A DNA stretch of 58,527 nucleotides, taken from NCBI GenBank assembly GCA_000724175.1, contig JPGV01000004.1:1-58527 (forward strand). Direction: 5' to 3'. Under the pieces are notes generated by a model that saw nothing but the letters and a program-made list of their open reading frames with translations, did not search any database and was not told where the DNA came from. Below, in pieces: positions 1-58,527 of this stretch. Positions within the stretch are counted from its first letter, which is position 1; every line of letters begins with the position of its first letter. The translations under genes and the position numbers were made by a program. Origin of the DNA: [Candidatus Thermochlorobacteriaceae] bacterium GBChlB. GTDB lineage: Bacteria > Bacteroidota > Chlorobiia > Chlorobiales > Thermochlorobacteraceae.

Positions 1-2432
1 TCCGATAGCTCCACCGGAAGCGCCGTCAAAGCGACAGCGTTGGTTTGCACGCCCGATTGAAAATAATTGATTGCCGCCCCTGAGCCGTTGAACGGATACA
101 CATCGTAGAAGTAGCTCTCGCCGAAGGTAACTGTATTGTCGGTGAAACTTGTCGCTGTGCCAACTGAAACAACCGTTTGTCCGCTAAACACCTGACTAAT
201 CGTGTAGGTCATGCCGTCCGCCGGGTCAGTGCGCGGCGTGGTGCTGGGGCGACGGACGACCAAGTATCCTGACGGCGTTGGCGAGGCGGGTGCAAAATTG
301 ACGGTGATGTTCGGCGGGTGTGTTGGAAGTGTGCTTAAATTCGGAATGCCCGATGAGCCAGTAGGCTGGGCGGCAAGGTTGACCAAACTGTATGAGGCAG
401 GCGTCGTAATACCGGACGCTGACGCCGTAACGGCATAACTCCCAAAGATGCTGTTCGCTGTCGCCGTTGTGCTAACATTGCCGCTTGTAATCGTAACGGG
501 GTTTACGCTAAAGGTGCAACTGGCACCACTTCCGGGCGGGGTAAAAGTAATCACGCCGCTGTTGACGGGTTCGCTGAACGGCGAAGCCACGCTGGCTTGA
601 AGCGCAACTGGAAACGCGGTACTGACAAGCGTGGTCTGGGGGCTACCGCCAGTGAGGGTTATTGAGAACCCTCTGGATTCAAACGCGCCGATGTCGGTTG
701 CGCCGACGCGCGAGATGCCGCGTTGGTCTGCTGTGGGCGCGCCTGAGGCAGTGCCAGCGTTGATGGCGGGACTGCCGGGCAAGAGCGCAACGGTTTGCGT
801 CGAGCCGCCGTAACTACCAAGGGCGGAAAGACGTGCATTGATTGGCGCGAGCGATGTACCGACCTGATTGCCGTTCACGCTGTTCGTAATGCCCGTCATT
901 CCTGTGCCGTTGCCGATGAGGTTATGTGTGCTGCCCGTAGTCGTTATATCGCCAGAGATGTCAGGATCCGAGGTGGCACTGTTACCCGCGACAATTGTGT
1001 TGAGCAGTCTATCAATCGGTCCGTCACTGGGTTCACCGCACACCCCGCCGCCCGACGCAGACGCTGTGTTGCCCGTAATCGTGCAGTTGATTATTCGGAT
1101 GGTTGGGTCGGCACCACTGTCATAAATTGCGCCGCCGCCACTGCCTCCCTGAGCGGTGTTATTAGTAAATGTGCAGTTGGTAATCGTAGTGATGCCGGTC
1201 TCTATGGCGGCAAGTGCACCGCCGTTACCTCCACTTCCGCTTGCTGTATTGCCTGTAAAAGTGCAATTGCTGATAAAGTAAGTGCCTGTTTCGCTAACGT
1301 AGATAGCGCCGCCCGGACCATTCGTTGAGTTATTTGAAAATGTGCAGTTCGAGATAGCGGAAGTAGCTGTGCCACCCAATGTGATGGCGCCGCCACCACC
1401 GCTTGAACCTTGATTGCCAGTAAAATTGCAACCGTTGAGCGTAAGTGAATTCGCTGCATCAATGGCGCCTGAAAAAGTTGACCGATTATTTGAAAAATCA
1501 CAGTTGTTGATGATGAGCGGACCAAGACTTGAAATAGCACCGCCACCCGCTGCGTTCCCTTCTGTAAACTTCAAACCCGACAGCGTCAAGGCAGACGATC
1601 CCAACACGTTGAGAATACGCGAAGCAGTTTTCCCGCTAAGCGTCAAGTTGCTCGCGCCCAGACCGGCGACCGTTAGACTTTTGGTCACTGTAATCCCTGA
1701 ATCTAATGAAAGTGTGCCAGAGAGCGAGGGAGTGAATGTAATTGTGCCGCCGTCTGGCACCGTTGCAAACGCCCAACGCAATGCCCCATCTGTCGTGGGA
1801 CTATCTGTAAGCGTATTGACAACATTATGTCGATTATACACCTGCAAGTTTTTCATCACGCCGTTGAAATAGCGAAAGACGGAGCTAATCTCCGACCGTG
1901 TAAGAATCCTATTCGTCGGGCTGGTAACAGACGCCGTGATGGTGACGGCGAGAATGCCGTTCAGGTAAAGCCGCGTCTCTGTGCCGTCGCGCGTGATGGT
2001 AACATTGTTGAACTGACTAAGCGGCACGATGAGCGAACCAGTGGTGGTTGAAGTTCCCACCCGTAATTGTATCGCGCCAGTGTTGGTAATCAGCGCAGCG
2101 ATTTGAGAATCGAACGCCGTAAAGACCGGCATATAATCTGCTGGATAACTGGTGATACGAAAGTTCGCCGTGATGGTGAAATTGCCAGTCGTAAAACTCG
2201 CGATTGACGGCGACTCTAAATAGCTCGTGCCAGCTAGTTGAATGCCGCCCAATGTATAGGTGGACGACCCAATCACCGCCATATTGCGTGCTGGGTTGGA
2301 AGGGGCTTGTGCATCGGCTAAGGTGCCGTTTAATGTATAATTGGCAAGCACGGAAAACGCCGACGCATGCTGCACGACCAAAGGAAAAGAAGATGCTGCA
2401 AAAAGCAGAGCGACTAAGAGCGACTTTTTCAT
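1..2432 (-). CDS. Secreted LamG / beta-helix protein, probable T9SS cargo (C-terminus cut by window edge)
   Basis: The minus strand is open from an ATG at 2432 to the left edge: 810 codons plus two bases, no stop. The start MKKSLLVALLFAASSF is a signal peptide. Residues about 28-200 look like a concanavalin/LamG fold (YTLNGTLAD, FTITANFRI, LYLNGILAV). About 210-520 is a right-handed beta-helix of repeated NCTFTNNTA-type coils rich in Gly, Asn and Ser. The helix ends in the motifs SPAINAG and DQRG followed by DIGAFE, typical of the choice-of-anchor Q domain. An Ig-like segment and a fibronectin-like segment follow, and the frame leaves the window at LPVELS, which in Chlorobiota and Bacteroidota proteins usually comes shortly before the linker to the type IX sorting domain. 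It is probably a cell-surface or secreted adhesin or polysaccharide-binding protein; no enzyme motif is visible. The start has no strong Shine-Dalgarno sequence. Confidence 0.85.
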   Translation of the reverse strand, partial: MKKSLLVALLFAASSFPLVVQHASAFSVLANYTLNGTLADAQAPSNPARNMAVIGSSTYTLGGIQLAGTSYLESPSIASFTTGNFTITANFRITSYPADYMPVFTAFDSQIAALITNTGAIQLRVGTSTTTGSLIVPLSQFNNVTITRDGTETRLYLNGILAVTITASVTSPTNRILTRSEISSVFRYFNGVMKNLQVYNRHNVVNTLTDSPTTDGALRWAFATVPDGGTITFTPSLSGTLSLDSGITVTKSLTVAGLGASNLTLSGKTASRILNVLGSSALTLSGLKFTEGNAAGGGAISSLGPLIINNCDFSNNRSTFSGAIDAANSLTLNGCNFTGNQGSSGGGGAITLGGTATSAISNCTFSNNSTNGPGGAIYVSETGTYFISNCTFTGNTASGSGGNGGALAAIETGITTITNCTFTNNTAQGGSGGGAIYDSGADPTIRIINCTITGNTASASGGGVCGEPSDGPIDRLLNTIVAGNSATSDPDISGDITTTGSTHNLIGNGTGMTGITNSVNGNQVGTSLAPINARLSALGSYGGSTQTVALLPGSPAINAGTASGAPTADQRGISRVGATDIGAFESRGFSITLTGGSPQTTLVSTAFPVALQASVASPFSEPVNSGVITFTPPGSGASCTFSVNPVTITSGNVSTTATANSIFGSYAVTASASGITTPASYSLVNLAAQPTGSSGIPNLSTLPTHPPNITVNFAPASPTPSGYLVVRRPSTTPRTDPADGMTYTISQVFSGQTVVSVGTATSFTDNTVTFGESYFYDVYPFNGSGAAINYFQSGVQTNAVALTALPVELS

Positions 2433-2462
2433 AGCGAAAAAAGTTTGAGGTGAACAAAAATA

Positions 2463-2485
2463 CCTGCTGGACTTTTCAATCCAGC
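2463..2485. repeat. Short hairpin between divergent genes
   Basis: CTGCTGGA is followed after a short loop by TCCAGCA, giving a 7-bp stem. It lies in the 256-bp divergent spacer between the beta-helix gene and bchP. There is no U tract, so it is not a clear terminator. The rest of the spacer holds no gene or clear promoter that I can support. Confidence 0.3.
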
Positions 2486-2688
2486 AATGGGCAAACCTTC
2501 CGCCATTGTGCAGCTTCAATGGACGTATGCTTAATTTCAGAAATTTCTGACAGTCTTTCAAACGATTTTTTACAGCAGCAAATCGACCAAAACGGCTCTT
2601 GCAAGTAAAGAATCTTCCCTGAGGCAAGGGCGGCGCAGTGTAATTTCCACAAGCAGTTTTTACAACCGTTGAAGTAAGGAGTATTGTT

Positions 2689-3840
2689 ATGAAGTGTGAT
2701 GTCGCCGTTATCGGCGGAGGACCTGCTGGCGCAACCGCCGCCAATGAACTTGCAAAAGCTGGGCTGTCCGTCGCGCTCATCGAGCGCAATTTGAACAATG
2801 CTAAACCCTGCGGCGGCGCCATTCCGCTTGGGCTGATTGAGGAGTTTGATATTCCCGCCGACATTGTCGAGCGTAAGGTTACGCAAATGGCCGTGCGCTC
2901 GCCGAAAGGGCGGGTGATTTCTATGTCGATGCCCAACGGCTATGTTGGTATGGTGCGGCGCGAGCGGTTCGATAAATTTTTGCGCGAGCGTGCGGCATCG
3001 AGCGGTGCGGAATTGATTGAAGCCAAAATGCGCGCGGTCAAACAAACCACCGACGGCTACCAACTCAGCATTGACGCGACACATTCAGGCGCAACGGAAA
3101 TCCATGCGACTTATGTCGTTGGTGCAGACGGCGCAAATTCCAAGACCGCACACGAACTTGGGTTTCCAGCCAACGAGTTCAAAGCCGTTGCCATTCAGCA
3201 ACGCTTTCGCTATTCGCCCGAATTGGAACGATACCACAACTTGGTTGAAATCTGGTTCGACGGCGAAGTCTCGCCCGATTTTTACGCATGGGTGTTTCCA
3301 AAAGCAGACCACATTGCCGTCGGCACAGGAACGGAAGATGTGAACGGCAACATCAAAAAGCTGCAAGCGCGATTCCGCGAAAAGTTGGACTTGAAGGTCG
3401 AGCCGTATTACGAAGAGGCGGCGAAAATCCCGATGCACCCGCGTAAGATGTTCACGCAAGGCAACGCGGCACTCGTCGGCGACGCGGCAGGGTTGGTTAC
3501 TGCCTCTAACGGTGAAGGTATTTTCTTCGCGATGCAAAGCGGCAAAATGGCGGCGCGCACCTTGCTCAAGGTCATGGTTGGCAAAGAAAAATCGTTGGCA
3601 GCATACGAAAAGCACTTCCGACGGCAGTATTTCCCAATCTATACGGGTCTGGCGTTTTTGCAGTGGGCGTATTATCGAAACGACCGATTGCGCGAAAGTT
3701 TTGTGGCGATTTGCGAAGATAAGCACGTGCAGCAAATCACCTTCGATTCGTATCTCTACAAAAAAATGGTTCCCGCGCCGCTATGGGTGCAGGCGAAAAT
3801 CACTGCCAAGAACCTCTACCACTTGGCGTTGGGACACTGA
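2689..3840 (+). CDS. bchP: Geranylgeranyl diphosphate/bacteriochlorophyll reductase (BchP family)
   Basis: This is a 383-residue FAD-dependent reductase. The N-terminus [14 protein letters not shown] is the dinucleotide-binding GxGxxG motif (residues 9-14) with an acidic E32 ending the second strand. PCGGAIP at 40-46 is the signature of the geranylgeranyl reductase family. VGDAAGL near residue 264 contacts the FAD ribityl/pyrophosphate. Length and motif order match BchP, which saturates the geranylgeranyl tail of (bacterio)chlorophyll to phytyl using NADPH. The start is fixed by AAGGAG about 8 bases upstream of ATG. The neighbours are not pigment genes: it stands alone between a divergent surface protein and a Uma2 protein. 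The alternative is a reductase acting on menaquinone or lipid prenyl chains. The [10 protein letters not shown] stretch looks most like the Chlorobium BchP proteins I remember, but no alignment was run. Confidence 0.8.
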
Positions 3841-3853
3841 CGATTGCCGATAT

Positions 3854-3895
3854 TGAATTGACGATTGAATCCAATGTTTGGCAATCGTCAATTCA
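3854..3895. repeat. Perfect 14-bp inverted repeat downstream of bchP
   Basis: TGAATTGACGATTG (3854-3867) pairs exactly with CAATCGTCAATTCA (3882-3895) across a 14-base loop. There is no following U tract. It lies 13 bases after the bchP stop codon, so it may act as an mRNA 3' stabiliser, a weak terminator, or the remnant of a small mobile repeat. Confidence 0.6.
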
Positions 3896-3989
3896 CCGTG
3901 ATGTCAAGAACCCCCGTTGCCGCTTCGTAAAATTTCGGGTAGATGCTTACATTTCGCCCGACTTCAACCACTGAGAATTTTTGCAACTG

Positions 3990-4547
3990 ATGGAGACGCT
4001 GACGAAAAAAATCACCTACGCCGAATTTATCGAGATGGATTTTCCCGACGACGACCACCACCACTATGAACTTTTAGACGGAGAGCTCGTGATACGCAAT
4101 ACGCCCACAATTGAGCATCAACGCATCTCACGCAACTTGTTGGTCAAGTTACATCTCTTTGTAGCCGAGCGAAATCTCGGCGAAGTTCTCTACGCGCCGA
4201 TTACACTGTTCGTCGATGATGACAACGCGCCGCAGCCCGATTTACTCTATGTCTCGGCGGCCAACAAAGACGCCTTAGGTGAACGTGTCGTCGAGCGGGC
4301 GCCTGAACTTGCGGTCGAGATTCTTTCGCCAAGCACGGTGTATCACGATTGGCATTACAAACGAAAACTCTACGGGCGGTTCGGCGTGAAAGAATACTGG
4401 CTCATCGACCCGCAAAACAAAGCGGTGGAAGTCAGCGAGCTCAACAGCGGCGACTACGAATTGTTTTCATTCGCGGCGGAAAAAGGCACGGCGCGCGCCC
4501 AAGTGCTCAACGGCCTCGAAATCGATTTGAAAGAATTGTTCGGCTGA
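3990..4547 (+). CDS. Uma2 family (DUF820) putative restriction-endonuclease-fold protein
   Basis: The protein has 185 residues from ATG 3990; an upstream in-frame TTG at 3981 would add three residues and has no better ribosome site. It begins with LTKKITYAEFIEM and YELLDGEL, the usual Uma2 opening. The PD-(D/E)xK-like core follows: QPDLLYVS, ELAVEILSPST and KRKLYGRFGVKEYWLIDP, in the family's order and spacing. Family members are common as scattered single genes in cyanobacteria, Chloroflexota and Chlorobiota. Their cellular role is not established, and the endonuclease label rests on fold prediction. It stands between bchP and the GH3 gene with no obvious functional tie to either. Confidence 0.85.
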   Translation: METLTKKITYAEFIEMDFPDDDHHHYELLDGELVIRNTPTIEHQRISRNLLVKLHLFVAERNLGEVLYAPITLFVDDDNAPQPDLLYVSAANKDALGERVVERAPELAVEILSPSTVYHDWHYKRKLYGRFGVKEYWLIDPQNKAVEVSELNSGDYELFSFAAEKGTARAQVLNGLEIDLKELFG

Positions 4548-4636
4548 AAGAGTTACTCCGAAATCACGGCGTCTCTCGTTTTACGGCGAATTTTTCTAAC
4601 TTTGCCCCTGCTACGCAAAAACCATTTAACTATTCC

Positions 4637-6436
4637 ATGCTGCGCCGCATTGCTGTCTTTTCGGTCATTATTTTCAACATCGCGCTGATTGGCTCGTGCA
4701 ATCGTTCTGGCACGCCCGACCAAATTGCCGAGGCGATTCTCAAGAAAATGACACTCGAGGAAAAAATCGGACAAATGATGATGGTCGCTGTCGAGTATTT
4801 GGAGCGCGATGATGATGTGAAGACGTACTTTATTGGCAGCATGGTTCATGGAAGCGGCTACTCGCCCAAGCCTGATTCGAACAGCGCCGCACTGTGGGCA
4901 AATCGAATTGATTCACTGCAATCGCAAGCGCTCAAAACGCGGTTAGGCGTGCCAATTCTGTTTGCCAGCGACGCGGTTCACGGCAACGCCGCTGTGTTTG
5001 GCTCTGTCGTCTTTCCGCACAACATTGGCATGGGGTGTACGAACAATCCCGCCTTGGTTCAATCGGCAGCAAAAATAACGGCGACGGAAATGCGTGGGTC
5101 GGGACTGCGTTGGGCGTTAGCGCCAACCATCTCTGTTGCCCGCGATGAACGCTGGGGACGCACCTACGAATCATACTCCGAGTCGCCTGAACTTGTCTCG
5201 AAAATGGGCGATGCGGCCATTATTGGATTTCAAGGCAAAACGCTGTCGCCGACAAGCGTGCTGGCCTGCGCAAAGCATTACATCGGCGACGGCGACACGG
5301 AAGGCGGACAAAATGAAGGCAATGTCAAACTCGATGGCAAAGCCTTGCGCGCGTTGCACCTGCCGCCGTTTGCCTCGGCAGTTAAGGCCGGCGTCGGCTC
5401 GATTATGGTCTCTCTTGGCAGTTTTAACAGCGAGAAGATACACGGTCAGAAATACCTCATCACAACGGTGCTGAAAAGGGAGTTAAAATTTGGCGGCATT
5501 GTTGTCTCTGACTGGGCGGGCATTTTTCAACTCTCCAATGATACGCTGGCGGCGGTCGAGCAGGCGATAAACGCCGGACTCGATGTGGTGATGCTGCCGG
5601 GCAAATACAAAGAATTTATGGCAGCGATGAAGTTTCTGGCATTGCAAGGACGCATTGCGCCGGAACGATTGGACGACGCCGTGCGCCGCATTCTTAAAGT
5701 CAAAGTAGCCATGGGACTCTTTGAGTCGCCAATGACCGACCGCAAACTCACCGAACTCGTCGGCTCACAGGCGCACCGAGACGCAGCGCGCACTGCGGTG
5801 CAAGAGTCGTTGGTGCTGGTCAAAAATGAGAACAGTATTTTGCCTCTGTCAAAAACAACGGCGCGGATTTTCGTTGCTGGAAAAAACGCAAACAACTTAG
5901 TCAATCAATGCGGCGGATGGACGGTCGATTTCGAGGACTTTCAGAAAAATCTCGATAGCCTTGCATTTGCTTCAACGGTATTGAGAAGCATTCGCCGCGC
6001 GGTCAGTGCAAACACCACCGTGAATTTTTCAGTGGACGGGGTAGGTGCAGCAGGCGCAACCGTTGCTGTTGCGGTTATCGGCGAAACGCCCTATGCGGAG
6101 AGCGTCGGCGACCGCGACAGCCTGATGATTAGCGAAGATGACCTTGCTGTGATTGAAAACCTAAAAGCCGCCAAAGTGCCAATCGTCATCGTGGTCATCT
6201 CTGGACGACCTCTGATTTTGGGCGAGGCACTTGCCAAAGCCGATGCGCTTGTGCTTGCGTGGCTGCCCGGCACAGAAGGCGATGGAATTGCCAATGTGCT
6301 TTTCGGTGATGCCGTTCCGACAGGAAAACTCTCACACTCCTATCCGCGAACAATGGAGCAAGTGCCGCTCAATGTGGGAGATTCGCCTTATTCACCGCTG
6401 TTTGAATTCGGATTCGGACTTTCCTACTCAAAATAA
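4637..6436 (+). CDS. Glycoside hydrolase family 3 lipoprotein (beta-glucosidase / beta-N-acetylhexosaminidase type)
   Basis: The frame is open from 4349, but the 5' part overlaps the Uma2 gene. The ATG at 4637 begins MLRRIAVFSVIIFNIALIGSC, a lipoprotein signal with the lipidated Cys near residue 21, and gives 599 residues. The first GH3 domain carries TLEEKIGQM, the substrate-pocket motif KHYIGDG (K213, H214) and the nucleophile region VVSDWAG with D292. The second GH3 domain runs from about 380 and ends in GKLSHSYP and FEFGFGLSY, as in BglX-like enzymes. It should hydrolyse beta-linked glucosides or amino-sugar glycosides at the outer envelope; the exact substrate cannot be read from the sequence. 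The next gene starts 13 bases after its stop. Confidence 0.92.
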   Translation: MLRRIAVFSVIIFNIALIGSCNRSGTPDQIAEAILKKMTLEEKIGQMMMVAVEYLERDDDVKTYFIGSMVHGSGYSPKPDSNSAALWANRIDSLQSQALKTRLGVPILFASDAVHGNAAVFGSVVFPHNIGMGCTNNPALVQSAAKITATEMRGSGLRWALAPTISVARDERWGRTYESYSESPELVSKMGDAAIIGFQGKTLSPTSVLACAKHYIGDGDTEGGQNEGNVKLDGKALRALHLPPFASAVKAGVGSIMVSLGSFNSEKIHGQKYLITTVLKRELKFGGIVVSDWAGIFQLSNDTLAAVEQAINAGLDVVMLPGKYKEFMAAMKFLALQGRIAPERLDDAVRRILKVKVAMGLFESPMTDRKLTELVGSQAHRDAARTAVQESLVLVKNENSILPLSKTTARIFVAGKNANNLVNQCGGWTVDFEDFQKNLDSLAFASTVLRSIRRAVSANTTVNFSVDGVGAAGATVAVAVIGETPYAESVGDRDSLMISEDDLAVIENLKAAKVPIVIVVISGRPLILGEALAKADALVLAWLPGTEGDGIANVLFGDAVPTGKLSHSYPRTMEQVPLNVGDSPYSPLFEFGFGLSYSK

Positions 6437-6449
6437 ACGATAAGCAACA

Positions 6450-7754
6450 TTGATTAATGAGGGAAACCTGCGCTGGCGCGCGCTTGTTCAACGGGTTTCG
6501 ACATCGCAGTTTGCGCGCAACGCCGTTCTCAGTGTGGGTCTATCCAGTCTCTCGAAAGGCTTGGCGTTCTTGGCCGCTACATTTGCGGCAAAGTGTATGG
6601 GCGCGGTGAACTATGGCATTTCGGGCGTGGCATACACCGCCGCGTTTCAGACGGGATTGGCATATCACTGGGGACTCGACATTGTCGCCGTCAGACGTAT
6701 TGCCGCCGATAAAAACGCTCCAAACGCAACTGCGTTGACCGAAACGATAATCGGATTTCGTCTCTCTGTTGCAACGCTTATCGCGCTCCTGTGGATAGGC
6801 GTTGTTCTCTTGGTCGTTGATGCAGACCAAAAATCGGCGTGGGTGCTGGCCGGCGCAACGCTCTGGCTCAATGCGATACAGGTAAATTTCGTCTTTATGG
6901 GCTTGGAGAAACTGCCGATTCAAAACGGCATCAATGCGCTGGCATCGACGCTTTCCGCCGCTGTAATTTTTCTCTGGTTCAAACCCGGCATGCCCGCAGG
7001 CGCAGACTTGGCGGTTACGGTATTTACATTGGCAGTGACTGCCGCGCTCAGTTGGGGCGCATATCGACGCGAGTTTGGCAAACTGCCCATCTCAAGCCGA
7101 TTTTTTCGTCAGCCGTTTGAAATGCTGCCAAAGCTCGTCGGAGAATCGTGGAAATACTGGCTCACCACGGCGGTTACATATCTCTTCACATTCTTCCAAC
7201 TCCCGATGATTGAACTGTTCAGCAGCACAAGGGAGGTAGGCGTGTATCGCACCGCGTTCAGTTTGATTATGGGGCTTGATTTTTTCCTGCAAAGTTTTTA
7301 CTCATTGCTGTTGCCGCGCGTGGTGGCGTGGAAAGCATCAGGCGATGATGTCTTGGCAAAGCAACAACAAAAAACAGCTCTGCTGTTTCTGGCGATGGGA
7401 ATCCCGATTGGCGCGGCGGCCGTGCTTGTCGCTCCGACATTTTATCGGATATTTTTGGGAGAGGAATTCATGACTGGCACAAGTGTATTTCAGATTTTGG
7501 CGATGGCTAAACTGACTGGATTTGTCGCGCAGGTTTATGTCCAAACACTTGTCGCAATGAAGCGCGACATGGATTTTTTAATTATTTCTGCCCTCGGTTC
7601 TGCCATAAGCCTTATGTCAAGCGCGGCACTGATTCCGCAGTTCGGCGCCGTCGGCGCAGCGTGGGGCGCGGCAGCGGGTGAGGTGTTGATTAACTTCGGC
7701 AGTTTTTGTTATATGCTATGGCTGACACCGTCAAAGTCTGAAAATCCATTGTAA
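6450..7754 (+). CDS. Polysaccharide flippase (Wzx-like, MATE/MVF superfamily)
   Basis: This is a 434-residue integral membrane protein with about 12 hydrophobic helices. The opening QFARNAVLSVGLSSLSKG and the loop AAKCMGAVNYGISGVAYT are typical of oligosaccharide flippases that move lipid-linked sugar units across the inner membrane. The reading frame starts at TTG 6450, only 13 bases after the GH3 stop; an ATG start would lose the first transmembrane helix, so TTG is preferred. The methyltransferase and two glycosyltransferase genes follow almost without gaps, so all four probably share one transcript and one glycan pathway (O-antigen, exopolysaccharide or a protein glycan). No Wzy-type polymerase is present in the window. 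Confidence 0.85.
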   Translation: MINEGNLRWRALVQRVSTSQFARNAVLSVGLSSLSKGLAFLAATFAAKCMGAVNYGISGVAYTAAFQTGLAYHWGLDIVAVRRIAADKNAPNATALTETIIGFRLSVATLIALLWIGVVLLVVDADQKSAWVLAGATLWLNAIQVNFVFMGLEKLPIQNGINALASTLSAAVIFLWFKPGMPAGADLAVTVFTLAVTAALSWGAYRREFGKLPISSRFFRQPFEMLPKLVGESWKYWLTTAVTYLFTFFQLPMIELFSSTREVGVYRTAFSLIMGLDFFLQSFYSLLLPRVVAWKASGDDVLAKQQQKTALLFLAMGIPIGAAAVLVAPTFYRIFLGEEFMTGTSVFQILAMAKLTGFVAQVYVQTLVAMKRDMDFLIISALGSAISLMSSAALIPQFGAVGAAWGAAAGEVLINFGSFCYMLWLTPSKSENPL

Positions 7755-7757
7755 AAC

Positions 7758-8549
7758 ATGAACATCCGCGCATGGATAAACGCCGTCAAGAGCAGCCCTC
7801 TGATGAAGCCTCTAAAAAAACTCTATCACTGGCTGCGCAAAAAGAAGTTGCACGCCTTTTCTCGCGTGAAAACAATTTCCTTGGAACAGTTCTTGCAAAC
7901 CCATCTTGGCATCACTGAAAAACTCAGAGACGAAAAGTATCTCGACCTACAGCCAACCTTTACGATTCCGACAGGGCCGATGGAAAAGGCTGATGTGACT
8001 GTTCTCACTCGATTATTGGCACATCTCCATCCGAGATACATTTTTGAGTTCGGCACAAACTGGGGATACTCCGCCGCCATTTTCGCGCTAAACACGCCAC
8101 CTGAAACGCAAGTATGGACGCTGGACATTTGCCGAGAGATGTTCGATGAAGAATATCTTAAAAGTGACATAGAGCTTGACCTAATGACCCTGCGTCGAGC
8201 TGAAACGGGTTGGGCATACAAGCAATTGGCGGACATATCGGTCAAGGTGCGGCAGATTTTCAAGGATTCTATGGCACTGGATTGGGCAGAAGAGGCGTAT
8301 CCCGACACCTTCGATGTGATATTGATAGATGCTTGCCATAAGTATGCCTTTGTGAAAAGCGACACGCAAAAAGCAATGCAAAAATTGTCGCAAGGCGGGC
8401 TGATACTGTGGCACGATTATTATCCTGACCCAAGAGAAGGGTGGAGCGATGTGCATCGATGCGTCAATGAATTTGCCAAACACTATGGACATACATACCA
8501 TCTTGCAGGGACAAATTTCGCAGTGTATGTGGCCGCATCCTCTAAATGA
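7758..8549 (+). CDS. Class I SAM-dependent methyltransferase (methyltransferase-24-like)
   Basis: The protein has 263 residues and starts 3 bases after the flippase stop. IFEFGTNWGYSA (about residue 96-107) is the glycine-containing SAM-binding loop. VWTLDI gives the acidic end of the second strand, and FDVILIDACHKY with GGLILWHDYYP are strands 4 and 5 of the Rossmann core. Such genes in polysaccharide clusters methylate sugar hydroxyls or link to lipid carriers; the acceptor is unknown here. It overlaps the next gene by 4 bases (ATGA), which suggests translational coupling. The N-terminal 50 residues are basic and may touch the membrane or an RNA/lipid phosphate. The family is sure; the substrate is not. 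Confidence 0.8.
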   Translation: MNIRAWINAVKSSPLMKPLKKLYHWLRKKKLHAFSRVKTISLEQFLQTHLGITEKLRDEKYLDLQPTFTIPTGPMEKADVTVLTRLLAHLHPRYIFEFGTNWGYSAAIFALNTPPETQVWTLDICREMFDEEYLKSDIELDLMTLRRAETGWAYKQLADISVKVRQIFKDSMALDWAEEAYPDTFDVILIDACHKYAFVKSDTQKAMQKLSQGGLILWHDYYPDPREGWSDVHRCVNEFAKHYGHTYHLAGTNFAVYVAASSK

Positions 8550-9613
8550 TGTTCGGCTTAAAGAGAGTCAAGACGATGATTGAGTGGCTGAAAGTGATTA
8601 AACGACACATCGTCGCTGTTGTGCATAAAGTTCAAGTCGCGTATCGGGTGCGACGCCTGCGCACTCGATTGGTGCAGTTGAACACAACAGTGAAATCCGA
8701 GCAGCCGACTCGCCGCATCGTCCTAATCACGTTAATTGAACACTTAGGCGACATCGTCGCCTGCGAACCAATTGCGCGGGAGGTGCGTGCGCGCCACCCC
8801 AATGATTACCTTGTCTGGATGGTGCGCCAGCGCTACCGCGAACTCTTGGACTACAATCCGTTCATCGACGCTATTCTGACGGTAGAGTGCATTACCGAAT
8901 GGATAAATATCCGTTCAGAGCGACTTTACGATGTCGCGATCGAGCTGCACCTGCGCGACCATGAATGCTGGATATGCAAAGTTCCACTGACGAAGGAGAG
9001 CGGAGAAATATCAATGGCGAACTACTTTCACTTCGGCGCCTTGTTGCCGGTCTTCTCGCAAAGTGCAGGGTTGCCGCCCCTGACCGACCCGCCGCGTCTG
9101 TATGTGCCGAAACAGGTTGCAGAGCGCGTCTCGGCATTACATTTGCCAAAGCCATTTATTGCCCTTCACGCTGTCTCGAATGAAAAGACAAAAGATTGGC
9201 AGCGCGCAAAGTGGGTCGAACTGGTCGAGAAAATTGAAACGGCTTATGAGACTTGCACGGTGGAAATCGGACATGCATCTGTGCTGCCAAAGCGCCATCG
9301 CCGGTTCAACTATTGCAAACGGTTGAGTATCTTGGAAACCGCTGAACTGATTAGAACAGCGGTTTTATTCATCGGTGTCGATAGCGGTCCGGCGCACTTA
9401 GCCAATGCGGTGGAAACATTTGGAATTATCTTATTGGGCAAACATCGAGACTTTCAACGGTATATGCCTTACACAGGCGGATACGCCGACGGCACCAACG
9501 CCGACCTGATTTATTCATCGACGGCTCCGGCGGACATTGCGGTCGAGCGTGTCTTTCGTGCAGTGGAATGCCGATTGAATGCTGCCTTGAAACCGCACTT
9601 GAGTAACTCCTAA
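8546..9613 (+). CDS. Glycosyltransferase family 9 (heptosyltransferase-like)
   Basis: This 355-residue protein has the two Rossmann domains of GT-B enzymes. Near the N-terminus IVLITLIEHLGDIVACEPIAREVRARHP is the family's acceptor-side motif (LGD). In the second domain FIALHAVSNEKTKDWQRAKW is followed by LFIGVDSGPAHLANAV, the ADP-heptose-binding signature. It probably transfers heptose or a related sugar onto lipid A core or another glycan on the cytoplasmic face. It is translationally coupled to the preceding methyltransferase by the ATGA overlap. Basic residues at positions 1-60 fit peripheral membrane attachment. Confidence 0.88.
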   Translation: MMFGLKRVKTMIEWLKVIKRHIVAVVHKVQVAYRVRRLRTRLVQLNTTVKSEQPTRRIVLITLIEHLGDIVACEPIAREVRARHPNDYLVWMVRQRYRELLDYNPFIDAILTVECITEWINIRSERLYDVAIELHLRDHECWICKVPLTKESGEISMANYFHFGALLPVFSQSAGLPPLTDPPRLYVPKQVAERVSALHLPKPFIALHAVSNEKTKDWQRAKWVELVEKIETAYETCTVEIGHASVLPKRHRRFNYCKRLSILETAELIRTAVLFIGVDSGPAHLANAVETFGIILLGKHRDFQRYMPYTGGYADGTNADLIYSSTAPADIAVERVFRAVECRLNAALKPHLSNS

Positions 9614-9626
9614 CCCATTTGCCCGT

Positions 9627-10646
9627 GTGAAAGACGCTCATCCGTCGGTCTGTATTCTTTTGCTCAATTGGAACGGCTGGCAAGATACAATTGAGTGCTT
9701 GGAAAGCGTGTTTCGCACGACGTATTCCAACTACTGTGTCGTCGTTTGCGACAATGGCTCAACCGATGACTCCATGCGCCGACTGAAACAGTGGGCGGAA
9801 GGCACGCTCTGCGCTTGGACGTCGCCCGCTCATCCTCTACGCTCGCACTCATTTCCGCCAATTGCAAAGCCACTCTCTTACCGCGAATACTCGCGCTCGG
9901 AAGCAGAATCGGGCGGTGCGCACAGCGATGCGGACGCACAGTTAGTGTTCATTCAAACCGGGGCGAACTTGGGATTTGCCGGAGGTAACAATGTCGGCTT
10001 GCGTTATGCGCTCACAAGAAACGAGATTGAGTATGTTTGGTTGCTGAACAACGACACCGTCGTTGCGCCAGACGCGCTCTCTCATCTTGTCGAAAAAGTA
10101 ACTGCCGATAGCACCATTGGAATGTGTGGCTCGACCCTGCTGTTTTATCATCGCCCTGATGTGGTTCAGGCATTGGGCGGCGCGACCTACAATCCATGGA
10201 TTGGCACAGCCAAACACATCGGCGAGCAAACGGTCTTTTCACCTCCCTGCGCGGCTGTGCCGCACCTCGATTATGTCGTTGGCGCGTCTATGCTTGTCTC
10301 TAAGCCGTTTTTGCGCCGCGTTGGGTTGATGAACGAAGCGTATTTTCTGTATTTTGAAGAAATTGATTGGGCAAGCCGCGCCAAAGGGATATTCAAGTTA
10401 GGATACGCGCCAGAAAGCGTTGTCTATCATAAGCAGGGCGCAACCACTGGCTCTCGATCGAGAACGCAAGTGAATTTGCAAAGTATGTATTATGACCTTC
10501 GCAGCCGGCTGCGATTTACGCGAACCTTTATGCCGCAGTATCTGGCAAGCGTGTATATCTGTATTGTCGGTTTTTGGTTGAAAAGCCTGCTGCGAGGCGA
10601 CGTTGAACGCGCCGAAATCATCTTCAAGATACTCAGAGGCAAATAA
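9627..10646 (+). CDS. Glycosyltransferase family 2 (rhamnosyl/galactosyl-transferase-like)
   Basis: The protein has 339 residues from GTG 9627, 13 bases after the GT9 stop. It starts CILLLNWNGWQDT with the nucleotide-sugar strand CDNGSTDDS. QTGANLGFAGGNNVGL and WLLNNDTVV (the DxD-type metal site as NND) follow, then the acceptor region FLYFEEIDWASRAK. Compared with the shortest family members there are about 45 extra residues between the first Asp strand and the ANLGFAGG motif (roughly residues 55-105); I recall similar insertions in some GT2 subfamilies. The last 40 residues form an amphipathic or membrane-associated helix. It completes the glycan cassette that starts with the flippase. Confidence 0.9.
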   Translation: MKDAHPSVCILLLNWNGWQDTIECLESVFRTTYSNYCVVVCDNGSTDDSMRRLKQWAEGTLCAWTSPAHPLRSHSFPPIAKPLSYREYSRSEAESGGAHSDADAQLVFIQTGANLGFAGGNNVGLRYALTRNEIEYVWLLNNDTVVAPDALSHLVEKVTADSTIGMCGSTLLFYHRPDVVQALGGATYNPWIGTAKHIGEQTVFSPPCAAVPHLDYVVGASMLVSKPFLRRVGLMNEAYFLYFEEIDWASRAKGIFKLGYAPESVVYHKQGATTGSRSRTQVNLQSMYYDLRSRLRFTRTFMPQYLASVYICIVGFWLKSLLRGDVERAEIIFKILRGK

Positions 10647-10718
10647 AATCGCTTGCTTATATGGGCTGGAAAAACCTTACATTTCATCTCTATCACTGTT
10701 AATCTGCTTAAACCATTC

Positions 10719-13307
10719 ATGAAACAGCGTCTTGTTCTCGCGTTTCTCCCGTTGTTTTGTTTTGCACACCTACTCCACGCCCAAGTCAAATTAGACTACT
10801 ATCTGCCGAAAGGCACGAGTTACAATTCGGCAGTGCCGACGCCCGAAGCGTTTTTTGGATTTCAAGTCGGCGAGTGGCATTTGCGTCCCGACCAAATCGA
10901 TGCGTATCTCTACGCGCTTGCTGGGGCGAGCAACCGACTTAAAATCGAGCGCATTGGAAAAACTTATGAAGAGCGCCCGCTCTTGCTGGTTACGATTTCC
11001 TCGCCCGACAATTTGAAAAACATCGAGAGCATCAAGGCGCAACATAAAGACCTCACGAACCCACAAAAGTCAAAGTCGCTGCCGATAGAATCTATGCCGA
11101 TTGTCGTATGGATGGGATACAGCGTTCACGGCGATGAGCCAAGCGGCGTAAATGCTGTGCCAATGGTCGCATATTATCTTGCTGCGGCGCAGGGCGAGGA
11201 AATTGACACATGGCTCAAAAACTCGGTCATCTTGCTCGACCCGCATATCAATCCCGATGGCATTGCGCGCTTTGCACACTGGGCGAACATTCACAAAGGC
11301 AAGCACATCGTCGCAGACCCGCAGAACCGCGAACACAACCAACCCTTTCCAGCCGGTCGATTCAACCACTATTGGTTCGATTTGAACCGCGATTGGCTGC
11401 CGCTTCAACACATCGAGAGCCAAGCGCGTTTGGCAAAATTTCACGAGTGGATGCCGAACATTCTCACCGACCACCATGAGCAAGGCACCAACGCGACGTT
11501 TTTCTTTCAGCCCGGCGTGCCGTCGCGCAACCACCCGCTCACGCCGAAACGCACCATCGAGCTGACCGAAGCCATCGGCAAGTTTCACGCGAAAGCGCTC
11601 GACGACATCGGCTCGCTCTACTTCACCAAAGAAAATTACGACGACTTTTATTTCGGCAAAGGCTCGACCTATCCCGATTTGCAAGGCTGTATCGGCATTT
11701 TGTTCGAGCAGGCAAGTTCTCGCGGACACGCGCAGGAAAGCGCCAACGGCGTTTTAACATTCCCCTTCACGATTCGCAACCAAGTCGCCACATCGTTCTC
11801 GACGCTTCGTGCCGCACAAGCCTTACGAAAGGATTTACTTGCGCATCAACGCGACTTCTTCACATCGGCACTCTCAGACGCCGAAAAGTCCAACGTGAAA
11901 ACCTACGTCTTTGGCTCCTCGACCGACGCCGCGAAAAACTTTCACTTTGTTGAACTGCTCCGTCGACACGAGATTGACGTCTATGAACTGACAAAAGACC
12001 TCAAAGCAGGCGGCGAGGAGTTCAAAGCGGGCAAAGCGTTTGCCGTGCCGACCAATCAGCCGCAGCAACGGCTCATCACCGCCATTTTCGAGAAGCGCAC
12101 GACATTTCAAGACAGTTTGTTTTACGACATTTCGGCATGGACAATGCCGCTTGCGTTTGGATTGCCTTACGCTGAGTTGACTGCAAAACTCGATGGCAAG
12201 CGCGTTGAGGCAGCGCAATTTCCAAAAGGCGAAGTCATCGGCGGCAAAGCCAGCTACGCTTACATTTTTGAATGGAATACCTATTACGCGCCGCGCGCCC
12301 TATCACGATTGCAAAAAGCGGGCGTCCGCGCCAAAGTTGCGTTACAGCCGTTTGAAATCACGACATCCGTCGGTCAAAAGAAGTTCGATTACGGCACGGT
12401 CATGGTTGCCGTTGGGCAGCAGCGCCTGTCGCCCGATTCGCTCTTGGCGCTGATGGAACGCACGGCTCGACAAGACGGGTTAGATATTTTCTCGGTGGCG
12501 ACGGGACTCTCGTCGTTTGGATTAGGCAGTTCGAACTTTGAAACCGTCGCCCAACCGCGCGTGGCAATGCTGGCCGGCGTCGGCGTCACACCCATGGACG
12601 CAGGCGAAATCTGGCACTTGCTCGACCAGCGCGTCGATATGGAACTGACCATTCTCGAACTCACACAACTTGGCAGAGCGAACTTATCAAGATACACAAC
12701 ACTCGTGATGCCGGGCGGCAATTACAATTCACTCGATTCCGCCAGCACTGCAAACCTTCGTCGATATGCTGAACAAGGCGGCACGATTGTGGCAATGACA
12801 GGTGCAGTCGAGTGGTTGATGAGCCGACGCATCGTCTCCGAAAAAATCAAGCGCCCGAAAGAAGATACATCGCGCACCCGAGCCGCCTTCGAGAATATTG
12901 AAGAAGACACGCGCGCGCAAAGCATCACCGGCGCAATTTTTGAGACGACCATCGACCGCTCTCACCCGCTTTGCTTCGGATATGACGACAATAAGCTCGC
13001 CATTTTTCGGAGCAGTACGACTTTCTTAGAGCCGTCGAGAAACGCCTATTCAACGCCGGTACAATACACCCAGAAGCCGCTTCTGTCCGGCTTTATCACA
13101 AAGAAAAATGAAGACCAATTAAAAAACACGGCGGCGGCGGTTGTCAGCCGCGTCGGGTCGGGTCGCGCGATTTTAATGACCGACAATCCGAACTTCCGCG
13201 CGTTTTGGTATGGCACGAACAAACTGTTTCTCAACAGCATTTTCTTCGGCGCGCTGACCACACGCGGCAGCACAGCGCAACTGCCCAGCAATGACGACGC
13301 GCATTAA
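10719..13307 (+). CDS. Secreted M14 family zinc carboxypeptidase
   Basis: The true start is taken as ATG 10719, which opens a clean signal peptide (MKQRLVLAFLPLFCFAHLLHAQ) and gives 862 residues; an in-frame ATG 22 codons earlier would bury it. The zinc site is HGDE at 137-140 plus a His at 252/253 in TDHHEQG. FDLNRDW supplies the substrate Asn/Arg region, and E330 in LFEQASSRG is the likely catalytic glutamate. From about residue 600 there is a class I glutamine-amidotransferase-like domain (LVMPGGNYNSL, GGTIVAMTGA), as in the long M14 peptidases of Bacteroidota. It probably digests peptides in the periplasm or outside the cell, together with the M28 peptidase that follows 79 bases later. 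Confidence 0.92.
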   Translation: MKQRLVLAFLPLFCFAHLLHAQVKLDYYLPKGTSYNSAVPTPEAFFGFQVGEWHLRPDQIDAYLYALAGASNRLKIERIGKTYEERPLLLVTISSPDNLKNIESIKAQHKDLTNPQKSKSLPIESMPIVVWMGYSVHGDEPSGVNAVPMVAYYLAAAQGEEIDTWLKNSVILLDPHINPDGIARFAHWANIHKGKHIVADPQNREHNQPFPAGRFNHYWFDLNRDWLPLQHIESQARLAKFHEWMPNILTDHHEQGTNATFFFQPGVPSRNHPLTPKRTIELTEAIGKFHAKALDDIGSLYFTKENYDDFYFGKGSTYPDLQGCIGILFEQASSRGHAQESANGVLTFPFTIRNQVATSFSTLRAAQALRKDLLAHQRDFFTSALSDAEKSNVKTYVFGSSTDAAKNFHFVELLRRHEIDVYELTKDLKAGGEEFKAGKAFAVPTNQPQQRLITAIFEKRTTFQDSLFYDISAWTMPLAFGLPYAELTAKLDGKRVEAAQFPKGEVIGGKASYAYIFEWNTYYAPRALSRLQKAGVRAKVALQPFEITTSVGQKKFDYGTVMVAVGQQRLSPDSLLALMERTARQDGLDIFSVATGLSSFGLGSSNFETVAQPRVAMLAGVGVTPMDAGEIWHLLDQRVDMELTILELTQLGRANLSRYTTLVMPGGNYNSLDSASTANLRRYAEQGGTIVAMTGAVEWLMSRRIVSEKIKRPKEDTSRTRAAFENIEEDTRAQSITGAIFETTIDRSHPLCFGYDDNKLAIFRSSTTFLEPSRNAYSTPVQYTQKPLLSGFITKKNEDQLKNTAAAVVSRVGSGRAILMTDNPNFRAFWYGTNKLFLNSIFFGALTTRGSTAQLPSNDDAH

Positions 13308-13386
13308 AACAGCCGCGCATTTGCTTGGCTCGAATCAATCTTGTTCAACGCATCTGAATTTTATCTGACGAAACTTTTTTCTTCTA

Positions 13387-14919
13387 ATGAAAACCATTCT
13401 ATCGACGCTCTCTTTGCTTCTCACACTCTCTCTTGCAACGGCGCAAGTGAAACCGACAGACACATCGACGCGCGGTAAAACTCCCGCGTTGCCTGAATTT
13501 TCGCTCTCGCAAGCGGAGGTAACCGCACACTTGAAGTTCCTTGCTGCCGATGAACTTCTGGGCAGAATGACGGGCGAACAAGGCAACAACATCGCCGCAC
13601 GCTATATCGCCGAGCAGTTTCGTCAATACGGCTTGAAAGAAGTTCGAGGTGCGGCAGGATATTTTCAAAAAGTCCCGCTCGTGAAAATCAATCCGCCGAA
13701 AGAAGCGATCATCGTTTGGGACGGCGATACGCTGCGTCAGGGCAAAGACATACTTCTGCTCGGCGGCGACGCACTGACAGTAACAGCAAGCGTGGTCTTT
13801 GCCAAGAACGGCATCGTCGATGAAAAAACGGGACGCGACGATTACGCAGGCTTGGACGTGAGAGGAAAAATCGTCGTCGTGAATTTAGGCTCGGCGGAGG
13901 GCGCAGACGTGCGCGAGGCGTTCCGCTTACGCGACTCAAAACAAAAGGCAGCCGCAGAACGCGGCGCGGTTGCCCTGATTGAACTCTACAACGCGTCGGT
14001 CGCTTGGAACTTCATCGCACAATTCGCCAACCGACAAACAATGCAGCTTGCAACAGACGAGCCTAAAATGAACTACATCTGGCTCAACGACGGGTCAAAA
14101 AAATACGCTGAACTTGTTGCTAAATCTGCGCCAACACAGATTTCAATTTCAACAAGCGGACTCCTGCGCCAATCGGTACTGTCGCAGAATGTCATTGGCA
14201 TCATCGAAGGCAGCGACGCAAGATTGAAAGACGAGTATATTCTCTTGACCGCTCACTACGACCACATCGGCACGGGGATACGCCCGAATGCAACCGACAC
14301 GATTTTCAACGGCGCGCGCGACAACGGCATGGGAACAACGGCGGTGCTTGCGGCTGCAAAAGCGCTTGCGCAAAAGCCGCCGAAGCGTTCCGTGTTGTTC
14401 ATCGCGCTTACGGGCGAAGAAGTTGGTTTGCTCGGCAGTCAATACTACGCTGAACACCCGCTTGTGCCGCTCGATAAAACCATTTTCAATTTGAACATCG
14501 ATGGCGCAGGCTACAACGACACGACCATCGTAACCGTCATCGGCTGGGAACGCACCACCGCTATGCAAGACATTGAGGCAGGCGCAAAAGCCTTTGGGCT
14601 GGGCATCATCAAAGACCCTGTTCCCGAACAAAATCTTTTCGACCGTTCCGACAACGTCAGTTTCGCCGCCAAAGGCATTCCCGCGCCGACATTCAGCGAA
14701 GGCTTGCGCAGCTTCGACGCCGAGATTAGCAAATACTATCATCAAGCGGCCGACCAAGCGGACGAGAACTTTAACTTTTCGTATCTGCGCAAATTTTGTG
14801 GCGCCTACATTCATGCCGCCCGACGCATCGCCGACCGACCTGAAAAACCGCGTTGGGTATCGGGCGATAAGTATGAATCAGCCTTCAAAAAACTGTATGG
14901 AGAGAAGGAGACCAAGTAA
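13387..14919 (+). CDS. Secreted M28 family metallopeptidase (aminopeptidase)
   Basis: The protein has 510 residues with the signal peptide MKTILSTLSLLLTLSLATAQ. An inserted protease-associated (PA) domain spans roughly residues 130-250. The two-zinc catalytic core is complete: H290 in AHYDH, D312 in GARDNG, E344/E345 in LTGEEVG, D372 in LNIDGAG and H452 in YYHQAAD. Such enzymes release N-terminal residues from peptides outside the cytoplasm. It pairs with the M14 carboxypeptidase upstream as a secreted peptide-scavenging set. The next gene is convergent, 31 bases away, without a clear terminator. Confidence 0.93.
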   Translation: MKTILSTLSLLLTLSLATAQVKPTDTSTRGKTPALPEFSLSQAEVTAHLKFLAADELLGRMTGEQGNNIAARYIAEQFRQYGLKEVRGAAGYFQKVPLVKINPPKEAIIVWDGDTLRQGKDILLLGGDALTVTASVVFAKNGIVDEKTGRDDYAGLDVRGKIVVVNLGSAEGADVREAFRLRDSKQKAAAERGAVALIELYNASVAWNFIAQFANRQTMQLATDEPKMNYIWLNDGSKKYAELVAKSAPTQISISTSGLLRQSVLSQNVIGIIEGSDARLKDEYILLTAHYDHIGTGIRPNATDTIFNGARDNGMGTTAVLAAAKALAQKPPKRSVLFIALTGEEVGLLGSQYYAEHPLVPLDKTIFNLNIDGAGYNDTTIVTVIGWERTTAMQDIEAGAKAFGLGIIKDPVPEQNLFDRSDNVSFAAKGIPAPTFSEGLRSFDAEISKYYHQAADQADENFNFSYLRKFCGAYIHAARRIADRPEKPRWVSGDKYESAFKKLYGEKETK

Positions 14920-14950
14920 AGACGCGCTGCCCGACATGGAACATTGGTGC

Positions 14951-15931
14951 TTAGGATAAGGGTGCGTCGGTACGGTTCTGTTTTGCGAATTCGATAATTT
15001 TTTCGGCGATGCGCAAGGCAAGCGCGTCGGGCAACCCGTCGAAGTGCGTCGACTTCAGGCGCAGGTCAATCGGGTCGTTGACATAATCCACAGCGACAAG
15101 CCGCCCGTCCGTCGTCAGCACGAGTTCCGACGAGAAGAAATCCATTTGCGACACGCGCGCAATCGTGGTCATCACGGCGACGAAGTTCTCAACGCCGATA
15201 AGCGTTTTATCGCGCTCCGAAACGGGCTGATAGATATGCCGCTCGTCGTCCCACCACGCCAGTTCAACGCCGCCGAAAAGGTAGTAGGCGCGAAACCAAC
15301 ATCGCCAGCCGTAGAGATACTTCGGGCGGATTTTTTCTTGTGCCAGATAATTGTCCCAAGGGATTTCCTCCCGCCGCGCTGCTGCCTCATACGGCGAAAA
15401 GACGGACTTAACGACGCCTTCGCCGCCGCCGCCATTCGCGGGCTTTAAAACAAACGGAACTTTTAAGCGTGAAAGGTCGGCAATGAGCGCGCCGTCGAGC
15501 CGTTCTGCTTGTTGATACGATGGCAGCACCACAGTATGCGGCACGCTCACGCCCGCTTTGATGAGTTCATAGTGCATAACGGCTTTATCCATCGTGCGCT
15601 CTGATGCTGCATAAGGATTGATGAGACGGATGTTTTTTGTGTCGCCATGTTCAGTGATAAAGCGTCGAAGCGGCAGGAATGTCTCGCCTGCATCGCTGGC
15701 GCGGTCGAGCAACGACGCCACACTCATCATATCGGAGCGCAGGGCATCAAGCACGGCGTCCAGATTATACGCGGTGATTTCAATCAAAGAGACGTGATGT
15801 TCCTGTGCAACGCGGCGCAACAGCCGCATAAAATCAACGTCGTATTCCCAATCCCATGCGACGGCAAGGTCGTAACGGCGGTTGAGCAGTGCGGTGGTCT
15901 GCATTACGCGGACAGACAGTTGAACACTCAT
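14951..15931 (-). CDS. ATP-grasp domain protein of unknown substrate
   Basis: The start is taken at ATG 15931 (MSVQLSVRVMQ), giving 326 residues. A further in-frame ATG at 15967 would add a hydrophobic stretch unlike the family. The central part has the ATP-grasp pattern: PFVLKPANGGGGEGVVKSV supplies the phosphate loop and nucleotide Lys, YLAQEKIRPKYL the second strand, and LVAVDYVNDPIDLR the metal-binding Asp/Asn end. The fold is close to RimK/glutathione-synthetase-type ligases that join a carboxylate to an amine. The N-terminal 90 residues resemble a pre-ATP-grasp domain. It has no operon partner here: M28 is convergent and the TPR gene divergent. The substrate and pathway are unknown. Confidence 0.75.
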   Translation of the reverse strand: MSVQLSVRVMQTTALLNRRYDLAVAWDWEYDVDFMRLLRRVAQEHHVSLIEITAYNLDAVLDALRSDMMSVASLLDRASDAGETFLPLRRFITEHGDTKNIRLINPYAASERTMDKAVMHYELIKAGVSVPHTVVLPSYQQAERLDGALIADLSRLKVPFVLKPANGGGGEGVVKSVFSPYEAAARREEIPWDNYLAQEKIRPKYLYGWRCWFRAYYLFGGVELAWWDDERHIYQPVSERDKTLIGVENFVAVMTTIARVSQMDFFSSELVLTTDGRLVAVDYVNDPIDLRLKSTHFDGLPDALALRIAEKIIEFAKQNRTDAPLS

Positions 15932-16099
15932 AAAAAGAGAAATGTAAAAATAGAACGACGGCGTCAAACTTCGTTATCGAGCCAAAAGAACGTCGGGCGA
16001 TGGAAACAGAGAAGCCAACATAAGTGGTTATTGTTTTGGGTTGCGCAGCGTTGTATTTTCCCCCGCAATGTCAATTAACACAAGGTATTCGACGAACAA

Positions 16100-17395
16100 A
16101 TGAAATCGACGCCCAATGCCGCAGAACGGCTTTCGCTTCTTTCAACAAAACTCTCCGTGCAACCGCACTCTTCTGCCCTGTTAGAATGGGCGGAGTTGAT
16201 GCTCGAGCAGGGGAAGGCGAAAGATGCGGCGCAAAAACTCGCGTCGGCGCAGGCAAAGTATGCGTCGTCGTATCGATTCCATGTCATTTTAGCGCGGGCG
16301 CATCGCGCATTAGGAAATACGGCGAAAGCCAAAGAGGCTTACGAGAAAGCCTGCGCGCTTGCGCCGCAAAATGAAGTCGCATTGCGCGAACTCATCACGC
16401 TTGAATTGCCCATCAAATCCGTTGCTAAATCGACCCCAGCGCCCGCGTCGCGCCCTATCGAGCAGCCCATCGCAGAAAAACCCGCGACGCCGCAACAGGC
16501 AGTCATTGAAGGCGCTGTTGCAAAAAGTCTTGATGCGCTCAAATTCAAGAAGCCTGAACCGCCACCGCTTCCGATACAATTCCCTGTTGAGCCCATCAGC
16601 GCAGAGGAGTTGCTCAAAGAAATGAACACTGACATTATTGATGACCTCAACGATCTTGTTCCGAAAGTTGTCTCAACGGTTGATAAGTCTGCCACGCAGG
16701 CGGCGCCGCACAATGACACTATCGCGCCAAGCCTTGATGCGATGCAACGCAATATGCCAGCGCTGAACGACACAAAAGACCCACAATTGCTCGACCTGCC
16801 GAAAGAGATTACATCGCCGCTACCTTATCCCGTCATTGAAGAACAAGTCACTGCAATTCGCAGCGATGAGCCTGACGCCATTGAAGCGATAGAGATGGCA
16901 ATGCAGAATGCGCAACTGCCGTTAACCAAGCGAGATGAGGTGCCGGTGTTCGAGGAAGTCAAGGTACTTCAGCCAGAAGGCACGGTGCAACTCGATAAAG
17001 AGAAACTCGCAAAGGTTTTATCGAAGCTCTCTATTTCGCCGCCCAGCGCAGAGCCAAAGCCCAACCCCGCGCGGGCCTTTACCGACGAGTTGCCGAAAGA
17101 CTCGTCGACTGGGTTTGCCGACGCGCAAATCGAAGAGCTGGCCGCCGCACTCTCGAACGTCAAGATGTCGCCCGTTGAAGAAATGAGCGACCCGACGCCG
17201 ATTCAAGAGCAGCGACAGCCGGTCTCGGACGAGGAGGACATTAAATTCCCGACGCGCAACTTGGCGGAAATCTTCGTCGCCCAAGGCGCCTTCGCAAAGG
17301 CGATTAAAGTCTATGAAAAACTTGCGGAGAAAGAGCCTCAAAACGCCGTGCTGTTCGGCATTATTATCAACGGGCTACGCGCGCAGCTCAAGTAA
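16100..17395 (+). CDS. Tetratricopeptide-repeat protein with long disordered middle
   Basis: The protein has 431 residues and no signal peptide, so it is probably cytoplasmic. Residues about 20-105 hold two TPR units (ALLEWAELMLEQGKAKDAAQ, LARAHRALGNTAKAKEAYE). Residues about 110-370 are rich in Pro, Glu, Ala and Lys and look unstructured. The C-terminal 50 residues add one more TPR (LAEIFVAQGAFAKAIKVYEK). Small proteins of this design act as assembly scaffolds; the partner is not evident. It stands alone, followed by a 260-base AT-rich spacer before the export operon. Confidence 0.75.
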   Translation: MKSTPNAAERLSLLSTKLSVQPHSSALLEWAELMLEQGKAKDAAQKLASAQAKYASSYRFHVILARAHRALGNTAKAKEAYEKACALAPQNEVALRELITLELPIKSVAKSTPAPASRPIEQPIAEKPATPQQAVIEGAVAKSLDALKFKKPEPPPLPIQFPVEPISAEELLKEMNTDIIDDLNDLVPKVVSTVDKSATQAAPHNDTIAPSLDAMQRNMPALNDTKDPQLLDLPKEITSPLPYPVIEEQVTAIRSDEPDAIEAIEMAMQNAQLPLTKRDEVPVFEEVKVLQPEGTVQLDKEKLAKVLSKLSISPPSAEPKPNPARAFTDELPKDSSTGFADAQIEELAAALSNVKMSPVEEMSDPTPIQEQRQPVSDEEDIKFPTRNLAEIFVAQGAFAKAIKVYEKLAEKEPQNAVLFGIIINGLRAQLK

Positions 17396-17483
17396 TTTCG
17401 GCCGGCTGACAGTCTCCCAAAAAGTTCCAAAAAAATAATTTGGATTTTAAAAAAGTTGAAACAAGGTAGGTTAAACTATCGTT

Positions 17484-17513
17484 AATCACACTCGTTGCGG
17501 TCAATCACACTCG
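17484..17513. repeat. Pair of 11-bp direct repeats upstream of the export operon
   Basis: AATCACACTCG occurs at 17484-17494 and again at 17503-17513, 19 bases start to start, or nearly two helical turns. It lies about 145-170 bases before the TolC-like start codon in an AT-rich spacer. It could be an operator for a dimeric regulator, but this is speculative. Confidence 0.3.
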
Positions 17514-17655
17514 CGGCAAACAGCAAAGCACATTCCAACCTCCGAAAATTTTTGAAGTCTTTGAAAGTTACGTTGACTTTTCTAAGCCAATTGCTTAGTC
17601 GTTCCTTATCTGTTTTTTTTTTGATAATCATAGAATACTGTTCATCACATCGTCT

Positions 17656-19053
17656 ATGAAAAAGTTGATACTCTGCCTTAGTCTCTCTTTTTTCAGTCTC
17701 TCCATCGCTGCGCAATCTTCTCAGTCTGTCGAGACGCTCACGCTTGAAAAAAGCGTTAGGATTGCGATTACGAATTCCGTTGCGGTCTTACAAGCCAAAG
17801 GCAATTATGAGCTAACGGGTGTGCAAGTGTTGCAAGCCTACGGACAGTTTTTGCCGAGCCTGAGCGCATCTGTGGGCTATACGCCGATTGCGCTCAACCA
17901 GAGAATTAACCCGACAACGCTGCCGGGCGGCGTGGTGATTTTCCCGCTTTTTGCGCAACAAACGACTGGGCTGAACTTCAACATTGTCTCTTCGCTCAAT
18001 TTGTTCAACGGGCTGGCGGACCAAGCTGGATTACAACAAGCCCTCAGCAACAACAGAGGCTCGGAATACACGCTCACACGCGCCAAGCAGGACATCGCCT
18101 TCAATGTAGCTCAAGGGTATTTGCAAATTTTGCTCAACCAAGAGCTCTTGCGCATTTCGCAAGAAAACTTGAAAGCCTCGCAAGAGCGTCTGCGTCAGTT
18201 GCAAGAGCAAACGCGGCTCGGCTCACGCGCTATCGCCGACCTGTATCAACAAGAGGCGCAAAAAGCGGCGGACGAACTTGCAATGATTCGGGCTGATAAT
18301 ACGCTGCGCAACAGCAAACTTGCCCTGCTCAGACAACTCAGGCTCGAGCCAACGAAAGAGTATGAGTTTGTTCAACCCGCTACCGACACCACAATGCTCG
18401 ACGAGCAATACAAAGATGAACAAGCGCTCATCGCCGCCGCCCTTGAAAGTCGAGCCGACATAAAAAGCTCTCAGGAATCGGTCAACGCCAATAGCTGGGC
18501 GATCTCGCAAGCCAGAAGCACCTATCTGCCGCAGTTAAACTTAAACTTTTCGTTTGGGTCGAATGGATTCAACGTCCTCAGCCAGAGCATTGATGGCGCA
18601 AGCGTAAATCCGCCAGCGCTGCCGTCTCTGCTAAGTCAGGTAGGCAATCAATTAGGATACTCGCTCGGCTTGCAACTAAGTTGGACATTGTTCGACCGTT
18701 TCTCGACTAACTTGCGCCAGCAACAAGCTGAAATCACGTTTCAAAATAGCCAACTGGCTTATGAAGATTTAAAGATTCGCGTTGCCGTAGAGGTCAAGCA
18801 AGCGTTGGGCGACTACAACGCGGCCATTTCGCAATTGGAAAGCACGCGGCGCGGACTCGTCTCCGCCGAAAAAGCCTTCGAGACGGTGCAGAAACGCTAT
18901 GAAGTTGGCTCGGCGACATTCGTCGAAGTAACCACCGCGCAAGCCGCGTTGGTGCAGGCGCAATCGAACCGGGCGCAAGCCGTGTTCAATTTTACCTTCC
19001 AAAAGAAAATTTTGGAATACTTCTTGGGGAAAACAGATGTGAATTCACTTTAA
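17656..19053 (+). CDS. TolC family outer-membrane efflux protein
   Basis: The protein has 465 residues with the signal peptide MKKLILCLSLSFFSLSIAAQ. Two repeated halves of long alpha-helical coiled coil alternate with short beta segments: about 30-230, with LTLEKSVRIAITNS and DIAFNVAQGYLQIL, and 260-460, with SWTLFDRFSTNLRQQQAEI and RYEVGSATFVEVTTAQAAL. This is the TolC/OEP layout of a trimeric outer-membrane exit duct. It opens an operon with a periplasmic adaptor, an ABC ATPase and two MacB-type permeases, so it is the outer-membrane part of a tripartite exporter. Confidence 0.92.
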   Translation: MKKLILCLSLSFFSLSIAAQSSQSVETLTLEKSVRIAITNSVAVLQAKGNYELTGVQVLQAYGQFLPSLSASVGYTPIALNQRINPTTLPGGVVIFPLFAQQTTGLNFNIVSSLNLFNGLADQAGLQQALSNNRGSEYTLTRAKQDIAFNVAQGYLQILLNQELLRISQENLKASQERLRQLQEQTRLGSRAIADLYQQEAQKAADELAMIRADNTLRNSKLALLRQLRLEPTKEYEFVQPATDTTMLDEQYKDEQALIAAALESRADIKSSQESVNANSWAISQARSTYLPQLNLNFSFGSNGFNVLSQSIDGASVNPPALPSLLSQVGNQLGYSLGLQLSWTLFDRFSTNLRQQQAEITFQNSQLAYEDLKIRVAVEVKQALGDYNAAISQLESTRRGLVSAEKAFETVQKRYEVGSATFVEVTTAQAALVQAQSNRAQAVFNFTFQKKILEYFLGKTDVNSL

Positions 19054-19088
19054 TTTTTGTCTAACGACAACTTTAACTTGCTCGTATT

Positions 19089-20492
19089 ATGACCGAAACA
19101 GTGCAACCGCAATCTCCAAAAACCGTTTCTGGCGCGGATATTTTAGCGGCGGCGGGCGGCGCGCCCGTCAAGAAAAAGTCGCGGCGAAACTTGTACATCG
19201 CAGGCGGCATCGCTGTTCTGCTTCTCGTCATCGCTGTCATCGCGCTTCTGCCCAAAGGAGTAAAGCCGACAATTGTAACGACGGAGAAGTCGGCGATTCG
19301 CACCATTACGCAGCTTGTTTCGGCGACGGGCAAGGTTCAGCCTGAAACCGAAGTCAAACTCTCGCCCGAAGTCTCTGGCGAAATCGTCGAGTTGCCGGTC
19401 GCTGACGGTCAAAAGGTCAAGCGCGGACAGTTGCTCTTTAAAATCAACCCGCAACTAACCAAAGCACAAGTCGAGCAAGCGCGCGCGGCGCTCAGTTCGG
19501 CAAAAGCAGCAAGTCTGCGCGCGAAAGCCGAGCAACTGCGCACCGCCGAAGAGTTCCGTCGTTCCGAACAGCTCTTCAACCAGAAGCTCGCTTCCGAAAC
19601 GGAATACCTTGCTGCGAAAACCGCCGCCGAAGTCGCCAAAGCCAACGCAGAAGCGGCGGTCTATGATGTGCAACGCTTGGAAAGCCAGTTGCGACAAGCC
19701 ATTGAGCAACTCTCGCGCACCACGGTTACCTCGCCGATTGACGGCACGGTGAGTTCATTGTCGGCAAAATTAGGCGAGCGCGTTGTCGGCTCAATTCAAA
19801 TGGCGGGAACAGAAATTTTGCGCGTCGCCGATTTGAACACGATGGAAGTGCGCGTTGATGTCAATGAAAACGACATCGTCAATGTGAAACTCGGCGACAC
19901 GGCGCGCATCTCGGTCGATGCCTATCCGAACCGCAAGTTCACTGGCGTTGTGCGCGAAATTGCTAACGCGGCAAAGACCACTGGCGTCGGCACGCAGGAA
20001 GAAGTAACGAACTTCCAAGTCAAAATTCGCATTCTCGACCACAATGGCTTGATGCGTCCGGGCATGAGCGCAAGCGCGGATATTGAAACCTTCACCGCCC
20101 GCGATGTTGTTACGGTGCCAATTCAAAGCGTCACGGTGCGCAGTTCCGAACTGGGACTGAGCGCAGAAGAACTCAACCAACGCCGCCAACAGCAATTGCA
20201 ACAGACCGATAACAGCGCCGACCTCATCAACGAGAAAGCCAAGCAACAACAAGAAAAAACCGACCGAGCTAAACTCTTGCGCGTCGTCTTCGTCAAGGTT
20301 GGAGACATTGTGCGCATGAGACCGGTCGAGACGGGCGTCGCAGACAATACTTACATCCAAATTAAAAAAGGGCTTGAGGCAGGCGAAGAAGTCGTATCCG
20401 GCAGTTACAGAGCCATCAGCCGCGACCTCAAAGACAGCGCAAAGGTGATGCTCGAGAGCGCAGTGAAAGGCGCACCGCCGCAAAAACCATAA
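19089..20492 (+). CDS. Periplasmic adaptor subunit of tripartite ABC exporter (MacA/HlyD family)
   Basis: The protein has 467 residues. After a cytoplasmic N-terminus of about 33 residues there is one membrane anchor (about 34-56). The lipoyl-like half-motif [20 protein letters not shown] follows, then an alpha-helical hairpin (about 115-210) rich in Ala, Glu and Arg, then the second lipoyl half ([18 protein letters not shown]). The beta-barrel and membrane-proximal domains end with [14 protein letters not shown] Gln-rich helix near 370-395 ([19 protein letters not shown]) is longer than in typical MacA. It should link the TolC duct to the MacB-like permeases. The gene lies 35 bases after the TolC-like gene and 35 bases before the ATPase. 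Confidence 0.92.
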
Positions 20493-20527
20493 CTGAGAAA
20501 TTCATTTTTACCGCGAGGATCATTTTT

Positions 20528-21259
20528 ATGGAAAGAGCCATCAGACCGAAAGGCAAGCTCGTCATTCAAATCGAGGGCGTAACGAAGGAATACAAAATGG
20601 GCGATGAAATTGTCAAGGCATTGCGCGGCGTGTCGCTCTCGATTTATCGCAATGAATACGTGGCGATTATGGGTCCGTCGGGAAGCGGGAAATCAACGAT
20701 GATGAACCTGCTTGGCTGTTTGGATACACCAACGGCGGGCAAATACGAGTTCAACGGAAAAAACGTCGCCGCCATGGAAGACGACGAGCTCGCTGCGATT
20801 CGCAACAAGGAAATCGGGTTTGTGTTCCAAACGTTTAATCTTTTGCCGCGTAGCGATGCGCTTGCTAATGTCGAGTTGCCGCTTGTCTATGCGGGCGTTT
20901 CGGGCGAGGAGCGGCGCAACCGTGCGCTCGCCGCGCTCGAGAGTGTCGGGCTGGGTTCGCGCGTGCATCATAAGCCGAATGAACTCTCAGGCGGACAGCG
21001 TCAGCGCGTTGCCATTGCGCGGGCACTCGTCAATAACCCATCTATCATTCTTGCCGACGAGCCGACGGGAAATCTCGACACCAAAACGAGCATTGACATT
21101 ATGAACGTGTTTGAAGACCTTTACAACAAAGGCAATACGATTATCGTTGTTACGCACGAAGAAGATATTGCGCGACATGCACGACGCGTGGTGCGATTGC
21201 GCGACGGGCTTATCGAGAGCGATAAAACCATCAGTGAAGAATACTTGATGCAAGCCTAA
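20528..21259 (+). CDS. ABC transporter ATP-binding protein (MacB/LolD type)
   Basis: This 243-residue ATPase has Walker [10 protein letters not shown] (49-57), the Q-loop [10 protein letters not shown], the signature [15 protein letters not shown], Walker [10 protein letters not shown] and the H-loop VVTHE. The LNLLPR-type Q-loop and the conserved TGNLDTKT place it in the MacB/LolD/FtsE branch that powers mechanotransmission rather than bulk transport. It is the only ATPase in the operon and must serve both permeases. A Shine-Dalgarno-like GAGGA lies about 10 bases upstream of the ATG. Confidence 0.95.
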
Positions 21260-21343
21260 CGAGTTTGGATTGACAATGTCTGCCTTTGGCACAAACGATT
21301 GAAAAATGTAACTCGCTTTGAAACCTCTAACACGGCACTGAGA

Positions 21344-22318
21344 ATGAATCAATCATTTGTTTTAGGCGTGATAATGCTGTTGCTATTCGTGGAACGGAGC
21401 GTGGCGCAAAGCTACGACGAGATTGAAAAACTCATTGAGAGACGCAAACTCGCCGACGCAGAAAAAGCGCTCAACGAAAAATTGGCGGTGAACTCGATCG
21501 ACGATTCGGCGCATTATTTTTTGGGCAACCTTTGCCTGTTTCAAAAAAACAAATACGACGACGCTGTCAAGCATTTTGAAAAATGTGTCGAGCTTAAGCC
21601 GCAAACGAGCCTATATCATACGCAGTTAGGTCAAGCGCTTGGGCGCAGTGCGCAACAAGGTGGAATCTTTGCGCAAATTGGGTCGGTAGGGAGAGTCAAA
21701 GGGTCATTTGAAAAAGCCGTGCAACTCGATCCGGATGATTTTGAAGCGCGATACATGTTAGTGCTGTTTCACTTGAATGCGCCCGGCATTGTCGGTGGAA
21801 GTTGGGATGTGGCTAAGCAACAAGCCAGAGAGTATGAAAAATACAGCTCGCGCGGCTCAGCCCTACTTTGGATGTTAATCCATGCACAGTTGAAAGAACA
21901 CGATAAATTTTTAAGCGCTTTGGAAAACGCTAAAATTGTAACTCAGATTGAGCAAGACGCGATGCAATCGGCGGTGTCGATGGAGTTCTCAAACCTGATG
22001 CAAGAGAATTTGTGGGATAAGGCAAAACGAATCTCTGCAAAATTTGTTGAGATATCTCCCAGCAAATTTTGGGGGTATTTATATTCTGGGAGATGTTTGC
22101 TTGAAGAGAAAAAATACGACGAAGCGATTGCTCAACTTGCAAAATCGATTGAGTTGGAAAAAAGTTACACGCCAGCGTATTACTATGTTGGTGTCGCAAA
22201 CGACCGAAAAGGCGATAAAGAAAAAGCGATAGAATACTATCAGAAGTATGTCGAGATGGAAAAGAGAGGTGATACGGTCGAAAAGGTTAAAAAGAGAATT
22301 GAAGAGCTAAAAAAATAA
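21344..22318 (+). CDS. Secreted TPR protein within the ABC export operon
   Basis: ATG 21344 gives 324 residues with the signal peptide MNQSFVLGVIMLLLFVERSVAQ; an earlier TTG at 21299 would put 15 non-hydrophobic residues in front of it. The mature part is a run of TPR units: HYFLGNLCLFQKNKYDDAVKHFE, LGQALGRSAQQGG and GRCLLEEKKYDEAIAQLAKS, ending in YYVGVANDRKGDKEKAIEYY. It sits between the ATPase and the first permease, so it is probably a periplasmic part or client handler of the exporter. No enzyme motif is visible. Position within the operon is the only functional clue. Confidence 0.8.
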   Translation: MNQSFVLGVIMLLLFVERSVAQSYDEIEKLIERRKLADAEKALNEKLAVNSIDDSAHYFLGNLCLFQKNKYDDAVKHFEKCVELKPQTSLYHTQLGQALGRSAQQGGIFAQIGSVGRVKGSFEKAVQLDPDDFEARYMLVLFHLNAPGIVGGSWDVAKQQAREYEKYSSRGSALLWMLIHAQLKEHDKFLSALENAKIVTQIEQDAMQSAVSMEFSNLMQENLWDKAKRISAKFVEISPSKFWGYLYSGRCLLEEKKYDEAIAQLAKSIELEKSYTPAYYYVGVANDRKGDKEKAIEYYQKYVEMEKRGDTVEKVKKRIEELKK

Positions 22319-22372
22319 TCGTGCTGCTTCAAATCGAGCAACAAGCGATTCAACGCACAACACAACCGACCG

Positions 22373-23632
22373 ATGAAAGAAATCAAAATTCTCTTCTACG
22401 AGTTTAACGAAAGCGTCAAGATTGCTTTCGACCAGATTCGCGCCAATAAAATGCGCTCGATTCTCACGGCGCTTGGCGTTATCATTGGCATTCTTGCCGT
22501 AACGCTGATGGGAACAGCGATTAACGGCATCGACAAAGGCTTCGATAACAGCCTCTCTATGATTGGCTACGACGTGCTTTATGTGCAAAAATGGCCTTGG
22601 GCAAATGTCGATGATTGGTGGAACTACCGCAACCGCCGACGCATCAAGACCGACTACGCCGAGCAGCTCAACAAGATGATTGAAGCCGCGCCAAATACCG
22701 AACTCATTACCGCCGTCCCGCAAGGTGTAAATATCAAAAGCGTCAAATACGAAGACAACCAAGTCAAAGGGGTCTTTTTGCTTGGCACAACGGATGAGTA
22801 TCCGATTATCTCCACCGTCGATTTGAAAGAAGGACGGTTCTTCAGCACGATTGAATCGCGCACTGGTCGACCCGTTTGCGTTATCGGATATGACATTGCA
22901 GACGCGCTCTTTCCCAACGGGTCGGCAGTCGACAAAGTGGTTCAAATTGGCGGCGTGCAGTGCCGTGTCATCGGCGTTCTGGCAAAACAGGGAAAATTTC
23001 TTGGCTTGTTTAGCTTCGACTCGCAAGCCATTATCCCGCTTGAACTCTTGCAAAAACATTTTGGCGAGACGAACAACGACCGCGTCGTGGTCAAAATCAA
23101 AGACAAGACGCGCACCCTCGAAGCCAAAGATGAATTAACTGGACTGATGCGGCGTGTTCGCGGACTGCTGCCCGACCAAAAAGACGACTTCAGCATCAAC
23201 GAACAGCAGGCGTTCAAAAGCACGCTCGACCCGATTAAGTCGGGCATTGCACTGGCAGGCTTATTCATAACGGGCTTGTCGCTCTTTGTCGGCGCGATTG
23301 GCATTATGAACATCACGTTTGTGAGCGTCAAGGAACGCACGAAGGAAATCGGGACGCGCAAAGCCTTAGGCGCGCGCCGCCGAACGATTCTCATGCAGTT
23401 CCTCATTGAAGCAGTGTCGATTTGTCTCGTCGGCGGCATTGTCGGGTTGCTTTTGGCGTGGGGAATGAGCATGGCGATTGGCGCGGCAGCCTCGTCGTTT
23501 CCTGTCAGCTTCTCGTTTGATTTGGTCATCGTCGGTATGGCGGCATCGATTCTGACAGGCATTTTCTCTGGCTTCGCGCCAGCGTTCTCGGCGTCCAAAC
23601 TCGATCCAGTGGTCGCGCTGCGTTATGAATAG
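22373..23632 (+). CDS. ABC transporter permease (MacB/FtsX family), first copy
   Basis: The protein has 419 residues. The first transmembrane helix is at about 28-50 (RSILTALGVIIGILAVTLMG). A large periplasmic MacB core domain runs from about 55 to 285. Three C-terminal helices include the hallmark GAIGIMNITFVSVKERTKEIGTRKALGA, whose cytoplasmic coupling helix meets the ATPase. The end DPVVALRYE is typical. It lacks a fused nucleotide-binding domain and so must use the separate ATPase upstream. It is similar in layout to the second permease but diverged in the periplasmic domain, which suggests a heterodimer. Confidence 0.93.
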   Translation: MKEIKILFYEFNESVKIAFDQIRANKMRSILTALGVIIGILAVTLMGTAINGIDKGFDNSLSMIGYDVLYVQKWPWANVDDWWNYRNRRRIKTDYAEQLNKMIEAAPNTELITAVPQGVNIKSVKYEDNQVKGVFLLGTTDEYPIISTVDLKEGRFFSTIESRTGRPVCVIGYDIADALFPNGSAVDKVVQIGGVQCRVIGVLAKQGKFLGLFSFDSQAIIPLELLQKHFGETNNDRVVVKIKDKTRTLEAKDELTGLMRRVRGLLPDQKDDFSINEQQAFKSTLDPIKSGIALAGLFITGLSLFVGAIGIMNITFVSVKERTKEIGTRKALGARRRTILMQFLIEAVSICLVGGIVGLLLAWGMSMAIGAAASSFPVSFSFDLVIVGMAASILTGIFSGFAPAFSASKLDPVVALRYE

Positions 23633-23672
23633 TGGAGTATGAAAAGAAAACTCTCAACCGCAACTGCTGGAT

Positions 23673-24157
23673 ATGAGCGACGCGCAGATGTTGAATGATG
23701 AAAAAAAGAAACCGAGAGAAATACGAGAACGAGCGGAAGAGTTTGCGATTAGAGCCATCAGACTTTATGAACATCTGGAAACATTAAAGAGCGGCGCGGC
23801 AAAAATTATCGCCAATCCGTTTCTTAGATTGGCAACATCGATAGGCGCAAATTTGCAAGAAGCAAAATTTGGCGAAAGCAAAGCGGACTTCGTTCACAAG
23901 TTGAGCATCTCGCAAAAGAGAGCCAATGAAACGCTTACGGGTTGAACCTGCTTGGAAAATCAACTCTTGTAGAAGAAAAACGGTTGGAATTGCTCATACA
24001 AGAAGTCAATGAACTTATTGCGATAATCACAACAATTATTGTGAAAGTTAAAACGAGCCGCAAAATAAATTTTTCATACTTCATACTTTACACGTCATAT
24101 TTTTATGCGTTTTACCGAGATTTTGTCAATGGCACTCTCATCGCTGAAAGCCAATAA
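23673..24157 (+). pseudogene. Frameshifted four-helix-bundle protein (23S rRNA intervening-sequence protein family)
   Basis: Two adjacent frames make one family member. The first (from 23673) contains EFAIRAIRLYEHL, IANPFLRLATSIGANLQEA and SKADFVHKLSISQKRANETL, then stops at TGA 23943-23945. The family continues WLxLL...ELLxEANELIAIxTTII, and that appears in another frame from about 23940 (NLLGKSTLVEEKRLEL, EVNELIAIITTIIVKV). One base seems to be missing near 23936 (expected ACTGGTTGAAC, seen ACGGGTTGAAC after CTT). It is either a genuine decaying gene or a sequencing/assembly indel. The family is a small helical protein of unknown role, often found near rRNA intervening sequences, genomic islands or sugar operons. 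Here it lies between two permease genes. The 3' end of the second frame overlaps the next gene by 53 bases; the original stop is uncertain. Confidence 0.75.
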
Positions 24158-25337
24158 GTTGCGCTCGGGCTTGACGATGTTCGGCATCACGGTCGGCGTC
24201 TTTTCGGTCATCGGCGTCATGACCGTCATCGGCGCGGTGCAAAGCTCCATTGAGACCGGGCTTGCGTTCTTGGGGTCAAGCACATTTCAAATCTCTAAAT
24301 ACCCAAGTATAAACATCGGCGGCAATGTGCGCGACAAATACGCCAATCGACGCAACATCACCTACGAAGAAGTGCAACGCTTCGAGAAACTTATGCAGGA
24401 CTTCGCACCCGCCGTTTGCCCGAAGGTCTTCGACGGTGGCAAACAAGCTGCCTATAACGGACTCAAAACCAATCCTAATGTCAATATCGTTGGCACGAAC
24501 AAACACTTTATCGCCGTCAATCAACACAACATTGAGGAAGGCAGAAACCTGACCGACGAAGATGTCGAATACGCCCGCAGCGTGATTGTGATTGGGCAGG
24601 GCATCAAGAAAAAACTTTTTCCCAACGAAAGCCCGATTGAGAAACTCATCAAAGTAAATGGCAAAACCTATCGCGTCATTGGCGTCTTGAAATCCAAAGG
24701 TGGCTCATTTGGCGGCAATGACGACGACCTTGCGATGATTCCCATCACGCGCTTCTACGAAAACTATGGCAAAGCGAATCGCAGTGTTAACATTGCCATT
24801 CAAGCTGCATCGCAAGAGCTTTACGACAAAACATACGACCGCGCCATTGGCGCAATGCGCGTCGCACGCGGCTTGGAAGCCGACGAGGAAAATGACTTTG
24901 AGGTGTCCTCCAACGATTCACTCATCGGCACGTTCAGTCAGATTGCTGGCATCATTCGCGTTGGCGCGTTCATCATCAGTTTCATTGCGCTCATCACGGC
25001 GGGCATCGGCATTATGAACATTATGCTCGTTTCGGTAACGGAGCGGACAAAAGAAATCGGCATTCGCAAATCCATCGGCGCCAAAAAGAAAAGCATCTTG
25101 ACGCAGTTCCTCATCGAGGCCGTGATTTTGTCGGAACTTGGCGGCTTTCTCGGCATCTTGATTGGTGTCGTGGGCGGCAACCTTATCGCCTTGCAGTTCG
25201 ATGCATCGGTGATTTTCCCGTGGGATTGGGCGGTGGTGAGTTTAGTCGTCTGCTCGCTTATCGGCATTGGCTTTGGATTCTTTCCCGCCGTCAAAGCCTC
25301 ATCGCTCGACCCGATTGAAGCCCTGCGGTTTGAATAA
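24105..25337 (+). CDS. ABC transporter permease (MacB/FtsX family), second copy
   Basis: The protein has 410 residues with the same plan as the permease at 22373: an N-terminal helix (LRSGLTMFGITVGVFSVIGV), a periplasmic domain about 50-280, and three C-terminal helices containing GIGIMNIMLVSVTERTKEIGIRKSIGAKKKSI. It ends SLDPIEALRFE. The periplasmic part differs clearly from the first copy. One ATPase, one adaptor and two different permeases suggest a heterodimeric MacB-type channel exporting a peptide, lipid or antibiotic-like molecule. The substrate is unknown. Confidence 0.93.
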   Translation: MRFTEILSMALSSLKANKLRSGLTMFGITVGVFSVIGVMTVIGAVQSSIETGLAFLGSSTFQISKYPSINIGGNVRDKYANRRNITYEEVQRFEKLMQDFAPAVCPKVFDGGKQAAYNGLKTNPNVNIVGTNKHFIAVNQHNIEEGRNLTDEDVEYARSVIVIGQGIKKKLFPNESPIEKLIKVNGKTYRVIGVLKSKGGSFGGNDDDLAMIPITRFYENYGKANRSVNIAIQAASQELYDKTYDRAIGAMRVARGLEADEENDFEVSSNDSLIGTFSQIAGIIRVGAFIISFIALITAGIGIMNIMLVSVTERTKEIGIRKSIGAKKKSILTQFLIEAVILSELGGFLGILIGVVGGNLIALQFDASVIFPWDWAVVSLVVCSLIGIGFGFFPAVKASSLDPIEALRFE

Positions 25338-25456
25338 CAGACCGAGAGACAAAATGACCGCAAAATCGGGGCTCTACGTCCGCAAGTATTTTTTTCTTAT
25401 GTTTGTCCCTGACCAATCTCTATGGTCTATGTGCAACGAAAAACCAGATTTAATTC

Positions 25457-25858
25457 ATGCTCAAACAATTCTTTGAAGAATACAAGGCATTCATTCAACG
25501 TGGGAATGTGCTTGACCTTGCCGTCGGCGTCATCATCGGCGGCGCGTTTGGCAAAATCACGAGCGCGTTGGTTGATAACGTGTTGATGCCACCGATTGGC
25601 TTTCTCGTGGGCGGCGTCGAGTTCGACAAACTCGCAATTCTCTTACAAGTCTCCGAATCCAAGCCGGCAGTGGCAATTGAGTATGGCAAGTTTATTCAAA
25701 GCGTGATTGATTTTCTCATCATTGCATTTGTGGTGTTTCTCGTTGTCAAAGCCGTGAATGCCATGCAAAAGAAGAAAGACGAAACGCCGCCGCCACCACC
25801 CGTACAGGAAGTCTTGCTCACCGAAATCCGCGACCTGCTCAAACAACAGCAGAAGTAA
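25457..25858 (+). CDS. mscL: Large-conductance mechanosensitive channel MscL
   Basis: The protein has 133 residues, the normal size. FKAFIQRGNVLDLAVGVIIGGAFGKI-type sequence (here YKAFIQRGNVLDLAVGVIIG) is the amphipathic N-helix and pore-lining TM1 of MscL. LVDNVLMPPIGFLVGG follows, a periplasmic loop, then TM2 (IDFLIIAFVVFLVVKAVN) and a C-terminal helical bundle (EVLLTEIRDLLKQQ) after a Pro run. It releases solutes on hypo-osmotic shock. It is 119 bases after the permease gene and probably has its own promoter. Confidence 0.97.
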   Translation: MLKQFFEEYKAFIQRGNVLDLAVGVIIGGAFGKITSALVDNVLMPPIGFLVGGVEFDKLAILLQVSESKPAVAIEYGKFIQSVIDFLIIAFVVFLVVKAVNAMQKKKDETPPPPPVQEVLLTEIRDLLKQQQK

Positions 25859-25885
25859 CTCACTCAACGCCATTTAGAGCAATAC

Positions 25886-26794
25886 ATGTTCAAAATAAAA
25901 TCACTCAGCGTTATTGCGTTGCTGCTTTTTTCAACGTGGGCATCTGCGCAAACGCCTGTTGACGCGCCGCCAGCAACGATTCCCGACTCACTCAAAGGCT
26001 GGAAAGCTGGCGGCAACTTCGGCGCAAACTTTTCGCTCGTGCAACTCAATAATTGGGCAGGTGGCGGTCAGAACGCTGTCTCTATCGTTGGCTTGCTGAA
26101 CATTGGAGCGACCTATAAGGGCGACGCAATCACTTGGAACAACGTGCTCGAGCTTGGTCTCGGTGCGGCAAATCTCGGCGGCATCGGCTTTCGCAAGACG
26201 GACGACAAAATTATCTTTATCTCTAAACTCGGCTATACGCTCAGTCCCGCCCTGAGCGCAGCAGTATTGGCTGATTTTAGAACGCAGTTCTTGGACGGCT
26301 TGGATTTCCCAAGACAAGATTCGTCGGTGCGCATCTCGAGCTTTATGGCGCCCGGCTACCTGACGCTCTCGGCGGGCTTAGACTATCACCCCGTTGATTA
26401 TTTCTCGCTCTTTCTCGCGCCGCTCTCGAACCGATTGATTTTTGTGGCAGACGAGAAACTCTCGCAGGCAGGGGCATTCGGCGTGCGTCCGGGCGAGCGC
26501 ATCTTGTCGGAACTCGGTGCGGCACTCTCGGCACAGTTCAAAAAAGAGTTTGTCGAGAATATCACGTTGCAGTCGCGCCTGACGCTCTTTGCGCCCTACT
26601 CGAATCTCACCACTATCGTTACCGCTTGGGAAAATTTAATTCTCTTCAAGGTCAACAAATACGTAACAGTGAGTTTGGAAACGCAAGCCTTCTACGACGA
26701 CAAGGTGAAAAACATCCGCCGCGACGACGGCACCATTGGGCAAGCAACGCAGGTCAAGAACACGCTCGCCATCGGGCTGGTATATGGATTCTAA
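25886..26794 (+). CDS. DUF3078 family outer-membrane protein
   Basis: The protein has 302 residues with the signal peptide MFKIKSLSVIALLLFSTWASAQ. The mature N-terminus GWKAGGNFGANFSLVQLNNWAGGGQNAVS is the DUF3078 hallmark (W.......N.S...L.NWA.GG). Alternating amphipathic beta strands follow, ending in aromatic VYGF, as in outer-membrane barrels. The family is largely restricted to Bacteroidota/Chlorobiota and has no assigned function. It is convergent with batA, 12 bases apart. Confidence 0.85.
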   Translation: MFKIKSLSVIALLLFSTWASAQTPVDAPPATIPDSLKGWKAGGNFGANFSLVQLNNWAGGGQNAVSIVGLLNIGATYKGDAITWNNVLELGLGAANLGGIGFRKTDDKIIFISKLGYTLSPALSAAVLADFRTQFLDGLDFPRQDSSVRISSFMAPGYLTLSAGLDYHPVDYFSLFLAPLSNRLIFVADEKLSQAGAFGVRPGERILSELGAALSAQFKKEFVENITLQSRLTLFAPYSNLTTIVTAWENLILFKVNKYVTVSLETQAFYDDKVKNIRRDDGTIGQATQVKNTLAIGLVYGF

Positions 26795-26806
26795 ACCAGA
26801 GCGCGC

Positions 26807-27829
26807 TTACGGCACTTTGCGAAAGCGCGTGTTGGCGAGCAAGAGTTCAAGCGCGAGACATAAAAACGCAGGAACGAGAAATTGCGCGAACTCTTCTTTG
26901 TATTCCGTATAGATTTCGGTCTCGACTTTGGTTTTCTCGAGCAAGTCAATTTCACGATAGGTTCGGCGAAGCGTCTCCAAGTCGGTCGCTCGAAAGTATT
27001 TGCCGCCGGTCATCTGAGCAATGCGCGTGAGCGTTTCATCGTCGACATCGACCTTGACGCGCATATAGCGTTTGCCGAACAGTGGGTCTTCAAAAGGATA
27101 GTTTGCATAGCCGCGTGTGCCAGCGCCGACGGTATAGACTTTGATGCCCAACGCTGCCGCCAGTTCCGCCGCCGTTACAGGTTCGATTTCGCCCGCGTTG
27201 TTTTGTCCATCGGTCAAGAGAATAATCACCTTGCTGCGTGCTGTTGAGCTGCGCAGTCGGTTGACTGCCGTGGCAAGTGCCATGCCGATGGCTGTGCCGT
27301 CTTCCTGCATTCGGCCTGCTCTAAGCAACGCAATCATGCTGCGAAGCAATTGGTAATCGAGCGTGAGCGGACACTGCGTGTAACTTTGCCCAGCGAACAC
27401 TACCAAGCCGATGCGGTCGCTGACACGGTTTTTTACAAAGTCCATCGCCACTTCTTTCGCTGCTTCGATGCGGTTCTTTGGGTCGAAGTCTTCGGCAAGC
27501 ATAGAGCCAGAAAGGTCGATGCACATCACAATGTCAATCCCCTCGGCGTAAATGCTTTGCTTTTGATTTTCCAGACGCGGACGCGCCAGCGCAAGAATCA
27601 CAAATGAGAGCGCCATCAGCCGCAGCACAAAGACTATGTGACGACATGCTTTGACGTTGCTCTGCCGTGTTTGCGCCACCTGCCGGACGTCGGAAAATAC
27701 CAGCGCGGCGGTTTTGCCGACGCGCTCTCGATGCCAATACCAAAATGCCAGCACGGGAAACGAGAGAAACAGCAAAAACGCTTCGGGATTTTGAAACGAA
27801 AAATTCGGTCGTGTAAAAAGGTCAATCAT
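26807..27829 (-). CDS. batA: BatA-like von Willebrand factor A membrane protein
   Basis: The protein has 340 residues: N-terminal hydrophobic segments (about 15-32 and 62-84), a VWA domain, and a C-terminal helix (LVPAFLCLALELLLAN). The MIDAS metal site DLSGS lies at 105-109, with the Thr in GTAIGMALATA and the Asp in ILLTDGQNNAGEI completing it. Bat proteins work with MoxR ATPases and are linked to aerotolerance and envelope stress in Bacteroides and Leptospira. The start overlaps the preceding stop (TGATG), showing coupling with the BatD-like gene. Confidence 0.88.
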   Translation of the reverse strand: MIDLFTRPNFSFQNPEAFLLFLSFPVLAFWYWHRERVGKTAALVFSDVRQVAQTRQSNVKACRHIVFVLRLMALSFVILALARPRLENQKQSIYAEGIDIVMCIDLSGSMLAEDFDPKNRIEAAKEVAMDFVKNRVSDRIGLVVFAGQSYTQCPLTLDYQLLRSMIALLRAGRMQEDGTAIGMALATAVNRLRSSTARSKVIILLTDGQNNAGEIEPVTAAELAAALGIKVYTVGAGTRGYANYPFEDPLFGKRYMRVKVDVDDETLTRIAQMTGGKYFRATDLETLRRTYREIDLLEKTKVETEIYTEYKEEFAQFLVPAFLCLALELLLANTRFRKVP

Positions 27830-28800
27830 CAGCCTTTCACAGATGTTAACGGTTCAGTTGAGATAGGCTTTGCAATCTCGACAACTCGATACGCCAGTTG
27901 CAAACTTTCTTTGGCTTCCAACGCGCTCGGATAGAACTTTGCAAATTTCACTAAGTCGGCTTTCTCCAAGAGCTGTCTGGCAAGCATGGCTTCCTCGCGC
28001 GGACGACGGCGCAAGAGCGTTTCGTAGATTTCCGACGTTAATTGCTCCATTGCCGGAAAGCCGTAGTGCTGCTCTAAAAATTCGCGCACAGCGTCGGAGA
28101 GGTCGCTGTAGTATTTTTTGAAATCGGCTTGCGACTCAAGCGGCGCAGACTCCAACGCTTGCAGTTTTTCGATAGCCGTCTCGTAAGGCGATTTCGTGAC
28201 GACGATGTTCGGCGAGGCAATTTTCTTGCCGCGTTTCTTCAAAGAGGCATAGATAAAATACACCGCAACGCATAGTAAAATCAAGACTCCCGCGCCCGCA
28301 AGCCAAATCCATGTTGGAAACGGAAGCGTTTGAACAGGCTTAATATCGGCAATGTCCTTACGCGACGTATCCAAAGCAGATACCACGTAAATCTGCCTCA
28401 CCGATGGCACAATGAGCGTATCTTGGCGGCGCGTTTGTTCATCTGAATACGCAATGGAAAGCGCCGGCAAGCGTTGCATGCCTGTGTCAAACACCGTCAG
28501 GGTGTAACGCAGCTTCTCTGTAACCAGATTATCGGCTGCGTCTCTCTGCTCCAAGGGTAACTTTTCGATGTAGCGAATCTCAAACGGCATAAACGACGCC
28601 GTATCATTGAGCTGCGGATAATTCAGAACGAGCGTTGGTTTTTTTAGAACCGTTAGGGTGCAAAACACGTCATCGCCAATGGTGCAGGTGTCGGGTTTTA
28701 GCTCGACGGAGACGACCGGCTGCTGCGCGAGCGACATTGATGAGCAAAGCAGCGTAAAAAAAAGTGTTAGGAAAGTGCGGTAAAAACGGGCATTTAGCAT
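27829..28800 (-). CDS. BatD/DUF4381-like single-pass membrane protein of the Bat operon
   Basis: ATG 28800 gives 323 residues with the signal peptide MLNARFYRTFLTLFFTLLCSSMSLAQ; the longer upstream frame overlaps the DUF58 gene and is unlikely. The periplasmic part (about 27-185) is a beta-rich oxygen-tolerance-type domain (VSVELKPDTCTIGDDVFCTLTV). One membrane helix follows at about 190-212 (WIWLAGAGVLILLCVAVYFI), then a helical cytoplasmic tail with DLSDAVREFLEQHYGFPAMEQLTSE, a motif common in proteins next to MoxR/BatA. It is the usual membrane partner between DUF58 and BatA. Confidence 0.8.
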   Translation of the reverse strand: MLNARFYRTFLTLFFTLLCSSMSLAQQPVVSVELKPDTCTIGDDVFCTLTVLKKPTLVLNYPQLNDTASFMPFEIRYIEKLPLEQRDAADNLVTEKLRYTLTVFDTGMQRLPALSIAYSDEQTRRQDTLIVPSVRQIYVVSALDTSRKDIADIKPVQTLPFPTWIWLAGAGVLILLCVAVYFIYASLKKRGKKIASPNIVVTKSPYETAIEKLQALESAPLESQADFKKYYSDLSDAVREFLEQHYGFPAMEQLTSEIYETLLRRRPREEAMLARQLLEKADLVKFAKFYPSALEAKESLQLAYRVVEIAKPISTEPLTSVKG

Positions 28801-28816
28801 TGGTTCGGGAGGGCGG

Positions 28817-29701
28817 TTATTGGCGCAGTTCGCGCTGTTGAAAAAATGCAGCGAGTGGCTTGATATACGAGCGACCGGTCGAGACGCTGACGACATCGAC
28901 TTGCGATTTTTGCAATTGGCTTTTTCGGTTCGCTTGCAATTGCGACATTCGCGCTTCGTAATTTTTGCGAAACGCCTCGTCGAACGTATCTGCAATGAAA
29001 TGCTCGCCTGTCTCGGCATCTTGCAGTTCCAACAAGCCAACGGACGGCAATTCAAATTCGCGCGGGTCGGTAATTTGAATAATGACGAAGTCGTGTTTTT
29101 TATTGATAAGTTTGACTTTCTCGATAAACCCTCCGTCCATTAAGTCGCTGACGAGAAAGACAATAGCACGCCGCTTTAACACCCGTGTGGCAAAGTCCAG
29201 CGCGATGCCGATGTTGGTGGTTCTGCCCTTGGGTTTGAAGAAAAAAATCTCACGCAGAAGCCGCAGCACATGTGTTCTGCCTTTGCGCGGCGCGATGAAT
29301 TTTTCAATGACATCGGTAAAAATAACCAGTCCGACTTTGTCGTTGTTTTTTGTTGCGCTGAACGCGAGTGTCGCGCAAATCTCCGCCGCAAGGTCGCGCT
29401 TGAATTGTCCCTCCGAGCCGAAGCCGCCCGACCCCGAGGCGTCGTAAAGAATCATCAGGGTTTGTTCGCGCTCTTCTTCAAAGACTTTGATGAAGACGTC
29501 GTCGCGCCGCGCGGAGACGTTCCAATCAATCGCTCGGACGTCGTCGCCGAATTGATACTCGCGCACTTCGGCGAACTCCATTCCTTTGCCTTTGAACGCC
29601 GAATGATATTCGCCGCCGAAGATGTTGTTCACCAAGCCGCGCGTGCGAATTTCCAACTGCCGCACTTTTTTGAACACGTCTTTCAATTGCGTTTCCGCCA
29701 T
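28817..29701 (-). CDS. DUF58 domain protein (MoxR-associated VWA-like)
   Basis: ATG 29701 gives 294 residues (MAETQLKDVFKKVRQ); the longer frame would read through the previous gene. The DUF58 signature is clear: RGLVNNIFGGEYHSAFKGKGMEF-type start, REYQFGDDVRAIDWNVSARRDD, then a VWA-like fold with LMILYDASGS as the metal-site strand. GRTTNIGIALDF and IVFLVSDLMDGG are the other MIDAS loops. DUF58 proteins are the constant partner of MoxR AAA+ ATPases and are thought to be the adaptor for metal insertion or folding of VWA targets. Confidence 0.92.
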   Translation of the reverse strand: MAETQLKDVFKKVRQLEIRTRGLVNNIFGGEYHSAFKGKGMEFAEVREYQFGDDVRAIDWNVSARRDDVFIKVFEEEREQTLMILYDASGSGGFGSEGQFKRDLAAEICATLAFSATKNNDKVGLVIFTDVIEKFIAPRKGRTHVLRLLREIFFFKPKGRTTNIGIALDFATRVLKRRAIVFLVSDLMDGGFIEKVKLINKKHDFVIIQITDPREFELPSVGLLELQDAETGEHFIADTFDEAFRKNYEARMSQLQANRKSQLQKSQVDVVSVSTGRSYIKPLAAFFQQRELRQ

Positions 29702-29720
29702 AGTCTGCCCTGCTCGCTGT

Positions 29721-30326
29721 TCAGTCTTTCTTCTTTTTCTTTTTATCCTTTTTGTCTTTTTTATCCTTCTTGTCGTGCTTCTCCATAATAATGCTATCTG
29801 CCGAAATGTATCGATGTTCGGTGGGTTCATCGTCGGGCGTGTAGCCAAGAATTTTCTTCACCATTTTTTGGCGGAGTTCGCACGCCAAACGGAACGCCTC
29901 TTTTTCGCCGTATTTCTGAATGGAAAAAGAGGTGGATTTTACTTTGTTTGGCTCGGGATTCCAACTGACGGCAAAGTATTCGCGCGACACGCCACTTTTA
30001 TTGACGGCTTTGCCACGATAGACGCCAACGACGCCTGTATTGCTCGTCCTGTTGGTAGACAGTCTGGCTTGACGCTTTCGTCTGCCCTCCGACGGGTCGG
30101 GCGCGCCAACTTCCTTCGCCAGTTTTCTCTGATACTTCTGCGCCGCCTCGAGCGACTCTTTTTCGCCACCATAGACGCCATCGCTGAAGAGTTTCGAGTA
30201 TGTGGCGCGCTGATGATACAACCGCATCAGCCAGCCATGCGTGGTGGCGTTATCGACACGGCTGATGCCCGGATGCTTTCCGCGCTTTGCAGTGGAGGAT
30301 GATTTTTTGATAGATGTATTTGCCAC
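29721..30326 (-). CDS. Double AP2-like domain protein with Lys/Asp tail
   Basis: The protein has 201 residues. Residues 18-70 (GISRVDNATTHGWLMRLYH ... GGEKESLEAAQKYQRKL) and 97-155 (TGVVGVYRG ... YFAVSW ... STSFSIQKYGEKEAFRLACELR) each fit the AP2/ERF fold: three beta strands with a conserved Gly-Val/Ile-Arg/Tyr start and an Ala-rich helix. The C-terminus (183-201) is a KDKK repeat ending in poly-Lys. No HNH nuclease or integrase domain is attached, unlike most bacterial AP2 proteins. I recall similar stand-alone proteins annotated as ERF-like in Chlorobium. It lies between MoxR and DUF58, 19 bases upstream of DUF58 and on the same strand. It is probably a DNA-binding protein; its target is unknown. 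Confidence 0.7.
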   Translation of the reverse strand: MANTSIKKSSSTAKRGKHPGISRVDNATTHGWLMRLYHQRATYSKLFSDGVYGGEKESLEAAQKYQRKLAKEVGAPDPSEGRRKRQARLSTNRTSNTGVVGVYRGKAVNKSGVSREYFAVSWNPEPNKVKSTSFSIQKYGEKEAFRLACELRQKMVKKILGYTPDDEPTEHRYISADSIIMEKHDKKDKKDKKDKKKKKKD

Positions 30327-30532
30327 TGCTGTATTGTATTAAGTTGATGATAAAACTCACGCTGCGCTCAACGACGAACCAATCTTTAAACAACGATTTA
30401 CGCTATACATCGCTGCCAGCCGTGCGAAGAATCGGTCTCAACGCTGCTCCGAAAGGAAAAAGAGTTTGTTAAGAACGGCCGCAATGTTGGTTACCTCTAC
30501 CTGTATTTTCAAGGCATTGCGGGCGGCGCCTG

Positions 30533-31531
30533 CTACGGAACATTCACCGCGTTTAAGACTTTTCGAACAATATCTTCGGGTTTGATGTCTTCAGCTTCAG
30601 CTTCGTAAGTCGGGATAATGCGATGTCGCAGCACGTCGTAAGCAATGGTCTTCACATCTTCGGGCGTGGTGTAGCCGCGCTGATTTAAAAACGCATTTGC
30701 TTTCGCCGCAAGGTTCAGGTAAATGGTTGCGCGTGGCGATGCCCCGTAAGCGACAAGATTTTTCAGTTCGGGCAAATTGACTTTTTCAGGCTCGCGCGTC
30801 GCAAAGACAATATCGACAATGTATTGCTCGACTTTCGGGTCGATGTAGACTTCGTTCACGACTTTTCGCGCGCGCAGAATTTCCTCTGGGGTAATGCACG
30901 GCTCGACAGGTTCGCGCCGCTCGGTTCGCGCCATGCGCCGCATAATTTCAAGCTCGTCTTCGCGTGTCGGGTAGCCAACTTTGAGCTTCATCATAAAGCG
31001 GTCGACCTGCGCTTCGGGCAAGGGATACGTGCCTTCCTGCTCGACGGGATTCTGTGTCGCCAATACCAAGAAGGGGTCGTCCAATTTATACGTCTGTTCG
31101 CCAATCGTAACTTGTTTTTCCTGCATCGCTTCCAGCAGTGCCGATTGCACTTTGGCGGGGGAGCGGTTGATTTCATCGGCGAGAATAATGTTAGCGAAAA
31201 TCGGGCCTTTCTTTGTGTAGAACTGCATATCCTTCTGGTTGTAAATCATCGTGCCGAGCAAATCGGCGGGCAGAAGGTCGGGTGTAAATTGAATGCGTTG
31301 AAATTTTAAACTAATGGCTTTGGCAAGCGAGCTAACTGTCAATGTTTTGGCAAGTCCCGGCACGCCTTCCAACAGCACATGCCCGTTGGTCAGCAAGCCG
31401 ATGAGCAATCGATTAACGACGTAGCTTTGTCCGACGACGGCTTTGGAGATTTCATCGCGCAGGCGATCTAAAAACTGCGACTCTTGGCGAATCTTGATGT
31501 TAAGCTCTTCAATCGAGACGGTAGATGTCAT
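30533..31531 (-). CDS. MoxR family AAA+ ATPase
   Basis: The protein has 332 residues. Walker A is LLEGVPGLAKT, Walker B is IILADEINRSPAKVQSALLEAM with the MoxR-specific ADEINR, and sensor 1 is FLVLATQNPVEQEGTYPLPEAQ with the arginine-finger region VDRFMMKLKVGYP. The C-terminal lid domain is complete. MoxR ATPases act as chaperones for VWA-domain proteins; here the DUF58 and BatA genes follow. A 206-base spacer without a clear gene separates it from the AP2-like gene, so a second promoter is possible there. Confidence 0.95.
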   Translation of the reverse strand: MTSTVSIEELNIKIRQESQFLDRLRDEISKAVVGQSYVVNRLLIGLLTNGHVLLEGVPGLAKTLTVSSLAKAISLKFQRIQFTPDLLPADLLGTMIYNQKDMQFYTKKGPIFANIILADEINRSPAKVQSALLEAMQEKQVTIGEQTYKLDDPFLVLATQNPVEQEGTYPLPEAQVDRFMMKLKVGYPTREDELEIMRRMARTERREPVEPCITPEEILRARKVVNEVYIDPKVEQYIVDIVFATREPEKVNLPELKNLVAYGASPRATIYLNLAAKANAFLNQRGYTTPEDVKTIAYDVLRHRIIPTYEAEAEDIKPEDIVRKVLNAVNVP

Positions 31532-31582
31532 TGGTGGTTTTAGATGATTGCAAGTGATTGTTTTCTTGCTGATAGTCGAGGT

Positions 31583-31852
31583 TTATTGTTGTGGCTCGTC
31601 CGCCGAGTAATACATGGTGCTGAACGCATACACACAGATGCCAATGCCGACGAGCAGACACAAGAGCGACAGCATTGGGTCAACATACAGAAAGCTATGT
31701 ATCATGCCGATGCGCGGCGTAAAGAGCAAGAGCAAATTCGCGCCGAGTAAAAACAAAAACATGCGCGATGTTCGAACCAGCGTGGGCGGTTTTCTTGGCT
31801 TGTTTTTTTCGTTGGTGTCTTTACGTTTGGATTGTTCAAGGTCGTTTGCCAT
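31583..31852 (-). CDS. Small two-helix membrane protein upstream of MoxR
   Basis: The protein has 89 residues. A charged N-terminus (about 30 residues rich in Lys, Asn and Glu) is followed by two hydrophobic helices, MFLFLLGANLLLLFTP (about 31-46) and PMLSLLCLLVGIGICVYAFS (about 59-78). I do not recognise a family. It is the first gene of the Bat operon by position (51 bases before MoxR) and divergent from tsaD, with only 32 bases between their starts. It is probably real because of its composition and spacing, but no function can be given. Confidence 0.6.
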   Translation of the reverse strand: MANDLEQSKRKDTNEKNKPRKPPTLVRTSRMFLFLLGANLLLLFTPRIGMIHSFLYVDPMLSLLCLLVGIGICVYAFSTMYYSADEPQQ

Positions 31853-31884
31853 AATACTTCTACAACGAATGTCTAAATTGCAAA

Positions 31885-32910
31885 ATGAATATCTTGGCGC
31901 TTGAAACGAGTTGCGATGAGACCTCTGCCGCTGTGTTAAAACACGGAAAAGTCGCCTCCAACATCATCAGTTCTCAATTGGCACATCAAGCGTTTGGCGG
32001 CGTTGTGCCTGAAATTGCTTCGCGTGAGCACGAGCGTTTGGTTGTCTCCGTCGCTGCTGCTGCGCTTAGTGAAGCCAATATACGGAAGTCCGAACTCGAT
32101 TTCATAGCCGCAACATCGGGACCAGGACTCATCGGCGCAGTGTTGGTTGGACTTAACTTCGCTCAATCGCTCGCCTTCGCCTTAAAGAAACCGTTTGTTC
32201 CGGTCAATCACATCGAGGCGCATATCTTCTCGACATTTGTTGATGACGGTACCCACGAGCCGGCACGCATACCAGCATTTCCGTTTGTCTCGCTCACCGT
32301 CTCGGGCGGACACACGATGCTCGCGCTCGTGCAAGACGATTTGACCTACCGAGTCGTCGGACGAACCATTGACGACGCAGCAGGCGAAGCCTTCGACAAA
32401 ACCGGCAAGATGTTGGGACTGGGTTATCCCGCCGGCCCGTTGATGGACAAACTCGCCAAGCAAGGCAACGCCAAGTTTCATCGATTCCCGCAGGCATTGC
32501 TTTCGGAAGACAATTTTAATTTCAGTTTTTCGGGACTCAAAACCTCTGTTCAAACGTTTTTGCGCGATAAACCCGAACCGTTTGTTCAAGCGCATTTGGC
32601 GGATATTTGCGCCTCAATTCAAGACGCGATAACATCGGTCTTAGTTACGAAAACGCTCGCGGCGGCTAAATGCTTCAAGGTGAACACGGTGTCCGTTGCG
32701 GGCGGCGTGAGCGCGAACTCCGAACTGCGGCGGAAATTTCAGGTAGCATGTGCAGCAAAAAACCTCGCGCTGCACATTCCCAGACCGATTTTCTCGACCG
32801 ACAACGCCGCCATGATTGCAACGCTCGCGCATCTGAAACTCCAACGCGGGCTGGCGTCGCCTAATGATTACAATGTCGGCGCGTTTGCCGTCTTCACGCC
32901 GCCGTCCTAA
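31885..32910 (+). CDS. tsaD: tRNA N6-adenosine threonylcarbamoyltransferase TsaD
   Basis: The protein has 341 residues. It begins [16 protein letters not shown], the family start. The iron ligands are H109 and H113 in NHIEAH, and the ATPase loops VSGGHTM and [11 protein letters not shown] are both present. TsaD transfers the threonylcarbamoyl group from its AMP adduct to A37 of tRNAs that read ANN codons, with TsaB and TsaE (not in this window). It is a normal, complete housekeeping gene. Confidence 0.97.
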
Positions 32911-32984
32911 GCCGTTCTTCGTTTCGGGTTTCGATGCTATCTTGGGCATCACAATTGTTTGTTCAACAAAAACCTTAACCGACG

Positions 32985-34709
32985 ATGAGCTGCCCTAGCG
33001 TGTCTTTATCTCGAGCCGTCCTGATTCCCCTAACGATTTTATTTTGCCTGTTTGGCGCGTCAGTGCTTCGGGCGCAAGCGCGAAAATATGAGCGTAAGTC
33101 TATCACCTCGCTTGGCACGGTGCTGGTTAAACCCGGTCTCTCGCCCAACATCGACATCATCAACAACCGCTTGAAAGCATACATTGAAGTGCCACGCTTC
33201 GATTACAACGTAATTTCATCGGACGCCGTCAAAGAGTTCGTGCAAAAAGCAAATAAGACGAACTTAGAGCCGACGGCAATTTCAAAATCGCTCAACGAGA
33301 CCGTTGTGCCGAAAATTTTGCAAGTGGTGCAAAGCGTGGCGGACTTGCGGGCGCAAGGCAACTTAAAAGAAGAAGACCTTGCGCGCGCTGCTGTCGATAA
33401 ACTCAAACTCTCTGGCTTGACGGCAGCCGACATTGAGAAAGTTCTGAACTCCGCCTACATTTACTTGCCCGTTATTACTGAGTATGAGGAAAAAACGGTG
33501 GGAGACAATTTCGTCGTCGAGATGAAAGGCTACCTGCTGTGGTATCAAGTGGTAACGCCGCATGATGGCAGCAAGGCGTCGGTGGTCTTGCTCCAACAAG
33601 CCTCTGAACCAAAGGGCGGCAGCGGCTCGGGCGACCCGGACAAAACCTATCAACTGAAACGACGCTCGGTGAACGGCAAAGACTACGCGCGGCTCTCGGC
33701 AGCGGGCGCGTGGGCGCAAAATGAAGCGCTGGCAATGCGCAACATTCCCGAATTTAAACTCTCGGCGGAAGTCCGCAGCGTCGAAGGACAAAGTGTCTTG
33801 GCGAACATCGGCAAGCGAGAAGGTTTAGGATTAGACGACGGGTTTAATTTGGTGGATTTTTTTGACGACGGCAAAGGCGGCGTGCTGACGAAAGAAGTTG
33901 GATTTTATCGCGCGGCAGAAGTGGCGAACAACGTCTCCAACCCAAACGACTTGTCGCGCTTCTTTGCATATCAAATTGGTTATGTGGAGCGCGGCAGCGT
34001 GTTGTTGGAGCGCCCGAGATTGCCGATTGATATTCGCATTCGACCGAAGTTCTATCAATTCCGACTGCCGCGCACGGCAATTCCGCTGGACTTTCAGACC
34101 TACAACAGATTCGGACAACGCGGCGTAGACAACTACGCGCTGACCGAAGACGCCACGGCGGCGGCCGGCGTTGATTTGGGCGCTGCGTTTAACTTGGCGA
34201 AAGCCGTCGGCATCACGCAGTTCTTCGCTGTGGTTGACTTGGGAGTTGGCGTTCCTACGGTTACGCCGCGCAATGCCAATGTTCCGTTTCTGCTCAACGG
34301 GTATCTTGGCATTCAAAAGAAATTTTGGTTCGGTCCAGTCAACTTGAATTTAGCCGCAATGCCGGGCATTGACGCGCTCACACTTTCTGGCACTGGCACG
34401 GAAGATGACGACTTGGAGGGATTGACGATTATTACGCTTGGTGCAAAGCTGGATGCAGGCGTCGAGGTTATTCTTAACCCTGATCTTATGCTTTCGCTGA
34501 CGGCAGGATACAAGGTTGCCTTCTCGCCGCTCCTTGCAGGCGTGAAGTTTAGAAACCGTGACAATATCGACGTCGTGAATTTTTCAGGTCCGAACGCCGC
34601 GTTTCGCGACATCAATTTCAGCGGTGTCAATGTGATGGTCGGCGTATCATTTACGCTGCCCTCGCTTGGCACAGATTTGCTCACATTGCCATCGGATATT
34701 GACTATTGA
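32985..34709 (+). CDS. Exported protein of unknown function, possible outer-membrane barrel
   Basis: The protein has 574 residues. The N-terminal hydrophobic stretch AVLIPLTILFCLFGASVLRAQ is a signal peptide. Residues about 40-240 are mixed alpha/beta with an extended start (YERKSITSLGTVLVKPG). About 340-574 has alternating beta strands with aromatic ends (PRTAIPLDFQTYN, VGVPTVTPRNANVPFLLNGYLG, ADFELSLTAGYKVAFS-like strands), suggesting a barrel or secreted beta domain. No catalytic motif is seen. It follows tsaD by 74 bases but is not an obvious partner. It may be specific to Chlorobiota. Confidence 0.65.
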   Translation: MSCPSVSLSRAVLIPLTILFCLFGASVLRAQARKYERKSITSLGTVLVKPGLSPNIDIINNRLKAYIEVPRFDYNVISSDAVKEFVQKANKTNLEPTAISKSLNETVVPKILQVVQSVADLRAQGNLKEEDLARAAVDKLKLSGLTAADIEKVLNSAYIYLPVITEYEEKTVGDNFVVEMKGYLLWYQVVTPHDGSKASVVLLQQASEPKGGSGSGDPDKTYQLKRRSVNGKDYARLSAAGAWAQNEALAMRNIPEFKLSAEVRSVEGQSVLANIGKREGLGLDDGFNLVDFFDDGKGGVLTKEVGFYRAAEVANNVSNPNDLSRFFAYQIGYVERGSVLLERPRLPIDIRIRPKFYQFRLPRTAIPLDFQTYNRFGQRGVDNYALTEDATAAAGVDLGAAFNLAKAVGITQFFAVVDLGVGVPTVTPRNANVPFLLNGYLGIQKKFWFGPVNLNLAAMPGIDALTLSGTGTEDDDLEGLTIITLGAKLDAGVEVILNPDLMLSLTAGYKVAFSPLLAGVKFRNRDNIDVVNFSGPNAAFRDINFSGVNVMVGVSFTLPSLGTDLLTLPSDIDY

Positions 34710-34830
34710 TGACCATTCAGGCGGAGTATGTTGGAGAAGAGCATTTTGGAACGGAGCATCTCTTTGGCATTGAAAGGTGAAACAACGTTTTTTATTTTTA
34801 CTTCAAAGACACTTTTATACCACTGATGCT

Positions 34831-35517
34831 ATGAGACGCATTGTCGCCGCGCTTATCCTGCTGCTGTTCATTTCTGACGCTGTCGCCCAAACTGCTTCTA
34901 TTTCGGGGACGGTAACGCTGCCGTCGGTGCAATCGGCGCGAGGCACCGCGCGCGGGAATTTGTATCGCAATCGACTCTCGCCCGCCGCATCGGGAACGAC
35001 AGAAGTCGCCCAAACCGCCTCCGCATACGATGATGTGATTGTGAGCGCGCATCCGATTTCGTTCAAAGCAAAATTTGCACCGCTTTCCAACGCGCGCATC
35101 AGCCAAAAAAACGCCACGTTCATTCCGCACGTGTTGCCGGTTACGCAAGGCACAACGGTTGAAATTGTCAACGACGACCCGTTTTATCACAACGTCTTTA
35201 CGCTCGGGCAAGGTGAGCGGTTCAACGTCGGACGCAGACCGACAGGCGACGTTCAAGTGAAAAAAGTAACCAGCACCGGCGAGACAAAACTCTTCTGCGA
35301 TATTCACACGCAGATGAACGCGATTATTTACAGCCTCGACACGCCCTATTTCACGCGCGCCAAATCGGGCGGCAGCTACGACCTGAAAGGCTTGCCCGAG
35401 GGAACTTACGAACTGCGCGTCTATCACCCGAACTTTCCGATAGTCAACGGGCGTGTTGAACTCAAAGCGGGACAAGCCTTACAACAAAATTTTGCCTTAG
35501 GAGAATCGGCTCAATAA
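34831..35517 (+). CDS. Secreted cupredoxin-type copper protein
   Basis: ATG 34831 gives 228 residues with the signal peptide MRRIVAALILLLFISDAVAQ; the longer frame from 34777 hides it. The type 1 copper ligands are all present in plastocyanin order: H120 in FYHNVF, then C156, H159 and M162 in LFCDIHTQM. The second half (about 180-222) is a carboxypeptidase-regulatory-like beta sandwich (GGSYDLKGLPEGTYELRVYH). It should carry electrons or bind copper in the periplasm. It is the first gene of a three-gene set with a membrane cyclase and a porin-like protein, 11 bases before the cyclase. Confidence 0.82.
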   Translation: MRRIVAALILLLFISDAVAQTASISGTVTLPSVQSARGTARGNLYRNRLSPAASGTTEVAQTASAYDDVIVSAHPISFKAKFAPLSNARISQKNATFIPHVLPVTQGTTVEIVNDDPFYHNVFTLGQGERFNVGRRPTGDVQVKKVTSTGETKLFCDIHTQMNAIIYSLDTPYFTRAKSGGSYDLKGLPEGTYELRVYHPNFPIVNGRVELKAGQALQQNFALGESAQ

Positions 35518-35528
35518 TGTGACGCACG

Positions 35529-37244
35529 ATGCAACTGAACATTCAAACCAAACTGTTTCTTTTACTTGCAGGGCTGGCAGGCGGCGTGCTGTTTGCGGTC
35601 TTGCTGGTCATCAACCAAACGCTTTCCGACACCATTCAGCGAAAAATCATCTTTGATTTCAGGCAAACACAAGCTATTTTTCAACGCGAGCAACGCCTGC
35701 GCTACGAGAACTTGGTCAACCTTGCCACGCTCATCGGCGAGAACGAGATTTTTAAGCGCAATGTCGATTTAGAGTCTAACCTCGACACGATTTCTATGCT
35801 CCGACACGCCAGCGTGTTGCAAAGCGTGCGCGAGTTTGCCAACCTTGCGCCCGTTGATTTGTTCATCGTAACCGACCGACGCGGCAGAATGCTGGCGCGG
35901 CTCGACCAGCCCGACCGCTACGGCGACGACCTTTCCGCACAGCCCAGCGTCAAACGTGCGCTCTCCGGCGAGCCGCCGATCGATAGTCTGGCGCAGCTCT
36001 GGAATCTGGACGATAATTTGTATCAAATCGCCGCGTCGCCAGTCTTTCTCAACCAAACGAACATCGTGGGCGTCGTCGTCTTAGGGCAACGTCTCACCGA
36101 ATTGGAAGCCCGAGACCTGAAAGGCACAACGAGTATCGACATCACGTTTTTCCTTAACCAAACGCCGATTGCCACAACGCTCGATTCGACACGGCGCATT
36201 GCGCTGCAAAAAGTCGCCTCGCTCGGAACAGAGCGGGAAATGATTGTCAGAGGCGGCAAAGCCAGCGACTCGTTTGAGATGAATTTGGCAGGCGACGACA
36301 TCTTCGCCTTTCTCGCGCCGCTTGGCAATGGCGAACCGGCCTATTACCTCGCAACCGTTAAAAAGTCACAGGAACTTCAAATTCTAACGACGATTCAGCG
36401 CAGTTTGCTCATTGCCGCGTTACTTAGCCTTGTTGTTACGATTGTGCTTGCGGTGTTGCTCGGGCGCGTGTTTTCGCGTCCCGTGCTGGTGCTGGCAGAT
36501 GCAATGCAGAGAGTTCGAAAAGGCGATTTGGCAATTTCCGTCAAACCGGCTTCGCAAGATGAAATCGGGCAACTGGCGACGGCGTTCAACGAAATGATTG
36601 TCGGATTGCGTGAGCGGTTTCAGTTGGCGCGGTATGTGGGAAGTCATACGCTTGAAATGGTGCGTCAGGCGGCGGGCGGCGATATGCAAACCGCGCTTGG
36701 CGGCACACGGCAAGACCTCGCGGTGCTGTTCTCCGACATTCGCGGCTTTACAGCGTTCAGCGAAAACCGCTCGCCCGAAGCCGTCATCGAGATGCTCAAC
36801 AAGTATCTTGGGTTTCAGGCGGAACTCGTCGCCAAGTTCGGCGGCTCCGTCGATAAATACGTCGGCGACGAAATGGTGGCGCTCTTTAGCGGCAAAGATG
36901 CTCTGCAACGCGCACTCGATTGCGCCATTGCAATTCAACGCAAGGCAAAAGAAGTGCAACAGAAAGACCCGGCACCCGTCGCCATCGGTATTGGTATCAA
37001 CTACGGCTCAATGGTGCTGGGAAACATGGGCGCGCAAGACCGAATGGACTACACTGTCATTGGCTCGTCGGTGAATTTATGCGCGCGCCTTTGCTCATCG
37101 GCGAAAGGCGGACAGATTTTAATTCGTCAAGAGCTCTTGCAGTCGCTTCCTGCCGAGAAGCCTGTGAAGAAAGGCGAAATCAAGCAAATGATGTTCAAAG
37201 GATTCTCAACACAGCTCGACATCGCCGAAGTGCTATATGATTAA
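35529..37244 (+). CDS. Membrane adenylate/guanylate cyclase with periplasmic sensor
   Basis: This 571-residue protein has TM1 at about 8-28, a periplasmic sensor of about 250 residues (dCACHE-like, e.g. FIVTDRRGRMLARLDQP), TM2 at about 290-312, then HAMP (about 312-365) and a class III cyclase domain (about 385-565). The metal Asps are D403 (LFSDIRGF) and D447 (VGDEMV). K443 and the Thr in DYTVIG fit adenylate cyclases of class IIIb, and Asn/Arg of VNLCARL are kept, so it should be active. It makes cAMP in response to a periplasmic ligand or redox state. It lies between the cupredoxin and porin genes; a cNMP-binding DUF294 regulator occurs at 44611. Confidence 0.92.
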   Translation: MQLNIQTKLFLLLAGLAGGVLFAVLLVINQTLSDTIQRKIIFDFRQTQAIFQREQRLRYENLVNLATLIGENEIFKRNVDLESNLDTISMLRHASVLQSVREFANLAPVDLFIVTDRRGRMLARLDQPDRYGDDLSAQPSVKRALSGEPPIDSLAQLWNLDDNLYQIAASPVFLNQTNIVGVVVLGQRLTELEARDLKGTTSIDITFFLNQTPIATTLDSTRRIALQKVASLGTEREMIVRGGKASDSFEMNLAGDDIFAFLAPLGNGEPAYYLATVKKSQELQILTTIQRSLLIAALLSLVVTIVLAVLLGRVFSRPVLVLADAMQRVRKGDLAISVKPASQDEIGQLATAFNEMIVGLRERFQLARYVGSHTLEMVRQAAGGDMQTALGGTRQDLAVLFSDIRGFTAFSENRSPEAVIEMLNKYLGFQAELVAKFGGSVDKYVGDEMVALFSGKDALQRALDCAIAIQRKAKEVQQKDPAPVAIGIGINYGSMVLGNMGAQDRMDYTVIGSSVNLCARLCSSAKGGQILIRQELLQSLPAEKPVKKGEIKQMMFKGFSTQLDIAEVLYD

Positions 37245-37288
37245 ATCCTAACGGTCAAATTTATTGACGCAACAAACCATCGTTTCAC

Positions 37289-38548
37289 ATGATGCAACGA
37301 TTCAATTTTATGAACAACACATATCGTCGTTTCTGTATTGCTGCTCTGTTTGCGCTGTCGCTGCCGGCAATGAGCCGCGCGCAACTTCAATTTACAGGCG
37401 AGGCTGCGTTTGAACTCTCGCTCGGCGGAACAAATTCCAATTTTATTTTTAACGAGATTCCCAACGAATTTCGCTTCGCACATTTGGCAATCAACCAATT
37501 CAATTTGTTTGTCTTTGCGCCCATCAGCGAGGAGTGGTCGCTCAATGCCCGCGTGCAGTTCGATATTTGGGGCGGCGGTCGGCTCAACCCGCCGCGCATC
37601 ACGCTTGCCGCCGCGCTCTGGCAACCAAAAGAGTCGCCAATCAGCCTGTCTATTGGCCGCTTCGTCAGCCCGTTTGGACTGTATGCAAAACGGCAACTGC
37701 AAAGCGATAACTTATTCGCCTCTGCGCCGCTTGCGTATGGATACTTCGTCAATATGTCGGACAGGCGCGGACTTTGGCCTGCCGCCGGTCAATCGGGTAT
37801 CTACGGCACAACCGACGATGTGGGTCTCTCGACCGTCTATTTCGGCGGCTATACAACGGGCGCGTCGCTCAATTGGATTCTCATTCCCGACGCGCTCAAT
37901 GTTGAAATCGCTGTAACAAACGCCGCGCTCTCCTCACAAGCTGACTATACAAATCTCGCCAACATCGCCGCCATTGGGCGTGTCGGATTTCAGCCAGCGA
38001 TTTTCTGGCAACAAGGCATCTCGCTGTGCTATGGCAGCTTTATGCAAGCTGACCCGGTCAATAATCTGGTGCGCGGCGCAAATCCGTTTGAACAGTATCG
38101 GCAACTGCTCATCGGCACGGACGCTATCTTCGCCTACTCGTTTTTTGAACTCTCCGGTGAACTCATTTATTCGCAGTGGACGGCGCCGCGCTTCACGGCA
38201 GCAACAGGCTTTATCTCTGCGCTTGGCGACGCAAACAAGCTCGTCGAGTATTCCGTCTCGAACCTGTCGGGATATGTTGATTTAAAGTTCGAGCCCCCGT
38301 TTTTGACGGGAACCTACCTTGCGGTGCGCTATGAACGCGTGCTCTTTTTGCCGTATCGGGACGCTCGAACCAACACAGATAACTTGGGTTGGGACAATAG
38401 CGTGACGAGGCTCTCTGCCGCGTTGGGCGTCAAGTTCTCCAAAGCCGTTCAAGCCAAACTCGCCTTTTCCGACCAAGCCTTCGACGGGCAAGCGTTCAAC
38501 GCTCGCGACAACTTCACGCTCCGCAGCATCTTCGTCGTCGGCTTCTGA
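37289..38548 (+). CDS. Porin-like outer-membrane protein
   Basis: The protein has 419 residues. The signal sequence reaches LPAMSRAQ; ATG 37310 (MNNTYRRFCIAALFALSLPAM) would make a more normal signal than ATG 37289. The mature protein is a run of amphipathic beta strands ending in VGF, with FRFAHLAINQFNLFVFAPI and SIGRFVSPFGLYAKRQ as in phosphate-selective-porin-like barrels. The family is not certain. It is the third gene of the cupredoxin/cyclase cluster, 44 bases after the cyclase stop. Confidence 0.75.
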   Translation: MMQRFNFMNNTYRRFCIAALFALSLPAMSRAQLQFTGEAAFELSLGGTNSNFIFNEIPNEFRFAHLAINQFNLFVFAPISEEWSLNARVQFDIWGGGRLNPPRITLAAALWQPKESPISLSIGRFVSPFGLYAKRQLQSDNLFASAPLAYGYFVNMSDRRGLWPAAGQSGIYGTTDDVGLSTVYFGGYTTGASLNWILIPDALNVEIAVTNAALSSQADYTNLANIAAIGRVGFQPAIFWQQGISLCYGSFMQADPVNNLVRGANPFEQYRQLLIGTDAIFAYSFFELSGELIYSQWTAPRFTAATGFISALGDANKLVEYSVSNLSGYVDLKFEPPFLTGTYLAVRYERVLFLPYRDARTNTDNLGWDNSVTRLSAALGVKFSKAVQAKLAFSDQAFDGQAFNARDNFTLRSIFVVGF

Positions 38549-38731
38549 CCGCGCCGGCGCATGGCTGTGCGCCATATCACGTCCGCCAAACTCTCCGAAA
38601 CTTGTTACAACTAAAACAGCGTTGTAACACGCGAATTGGATAAAACCATTAACCAAACGCACTTATTTGCCGCACGTCTATCGCTTTCAACACCATCATT
38701 TTACACAACAACTGAATATCTGTTTTAAGCC

Positions 38732-39289
38732 ATGAAAAGACGTGACTTTTTGAAATTTTTGCCGGCTGCCGCTGCGCCTATTGCGCTCTCCGCCTGCAAC
38801 ACACCCGTCGCGCCAACTACGAATCTGCAAACAACGAGCGATGTCGCGCTCATCTCCGAAGCCGCGGTCATGGAAGCACGCGCGATTAAATCCTACGACG
38901 CTGCTCTGGAATCCTTCATCAGAAGCGAAGCCGCCATACAAATTGCAAGGCTCTATCGCGCGCATCACTTAGGGCACCTAAACGAACTCAACGCCCTGCT
39001 CGCCCAGTTCTCGCAGCCGAGAGTCTCGCTTGAAACTGCCACACCGTTTCCACAAGTAGGCCGGGTTACCGACGAAGCCTCCGCCGTGCGTCTCGCGCTT
39101 GAATTAGAATACGAAGCAGCCGCAGCGTATAACAACTGGGTCAATAATCCACCGACGACGCCCGAAGTCCGCCGCTTTATCGCCAACACTTACCCAATTG
39201 AACTTGCGCACTACATTGAACTCCGAAGTGTGCTGGGGCTCACACCACCCATTGCCTCTGGTGCGTTTGAATCGCTGCCGAAACCGTAA
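38732..39289 (+). CDS. Ferritin-like diiron protein with Tat/lipoprotein signal
   Basis: The protein has 185 residues. MKRRDFLKFLPAAAAPIALSAC combines a twin-arginine motif (RRDFLK) with a lipobox at Cys22, so it is exported folded and probably lipid-anchored. Four helices follow: 40-62 (EAAVMEARAIKSYDAAL), 68-95 (ARLYRAHHLGHLNEL), 115-137 (LALELEYEAAAAYNNW) and 143-168 (YPIELAHYIELRSVLG). The Glu and His pairs match the diiron pattern of ferritin-like domains. It probably handles iron or peroxide in the periplasm. It is a single gene, divergent from none, with its own spacer on both sides. Confidence 0.8.
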   Translation: MKRRDFLKFLPAAAAPIALSACNTPVAPTTNLQTTSDVALISEAAVMEARAIKSYDAALESFIRSEAAIQIARLYRAHHLGHLNELNALLAQFSQPRVSLETATPFPQVGRVTDEASAVRLALELEYEAAAAYNNWVNNPPTTPEVRRFIANTYPIELAHYIELRSVLGLTPPIASGAFESLPKP

Positions 39290-39425
39290 GGCGAAAGTCC
39301 TTCGGCGTCGGCTGTTTCATTGAACAGGCTTGTGAGATTTCCCTCTTTTCGACATTTCGTCTGAAAGGGGGTTTCGAATTATATTTGCCTGCCTGCAAAC
39401 TCAACCATCTCCGAAGGAGTTGTCT

Positions 39426-40700
39426 ATGAAACCCATAAGAAAAGTCTGTTCAACGAGAAACGCCGCGTTGCGTCTCGTCTCGCTCTGCGCATTAAGCATT
39501 GTGCTAAGCGCGTGTTCATCGTCGACGCTGGTGGCGCAGTTGCCACAGTCGCGTGAGGCTGTCTTCTTGGAAAGTTATTCGCCGACGGAAGTAACGCTTA
39601 AAGCCAAAGGCATCGGCAAAGATGTTGAGGCAGCGGAAAAAGATGCGCGTAAATGTGCGGTCTATTTCATCATCTTCAACGCCAACGATGCGCTCCTCCA
39701 AACGCCTGCCGAAAAAGAGGCATTTACTTCACAGCAAGAGGCGTTCTTTACCGATGAGAACATTGACAACTACATCACCTTTATGGGCAATGAAATCATC
39801 AGCAAGGTGCGCTCTGGCGAGAATGTAAAAGTCGAGAAACTCATTCGCGTCAATAAAGGCAAACTGCAAGACGATTTATCGGCGAAAGGGCTTGTGGCAT
39901 CAAAGAGCGCATTGACGGAGGCGGCGGGAAATCCGTTTATTATGGTGCTACCCGAAGTGCCGAAAGGCGAAAGCCCGATTGCCGCATTGCAAAGAAATCC
40001 CGATGTCAAAAAAGGCGCGGAGGTCATTGAATCGTATCTCACACAGCGACGCTACGATGTGAAAGTTCCCGAACAAAAAGACCAGCTCAACGACCTGATT
40101 GCAGCCAAGAAAAATGTCAAAGGCTTGGCGGAAGATGTCTCCTACCAACTTGCGCTCTCGATTGGCGCAGATGTGTATATCACCTACAACGTCTCGGTCG
40201 AGCAAGGGTCGCGTGGCAACAAAGGCGTGGTGGCTTGTCGCGCTTATGAAACAACGACAGCGCGGCTCTTAGGCACAGAGACAGGCTACAGCCCTGAACG
40301 CCCGGGCGCGCCCAATGCCGCCCTCATTGAAGAAGCCATGAACGGCGCTATCGACCGCGTGCTCTCGCGCATCAACGGTTACTGGAAAGACGACCTTGCG
40401 CAAGGACGACAATACAAACTCATCTTCCGCATCACGGGCAACTTCGACGACCCCGACGAACTGACCGACGCGCTCGAAGATGTGATGAAAAAAGTAACAA
40501 CGAAACGCAAGGTCAATATCGCCACGAAAGAGACGGTCGATATGGTGGCGTGGCAAAATCAATTCGAGAGCGAGTCTAAATTTTTCCGTGCGATGGCAAA
40601 AGAGTTTGAGACGAACAAAGACATCAAAAAAATCGGTGCAAAATTGAAACGCATCAATGTCAATCGAAAGCTGATGTTGCTCGAGATTATCAATTCCTAA
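39426..40700 (+). CDS. Envelope lipoprotein, LPP20/DUF6175-like
   Basis: AAGGAG just upstream fixes ATG 39426, giving 424 residues with a lipobox at LSAC. LKAKGIGKDVEAAEKDARKCAVYFIIF is the short alpha/beta motif of LPP20-like proteins, which recurs in the next gene. The rest has a PFIMVLPEVPKGESP segment and a region predicted to bind other envelope proteins (DUF6175-like in my judgement). It ends NVNRKLMLLEIINS. It lies 25 bases before the LPP20 gene, so both are probably one operon. No enzymatic motif is seen. Confidence 0.65.
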   Translation: MKPIRKVCSTRNAALRLVSLCALSIVLSACSSSTLVAQLPQSREAVFLESYSPTEVTLKAKGIGKDVEAAEKDARKCAVYFIIFNANDALLQTPAEKEAFTSQQEAFFTDENIDNYITFMGNEIISKVRSGENVKVEKLIRVNKGKLQDDLSAKGLVASKSALTEAAGNPFIMVLPEVPKGESPIAALQRNPDVKKGAEVIESYLTQRRYDVKVPEQKDQLNDLIAAKKNVKGLAEDVSYQLALSIGADVYITYNVSVEQGSRGNKGVVACRAYETTTARLLGTETGYSPERPGAPNAALIEEAMNGAIDRVLSRINGYWKDDLAQGRQYKLIFRITGNFDDPDELTDALEDVMKKVTTKRKVNIATKETVDMVAWQNQFESESKFFRAMAKEFETNKDIKKIGAKLKRINVNRKLMLLEIINS

Positions 40701-40725
40701 ACGCCCAAATCAGGAGACACGAGAT

Positions 40726-42105
40726 ATGAAAATCGCTGTGAGCATCTTTTTATTTTTCGCCGCCTCGTGCGCAAGCGTGGCGCAAGCGCCGCCCGCTTGG
40801 GTTACAACGGGCAAAAGTCCACGTCACCCACAAGAGCAGTATTGGATTGGAACGGGCTTTGCCACGGGCGCAGGCGCAATCAACGAAGCCAAAGTAAAAG
40901 CCAAAGCCGCCATTGCCTCGCAGTTCAAGGTAACGGTGTCATCGAAAATGACGCTTGTGCAAACGGAAAAAATCGTCGGTAAAAGCACCCTAATGACCAG
41001 CGATATGGAAAGCCGCGCTGAAAGTATGGTCGAGGCAATGGAACTCAGCGGCGTTGAAATCGCTGAAACCTTCGTCTCGAAAGTCGACGGCAGAACTTAC
41101 GCGCTCGCCGTGCTTGAAAAAGAAGGGTTCATCAACACGCTGCAAACAGAGTTAGATAAACTGGTGGGGCGCGCTCGACAAAAAATGACCGACGCAGCCG
41201 CCCTCTCTGCAAAAGGCGATATTGGCACGGCGGTCAACGCCTACATGGAAGCACTCGACGCCATTGAAGAAGCAGGACCGAAAGCCGTGTTTTTCAATCT
41301 CGTCGCCAAAGGCTATTCTTTGCCCGAAGATGTGCTGCCCGAAACCATTGAAAGCCAAATGCGCGACGAACTTTCCGCTATCACGCTCAAAAAAATGTCG
41401 GGCGATGGTCAGAAAGGTCAATACGGCGCAGGATTGGAACAGCCGCTCGTTGTGGAAGCGCTCTCGAATGGCAACCCGATTCGCGGCGTGCCGATTACAT
41501 TCAAAGTCGGCGAAACCGTGTTGGAAAAAGTGATTACCGACGAAAACGGCTTGGCAAAACATAATTTCATCGTCGTCAAAGAAGGCGTGCGCGGCAACAA
41601 AGGCAAAGCCTTAGCGACGGTCGACCTCTCAAAATTGAGTTCCAAATTGCGCAGCGAATTGCGCAACATCACCACGATTGAGTTCGATTTCACGGTCGAG
41701 GGCGGCAGCGCGTTTGCTTGCGATGTCGATGTGGAATCGGACGAAGCGCCTGATAAAAATCTCTACCTTGGCAAACTGCTCGCCAAAGCCTTAGAGCAAT
41801 CTGGCGCGACGGTGCAGCGCGACGCCGCCGTGATGGCAAAAGGCTCGCTCAGTGTCAGCGACGGCGGCACGGTCAGTGGTCTCGATGGCCAACGCGTGTT
41901 GCAAAATGTAACGCTCGATATTTTCTTCGTCAATCGCGCCAACAAAAGCGTGCTTAGTTCTATGAGCGTGAGTGCAAAAGGCTTGGGCAGAGACGCCTAC
42001 GAGGGATTGCAAAAGGGCATCAACGCGCTGAAAATTCCGCCGAAAGAGCTATCGGAAGCCATTAGCAAAGCGCGTGCGATGAGCAATGCCGCGCAACCGA
42101 AATAG
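40726..42105 (+). CDS. LPP20 family envelope protein
   Basis: The protein has 459 residues with the signal peptide MKIAVSIFLFFAASCASVAQ. PAWVTTGKSPRHPQEQYWIGTGFATG is the LPP20 domain start, followed by EAKVKAKAAIASQFKVTVSS, the conserved helix-strand. An Ig-like beta domain is suggested at about 240-300 (LSNGNPIRGVPITFKVGE). LPP20-like proteins are surface or periplasmic lipoproteins in many bacteria, including flagellar and gliding-related ones. It is the second gene of the pair starting at 39426. A rho-independent terminator follows at 42217. Confidence 0.75.
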   Translation: MKIAVSIFLFFAASCASVAQAPPAWVTTGKSPRHPQEQYWIGTGFATGAGAINEAKVKAKAAIASQFKVTVSSKMTLVQTEKIVGKSTLMTSDMESRAESMVEAMELSGVEIAETFVSKVDGRTYALAVLEKEGFINTLQTELDKLVGRARQKMTDAAALSAKGDIGTAVNAYMEALDAIEEAGPKAVFFNLVAKGYSLPEDVLPETIESQMRDELSAITLKKMSGDGQKGQYGAGLEQPLVVEALSNGNPIRGVPITFKVGETVLEKVITDENGLAKHNFIVVKEGVRGNKGKALATVDLSKLSSKLRSELRNITTIEFDFTVEGGSAFACDVDVESDEAPDKNLYLGKLLAKALEQSGATVQRDAAVMAKGSLSVSDGGTVSGLDGQRVLQNVTLDIFFVNRANKSVLSSMSVSAKGLGRDAYEGLQKGINALKIPPKELSEAISKARAMSNAAQPK

Positions 42106-42216
42106 CCGAAGGCTCAAAACCCTAACGAGATTTTTTACGCTAGAAAATCGTTCTTCGCGAATATCTACCCACGCAGCGAGGCTGATAAGTCAAACCAACC
42201 AAACCAACGAAAATAA

Positions 42217-42242
42217 AAAGGCGTCTCGACCGAGACGCCTTT
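42217..42242. terminator. Bidirectional rho-independent terminator
   Basis: AAAGGCGTCTCG (42217-42228) pairs exactly with CGAGACGCCTTT (42231-42242). Both flanks carry A/T runs, so it can stop the LPP20 gene on the plus strand and the choice-of-anchor I gene on the minus strand. The same GGCGTCTC arm recurs in the terminator near 58000. Confidence 0.85.
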
Positions 42243-42262
42243 CACATATCACCTGCAACGCA

Positions 42263-44245
42263 TCACTTGATAAGCATCATTTTTCTCGTCTCTGAGAACG
42301 AGCCTGCATTTAAGCGGTAGAAATACACGCCGCTGGAAAGCGTCGCCGCGTTGAATCCTGCCACATAGACGCCTGCGGTTTGTCGCTGATTCACCACCGT
42401 TGCGACTTCTCGACCAAGCATATCATACACTTTCAAGCTCACTTGTGCAGCTTGCGGAATGGAATACTTGATGTTCGTCGTCGGGTTGAACGGATTCGGA
42501 TAGTTTTGCTCCAATGCAAATCCGCGCGGCGTTACATCGGCAAGACGCTCCACCGACGCGGTTGCGCTCAGTTGAATGGTTGTAACCGTGCCGCTCACTT
42601 CATTGGCGACGACCAAAAGCGGACGGTTGTTCGGGCTGAGGTTGCCCGGAATGACGAGCAGCCCCTCCACGCCTAAATCGCCGACGCGGTCAGTTGCCAC
42701 AGGACCAGCAGCGCTGCCTCGTAAGACGGTGCTTGCGCCCGGCGTTACGCCGAAGTTGCGATTGTTGATGTAGTTGACCAAGCGTGGTGCGGTCGGACTG
42801 GTGATGTTGTAAATCATGACGCCGCCGATGCGCTCCAAGCCGATGAAGGCGTAGGTGCTGTCGCCAACGCGGGCGATTTTCACATCTTCGGGTTCAGGAC
42901 CTTTATCGTCGCTGCGATTGTCGAGCGTATTGTTTGCGTTGCTGGCGTTAAAATTTGATGGGAAGCGAGCTGCTGTGATGCGTTCAAAGTCTTCCCCACT
43001 ATCAAAAACGCGCACAAGCGTGTCGGCATCAACCCGGAAGATCGAGAACGAGCGTCCGCCGAATGTTCTGAGGCTGCGGAAGAGTCCTGTCGGCGTTGTA
43101 TCAGGAAGCGCAATTGAAATGCCTAAGCGACCAAGCAGGGAGTCGCGGCGAATGCCTGTGGTGCGCGACGTGTCGCCAAAGACTGCGGGGTCTAAGCGAA
43201 TGCTGGCGGCGCCTGCGCGAATGTCTGGCTCGCTGGTGCCTGTATAGCCGTCGCGGGCGTCGCCTTCGTTTGCAGTAACGATGAACGTCTGTCCGCCGAC
43301 AACATAAGACGCGATTCCATCAGGCTGGTAAATTCCAAAGACTGGGCGCGGCGCAATGTTAATGGCAGCTGTCCCGCCACTGCCGTCACGGTCGCTGGCA
43401 TCAAGACCGAAGCCCGAAAGGTTGTAGTTCTTTAAGCCCAGACCGCGAACGCCAATGAGCGACGCCGTGCTGATGCGAATCAACGCAATCGCATTGTTCT
43501 CTTGGCAGACCGCAAATGCCGTGTCGCCTTGAACTGTGATGTATTCTGGTTCCAAATCTTGTGCTGCTGTTGCACCGGGTCCGAAGATTCTGACGCCGCG
43601 CGCTCGTAACGCTGCCTCCTGTCCGTTGAGCGAGCGAAAATCGACTGTGCGGACATTTGCCTGCGTAATCGCTTGAGCGCCAGCAGCAGGGATATCGATA
43701 ACGCTAACAGAGCCTTCTGGGTCGGTCGCGGTTGTCGAGGGATAGCCCGAAGGCTCGCCTTCGTTGGCAACTAAGACACGCCGACCGTCGGGCGTAAAGG
43801 TCAGCATATCGGGTAACGCACCAACCAGCACATTGGCAATCGGTGTGGCGGCAAATCCAGCAGTGGCGGCGCGATAGAAAAAGACCCGACCCGGCTGTTG
43901 GCGATTGGTAGAGTCAACTGCCACCGCAAGCACGCCGTCGCGCACATCGATGCTGTTGGGCGAGCCGCTTGTAAAGCGAATGGAGTCGATGAGCGTCGGA
44001 GTTGCCGGATTCGTGAAATTCAAGATGAGAACGCTGCTCGAAGTGCTATTGACGACGAACAATCGGCGCGAGGGCGCGTCGTAAGCAAGGATTTCTGCTG
44101 AGCGCGGGTCTTCGCTGCGATAGGTTCCTGTTCCCCACGAGCCAAGCACTGTGGGCGAGAGTTGCGCCAGCGACGCAGATGTCGTGAGCGAAAGCAACGC
44201 GACAAGCATGGCAAGGCGCAATGAGAAACAATAGAGTTTAGGCAT
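42263..44245 (-). CDS. Choice-of-anchor I family protein with T9SS sorting domain
   Basis: The protein has 660 residues with the signal peptide MPKLYCFSLRLAMLVALLSLTTSASLAQ. The body is a beta-propeller-like choice-of-anchor I domain: GSWGTGTYRSEDPRSAEILAYD, then NEGEPSGYP, NEGDARDGY, FSIFRVD and GPEPEDVKIARVGD, the usual order. The tail [16 protein letters not shown] ... [12 protein letters not shown] ... GVYFYRLNAGSFSETRKMMLIK-type sequence is the type IX secretion C-terminal domain. It is probably secreted and attached to the cell surface; the domain is also found in phytase- and esterase-like proteins, but no catalytic triad is evident here. Confidence 0.9.
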   Translation of the reverse strand: MPKLYCFSLRLAMLVALLSLTTSASLAQLSPTVLGSWGTGTYRSEDPRSAEILAYDAPSRRLFVVNSTSSSVLILNFTNPATPTLIDSIRFTSGSPNSIDVRDGVLAVAVDSTNRQQPGRVFFYRAATAGFAATPIANVLVGALPDMLTFTPDGRRVLVANEGEPSGYPSTTATDPEGSVSVIDIPAAGAQAITQANVRTVDFRSLNGQEAALRARGVRIFGPGATAAQDLEPEYITVQGDTAFAVCQENNAIALIRISTASLIGVRGLGLKNYNLSGFGLDASDRDGSGGTAAINIAPRPVFGIYQPDGIASYVVGGQTFIVTANEGDARDGYTGTSEPDIRAGAASIRLDPAVFGDTSRTTGIRRDSLLGRLGISIALPDTTPTGLFRSLRTFGGRSFSIFRVDADTLVRVFDSGEDFERITAARFPSNFNASNANNTLDNRSDDKGPEPEDVKIARVGDSTYAFIGLERIGGVMIYNITSPTAPRLVNYINNRNFGVTPGASTVLRGSAAGPVATDRVGDLGVEGLLVIPGNLSPNNRPLLVVANEVSGTVTTIQLSATASVERLADVTPRGFALEQNYPNPFNPTTNIKYSIPQAAQVSLKVYDMLGREVATVVNQRQTAGVYVAGFNAATLSSGVYFYRLNAGSFSETRKMMLIK

Positions 44246-44381
44246 AAAAGCACCTGTTAGGTTTTTGAAAAGAAACTACTGCATAATAAAGCCAAAAATA
44301 AACACCAAAATATTACCGCTTCGTTAAAAAGCCATCATTGTCCGTTCCCATTGCGTCGAGTTTTTGAAAGCAGTTACAGAT

Positions 44382-44410
44382 GGATTCCTCGCCACCGCTC
44401 GGAACGACAA
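44382..44410. repeat. GATTCCTCG..CTCGGAA..GACA dispersed repeat, copy 1
   Basis: The imperfect inverted-repeat phrase GGATTCCTCGCCACCGCTCGG continues to GAACGACAA. Such phrases are common intergenic repeats in Bacteroidota/Chlorobiota relatives. It lies in the 365-base spacer between the T9SS gene and the DUF294 gene, which holds no gene that I can support. Confidence 0.55.
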
Positions 44411-44443
44411 CCGTTGGTCGAGTGAGCGATTGTAGAATAGAAC

Positions 44444-44497
44444 ATGTCATGCTGAACGAAGCGAAGCATCCATGCACGGGATTCCTCGCTGGTGCTT
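44444..44497. repeat. GTCATGCTGAAC..GAAGCATCC dispersed repeat, copy 2, with partial GATTCCTCGCT
   Basis: TGTCATGCTGAACGAAGCGAAGCATCCA (44445-44472) is followed by GGGATTCCTCGCTGG, which echoes copy 1. The element is similar to intergenic palindromic repeats seen across this phylum and reappears inverted at 57941-57976. Confidence 0.6.
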
Positions 44498-44610
44498 GCG
44501 ACGCAAATGAGCCGGTCAAGTGATGAGAATAGCCTCCACCGCTCACCTATTGCTCATCAAATTTTATTGGACAGTCATGCTTATCTTCTCCGTCAAAGAG
44601 CGGAGGCATT

Positions 44611-46524
44611 ATGGAATCGGTGCAAAGTTTTTTCAGCAGCGTGCCGCCATTTTCATTGCTTGAGACAACGCAGCAGGCTGACATTTGTAAAAAGCTCCAG
44701 ATTGAGTTTTTCCCGAAAGGCACACTCATTCTGCGGCGCGATGTTGACAAGGCAGAGTTTCTGTATATCGTCCGTAAAGGGTCGGTGAAACTCACGCGCG
44801 GCATTGCAGGCGAAAACGAGCGTTTGGTGAACCTCATCGGCGAAAAAGACGTCTTCGGTGCCTCGTCGCTAATGGAAAATGAAGCATACATTTACAACGC
44901 CGCCGCCAACGAAGACACCATTTGCTATCTACTTCCCAAACAAGATTTTTTAGCGTTGCTCAAATCGAATCAATCGCTGGTCGATTATTTTTCAAGCCGC
45001 CTGACCGTCTCGCTCATCAACGCCTACAAAGACGAACAGCGGCGCGTATCACAAAAAAAATCGTCCGACGATGTGCCATTGCTCTACGGCTCGGTCGAGG
45101 GGTTGATTAAACGCCGCCCTGTGGGTTGCCCGCCGTCGATTTCAATTCGAGAAGCGGCAGAAGTCATGACGCTCGAGCGCGTTGGGTCAATTGTCGTCAT
45201 TGACGACAACGGCGCGCCAGTGGGCATTTTGACCGACACCGATATGCGCTCGAGAGTAGTGGCGCGACGCATGAGCATTGATGCGCCAGTATCAAGCGTC
45301 ATGTCATCGCCCCTCGTTACGATTGGAAAAACAAATACGGTTTTAGAAGCGATGTTGGCAATGTCGGCACACCGTGTGCATCACTTGTGTATTGTTGAAG
45401 ACGGGCGATTGTGCGGTGTTGTCTCGCAGCGCGACTTGATGTTGATGCACGGCATCAGTCCCGCCGCTGCCATAAAAAGTTTGGAACAGCAGCCGTCAAT
45501 TGATGGCATCATTGAGTCCGAGAAGCAGATGGACAATGTTGTTGCGCTACTTGTCTCGCAAGGTGTTAGGGCGCGTCAGCTCACGCAGCTCATTACGCTC
45601 TTCAACGACAAACTCACGGAGCGCCTCATTCAACTTGCTGAAGGAAAGCTCAAGGCGGACGGCATCGGCGCGCCGCCAGTGCCTTACACATGGCTCGCGC
45701 TTGGCAGCGAAGGACGCAGCGAACAGACCATCGTTACCGACCAAGACAACGCCATTGTGTTCGAAAGCACAAGCGACAACGCCGATGTGCAACTGTATTT
45801 TTTAAAATTAGCCGCGCTGGTAAACGAGGACTTAGACCGATGCGGATTTCCAAAATGTAAAGGCAATATCATGGCATCGAATCCTGACCTGTGCGCAAGC
45901 CTTGAAACATGGAAACTGCAGTTCGGGAAATGGGTGAACTCGGCAAGCCCAAAAGCCTTGCTCAACAGCACGATATTTTTCGACTTTCGCACGCTTAACG
46001 GCGAGCAACGGCTCGTCGATGCACTGCATCACCATCTGCATCGTGTCGTTTCGGAATCGCGCACATGTTTATTTTTCATGCTGCAAAATTTGCTTCGCAC
46101 CAAGCCGCCGTTGGGATTTTTCGGTGCATTTCTTTTAGAAGCCTCAGGCGAGAACAAAAATAAATTCAACATCAAAGAGCGTGCGCTGCGCCCACTGGTT
46201 GATGGAGCGCGGCTGCTGGCACTGAGCATCGGCAGCCGCGAGACAAATACCTACAAACGGCTCGATGCCGCCAGAACGCACGGCGTCCTGCGCGACGCGC
46301 TTATGGAGAATGTCATTGAAGCGTTTGATTATATGATGACATTACGCCTGAGCCATCACGCCGAAAAAAAACGCGCAGGCAACGAGCCTGATAATTTCAT
46401 TGCGCCCGACGACTTAACCTCGATTCAGCGCAATGCGCTCAAAGAGGCGTTCCGTGTCGTCGAGGAGTTTCAAGCCGAGTTGAAAGATAAATTTGGGGGC
46501 GGACTTGAAATTGCTCTGGAATAA
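44611..46524 (+). CDS. DUF294 signalling protein: cNMP-binding, CBS pair, nucleotidyltransferase-like
   Basis: The protein has 637 residues. About 10-140 is a cyclic-nucleotide-binding jelly roll (FFPKGTLILRRDV, FGASSLMENEAYI). About 165-290 is a CBS pair (AAEVMTLERVGSIVVIDDNG, SHRVHHLCIVEDGRLCGVVSQRDLM-type). From about 345 is the DUF294 nucleotidyltransferase-like domain with WLALGSEGRSEQTIVTDQDNA (GSEGR plus DQD). About 500-637 is the DUF294 C-terminal helical domain. It resembles GlnD/PII-type sensors in domain logic. It lies just upstream of an exonuclease and the symporter genes; I recall similar neighbourhoods around acetate-type symporters in Proteobacteria. It may sense cAMP or adenylates. 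Confidence 0.92.
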   Translation: MESVQSFFSSVPPFSLLETTQQADICKKLQIEFFPKGTLILRRDVDKAEFLYIVRKGSVKLTRGIAGENERLVNLIGEKDVFGASSLMENEAYIYNAAANEDTICYLLPKQDFLALLKSNQSLVDYFSSRLTVSLINAYKDEQRRVSQKKSSDDVPLLYGSVEGLIKRRPVGCPPSISIREAAEVMTLERVGSIVVIDDNGAPVGILTDTDMRSRVVARRMSIDAPVSSVMSSPLVTIGKTNTVLEAMLAMSAHRVHHLCIVEDGRLCGVVSQRDLMLMHGISPAAAIKSLEQQPSIDGIIESEKQMDNVVALLVSQGVRARQLTQLITLFNDKLTERLIQLAEGKLKADGIGAPPVPYTWLALGSEGRSEQTIVTDQDNAIVFESTSDNADVQLYFLKLAALVNEDLDRCGFPKCKGNIMASNPDLCASLETWKLQFGKWVNSASPKALLNSTIFFDFRTLNGEQRLVDALHHHLHRVVSESRTCLFFMLQNLLRTKPPLGFFGAFLLEASGENKNKFNIKERALRPLVDGARLLALSIGSRETNTYKRLDAARTHGVLRDALMENVIEAFDYMMTLRLSHHAEKKRAGNEPDNFIAPDDLTSIQRNALKEAFRVVEEFQAELKDKFGGGLEIALE

Positions 46525-46540
46525 TTCCAAACGTGTTTAT

Positions 46541-47257
46541 ATGTTTTGGCTGAACAAGTTACGTTCTAAGTCGCCGTCGCGCCAAGCGCTGCCTGAATCA
46601 GTGGCGCAGTATTTTCAACAATCTCCCCCGCCGAAACAAACCCCAATTGAGCAACTGCGTTTCGTGGCGCTCGATGCAGAGACAACCGGTCTGAAAAGTA
46701 AATCAGGCGACAGAATTTTATCGATAGGAGCTGTAGGCATTAAGCACTTACGGGTTGATTTATCCGATCGTTTTTTTGCAGTGCTTAATCCAGAGCGTGC
46801 GTCATTGCCTGAAACGGTCAAGGTGCATCTCATCACGCCCGAAGAATCTCGTCGTGCGCCTGCCCCCGAGTTGGTCATGCCAAAGGTGCTCTCGTTCATT
46901 GGCGCCGATGTCATTTTAGGGCATCATATCCGATTTGATAAAGCCTTTCTTGATAACGAGATGTTACGGCTTTACGGCAAGCCGCTTTACAACATCGTGG
47001 TTGATACCGCAGAATTGGCATACGCGCTCGACGCCACTTTGCGCTCATCAGAGTCTGGCATGCAATCGCCGCAAGAGCAACAGAAATACGCGCTCGATGC
47101 GCTAGCTCAACGATATGGGATCGAGACTGCCGCGCGGCATGATGCGTGGAGCGACGCACTGTGCGCTGCGCAGTTAGGCATCATTTTTTTAAGGAAACTC
47201 TCGGTGCAGGGCGTCCGCACGCTCGCTGATTTACAGCTCTTGACGCGCACTATGTAA
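46541..47257 (+). CDS. DEDDh 3'-5' exonuclease (DnaQ-like)
   Basis: ATG 46541 gives 238 residues; an earlier TTG overlapping the DUF294 gene is less likely. Exo motifs are complete: VALDAETTGL (Asp and Glu), LGHHIRFDKAFLD (Asp) and RHDAWSDAL (His and Asp). Length and motif spacing match the stand-alone epsilon-like exonucleases found beside DUF294 proteins. It digests DNA or RNA from the 3' end; it need not be part of the replicative polymerase. It starts 16 bases after DUF294, so the pair is likely co-transcribed. Confidence 0.88.
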   Translation: MFWLNKLRSKSPSRQALPESVAQYFQQSPPPKQTPIEQLRFVALDAETTGLKSKSGDRILSIGAVGIKHLRVDLSDRFFAVLNPERASLPETVKVHLITPEESRRAPAPELVMPKVLSFIGADVILGHHIRFDKAFLDNEMLRLYGKPLYNIVVDTAELAYALDATLRSSESGMQSPQEQQKYALDALAQRYGIETAARHDAWSDALCAAQLGIIFLRKLSVQGVRTLADLQLLTRTM

Positions 47258-47287
47258 GCCACGCGGTTGTGTTTTGAGTTGGCGTGC

Positions 47288-47316
47288 TTGACAATAAGCC
47301 AGCAAACATCTATATT
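47288..47316 (+). promoter_or_regulatory. Near-consensus sigma70-type promoter
   Basis: TTGACA (47288-47293), a 17-base spacer and TATATT (47311-47316). It precedes a leader of about 440 bases before the DUF4212/symporter genes. The match to the consensus -35 is exact and to the -10 is 5 of 6. No expression data are available. Confidence 0.55.
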
Positions 47317-47317
47317 C

Positions 47318-47386
47318 ATCTCAGAGAAAGCAAGACGCACTCTGTACTCTGTACTCTGTATTTATCTCAGAGAAAGCAAGACACAC
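47318..47386. repeat. Two 23-bp direct repeats with a 7-bp tandem between
   Basis: ATCTCAGAGAAAGCAAGACG and three more bases at 47318-47340 recur at 47364-47386 with one mismatch, 46 bases start to start. Between them TCTGTAC is repeated three times (third copy partial). It begins at the expected transcription start of the promoter at 47288. It is probably a slippage-derived duplication or a regulatory-protein/RNA binding site. The rest of the 507-base spacer has a weak 66-codon frame at 47442-47642 with a TTG start that I do not trust. Confidence 0.7.
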
Positions 47387-47764
47387 TTATGTGCTTGCAC
47401 CCAACGCGCAAACATAAACATTTAGCATCAGCAAGACTGAATTGACGCCGCTGAATAGCGGTCAAAGATTCACAACATTACAAAAATCAACGACCAACGA
47501 AACAAGCAAAGTGAGTTTGCTTTTCAAACTGTGGCATGAGAACAACAAGTTGAAAGACATTTCGCCGATCTTTATTTGCTATTTGCAACTCTTTCTCATA
47601 TCAACTCTGCTGTTCCGCCTATTTATTCGCACCAAACGCTGATTTAAGCCTTTGTTCCTTTCTACTGGTATCGGCTTTCACGACGATTTTCTATCATAAC
47701 AACAAACGGGCGATGCTTGCCATTGCTCCGCAATACTCAACATCATTTCAAAGGAGGAAAAGAA

Positions 47765-48115
47765 ATGGAAGAAACCAAAGAGAAAGATGTTTCCAAGACT
47801 GGCGAATCCATCGACATGATCGCCGAAATGGAAGCGTTTGAAAAATCGGGCGTGGTCTCGCAAGAGAAGCTCGACGCCTACTGGAAAGAAAACCGTAACC
47901 TCGTCTTGGTGCTGCTGGCAATCTGGGCAGGTGCAAGCTATGGTATTCAACTGCTTGGGAATGCGCTCAACAGCATTGTGATTGGCGGATTTCCGCTTGC
48001 CTACTACATGGGCGCCCAAGGCTCGCTCATCATCTTTATGGTTCTCATCTATGTGTATGCCAAGAAAATGGGCGAGCTGGATAAGAAATACAACGTTCAA
48101 GAGGAGGAGGAATAG
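47765..48115 (+). CDS. DUF4212 sodium/substrate symporter small subunit
   Basis: A strong AAGGAGG site about 9 bases upstream fixes ATG 47765, giving 116 residues. There are two membrane helices, NLVLVLLAIWAGASYGIQLL (about 45-64) and GSLIIFMVLIYVYAKKM (about 85-101). KLDAYWKENRNLVLVLLAIW is the DUF4212 signature. It is the small partner of VC_2705-type sodium:solute symporters and lies directly before the large subunit (2-base gap). Confidence 0.92.
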   Translation: MEETKEKDVSKTGESIDMIAEMEAFEKSGVVSQEKLDAYWKENRNLVLVLLAIWAGASYGIQLLGNALNSIVIGGFPLAYYMGAQGSLIIFMVLIYVYAKKMGELDKKYNVQEEEE

Positions 48116-48117
48116 CC

Positions 48118-50397
48118 ATGCAGCTCAAAAAAATTCTTACTTACTATGTAACGGGCTTTGCGGTCTTCACCCTGACGCTTGGCGTGCTTGAAGCTCTAAA
48201 AGTAATTGACCTCAAAGGCATCGGCTATGTGTTCATGTTTTTCTCGGTCGCCATTTATGCGATGATTGGATTCATTACGCGCACCAGCGACCCGTCGGAA
48301 TACTATGTGGCTGGACGCGGCGTCAGCAGTGTCTATAATGGCATGGCAACTGGGTCGGACTGGATGTCAGCCGCATCGTTTATCTCCATGGCTGGAACGC
48401 TGTTTGCGCTGGGGCACATGGGATTGGCCTACATCATGGGCTGGACAGGTGGCTATGTGTTGCTCGCGCTGCTGCTCGCGCCGTATCTGAGAAAGTTCGG
48501 TCAATACACCGTGCCTGATTTTCTCGGCACGCGCTACGGCGGAAATCCCGCGCGCGTCATCGGCATTATCTGTGCGATTCTCGTCTCGCTGACTTACCTG
48601 ACAGCGCAGCTAACGGGCGTCGGCACGATTGTCAGCCGTTTCATCGGACTGCCATATGAGGCTGGCGTATTCGCAGGGCTGGCTGGTGTGCTGGTGTGTT
48701 CGTTCTTGGGCGGGATGCGCGCCGTTACATGGACGCAAGTCGCGCAATACATTGTGCTGATTACAGCGTATCTGATTCCCGTCGTCGTCTTGTCGTTTAA
48801 TATCTTTAGCGTGCCGATTCCGCAGTTGACCTACGGCTCGATTTTGCAGCGCATCAGCGTGATGGAAAATCAAATTGCAGGACGCGAGAATCCGAACCCG
48901 CGCGGCATCGATGAAAAAGAGCTTAACAAGCGCATCGACGGCGCAAAAGAAAAAGAAACGCGCGACCTCTGGGCAAAAGATGCGGCGATGTTTCGGGCGC
49001 GTTTATCGAATCCCGATTCTGCTTTGAAAGCAATGAACGCAGATGTGGAAGCACGTCTGGCGGCACTCACGCCCGATGCAGTGAATGCCAAAAAAGCCGC
49101 GCTCGAGAAAGAAAAAGCAGATGCGATGGCGATGCTTAACGCCCCGCCGCAACTCGACCCGAAAACAAAACAGCCCATCGATGCGCTCGACGACGCCAAG
49201 AAAGCGGAACTCAATGCGAAGATTCAAGCAGTAGAGAAGTCCTTAGCGATGCTGACCCCAGAAGCCGTTGCCAAAGCCAAAGAAAAAGCTGAAGCAGATA
49301 AAAAGGCGTTGCCAAAAGATGTAGATGCTGCCAAAGCGGCTTGGTCGGGCGCGCTCGCCACATCTGCGGGACAAGCAGCACCGCCAAAACCCTATTTGGC
49401 ATTGCCAGAAGGCACCGGGCTACTACAATTCATCGGCTTGATTTTGTGCTTGATGGCAGGAACCGCCGGCCTACCGCACATTCTGACGCGCTACTACACG
49501 ACGCCGAGCGTCAAGCAAGCACGCTCCTCTGTGGCTTGGTCGCTGTTCTTTATCTTCTTGCTCTATTTCACCGCGCCAGCCTATGCTGCGTTTGCCAAAT
49601 ACTCTGTGCTTGAAAATCTTGTTGGCACCTCTATGTCGCAACTGCCAAGTTGGATTGCGAGTTGGAAGGTCGTCGGCTTGTTCGACGTCATTGATAAAAA
49701 CGGCGACGGCATCGTGCAGTATGCCGACTTCGTGGTGAAATCAACCGACTTTGTGGTGTTGGCAACGCCGGAGATTGCCGGGTTGCCTGCAACGATTACA
49801 GGGCTTGTCATGGCAGGCGGACTTGCCGCTGCGCTCTCGACTGCCGACGGCTTGCTGCTGACCATCGCCAATGCGTTCTCGCATGACCTTTACTACAAAA
49901 TCATCAATCCGCAGGCGAGCGTTCAAAGCCGCGTGTTGATTTCAAAAATTCTGCTTGTGGCAGTCGCGCTGATTGGTGCATCCATTGCAGCGTTTGTGAA
50001 ACTGCCGGTCATTGCAGCGACCGTGGCGTGGGCGTTCAGCTTTGCAGCATCGTCGCTGTTCCCTGCGCTGGTGCTTGGCATCTGGTGGAAGCGCACCACC
50101 ACGCCCGCCGCGATTTTGGGCATGGCCACTGGGCTGATTGTCTCCATCAGCTACTCTATCCTAAATTTCTTCTCGACCGCACCGAATAATTTGCTTGGCT
50201 ACTCGTCGCCATTCAACTTCTTCGGACTGCGCCACACTGAGTCGGGCATGATTGGAATGCCGGTTGCCTTCTTGGTGATTATTGTCGTCTCGATGCTTAC
50301 GCCCGCACCCGATAAGAAACTTCAAGAATTTGTCTATAGCGTGCGTTTCCCAAAAGGCGCGCAACAAGGCAAAGAAGTCGAAGCGATTGGCAGCTAA
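48118..50397 (+). CDS. Sodium:solute symporter, VC_2705 family, with large charged insert
   Basis: The protein has 759 residues; typical SSS symporters have about 550-600. Core helices are conserved (YYVAGRGVSSVYNGMATGSDWMSAASFIS is the family signature; GTAGLPHILTRYYT lies before the second half). A charged, helical insert of about 190 residues (about 245-435) lies between helices. It contains a repeated unit, LAALTPDAVNAKK (314-326) and LAMLTPEAVAKAK (376-388), 62 residues apart. A 12-residue EF-hand-like loop DKNGDGIVQYAD occurs at 526-537. It probably imports acetate or another short carboxylate with Na+, together with DUF4212; Acs is encoded downstream. Confidence 0.9.
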   Translation: MQLKKILTYYVTGFAVFTLTLGVLEALKVIDLKGIGYVFMFFSVAIYAMIGFITRTSDPSEYYVAGRGVSSVYNGMATGSDWMSAASFISMAGTLFALGHMGLAYIMGWTGGYVLLALLLAPYLRKFGQYTVPDFLGTRYGGNPARVIGIICAILVSLTYLTAQLTGVGTIVSRFIGLPYEAGVFAGLAGVLVCSFLGGMRAVTWTQVAQYIVLITAYLIPVVVLSFNIFSVPIPQLTYGSILQRISVMENQIAGRENPNPRGIDEKELNKRIDGAKEKETRDLWAKDAAMFRARLSNPDSALKAMNADVEARLAALTPDAVNAKKAALEKEKADAMAMLNAPPQLDPKTKQPIDALDDAKKAELNAKIQAVEKSLAMLTPEAVAKAKEKAEADKKALPKDVDAAKAAWSGALATSAGQAAPPKPYLALPEGTGLLQFIGLILCLMAGTAGLPHILTRYYTTPSVKQARSSVAWSLFFIFLLYFTAPAYAAFAKYSVLENLVGTSMSQLPSWIASWKVVGLFDVIDKNGDGIVQYADFVVKSTDFVVLATPEIAGLPATITGLVMAGGLAAALSTADGLLLTIANAFSHDLYYKIINPQASVQSRVLISKILLVAVALIGASIAAFVKLPVIAATVAWAFSFAASSLFPALVLGIWWKRTTTPAAILGMATGLIVSISYSILNFFSTAPNNLLGYSSPFNFFGLRHTESGMIGMPVAFLVIIVVSMLTPAPDKKLQEFVYSVRFPKGAQQGKEVEAIGS

Positions 50398-50594
50398 TCT
50401 ATTTCGTTAAGGGCGCGCGGAGAGTCGTTTCTGCGCGCCTACATTTTTGTTCCTTGCAGCACCTTGCGCTTGACAAATTTTACATTCAGCGCAGCAATTT
50501 CACCAGCGTCAATGCTTTAAGGATGATTCCCATGCTGAGGAATCGTCGCAGCGTATCCGATTAACAAAACAACCAACTCTTAGGAGGACTGACA

Positions 50595-52025
50595 ATGAAA
50601 TTTCTACGTGCAGGAATGCTCACATTTACACTTCTTTTCCTAACGGCGTCTTTTGCGTTCGCACAAGGCTCTGACACTTACGGCGCCGGCGCACGGGTCA
50701 ATCTGGACTCGGCAGGCACAAAGTATATCCGCTTTATCAATTGGGTGCAAGTGTGGTCGCGCTTTCAGGAGCAAAATCCGGGAACAATTATCAACGAAAA
50801 TCGGTCGGATAACTACACCGACATTGGCATTCGCCGCGCCCGCTTTCTAATGTTTGGCTCGTTTGGCAAAGGCAGTTTGTTTATGGTTCATGCTGGCATC
50901 AACAATCAAACATTTATCAACGCGCAAACCGTCGGCAACGACCCGACCGGTCCCGCGAAACGTCCGCAACTTTTCTTTCACGACCTCTGGTACGAACAGC
51001 GCATTATCCCCGAACTCTACATTGGTTTCGGCTTGAACTATTGGAAGGGCTTGTCGCGCATGACCAACGCCAGCACGCTGAACTTTCTTGGCATCGACTC
51101 GCCGATTTTCACATGGGCAACGATTGACGCCACTGACCAATTCGTGCGCATGCCCGCGATTTACATCAAAGGTCAACTCGCCGAAAAGCGTTTAGATTAC
51201 CGATTTGCCGTCAGCCAGCCGTTCCGTCCGGGCGATGGGCTTGCACCCGCGAACCCCTCGACGGTGATTCCAAGTTACAATCGGCGCTTCGTTCAAAAAT
51301 CGTTTGAGGGGTATGTGTTCTGGCAGTTCTGGGATATTGAGTCGCAAGTCCTGCCGTTTATGGTGGGGTCGTATCTTGGCACGAAGAAAGTCTTCAACAT
51401 TGGCGCTGGATTTTACTATCACGGCGATGGCATGGCAACCAAAAAACCTGCCGCCGAGATTCGACCGACGGAAGACTCGCTCAGAGCAAACGCCATTGCG
51501 CTCTTCGGCATTGATGCATTTTTGGAACTGCCGATGGGCGAAGGCGCAAGCCGCAGTTCGCTCACGGTCTACGGCATTTTCGCCCGATATGATTTCGGCA
51601 AAAATTATGTGCGTAATGTCGGCATTATGAACTTGGGCAGCGGATTTGCCGCAGCGACCAATGACACTGAAAGGCAACAACGCATCGCTGGCTTGCAAGG
51701 CAACGCCTATCCGCTTATTGGCACAGGTAATCACATCTTCATTGAAGCAGGTTACACTTTTCCAAAAAGCGACTTAGGAAAATTCATGCCCTATTTGATG
51801 TTCACGTTCTCGCAGTTCGACCGCCTCAAAGACCCGATGATTCTGCCTGAATTTGGCTTAAACTACTTCGTCGATGGACATCATGCCAAGTTCACGCTGC
51901 ACTACCGTTCGCGCCCGACATTCAAACAAGAAATTTCAAACTTTACCGGACCGGACGGCTTGCCGGCTATCTCGGCGGATGGTCGTAAAAACGAAATCAT
52001 CTTGCAATCCATGGTGTATTTCTAA
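50595..52025 (+). CDS. Outer-membrane porin-like protein in the acetate region
   Basis: TAGGAGGA about 9 bases upstream supports ATG 50595, giving 476 residues with the signal peptide MKFLRAGMLTFTLLFLTASFAFAQ. The mature protein has many amphipathic beta strands (GFGLNYWKGLSRM, IFIEAGYTFPKSDLG) and ends in the aromatic strand SMVYF. It is probably a substrate porin working with the symporter pair upstream. A terminator follows, so it ends this transcription unit. The family was not recognised by name. Confidence 0.75.
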   Translation: MKFLRAGMLTFTLLFLTASFAFAQGSDTYGAGARVNLDSAGTKYIRFINWVQVWSRFQEQNPGTIINENRSDNYTDIGIRRARFLMFGSFGKGSLFMVHAGINNQTFINAQTVGNDPTGPAKRPQLFFHDLWYEQRIIPELYIGFGLNYWKGLSRMTNASTLNFLGIDSPIFTWATIDATDQFVRMPAIYIKGQLAEKRLDYRFAVSQPFRPGDGLAPANPSTVIPSYNRRFVQKSFEGYVFWQFWDIESQVLPFMVGSYLGTKKVFNIGAGFYYHGDGMATKKPAAEIRPTEDSLRANAIALFGIDAFLELPMGEGASRSSLTVYGIFARYDFGKNYVRNVGIMNLGSGFAAATNDTERQQRIAGLQGNAYPLIGTGNHIFIEAGYTFPKSDLGKFMPYLMFTFSQFDRLKDPMILPEFGLNYFVDGHHAKFTLHYRSRPTFKQEISNFTGPDGLPAISADGRKNEIILQSMVYF

Positions 52026-52049
52026 AACCGGCAACACACGCCAGTCAAC

Positions 52050-52084
52050 AAGCGCCTCGATTTTTTCTCGAGGCGCTTTTTTAT
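52050..52084 (+). terminator. Rho-independent terminator after the porin-like gene
   Basis: AAGCGCCTCGA (52050-52060) pairs with TCGAGGCGCTT (52068-52078), with a T-rich loop and a following T run. Confidence 0.9.
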
Positions 52085-52108
52085 TTTCAATCAAAACAAC
52101 ATGATAAT

Positions 52109-52519
52109 ATGCGTGGTGCGTTCTTAATTGCATTGTCTATTGTTATTGCCTCATGTGCAAGTTCGGCGATTCCAAAACCGATTCGATATGCGTGCAAAAA
52201 ATCCGGTCGAGCCTTTATCGACGCGGCAAGCGAGGCAATGCGCAAAAACGGATTTGACATTAAAGAAGTTGACATTGAACGCGGCGAGGTCGTTGGTTTC
52301 AAAGACGAAGGCAGCGTGATTTTCGGCGGCGTGCCAATTACCACTGGCCCGTTCCGCGCAACCGCACGAAGCCAAAACGATACGCTGACCATTTTGATTT
52401 TCACGGTCAGAGACGACGGCAAAACACCGATTCGAAGTTGGGACGAACAAAGCACTGATGAATTTGAGAAAAGTCAATATCTTTCGCTCATCACCGCGCT
52501 GCGCGAGATGTGCCAATAA
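52109..52519 (+). CDS. Small lipoprotein, tandem paralogue 1
   Basis: The protein has 136 residues. MRGAFLIALSIVIASC is a lipoprotein signal with Cys16. The mature domain is alpha/beta: YACKKSGRAFIDAASEAMRKNGF, GVPITTGPFRATARSQNDTLTI, DGKTPIRSWDEQS, ending in ALREMCQ. It is related to the next gene through the GPF/GPY strand, NDTxTI, WDEQ and a near-terminal Cys. A Cys near residue 29 and the C-terminal Cys occur in both, possibly a disulfide. The function is unknown. It follows the porin-like gene but lies after its terminator. Confidence 0.75.
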   Translation: MRGAFLIALSIVIASCASSAIPKPIRYACKKSGRAFIDAASEAMRKNGFDIKEVDIERGEVVGFKDEGSVIFGGVPITTGPFRATARSQNDTLTILIFTVRDDGKTPIRSWDEQSTDEFEKSQYLSLITALREMCQ

Positions 52520-52565
52520 GCACAGTTTCTAACAAAACAGTTATTAACCTTAACTCAATTCAACT

Positions 52566-53015
52566 ATGACCTACAGTATTGCTCTTCGCTCCGCCCTTGT
52601 TCTTGTGTCATTGCTATGGTTGTCGGCGTGTGCGACAGTGCGGATTGCGCCGCCGCGCCCGATGAAGATTGTCTGTAAAACGCTCTCGACATCGGACTTC
52701 GTTAAGCTCACGGTTGCCGAACTTAAAAAAGACAACTTTATCATTGAGCTTGCCGATGAGGAGAACGGTATTGTCGAAGCCGACCGCGCGGCTGTCTTTA
52801 CGGGCATCGGCTACAACACGCTCGTTACCGGGCCATACGCTTTCAACGCAGTATTTAAGAACGACACAATTACAATCAACTTCGAGACCGTGCGTGTCGA
52901 CGGCGAAGGGAAAATTTTTATGATTGACACATGGGACGAACAAAATGCGAGCAGTTATGACAAGCGACACTTCGAGCCGATTTTGAAAGCCTTGCGCGCT
53001 GCGTGCGCAAAGTAA
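52566..53015 (+). CDS. Small lipoprotein, tandem paralogue 2
   Basis: The protein has 149 residues with a lipobox at LSAC (residue 22). Its mature part matches the previous gene: KIVCKTLSTSDFVKLTVAEL, LVTGPYAFNAVFKNDTITI, DTWDEQN, ending in ALRAACAK. The two genes are 46 bases apart and most likely arose by tandem duplication. The family is unknown. They probably form a periplasmic or outer-membrane pair. Confidence 0.75.
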   Translation: MTYSIALRSALVLVSLLWLSACATVRIAPPRPMKIVCKTLSTSDFVKLTVAELKKDNFIIELADEENGIVEADRAAVFTGIGYNTLVTGPYAFNAVFKNDTITINFETVRVDGEGKIFMIDTWDEQNASSYDKRHFEPILKALRAACAK

Positions 53016-53138
53016 CGTCCCCTTGCGCAGAGAATTTTTGCTTGATGTTGCACTTTTCTTTTTAGAATTTGAGTTGTGAAGCGGAAATCATAACTTTCAC
53101 CTCCGCAAACTCTATCAATTAACTTGACAAGAACAACA

Positions 53139-55169
53139 ATGCCTGCAGTAAAGAAAAAAACATCGAGCGTTGCTCGCAAGCCGAGCACTAACGGCAAGCA
53201 CCACAGTGTAGCGCCGCAAGAAGTTGCAATCAATTCGGTCTTGCAAGAAAAACGCGTCTTCAAGCCCACCGCAGCGTTCTCACAGCAAGCGCATGTAAAA
53301 TCCATGGCGGAATATGAACGGCTCTACGCCGCCGCCGAAAAAAATCCTGAAAAGTATTGGAGCGAGGTCGCCAGCCAATATCACTGGTTTAAAAAATGGC
53401 GCAAGGTGCTCGAGTGGAAAGCGCCGTATTCAAAATGGTTCATTGGCGGACAAACGAATATCTGCTACAACGCGCTCGACGTGCATTTATCGACATGGCG
53501 CAAAAACAAAGCTGCAATTATTTGGGAAGGCGAAAACGGCGACCAGCGCGTCTTGACTTATGGACAATTGCACCGCGAGGTGTCTAAACTTGGCAACGCG
53601 CTCAAGAAACGCGGCGTCAAAAAAGGCGACCGCGTGGCGATTTATATGGGCATGACGCCAGAACTTGCGATTGCCGCGCTGGCCTGTGCCAGAATCGGCG
53701 CGGTGCATAGCATTATCTTCGGCGGTTTTTCAGCGCAAGCGGTTGCAGATAGAATCAACGATGCGCAAGCTAAAATGGTCATCACGGCTGATGGCGTCTT
53801 TCGGCGCGGTAACCCGCTTAATCTAAAATCGGTCGTCGATGAAGCGCTGGTCAATACGCCCTCGGTCGAGAATGTCATTGTCTATCAGCGCATCAAGACG
53901 GACGTGAAAATGACCGAAGGACGCGACCACTGGTGGCACGACTTGATGGACTTGGCCGCCGATGTTTGTCCTGCCGAAAAAATGGACTCCGAATCGCCGC
54001 TCTTTATTCTTTACACCTCTGGCTCAACCGGCAAGCCCAAAGGCATCTTGCACACAACTGGCGGATACATGGTTCACGCCGCTAACTCGCACAAGCTGGT
54101 GTTCGATATCAAAGACGATGATGTGTATTGGTCAACGGCTGACATCGGTTGGATTACGGGACACAGTTATGTCGTCTATGGTCCGCTCATCAACGGCGCA
54201 ACGCAAGTGATGTATGAAGGCGCAGTGAATTACCCAAACTGGGGGCGTATTTGGGACATGATTCAACGGCACAAAGTAACGATTCTTTACACGGCGCCAA
54301 CGGCGATTCGCTCGTTTATTCGCGCTGGCGACGAGTGGGTAACCAAACATGATTTATCATCGCTGCGCTTGCTCGGCACGGTCGGCGAGCCTATCAATCC
54401 CGAAGCATGGATGTGGTATTACTCTGTCGTCGGCAAAAAGAAATGCCCAATTGTCGATACATGGTGGCAAACAGAAACAGGTGGCATTATGGTCTCGCCG
54501 CTTCCTGGCGCAACGCCGACGAAGCCCGGCACGGCAACTCGCCCGTTGCCCGGCATTGCAGTCGATGTGGTCAAAAAAGACGGAACGCCGTGCAAGGCAA
54601 ACGAAGGTGGATTTTTGGTCGTCAAGCGCCCTTGGCCCTCAATGCTCCGGACGATTTACAACGACAACGCGCGTTACGAAAAAGTCTATTGGTCTGAAAT
54701 TAAAGGCATGTATTTCACGGGCGATGGCGCGCGCAAAGATAAAGACGGCTACATCTGGATTATGGGCAGAGTCGACGACGTGGTTAATGTCAGCGGACAC
54801 CGTTTAGGCACGTCGGAAGTCGAGAGCGCATTGGTTGCGCATCAAGCGGTTGCGGAGGCGGCGGTGGTAAGCCGTCCCGACGACGTCAAAGGCAATGCAC
54901 TTGTGGCGTTTGTTACGCTTAAAGGAGGCTATAATGGCGACGCGGCGTTGCGCGATGCACTTCGCGACCATGTTGGCAAGGAAATCGGCTCGATTGCTAA
55001 GCCCGATGAAATTCGGTTTGCAGAAGGATTGCCCAAGACCCGAAGCGGAAAAATTATGCGTCGGCTGCTGCGCGAACTTGCCACCAATGGCGTCATTTCA
55101 GGCGACACAACGACACTCGAGGACTTTAGCACGTTGGAAAAATTGCGTCAGCAAGAGGAAGAAGAATAA
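53139..55169 (+). CDS. acs: Acetyl-CoA synthetase (AMP-forming)
   Basis: ATG 53139 gives 676 residues ([15 protein letters not shown]); a TTG five codons upstream is less likely. Adenylate-forming motifs: [12 protein letters not shown] (P-loop), WWQTETGG (acetate pocket and AMP contact), [10 protein letters not shown] and the hinge/catalytic K638 in [10 protein letters not shown], the usual site of regulatory acetylation. The N-terminal 40 residues are a Lys-rich extension beyond the E. coli length. It converts acetate, ATP and CoA to acetyl-CoA. It is the metabolic end of the symporter region. A terminator follows at 55211. Confidence 0.95.
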
Positions 55170-55210
55170 GCCAATTGCTTGACAGACCTCTGGAATCGGA
55201 GAAACCCAAC

Positions 55211-55243
55211 AAAGGCATCTTGAATATCAAGGTGCCTTTTTTT
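55211..55243 (+). terminator. Rho-independent terminator after acs
   Basis: AAAGGCATCTTGA (55211-55223) pairs with TCAAGGTGCCTTT (55227-55239, one G-U pair), followed by a T run to 55243. Confidence 0.9.
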
Positions 55244-55293
55244 ATGAAAGACGGTGCAGTGGACGTTGGGCTGGCTTGAGTGCCTACGGTCGG

Positions 55294-56865
55294 CTAATCG
55301 GCTTTTCCCATCAGGCGTGATTCTTCTAAATCAAGTTCATACTCAATGCGGCGCAGGACTTCATCGCTGATGTCGCCTTGTTTGCGCAGCTCGATAGCCG
55401 TTTGACGTTCTCTGGTGAGAACTGCATGCTGCAGTTGTTGAAACGTAAGATGGTCGCCAGTTGGCTTAAACGGCATTAGGGGACTCGAGGTCAGTTGAGC
55501 CAAACGGTCGTCGTATCTCGTGCGAAGGCGGCTGACAATTTCGTTGGTAATCGTGCCTGATGCAGCAAGCTCCTCGATATAAGCAACTGCGGCTTCGGCA
55601 GCTTTGCGTCGCGCGTAGAGCTCCTCGATTTGTTCTGTGTTTTCCTCGTCAAAGCCAAGCCAACGAATGATAAACGGAAGCGACAAGCCTTGAATCACAA
55701 GCGTTGATAAAATCACGGCGAAAGACACAAAGATGATAAAATCACGTTTGGGGAACGGGCTGCCATCGGTCATCACAATCGGCAGTGCAAGCGCGGCGGC
55801 CAGCGTAACAATGCCGCGCATTCCCGCCCAAGACACAAGTGCGGGAAATTTCCATTCCAAGCGAGGCTCTTTGAGTATCCATCGCGGAATGTAGGTAGCG
55901 GGAAACACCCAAACAATGCGAACTAAAATGACCGTTAGGCAAATTATCGCCGTGTCGAGAAGCAGCGCGCCTAAGGGTTCGCTCGATGCGCCGTTCAAGA
56001 CATCGGGCAATTGCAAGCCGATGATAATGAAAATAAATCCGTTGAGCAGAAAGACGAAAATGTCCCAAACCGAATAGGCTTGCAATCGCGCTGCTGGAGA
56101 AAAGAGTTCTGCCGACCGATTCGTCAAATACAAGCCCGTTGTAACCACAGCAAGCACGCCAGAGACATGAATCGATTCTGCGAGCAAATACATACTGAAT
56201 GGTGTCAGCAGCGTCAGCGTTGTCTCGACCGCCGGAGAGTTGTAGAGTCGCCGATGCACCAGCGAGAGCGCGACGCCGCCCGCAAGTCCAACTGCCACGC
56301 CGCCCGCCGCCACAATAACGAACTGCACGCCTGCTTCCCAAATCGAGAACGCTCCCGACACAACAGCGGCAACGGCAAATTTATACGCCACCAAGCCCGT
56401 TGCGTCGTTGACCAAACTCTCACCTTCAAGGATGGTAATGATCCTCTTTGGCACATTCAAACGCTGCGTGATTGCCGTTGCGGCAACAGCATCGGGCGGC
56501 GAGACAATCGCGCCCAAGACAAATGCGACTGCCCAACTCATTCCTGACACAAGTTCATGCGCGACAATCGCTACTGCGGTCGTCGTTGTTAAAACCAGTC
56601 CGACGGCAAGCAGTGAGATCGGTCGAAGATTTGCTTTGAACTCGCGCCATGATGTATACCACGCAGCGGCATAGAGAATTGGCGGTAAGAACACCAGAAA
56701 AACCGTGTCAGGGGCAAGTCGCACGCGCGGCAAGCCGGGAATAAATCCCAAACCCAAGCCGACCAATACCAGCAAAATTGGATACGGCACTAGCAGGCGG
56801 TTAGCAATTACCGACAGCACAGTGGCAATACTTAAAACAACCAGAATAATGGCAATATTTTCCAC
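55294..56865 (-). CDS. CPA1-type Na+/H+ antiporter (NhaP family)
   Basis: The protein has 523 residues with 12-13 hydrophobic helices. VFLPPILYAAAW, AIVSPPDAVAA and GESLVNDATGLVAYKFA (the Asn-Asp ion site of CPA1 exchangers) are in order. The C-terminal 120 residues are a cytoplasmic helical tail (FDEENTEQIEELYARRKAAEAAV). It exports Na+ (or K+) for H+ and would help a cell using a Na+-driven symporter keep its gradient. It is convergent with acs, about 50 bases beyond the acs terminator. Confidence 0.92.
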   Translation of the reverse strand: MENIAIILVVLSIATVLSVIANRLLVPYPILLVLVGLGLGFIPGLPRVRLAPDTVFLVFLPPILYAAAWYTSWREFKANLRPISLLAVGLVLTTTTAVAIVAHELVSGMSWAVAFVLGAIVSPPDAVAATAITQRLNVPKRIITILEGESLVNDATGLVAYKFAVAAVVSGAFSIWEAGVQFVIVAAGGVAVGLAGGVALSLVHRRLYNSPAVETTLTLLTPFSMYLLAESIHVSGVLAVVTTGLYLTNRSAELFSPAARLQAYSVWDIFVFLLNGFIFIIIGLQLPDVLNGASSEPLGALLLDTAIICLTVILVRIVWVFPATYIPRWILKEPRLEWKFPALVSWAGMRGIVTLAAALALPIVMTDGSPFPKRDFIIFVSFAVILSTLVIQGLSLPFIIRWLGFDEENTEQIEELYARRKAAEAAVAYIEELAASGTITNEIVSRLRTRYDDRLAQLTSSPLMPFKPTGDHLTFQQLQHAVLTRERQTAIELRKQGDISDEVLRRIEYELDLEESRLMGKAD

Positions 56866-56987
56866 AACAGGCGAGATAATAATGGTTGCAAGATAGACAT
56901 CTCGGCGTGAATAGCGATACGAGGTTCACGCTTCGGCGTAATCAGGTTGGAGTCAAGCATAATTTAAGTGTTGAAAGGAGCGATTCA

Positions 56988-57380
56988 ATGCACATGTCAG
57001 TCATCGAGCAGCCTATTGTCGTCAATAATATCAACTGGTTTGAAATTCCTGTTCTCAATTTTGACCGCGCCAGAGCGTTTTATGAAACCCTTCTCGATGT
57101 GGATATTAAAGAAGAAACCAGCGCAGGCTTTAGAATGGGCATTTTTCCACACAATGGCGTTGGCGGCGCGATTATTGCAGGCGAAGGATATGAGCCGTCC
57201 GAAAAAGGCGCGGTCGTGTATCTCAACGGCGGCAACGATTTGGCGGAACGCCTCCATCGCGTTGAACACATCGGCGGCAACGTCCTCATTCCCAAAACGC
57301 TCATCTCTCCTGAGGTCGGGTATTTCGCGTTTTTCCGCGACACCGAGGGCAACCGCATAGCGCTGCACTCGCTTCACTAA
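56988..57380 (+). CDS. VOC (glyoxalase/bleomycin-resistance) family protein
   Basis: AAAGGAG upstream supports ATG 56988, giving 130 residues; an in-frame start at 56886 would overlap nothing but adds no domain. INWFEIPVLNFDRARAFYE is the first VOC beta-alpha-beta module, and GYFAFFRDTEGNRIALHS the last, with the C-terminal metal-type Glu region. Members range from glyoxalases to dioxygenases and resistance proteins; substrate unknown. It lies 122 bases from the divergent antiporter start. Confidence 0.85.
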   Translation: MHMSVIEQPIVVNNINWFEIPVLNFDRARAFYETLLDVDIKEETSAGFRMGIFPHNGVGGAIIAGEGYEPSEKGAVVYLNGGNDLAERLHRVEHIGGNVLIPKTLISPEVGYFAFFRDTEGNRIALHSLH

Positions 57381-57426
57381 ACGGAACGGAACGGCGTATG
57401 CACCAATGAAGATAATTGAACCACGG

Positions 57427-57456
57427 CTTTTTTAACGATAACTTTTTTAACGATAA
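57427..57456. repeat. Perfect 15-bp tandem duplication
   Basis: CTTTTTTAACGATAA occurs twice, back to back (57427-57441 and 57442-57456), in the spacer before the EVE gene. It probably arose by replication slippage, and may alter promoter spacing. Confidence 0.8.
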
Positions 57457-57480
57457 ACCGACTCGTCAGGAGATTTTCAG

Positions 57481-57921
57481 ATGAACCGCAAGTATTGGAT
57501 TGTCGTTGCGTCCAAAGACCAAGTTGAACAAGGCGTTGCCAATGGATTCGTGCAAGCAGTTCACGGTCATGCCGAGCCGCTCACCCGCATGAAAGCAGGC
57601 GATAAAGTGCTGTTCTACTCGTCCAAACTCACCCAAGATGGCGAAGAAAAGTATCAATACTTCACCGCAGTTGGCGAAATTGCCGACAACCGCATTGTTC
57701 AAGTCAGTGCGGGCAACGGCTTCAAGCCGTTTCGTCGGCGTGCCTTCTTCAAGCGATGCCGCAACATCTCAATTCTGCCGCTGATTTCAGAGCTGTCGTT
57801 CATCAAAAATAAAACCAAGTGGGGAATGCCATTCCGCTTTGGCACATTAGAAATTCCTGAACGAGATTTTCTGCTCATCTCCAAAAAAATGGTCTCTATT
57901 CCTGAATTGGAAGCCGCATAA
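57481..57921 (+). CDS. EVE domain protein (UPF0310)
   Basis: The protein has 146 residues. YWIVVASKDQVEQGVANGFVQAVHGHAEPLTRM-type start (here beginning KYWIVVASKDQVEQG), DKVLFYSSKL and FFTAVGEI-like strand YFTAVGEI form the EVE/PUA-like barrel. FKPFRRRAFF and LSFIKNKTKWGMPFRFG complete it. EVE proteins bind modified bases or nucleotides and are often linked to restriction or RNA modification, but here no such neighbour is present. AGGAG a few bases upstream supports the start. Confidence 0.85.
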   Translation: MNRKYWIVVASKDQVEQGVANGFVQAVHGHAEPLTRMKAGDKVLFYSSKLTQDGEEKYQYFTAVGEIADNRIVQVSAGNGFKPFRRRAFFKRCRNISILPLISELSFIKNKTKWGMPFRFGTLEIPERDFLLISKKMVSIPELEAA

Positions 57922-57940
57922 CTTTTGTTGTTGCAAAAGT

Positions 57941-57976
57941 GGATGCTTTACTTCGCTGTGCTTTGTTCAGCATGAC
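57941..57976. repeat. GTCATGCTGAAC..GAAGCATCC dispersed repeat, copy 3 (inverted)
   Basis: Read on the minus strand: GTCATGCTGAACAAAGCAC, then AGCGAAGTAAAGCATCC. It shares both ends with the copy at 44444 but has about ten extra internal bases. It lies between the EVE gene and the terminator. Confidence 0.55.
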
Positions 57977-57983
57977 AAAACAA

Positions 57984-58013
57984 AAAGGGCGTCCCGACCC
58001 GCGAGACGCCTTT
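57984..58013. terminator. Bidirectional terminator between EVE gene and T9SS gene
   Basis: AAAGGGCGTCCCG pairs imperfectly with CGAGACGCCTTT around a short loop, flanked by A and T runs. It is a degenerate relative of the terminator at 42217, also just downstream of a T9SS gene's stop. Confidence 0.7.
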
Positions 58014-58035
58014 ACTATCCACTGTCAATTATTCA

Positions 58036-58527
58036 CTACTTGACCAGCATCATCTTCTTTGTCTCCACAAAACTGCCTGCTTGCAGTCGGTAGAAATACA
58101 CGCCGCTCGATAAATTCGCGGCGTCGAACGACACACTGTATCGTCCCGCCTCCTGACGACCATTCATCAATGTCGCCACCTCACGACCGAGCATGTCATA
58201 GACTTTCAAACGCACTTCGCTTGATATGGGCAACTGATAACTAATCACGGTGCTGGGATTAAATGGATTCGGATAGTTCTGCCCAAGCTCAAAGGTGCGC
58301 GGCAGTCCTGCCTCGACTTCAACCATTGGCAGTATCTCAAACTGTCCATCAAAATCCACTTGCTTCAAGCGGTATTGCACTTTGCCCGATGCCGTTCTAT
58401 CGACAAACGAGTAGCTCTTGGCGTCGCTCGTCGTGCCGTTGCCCTTGACAAAGCCGAGAACTGACCATGATGTCCCCGCGCTGTTCTCTGTTCTGCGTTG
58501 CACTTCAAAGCCGGCGTTGTTTTTTTC
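58036..58527 (-). CDS. T9SS sorting-domain protein, C-terminal part (start beyond right edge)
   Basis: The minus-strand frame is open from the right edge to TAG 58036, 163 residues visible. It begins [12 protein letters not shown], the fibronectin-like segment that precedes most sorting domains in these bacteria. It continues with [27 protein letters not shown] and [14 protein letters not shown], and ends [20 protein letters not shown]-type plus VK. The catalytic or binding part of the protein lies outside the window. Confidence 0.92.

Follow-up and report, generated by a model that had tools for sequence, protein, structure and literature searches.

A tandem AP2 protein encoded beside moxR in some Chlorobiales may be a host nucleic-acid-binding factor of general role

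The window, by which we mean the whole 58,527-nucleotide stretch of DNA that was analyzed, contains a moxR-DUF58-bat operon in which a gene for a tandem AP2 protein, here termed AP2x, is located between moxR and the DUF58 gene (Table 1). According to its ORF translation the frame is intact, with zero internal stops, and its GTG start is common to AP2x and its ortholog in genome G006, gene starts in the relatives being mechanical first starts. A whole-genome scan recovered AP2x as a single copy and as the sole AP2 match in its genome. As described in an earlier reading of the sequence alone (hereafter the sequence-only reading), the gene lies 19 bases before DUF58 and on the same strand as moxR and batA, and its position inside the operon is real and recurs in other Chlorobiales. 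The small membrane protein gene that opens the operon is conserved in most related loci, and the divergent neighbor at the operon edge is presumably tsaD-like, a name given by sequence recognition. Core genes and gene order are the same as in the moxR-DUF58-bat operon of Bacteroidota, from which the locus differs by the additional AP2 gene between moxR and DUF58.

The spacer between moxR and AP2x (30327-30532) measures 206 bp here versus 18-83 bp at the five other moxR-linked loci; it occurs once in the genome and is not a repeat. A promoter and terminator scan of the window locus returned nothing beyond chance level, the window held no Rfam match, and no shared motif was evident by eye in the few sequences upstream of the six moxR loci. 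In G009, a terminator with a 12-bp stem follows the moxR-AP2x pair.

Table 1. Positions of the features discussed; entries without a locus prefix refer to the window.
Feature	Position	Strand	Basis or remark
BatA, VWA protein	26807..27829	(-)	Pfam BatA and VWA
BatD-like membrane protein	27829..28800	(-)	weak DUF4381 match on 27829-28725; syntenic homologs; gene start inferred from sequence
DUF58 protein	28817..29701	(-)	Pfam DUF58, E 3e-77
AP2x, tandem AP2 protein gene	29721..30326	(-)	201 aa, GTG start
Lys/Asp-rich tail of AP2x, residues 183-201	29724..29780	(-)	net +8; charge computation
Short motif RYISADSIIME, residues 172-182	29781..29813	(-)	alignment A1
AP2 domain 2, residues 93-160	29847..30050	(-)	PF00847; profile match to PfSIP2 6sy0, E 6e-6
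AP2 domain 1, residues 18-78	30093..30275	(-)	PF00847 matches of relatives, hhalign, fold model, PDB fold search
MoxR AAA+ ATPase, upstream partner	30533..31531	(-)	Pfam AAA_3, E 6.9e-67
Small membrane protein, first gene of operon	31583..31852	(-)	tblastn and BLAST clusters
tsaD-like gene, divergent neighbor, operon edge	31885..32910	(+)	syntenic in most related loci
ORFs at moxR-DUF58 junction (G008)	L083:3825-4520
Decayed version of these ORFs at moxR-DUF58 junction (G007)	L082:6405-6798
DnaJ-like genes	L015:8876-9853, L070:6520-7530, L072:6101-7315
Acidic Salinibacter-like members	L069:7823-8443, L070:7975-8550, L071:7749-8336		charge computation
AP2-cytidine deaminase fusion (G009)	L026:9237-9920	(-)
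AP2-cytidine deaminase fusion (G012)	L027:9479-10135	(-)

Two AP2 domains, followed by a Lys/Asp tail and lacking a nuclease or integrase part, had been read from the sequence, and this description holds. The suggested HMM search against Pfam AP2 (PF00847) returned a match for AP2x at residues 117-156 (E 7.2e-7), within domain 2, but with 29.9 bits for the protein alone versus a cut-off of 33.3. In the whole-genome scan, the AP2x frame including neighboring residues reached 33.5 bits, above that cut-off, which several close relatives exceed as well. All but one of the 13 sequences in the first alignment, which includes AP2x, matched the Pfam family (best E 2.7e-11). Domain 1 of AP2x searched alone against Pfam gave no match; 14 of 25 domain-1 sequences did match Pfam AP2 (best E 8.1e-6), hhalign aligns domain 1 with domain 2 (P 1.3e-7), and the domain-1 model consists of a three-stranded sheet and a helix (pLDDT 94.6). 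By its relatives, its homology to domain 2 and its modeled fold, domain 1 is an AP2 domain. DSSP on the models assigned a three-stranded sheet packed against a helix to both domains, so that structure modeling, likewise suggested before, yielded the AP2 fold. Searches of AP2x with Pfam, PHROGs, NCBIfam and PADLOC detected neither a nuclease nor an integrase domain; the last three returned nothing useful.

Across alignments A1-A4 the proteins have conserved RxD/THGW/FSD and SxSIxKYG motifs and two AP2 domains, and a catalytic domain is absent. The short motif before the tail is recognizable in most Chlorobiales orthologs, moxR-linked or not, with L021 and L028 as exceptions, and Lys-rich tails are present in most Chlorobiales orthologs and missing from most other members. 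AP2x has a pI of 10.0, with a net charge of +9 in domain 2 in addition to that of the tail. Most other members are strongly basic too; those of the Salinibacter-like type are acidic (pI 5.1-5.7), a poor fit to a simple nucleoid-type role.

Plants and apicomplexan parasites use AP2 proteins as major transcription factors; what is known of the bacterial relatives comes mostly from homing nucleases. The full-model fold search placed the tandem AP2-DNA complex of PfSIP2 from Plasmodium first (E 7.3e-5), and PfSIP2 was also the top match in profile comparison, with an E of 1.7e-4 for the whole family, next to the lower value for domain 2. The PDB queried with the single AP2x sequence produced no match, and the whole two-domain model reaches only low TM-scores (0.21), an effect of its uncertain linker and domain orientation. 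PfSIP2/ApiAP2 proteins (PDB 6sy0, 3igm) resemble AP2x in carrying AP2 domains in tandem, both built as a three-stranded sheet with a helix, and in an SxxKYGxxxA-like signature in domain 2. AP2x differs from PfSIP2 in being bacterial, only 201 aa long and equipped with a basic tail, with an identity below 20% in the fold alignment. ApiAP2 proteins are nuclear transcription factors of Apicomplexa and relatives, whereas AP2x is bacterial and alike in fold and motif only.

For domain 1 alone, the AP2 proteins of the Toxoplasma mitoribosome (mtAP2; PDB 9g6k, 9hqv, 9i05) were the best fold matches (TM 0.69-0.74), and PfSIP2 scored 0.61-0.62; E-values were high throughout (0.06-0.8) because the domain is tiny, and the weight rests on probability and TM. 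The arm-type DNA-binding domain of P4-like integrases (3rmp) also resembles domain 1 in its small fold (TM 0.61), but the integrase catalytic part is absent in AP2x. AP2-HNH homing endonucleases likewise have the AP2 DNA-binding domain in common with AP2x, which lacks their nuclease domain and mobile context. Some viral endonucleases also matched the AP2x fold.

The sequence-only reading considered a stand-alone AP2 pair unusual in bacteria. Such proteins proved to be frequent in Bacteroidota, where the family profile matched 42 of 394 genomes (E <= 0.001), and nearly all matches whose neighborhoods were opened are stand-alone two-domain proteins. Stand-alone tandem relatives beyond Bacteroidota were found on an Anaerolineae contig and on Methylobacter and Desulfocapsa plasmids, other phyla being sampled thinly through single contigs and plasmids. 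The Desulfocapsa protein (WP_015405771) has a similar size, two domains and motifs as in AP2x; proteins of this type have no moxR neighbor, unlike AP2x. Public records label the stand-alone bacterial relatives 'AP2 domain-containing protein'. Stand-alone bacterial tandem AP2 proteins are thus a widespread kind, uncharacterized in the open-access literature searched. The dN/dS ratios between close family pairs (0.05-0.15) are low and therefore indicate purifying selection on the family. No phage relatives were detected by tblastn with the two queries used, two viral-contig scans yielded none either, and no AP2-endonuclease was seen among the ten Chlorobiales genomes scanned. Breadth, low dN/dS and the absence of a phage or viral match together argue for an established host family rather than a fresh mobile remnant.

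One AP2 domain, closely domain-1-like, was also observed as an N-terminal fusion to a cytidine deaminase in G009 and G012, where the fusion genes adjoin a thymidine-kinase-like gene. In the f1 genomes, including that of the window (G000:C25:80905-81315), the deaminase match covers the deaminase part only. The fused AP2 domain could bring the deaminase to nucleic acid.

In order of genes, the relatives of AP2x fall into different arrangements. A first survey found matches in 11 of 101 genomes. The order moxR-AP2x-DUF58-BatD-BatA occurs in the window genome (G000), G004, G006 and G012; in G001 and G009, AP2x remains by moxR although DUF58 is located elsewhere and the Bat genes are no longer nearby. 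The moxR link hence covers six genomes from two Chlorobiales families (f1, f2), with about 39-52% protein identity of the linked orthologs to AP2x. In four g3 genomes (G002, G005, G007, G008), in G003 and in f4 (G011, G014), moxR and DUF58 have no AP2 gene between them, and in G010 (f3) moxR is followed by DUF58, as visible up to the end of a short contig. As the operon occurs without an AP2 gene in g3, g4 and f4 genomes, AP2x is not a core moxR-bat component. The g3/g4 genomes mostly do have an AP2 gene, located away from the operon (G002, G005, G008, G003). The comparison of gene order proposed in the sequence-only reading thus places the gene inside the operon in some related genomes and outside it in others. 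In G008, two unrelated ORFs fill the moxR-DUF58 junction, with a decayed version in G007, so the site tolerates gene insertions. The second ORF in G008 resembles, by eye, an aspartic-protease-type protein.

The data allow the moxR-linked proteins to be one clade (AU p 0.415, a result limited by long branches), and those of g3/g4 form another group. In the neighborhoods opened, whose genes were named by eye and from BLAST clusters, a moxR of this type was absent within six genes outside Chlorobiales, and no partner gene recurred across lineages except moxR in Chlorobiales. The moxR linkage is old in part of the Chlorobiales and tighter than that to DUF58, and the operon does not require AP2x. 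DnaJ-like genes were seen upstream of the AP2x relative and on the same strand in the Anaerolineae contig (L015) and in Salinibacter-like genomes (L070, L072), with a small-heat-shock-like gene further upstream in L015. In these few independent lineages, the proximity may reflect a possible association with chaperone genes, or chance.

We posit that AP2x is a host-encoded, basic tandem-AP2 protein that binds nucleic acid in a general rather than a Bat-specific role, a reading to which we assign a probability of about one half (0.52). The idea of a host gene raised in the sequence-only reading is retained in so far as a host nucleic-acid-binding protein is probable, not in its variant of a mobile gene that was domesticated recently. 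On the model of PfSIP2, the two AP2 sheets would read two neighboring half-sites on double-stranded DNA, to which the Lys-rich tail may add non-specific affinity. Because of spacing and strand, AP2x is probably on the same transcript as moxR, and its level would then follow that of MoxR; given the 206 bp spacer, separate transcription in the window is possible. Targets are probably genome-wide and extend beyond the Bat operon, because most family members have no moxR beside them and some of the operons lack an AP2 gene. In our judgment, the odds of DNA versus RNA binding are about three to one.

RNA binding is possible because the closest structural matches include AP2 proteins of the Toxoplasma mitoribosome that bind rRNA. 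These proteins, which rank second in the profile search as well as top for domain 1, hold rRNA fragments together rather than serving as transcription factors (PMC11652630). An RNA-binding or ribosome-associated AP2x, as a bacterial counterpart of them, nevertheless appears rather unlikely, as the DNA-binding PfSIP2 is the higher-scoring match for the whole model and for domain 2 alike, and ribosomal genes are not linked to AP2x as a rule. The sequence-only reading had suggested a DNA-binding regulator of the operon; that AP2x serves the moxR-bat operon of Chlorobiales as a dedicated regulator of this type, its own gene included, is unlikely in our view. Its position between moxR and DUF58 in four genomes and next to moxR in two more, across two families and even where DUF58 has moved, would suit such a regulator. 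The same two genomes in which the AP2 gene keeps moxR with DUF58 gone speak against a Bat regulator, however, as do the operons without the gene (g3, g4, f4 and, as far as the short contig shows, f3), the g3/g4 genomes with the gene mostly elsewhere, and the unrelated or decayed ORFs at the junction. The 30327-30532 spacer, proposed as a site for DNA binding, is not conserved in its length, and in Riemerella, also of the Bacteroidota, control of the Bat operon lies with PhoP and MoxR feedback (PMC11834572).

AP2x might instead owe its position to accident, being simply read through at a permissive junction with no functional link to MoxR. This view concerns position only and is compatible with the general nucleic-acid-binding role preferred here; we consider it a tentative possibility, less probable than not. 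The filling of the same junction by unrelated ORFs in G007 and G008 and the different neighbors of the AP2 gene in other lineages are consistent with it, whereas moxR adjacency has been kept over the deep f1/f2 split, also where relocation has taken DUF58 and the Bat genes away. A homing endonuclease or integrase that was recently stripped of its catalytic part is a very improbable source of AP2x: AP2 domains do occur in HNH homing endonucleases and the fold is matched by some viral endonucleases, but the same two-domain layout is intact across distant lineages, dN/dS is low, and neither phage or viral-contig relatives nor an AP2-nuclease were encountered in the searches described above. These findings also tell against the recent domestication of a mobile gene; a very old origin of the homing or integrase type is possible.

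For the MoxR/Bat system, AP2x represents a lineage-specific companion gene and not a general regulator. Since its moxR/Bat position is confined to some Chlorobiales, it is probably not a dedicated operon switch. It is a quite doubtful but wider proposition that the bacterial tandem-AP2 family consists of sequence-specific regulators or rRNA-binding factors similar to the AP2 proteins of Apicomplexa, one of which became a fixed partner of MoxR in Chlorobiales; if true, this would couple gene expression to envelope stress. A bacterial two-domain AP2 family that is host-encoded, under selection and marked by apicomplexan-like signatures offers a simple system for studying the function of AP2 pairs, and lets one ask whether the DNA- or the RNA-binding role is the older one.
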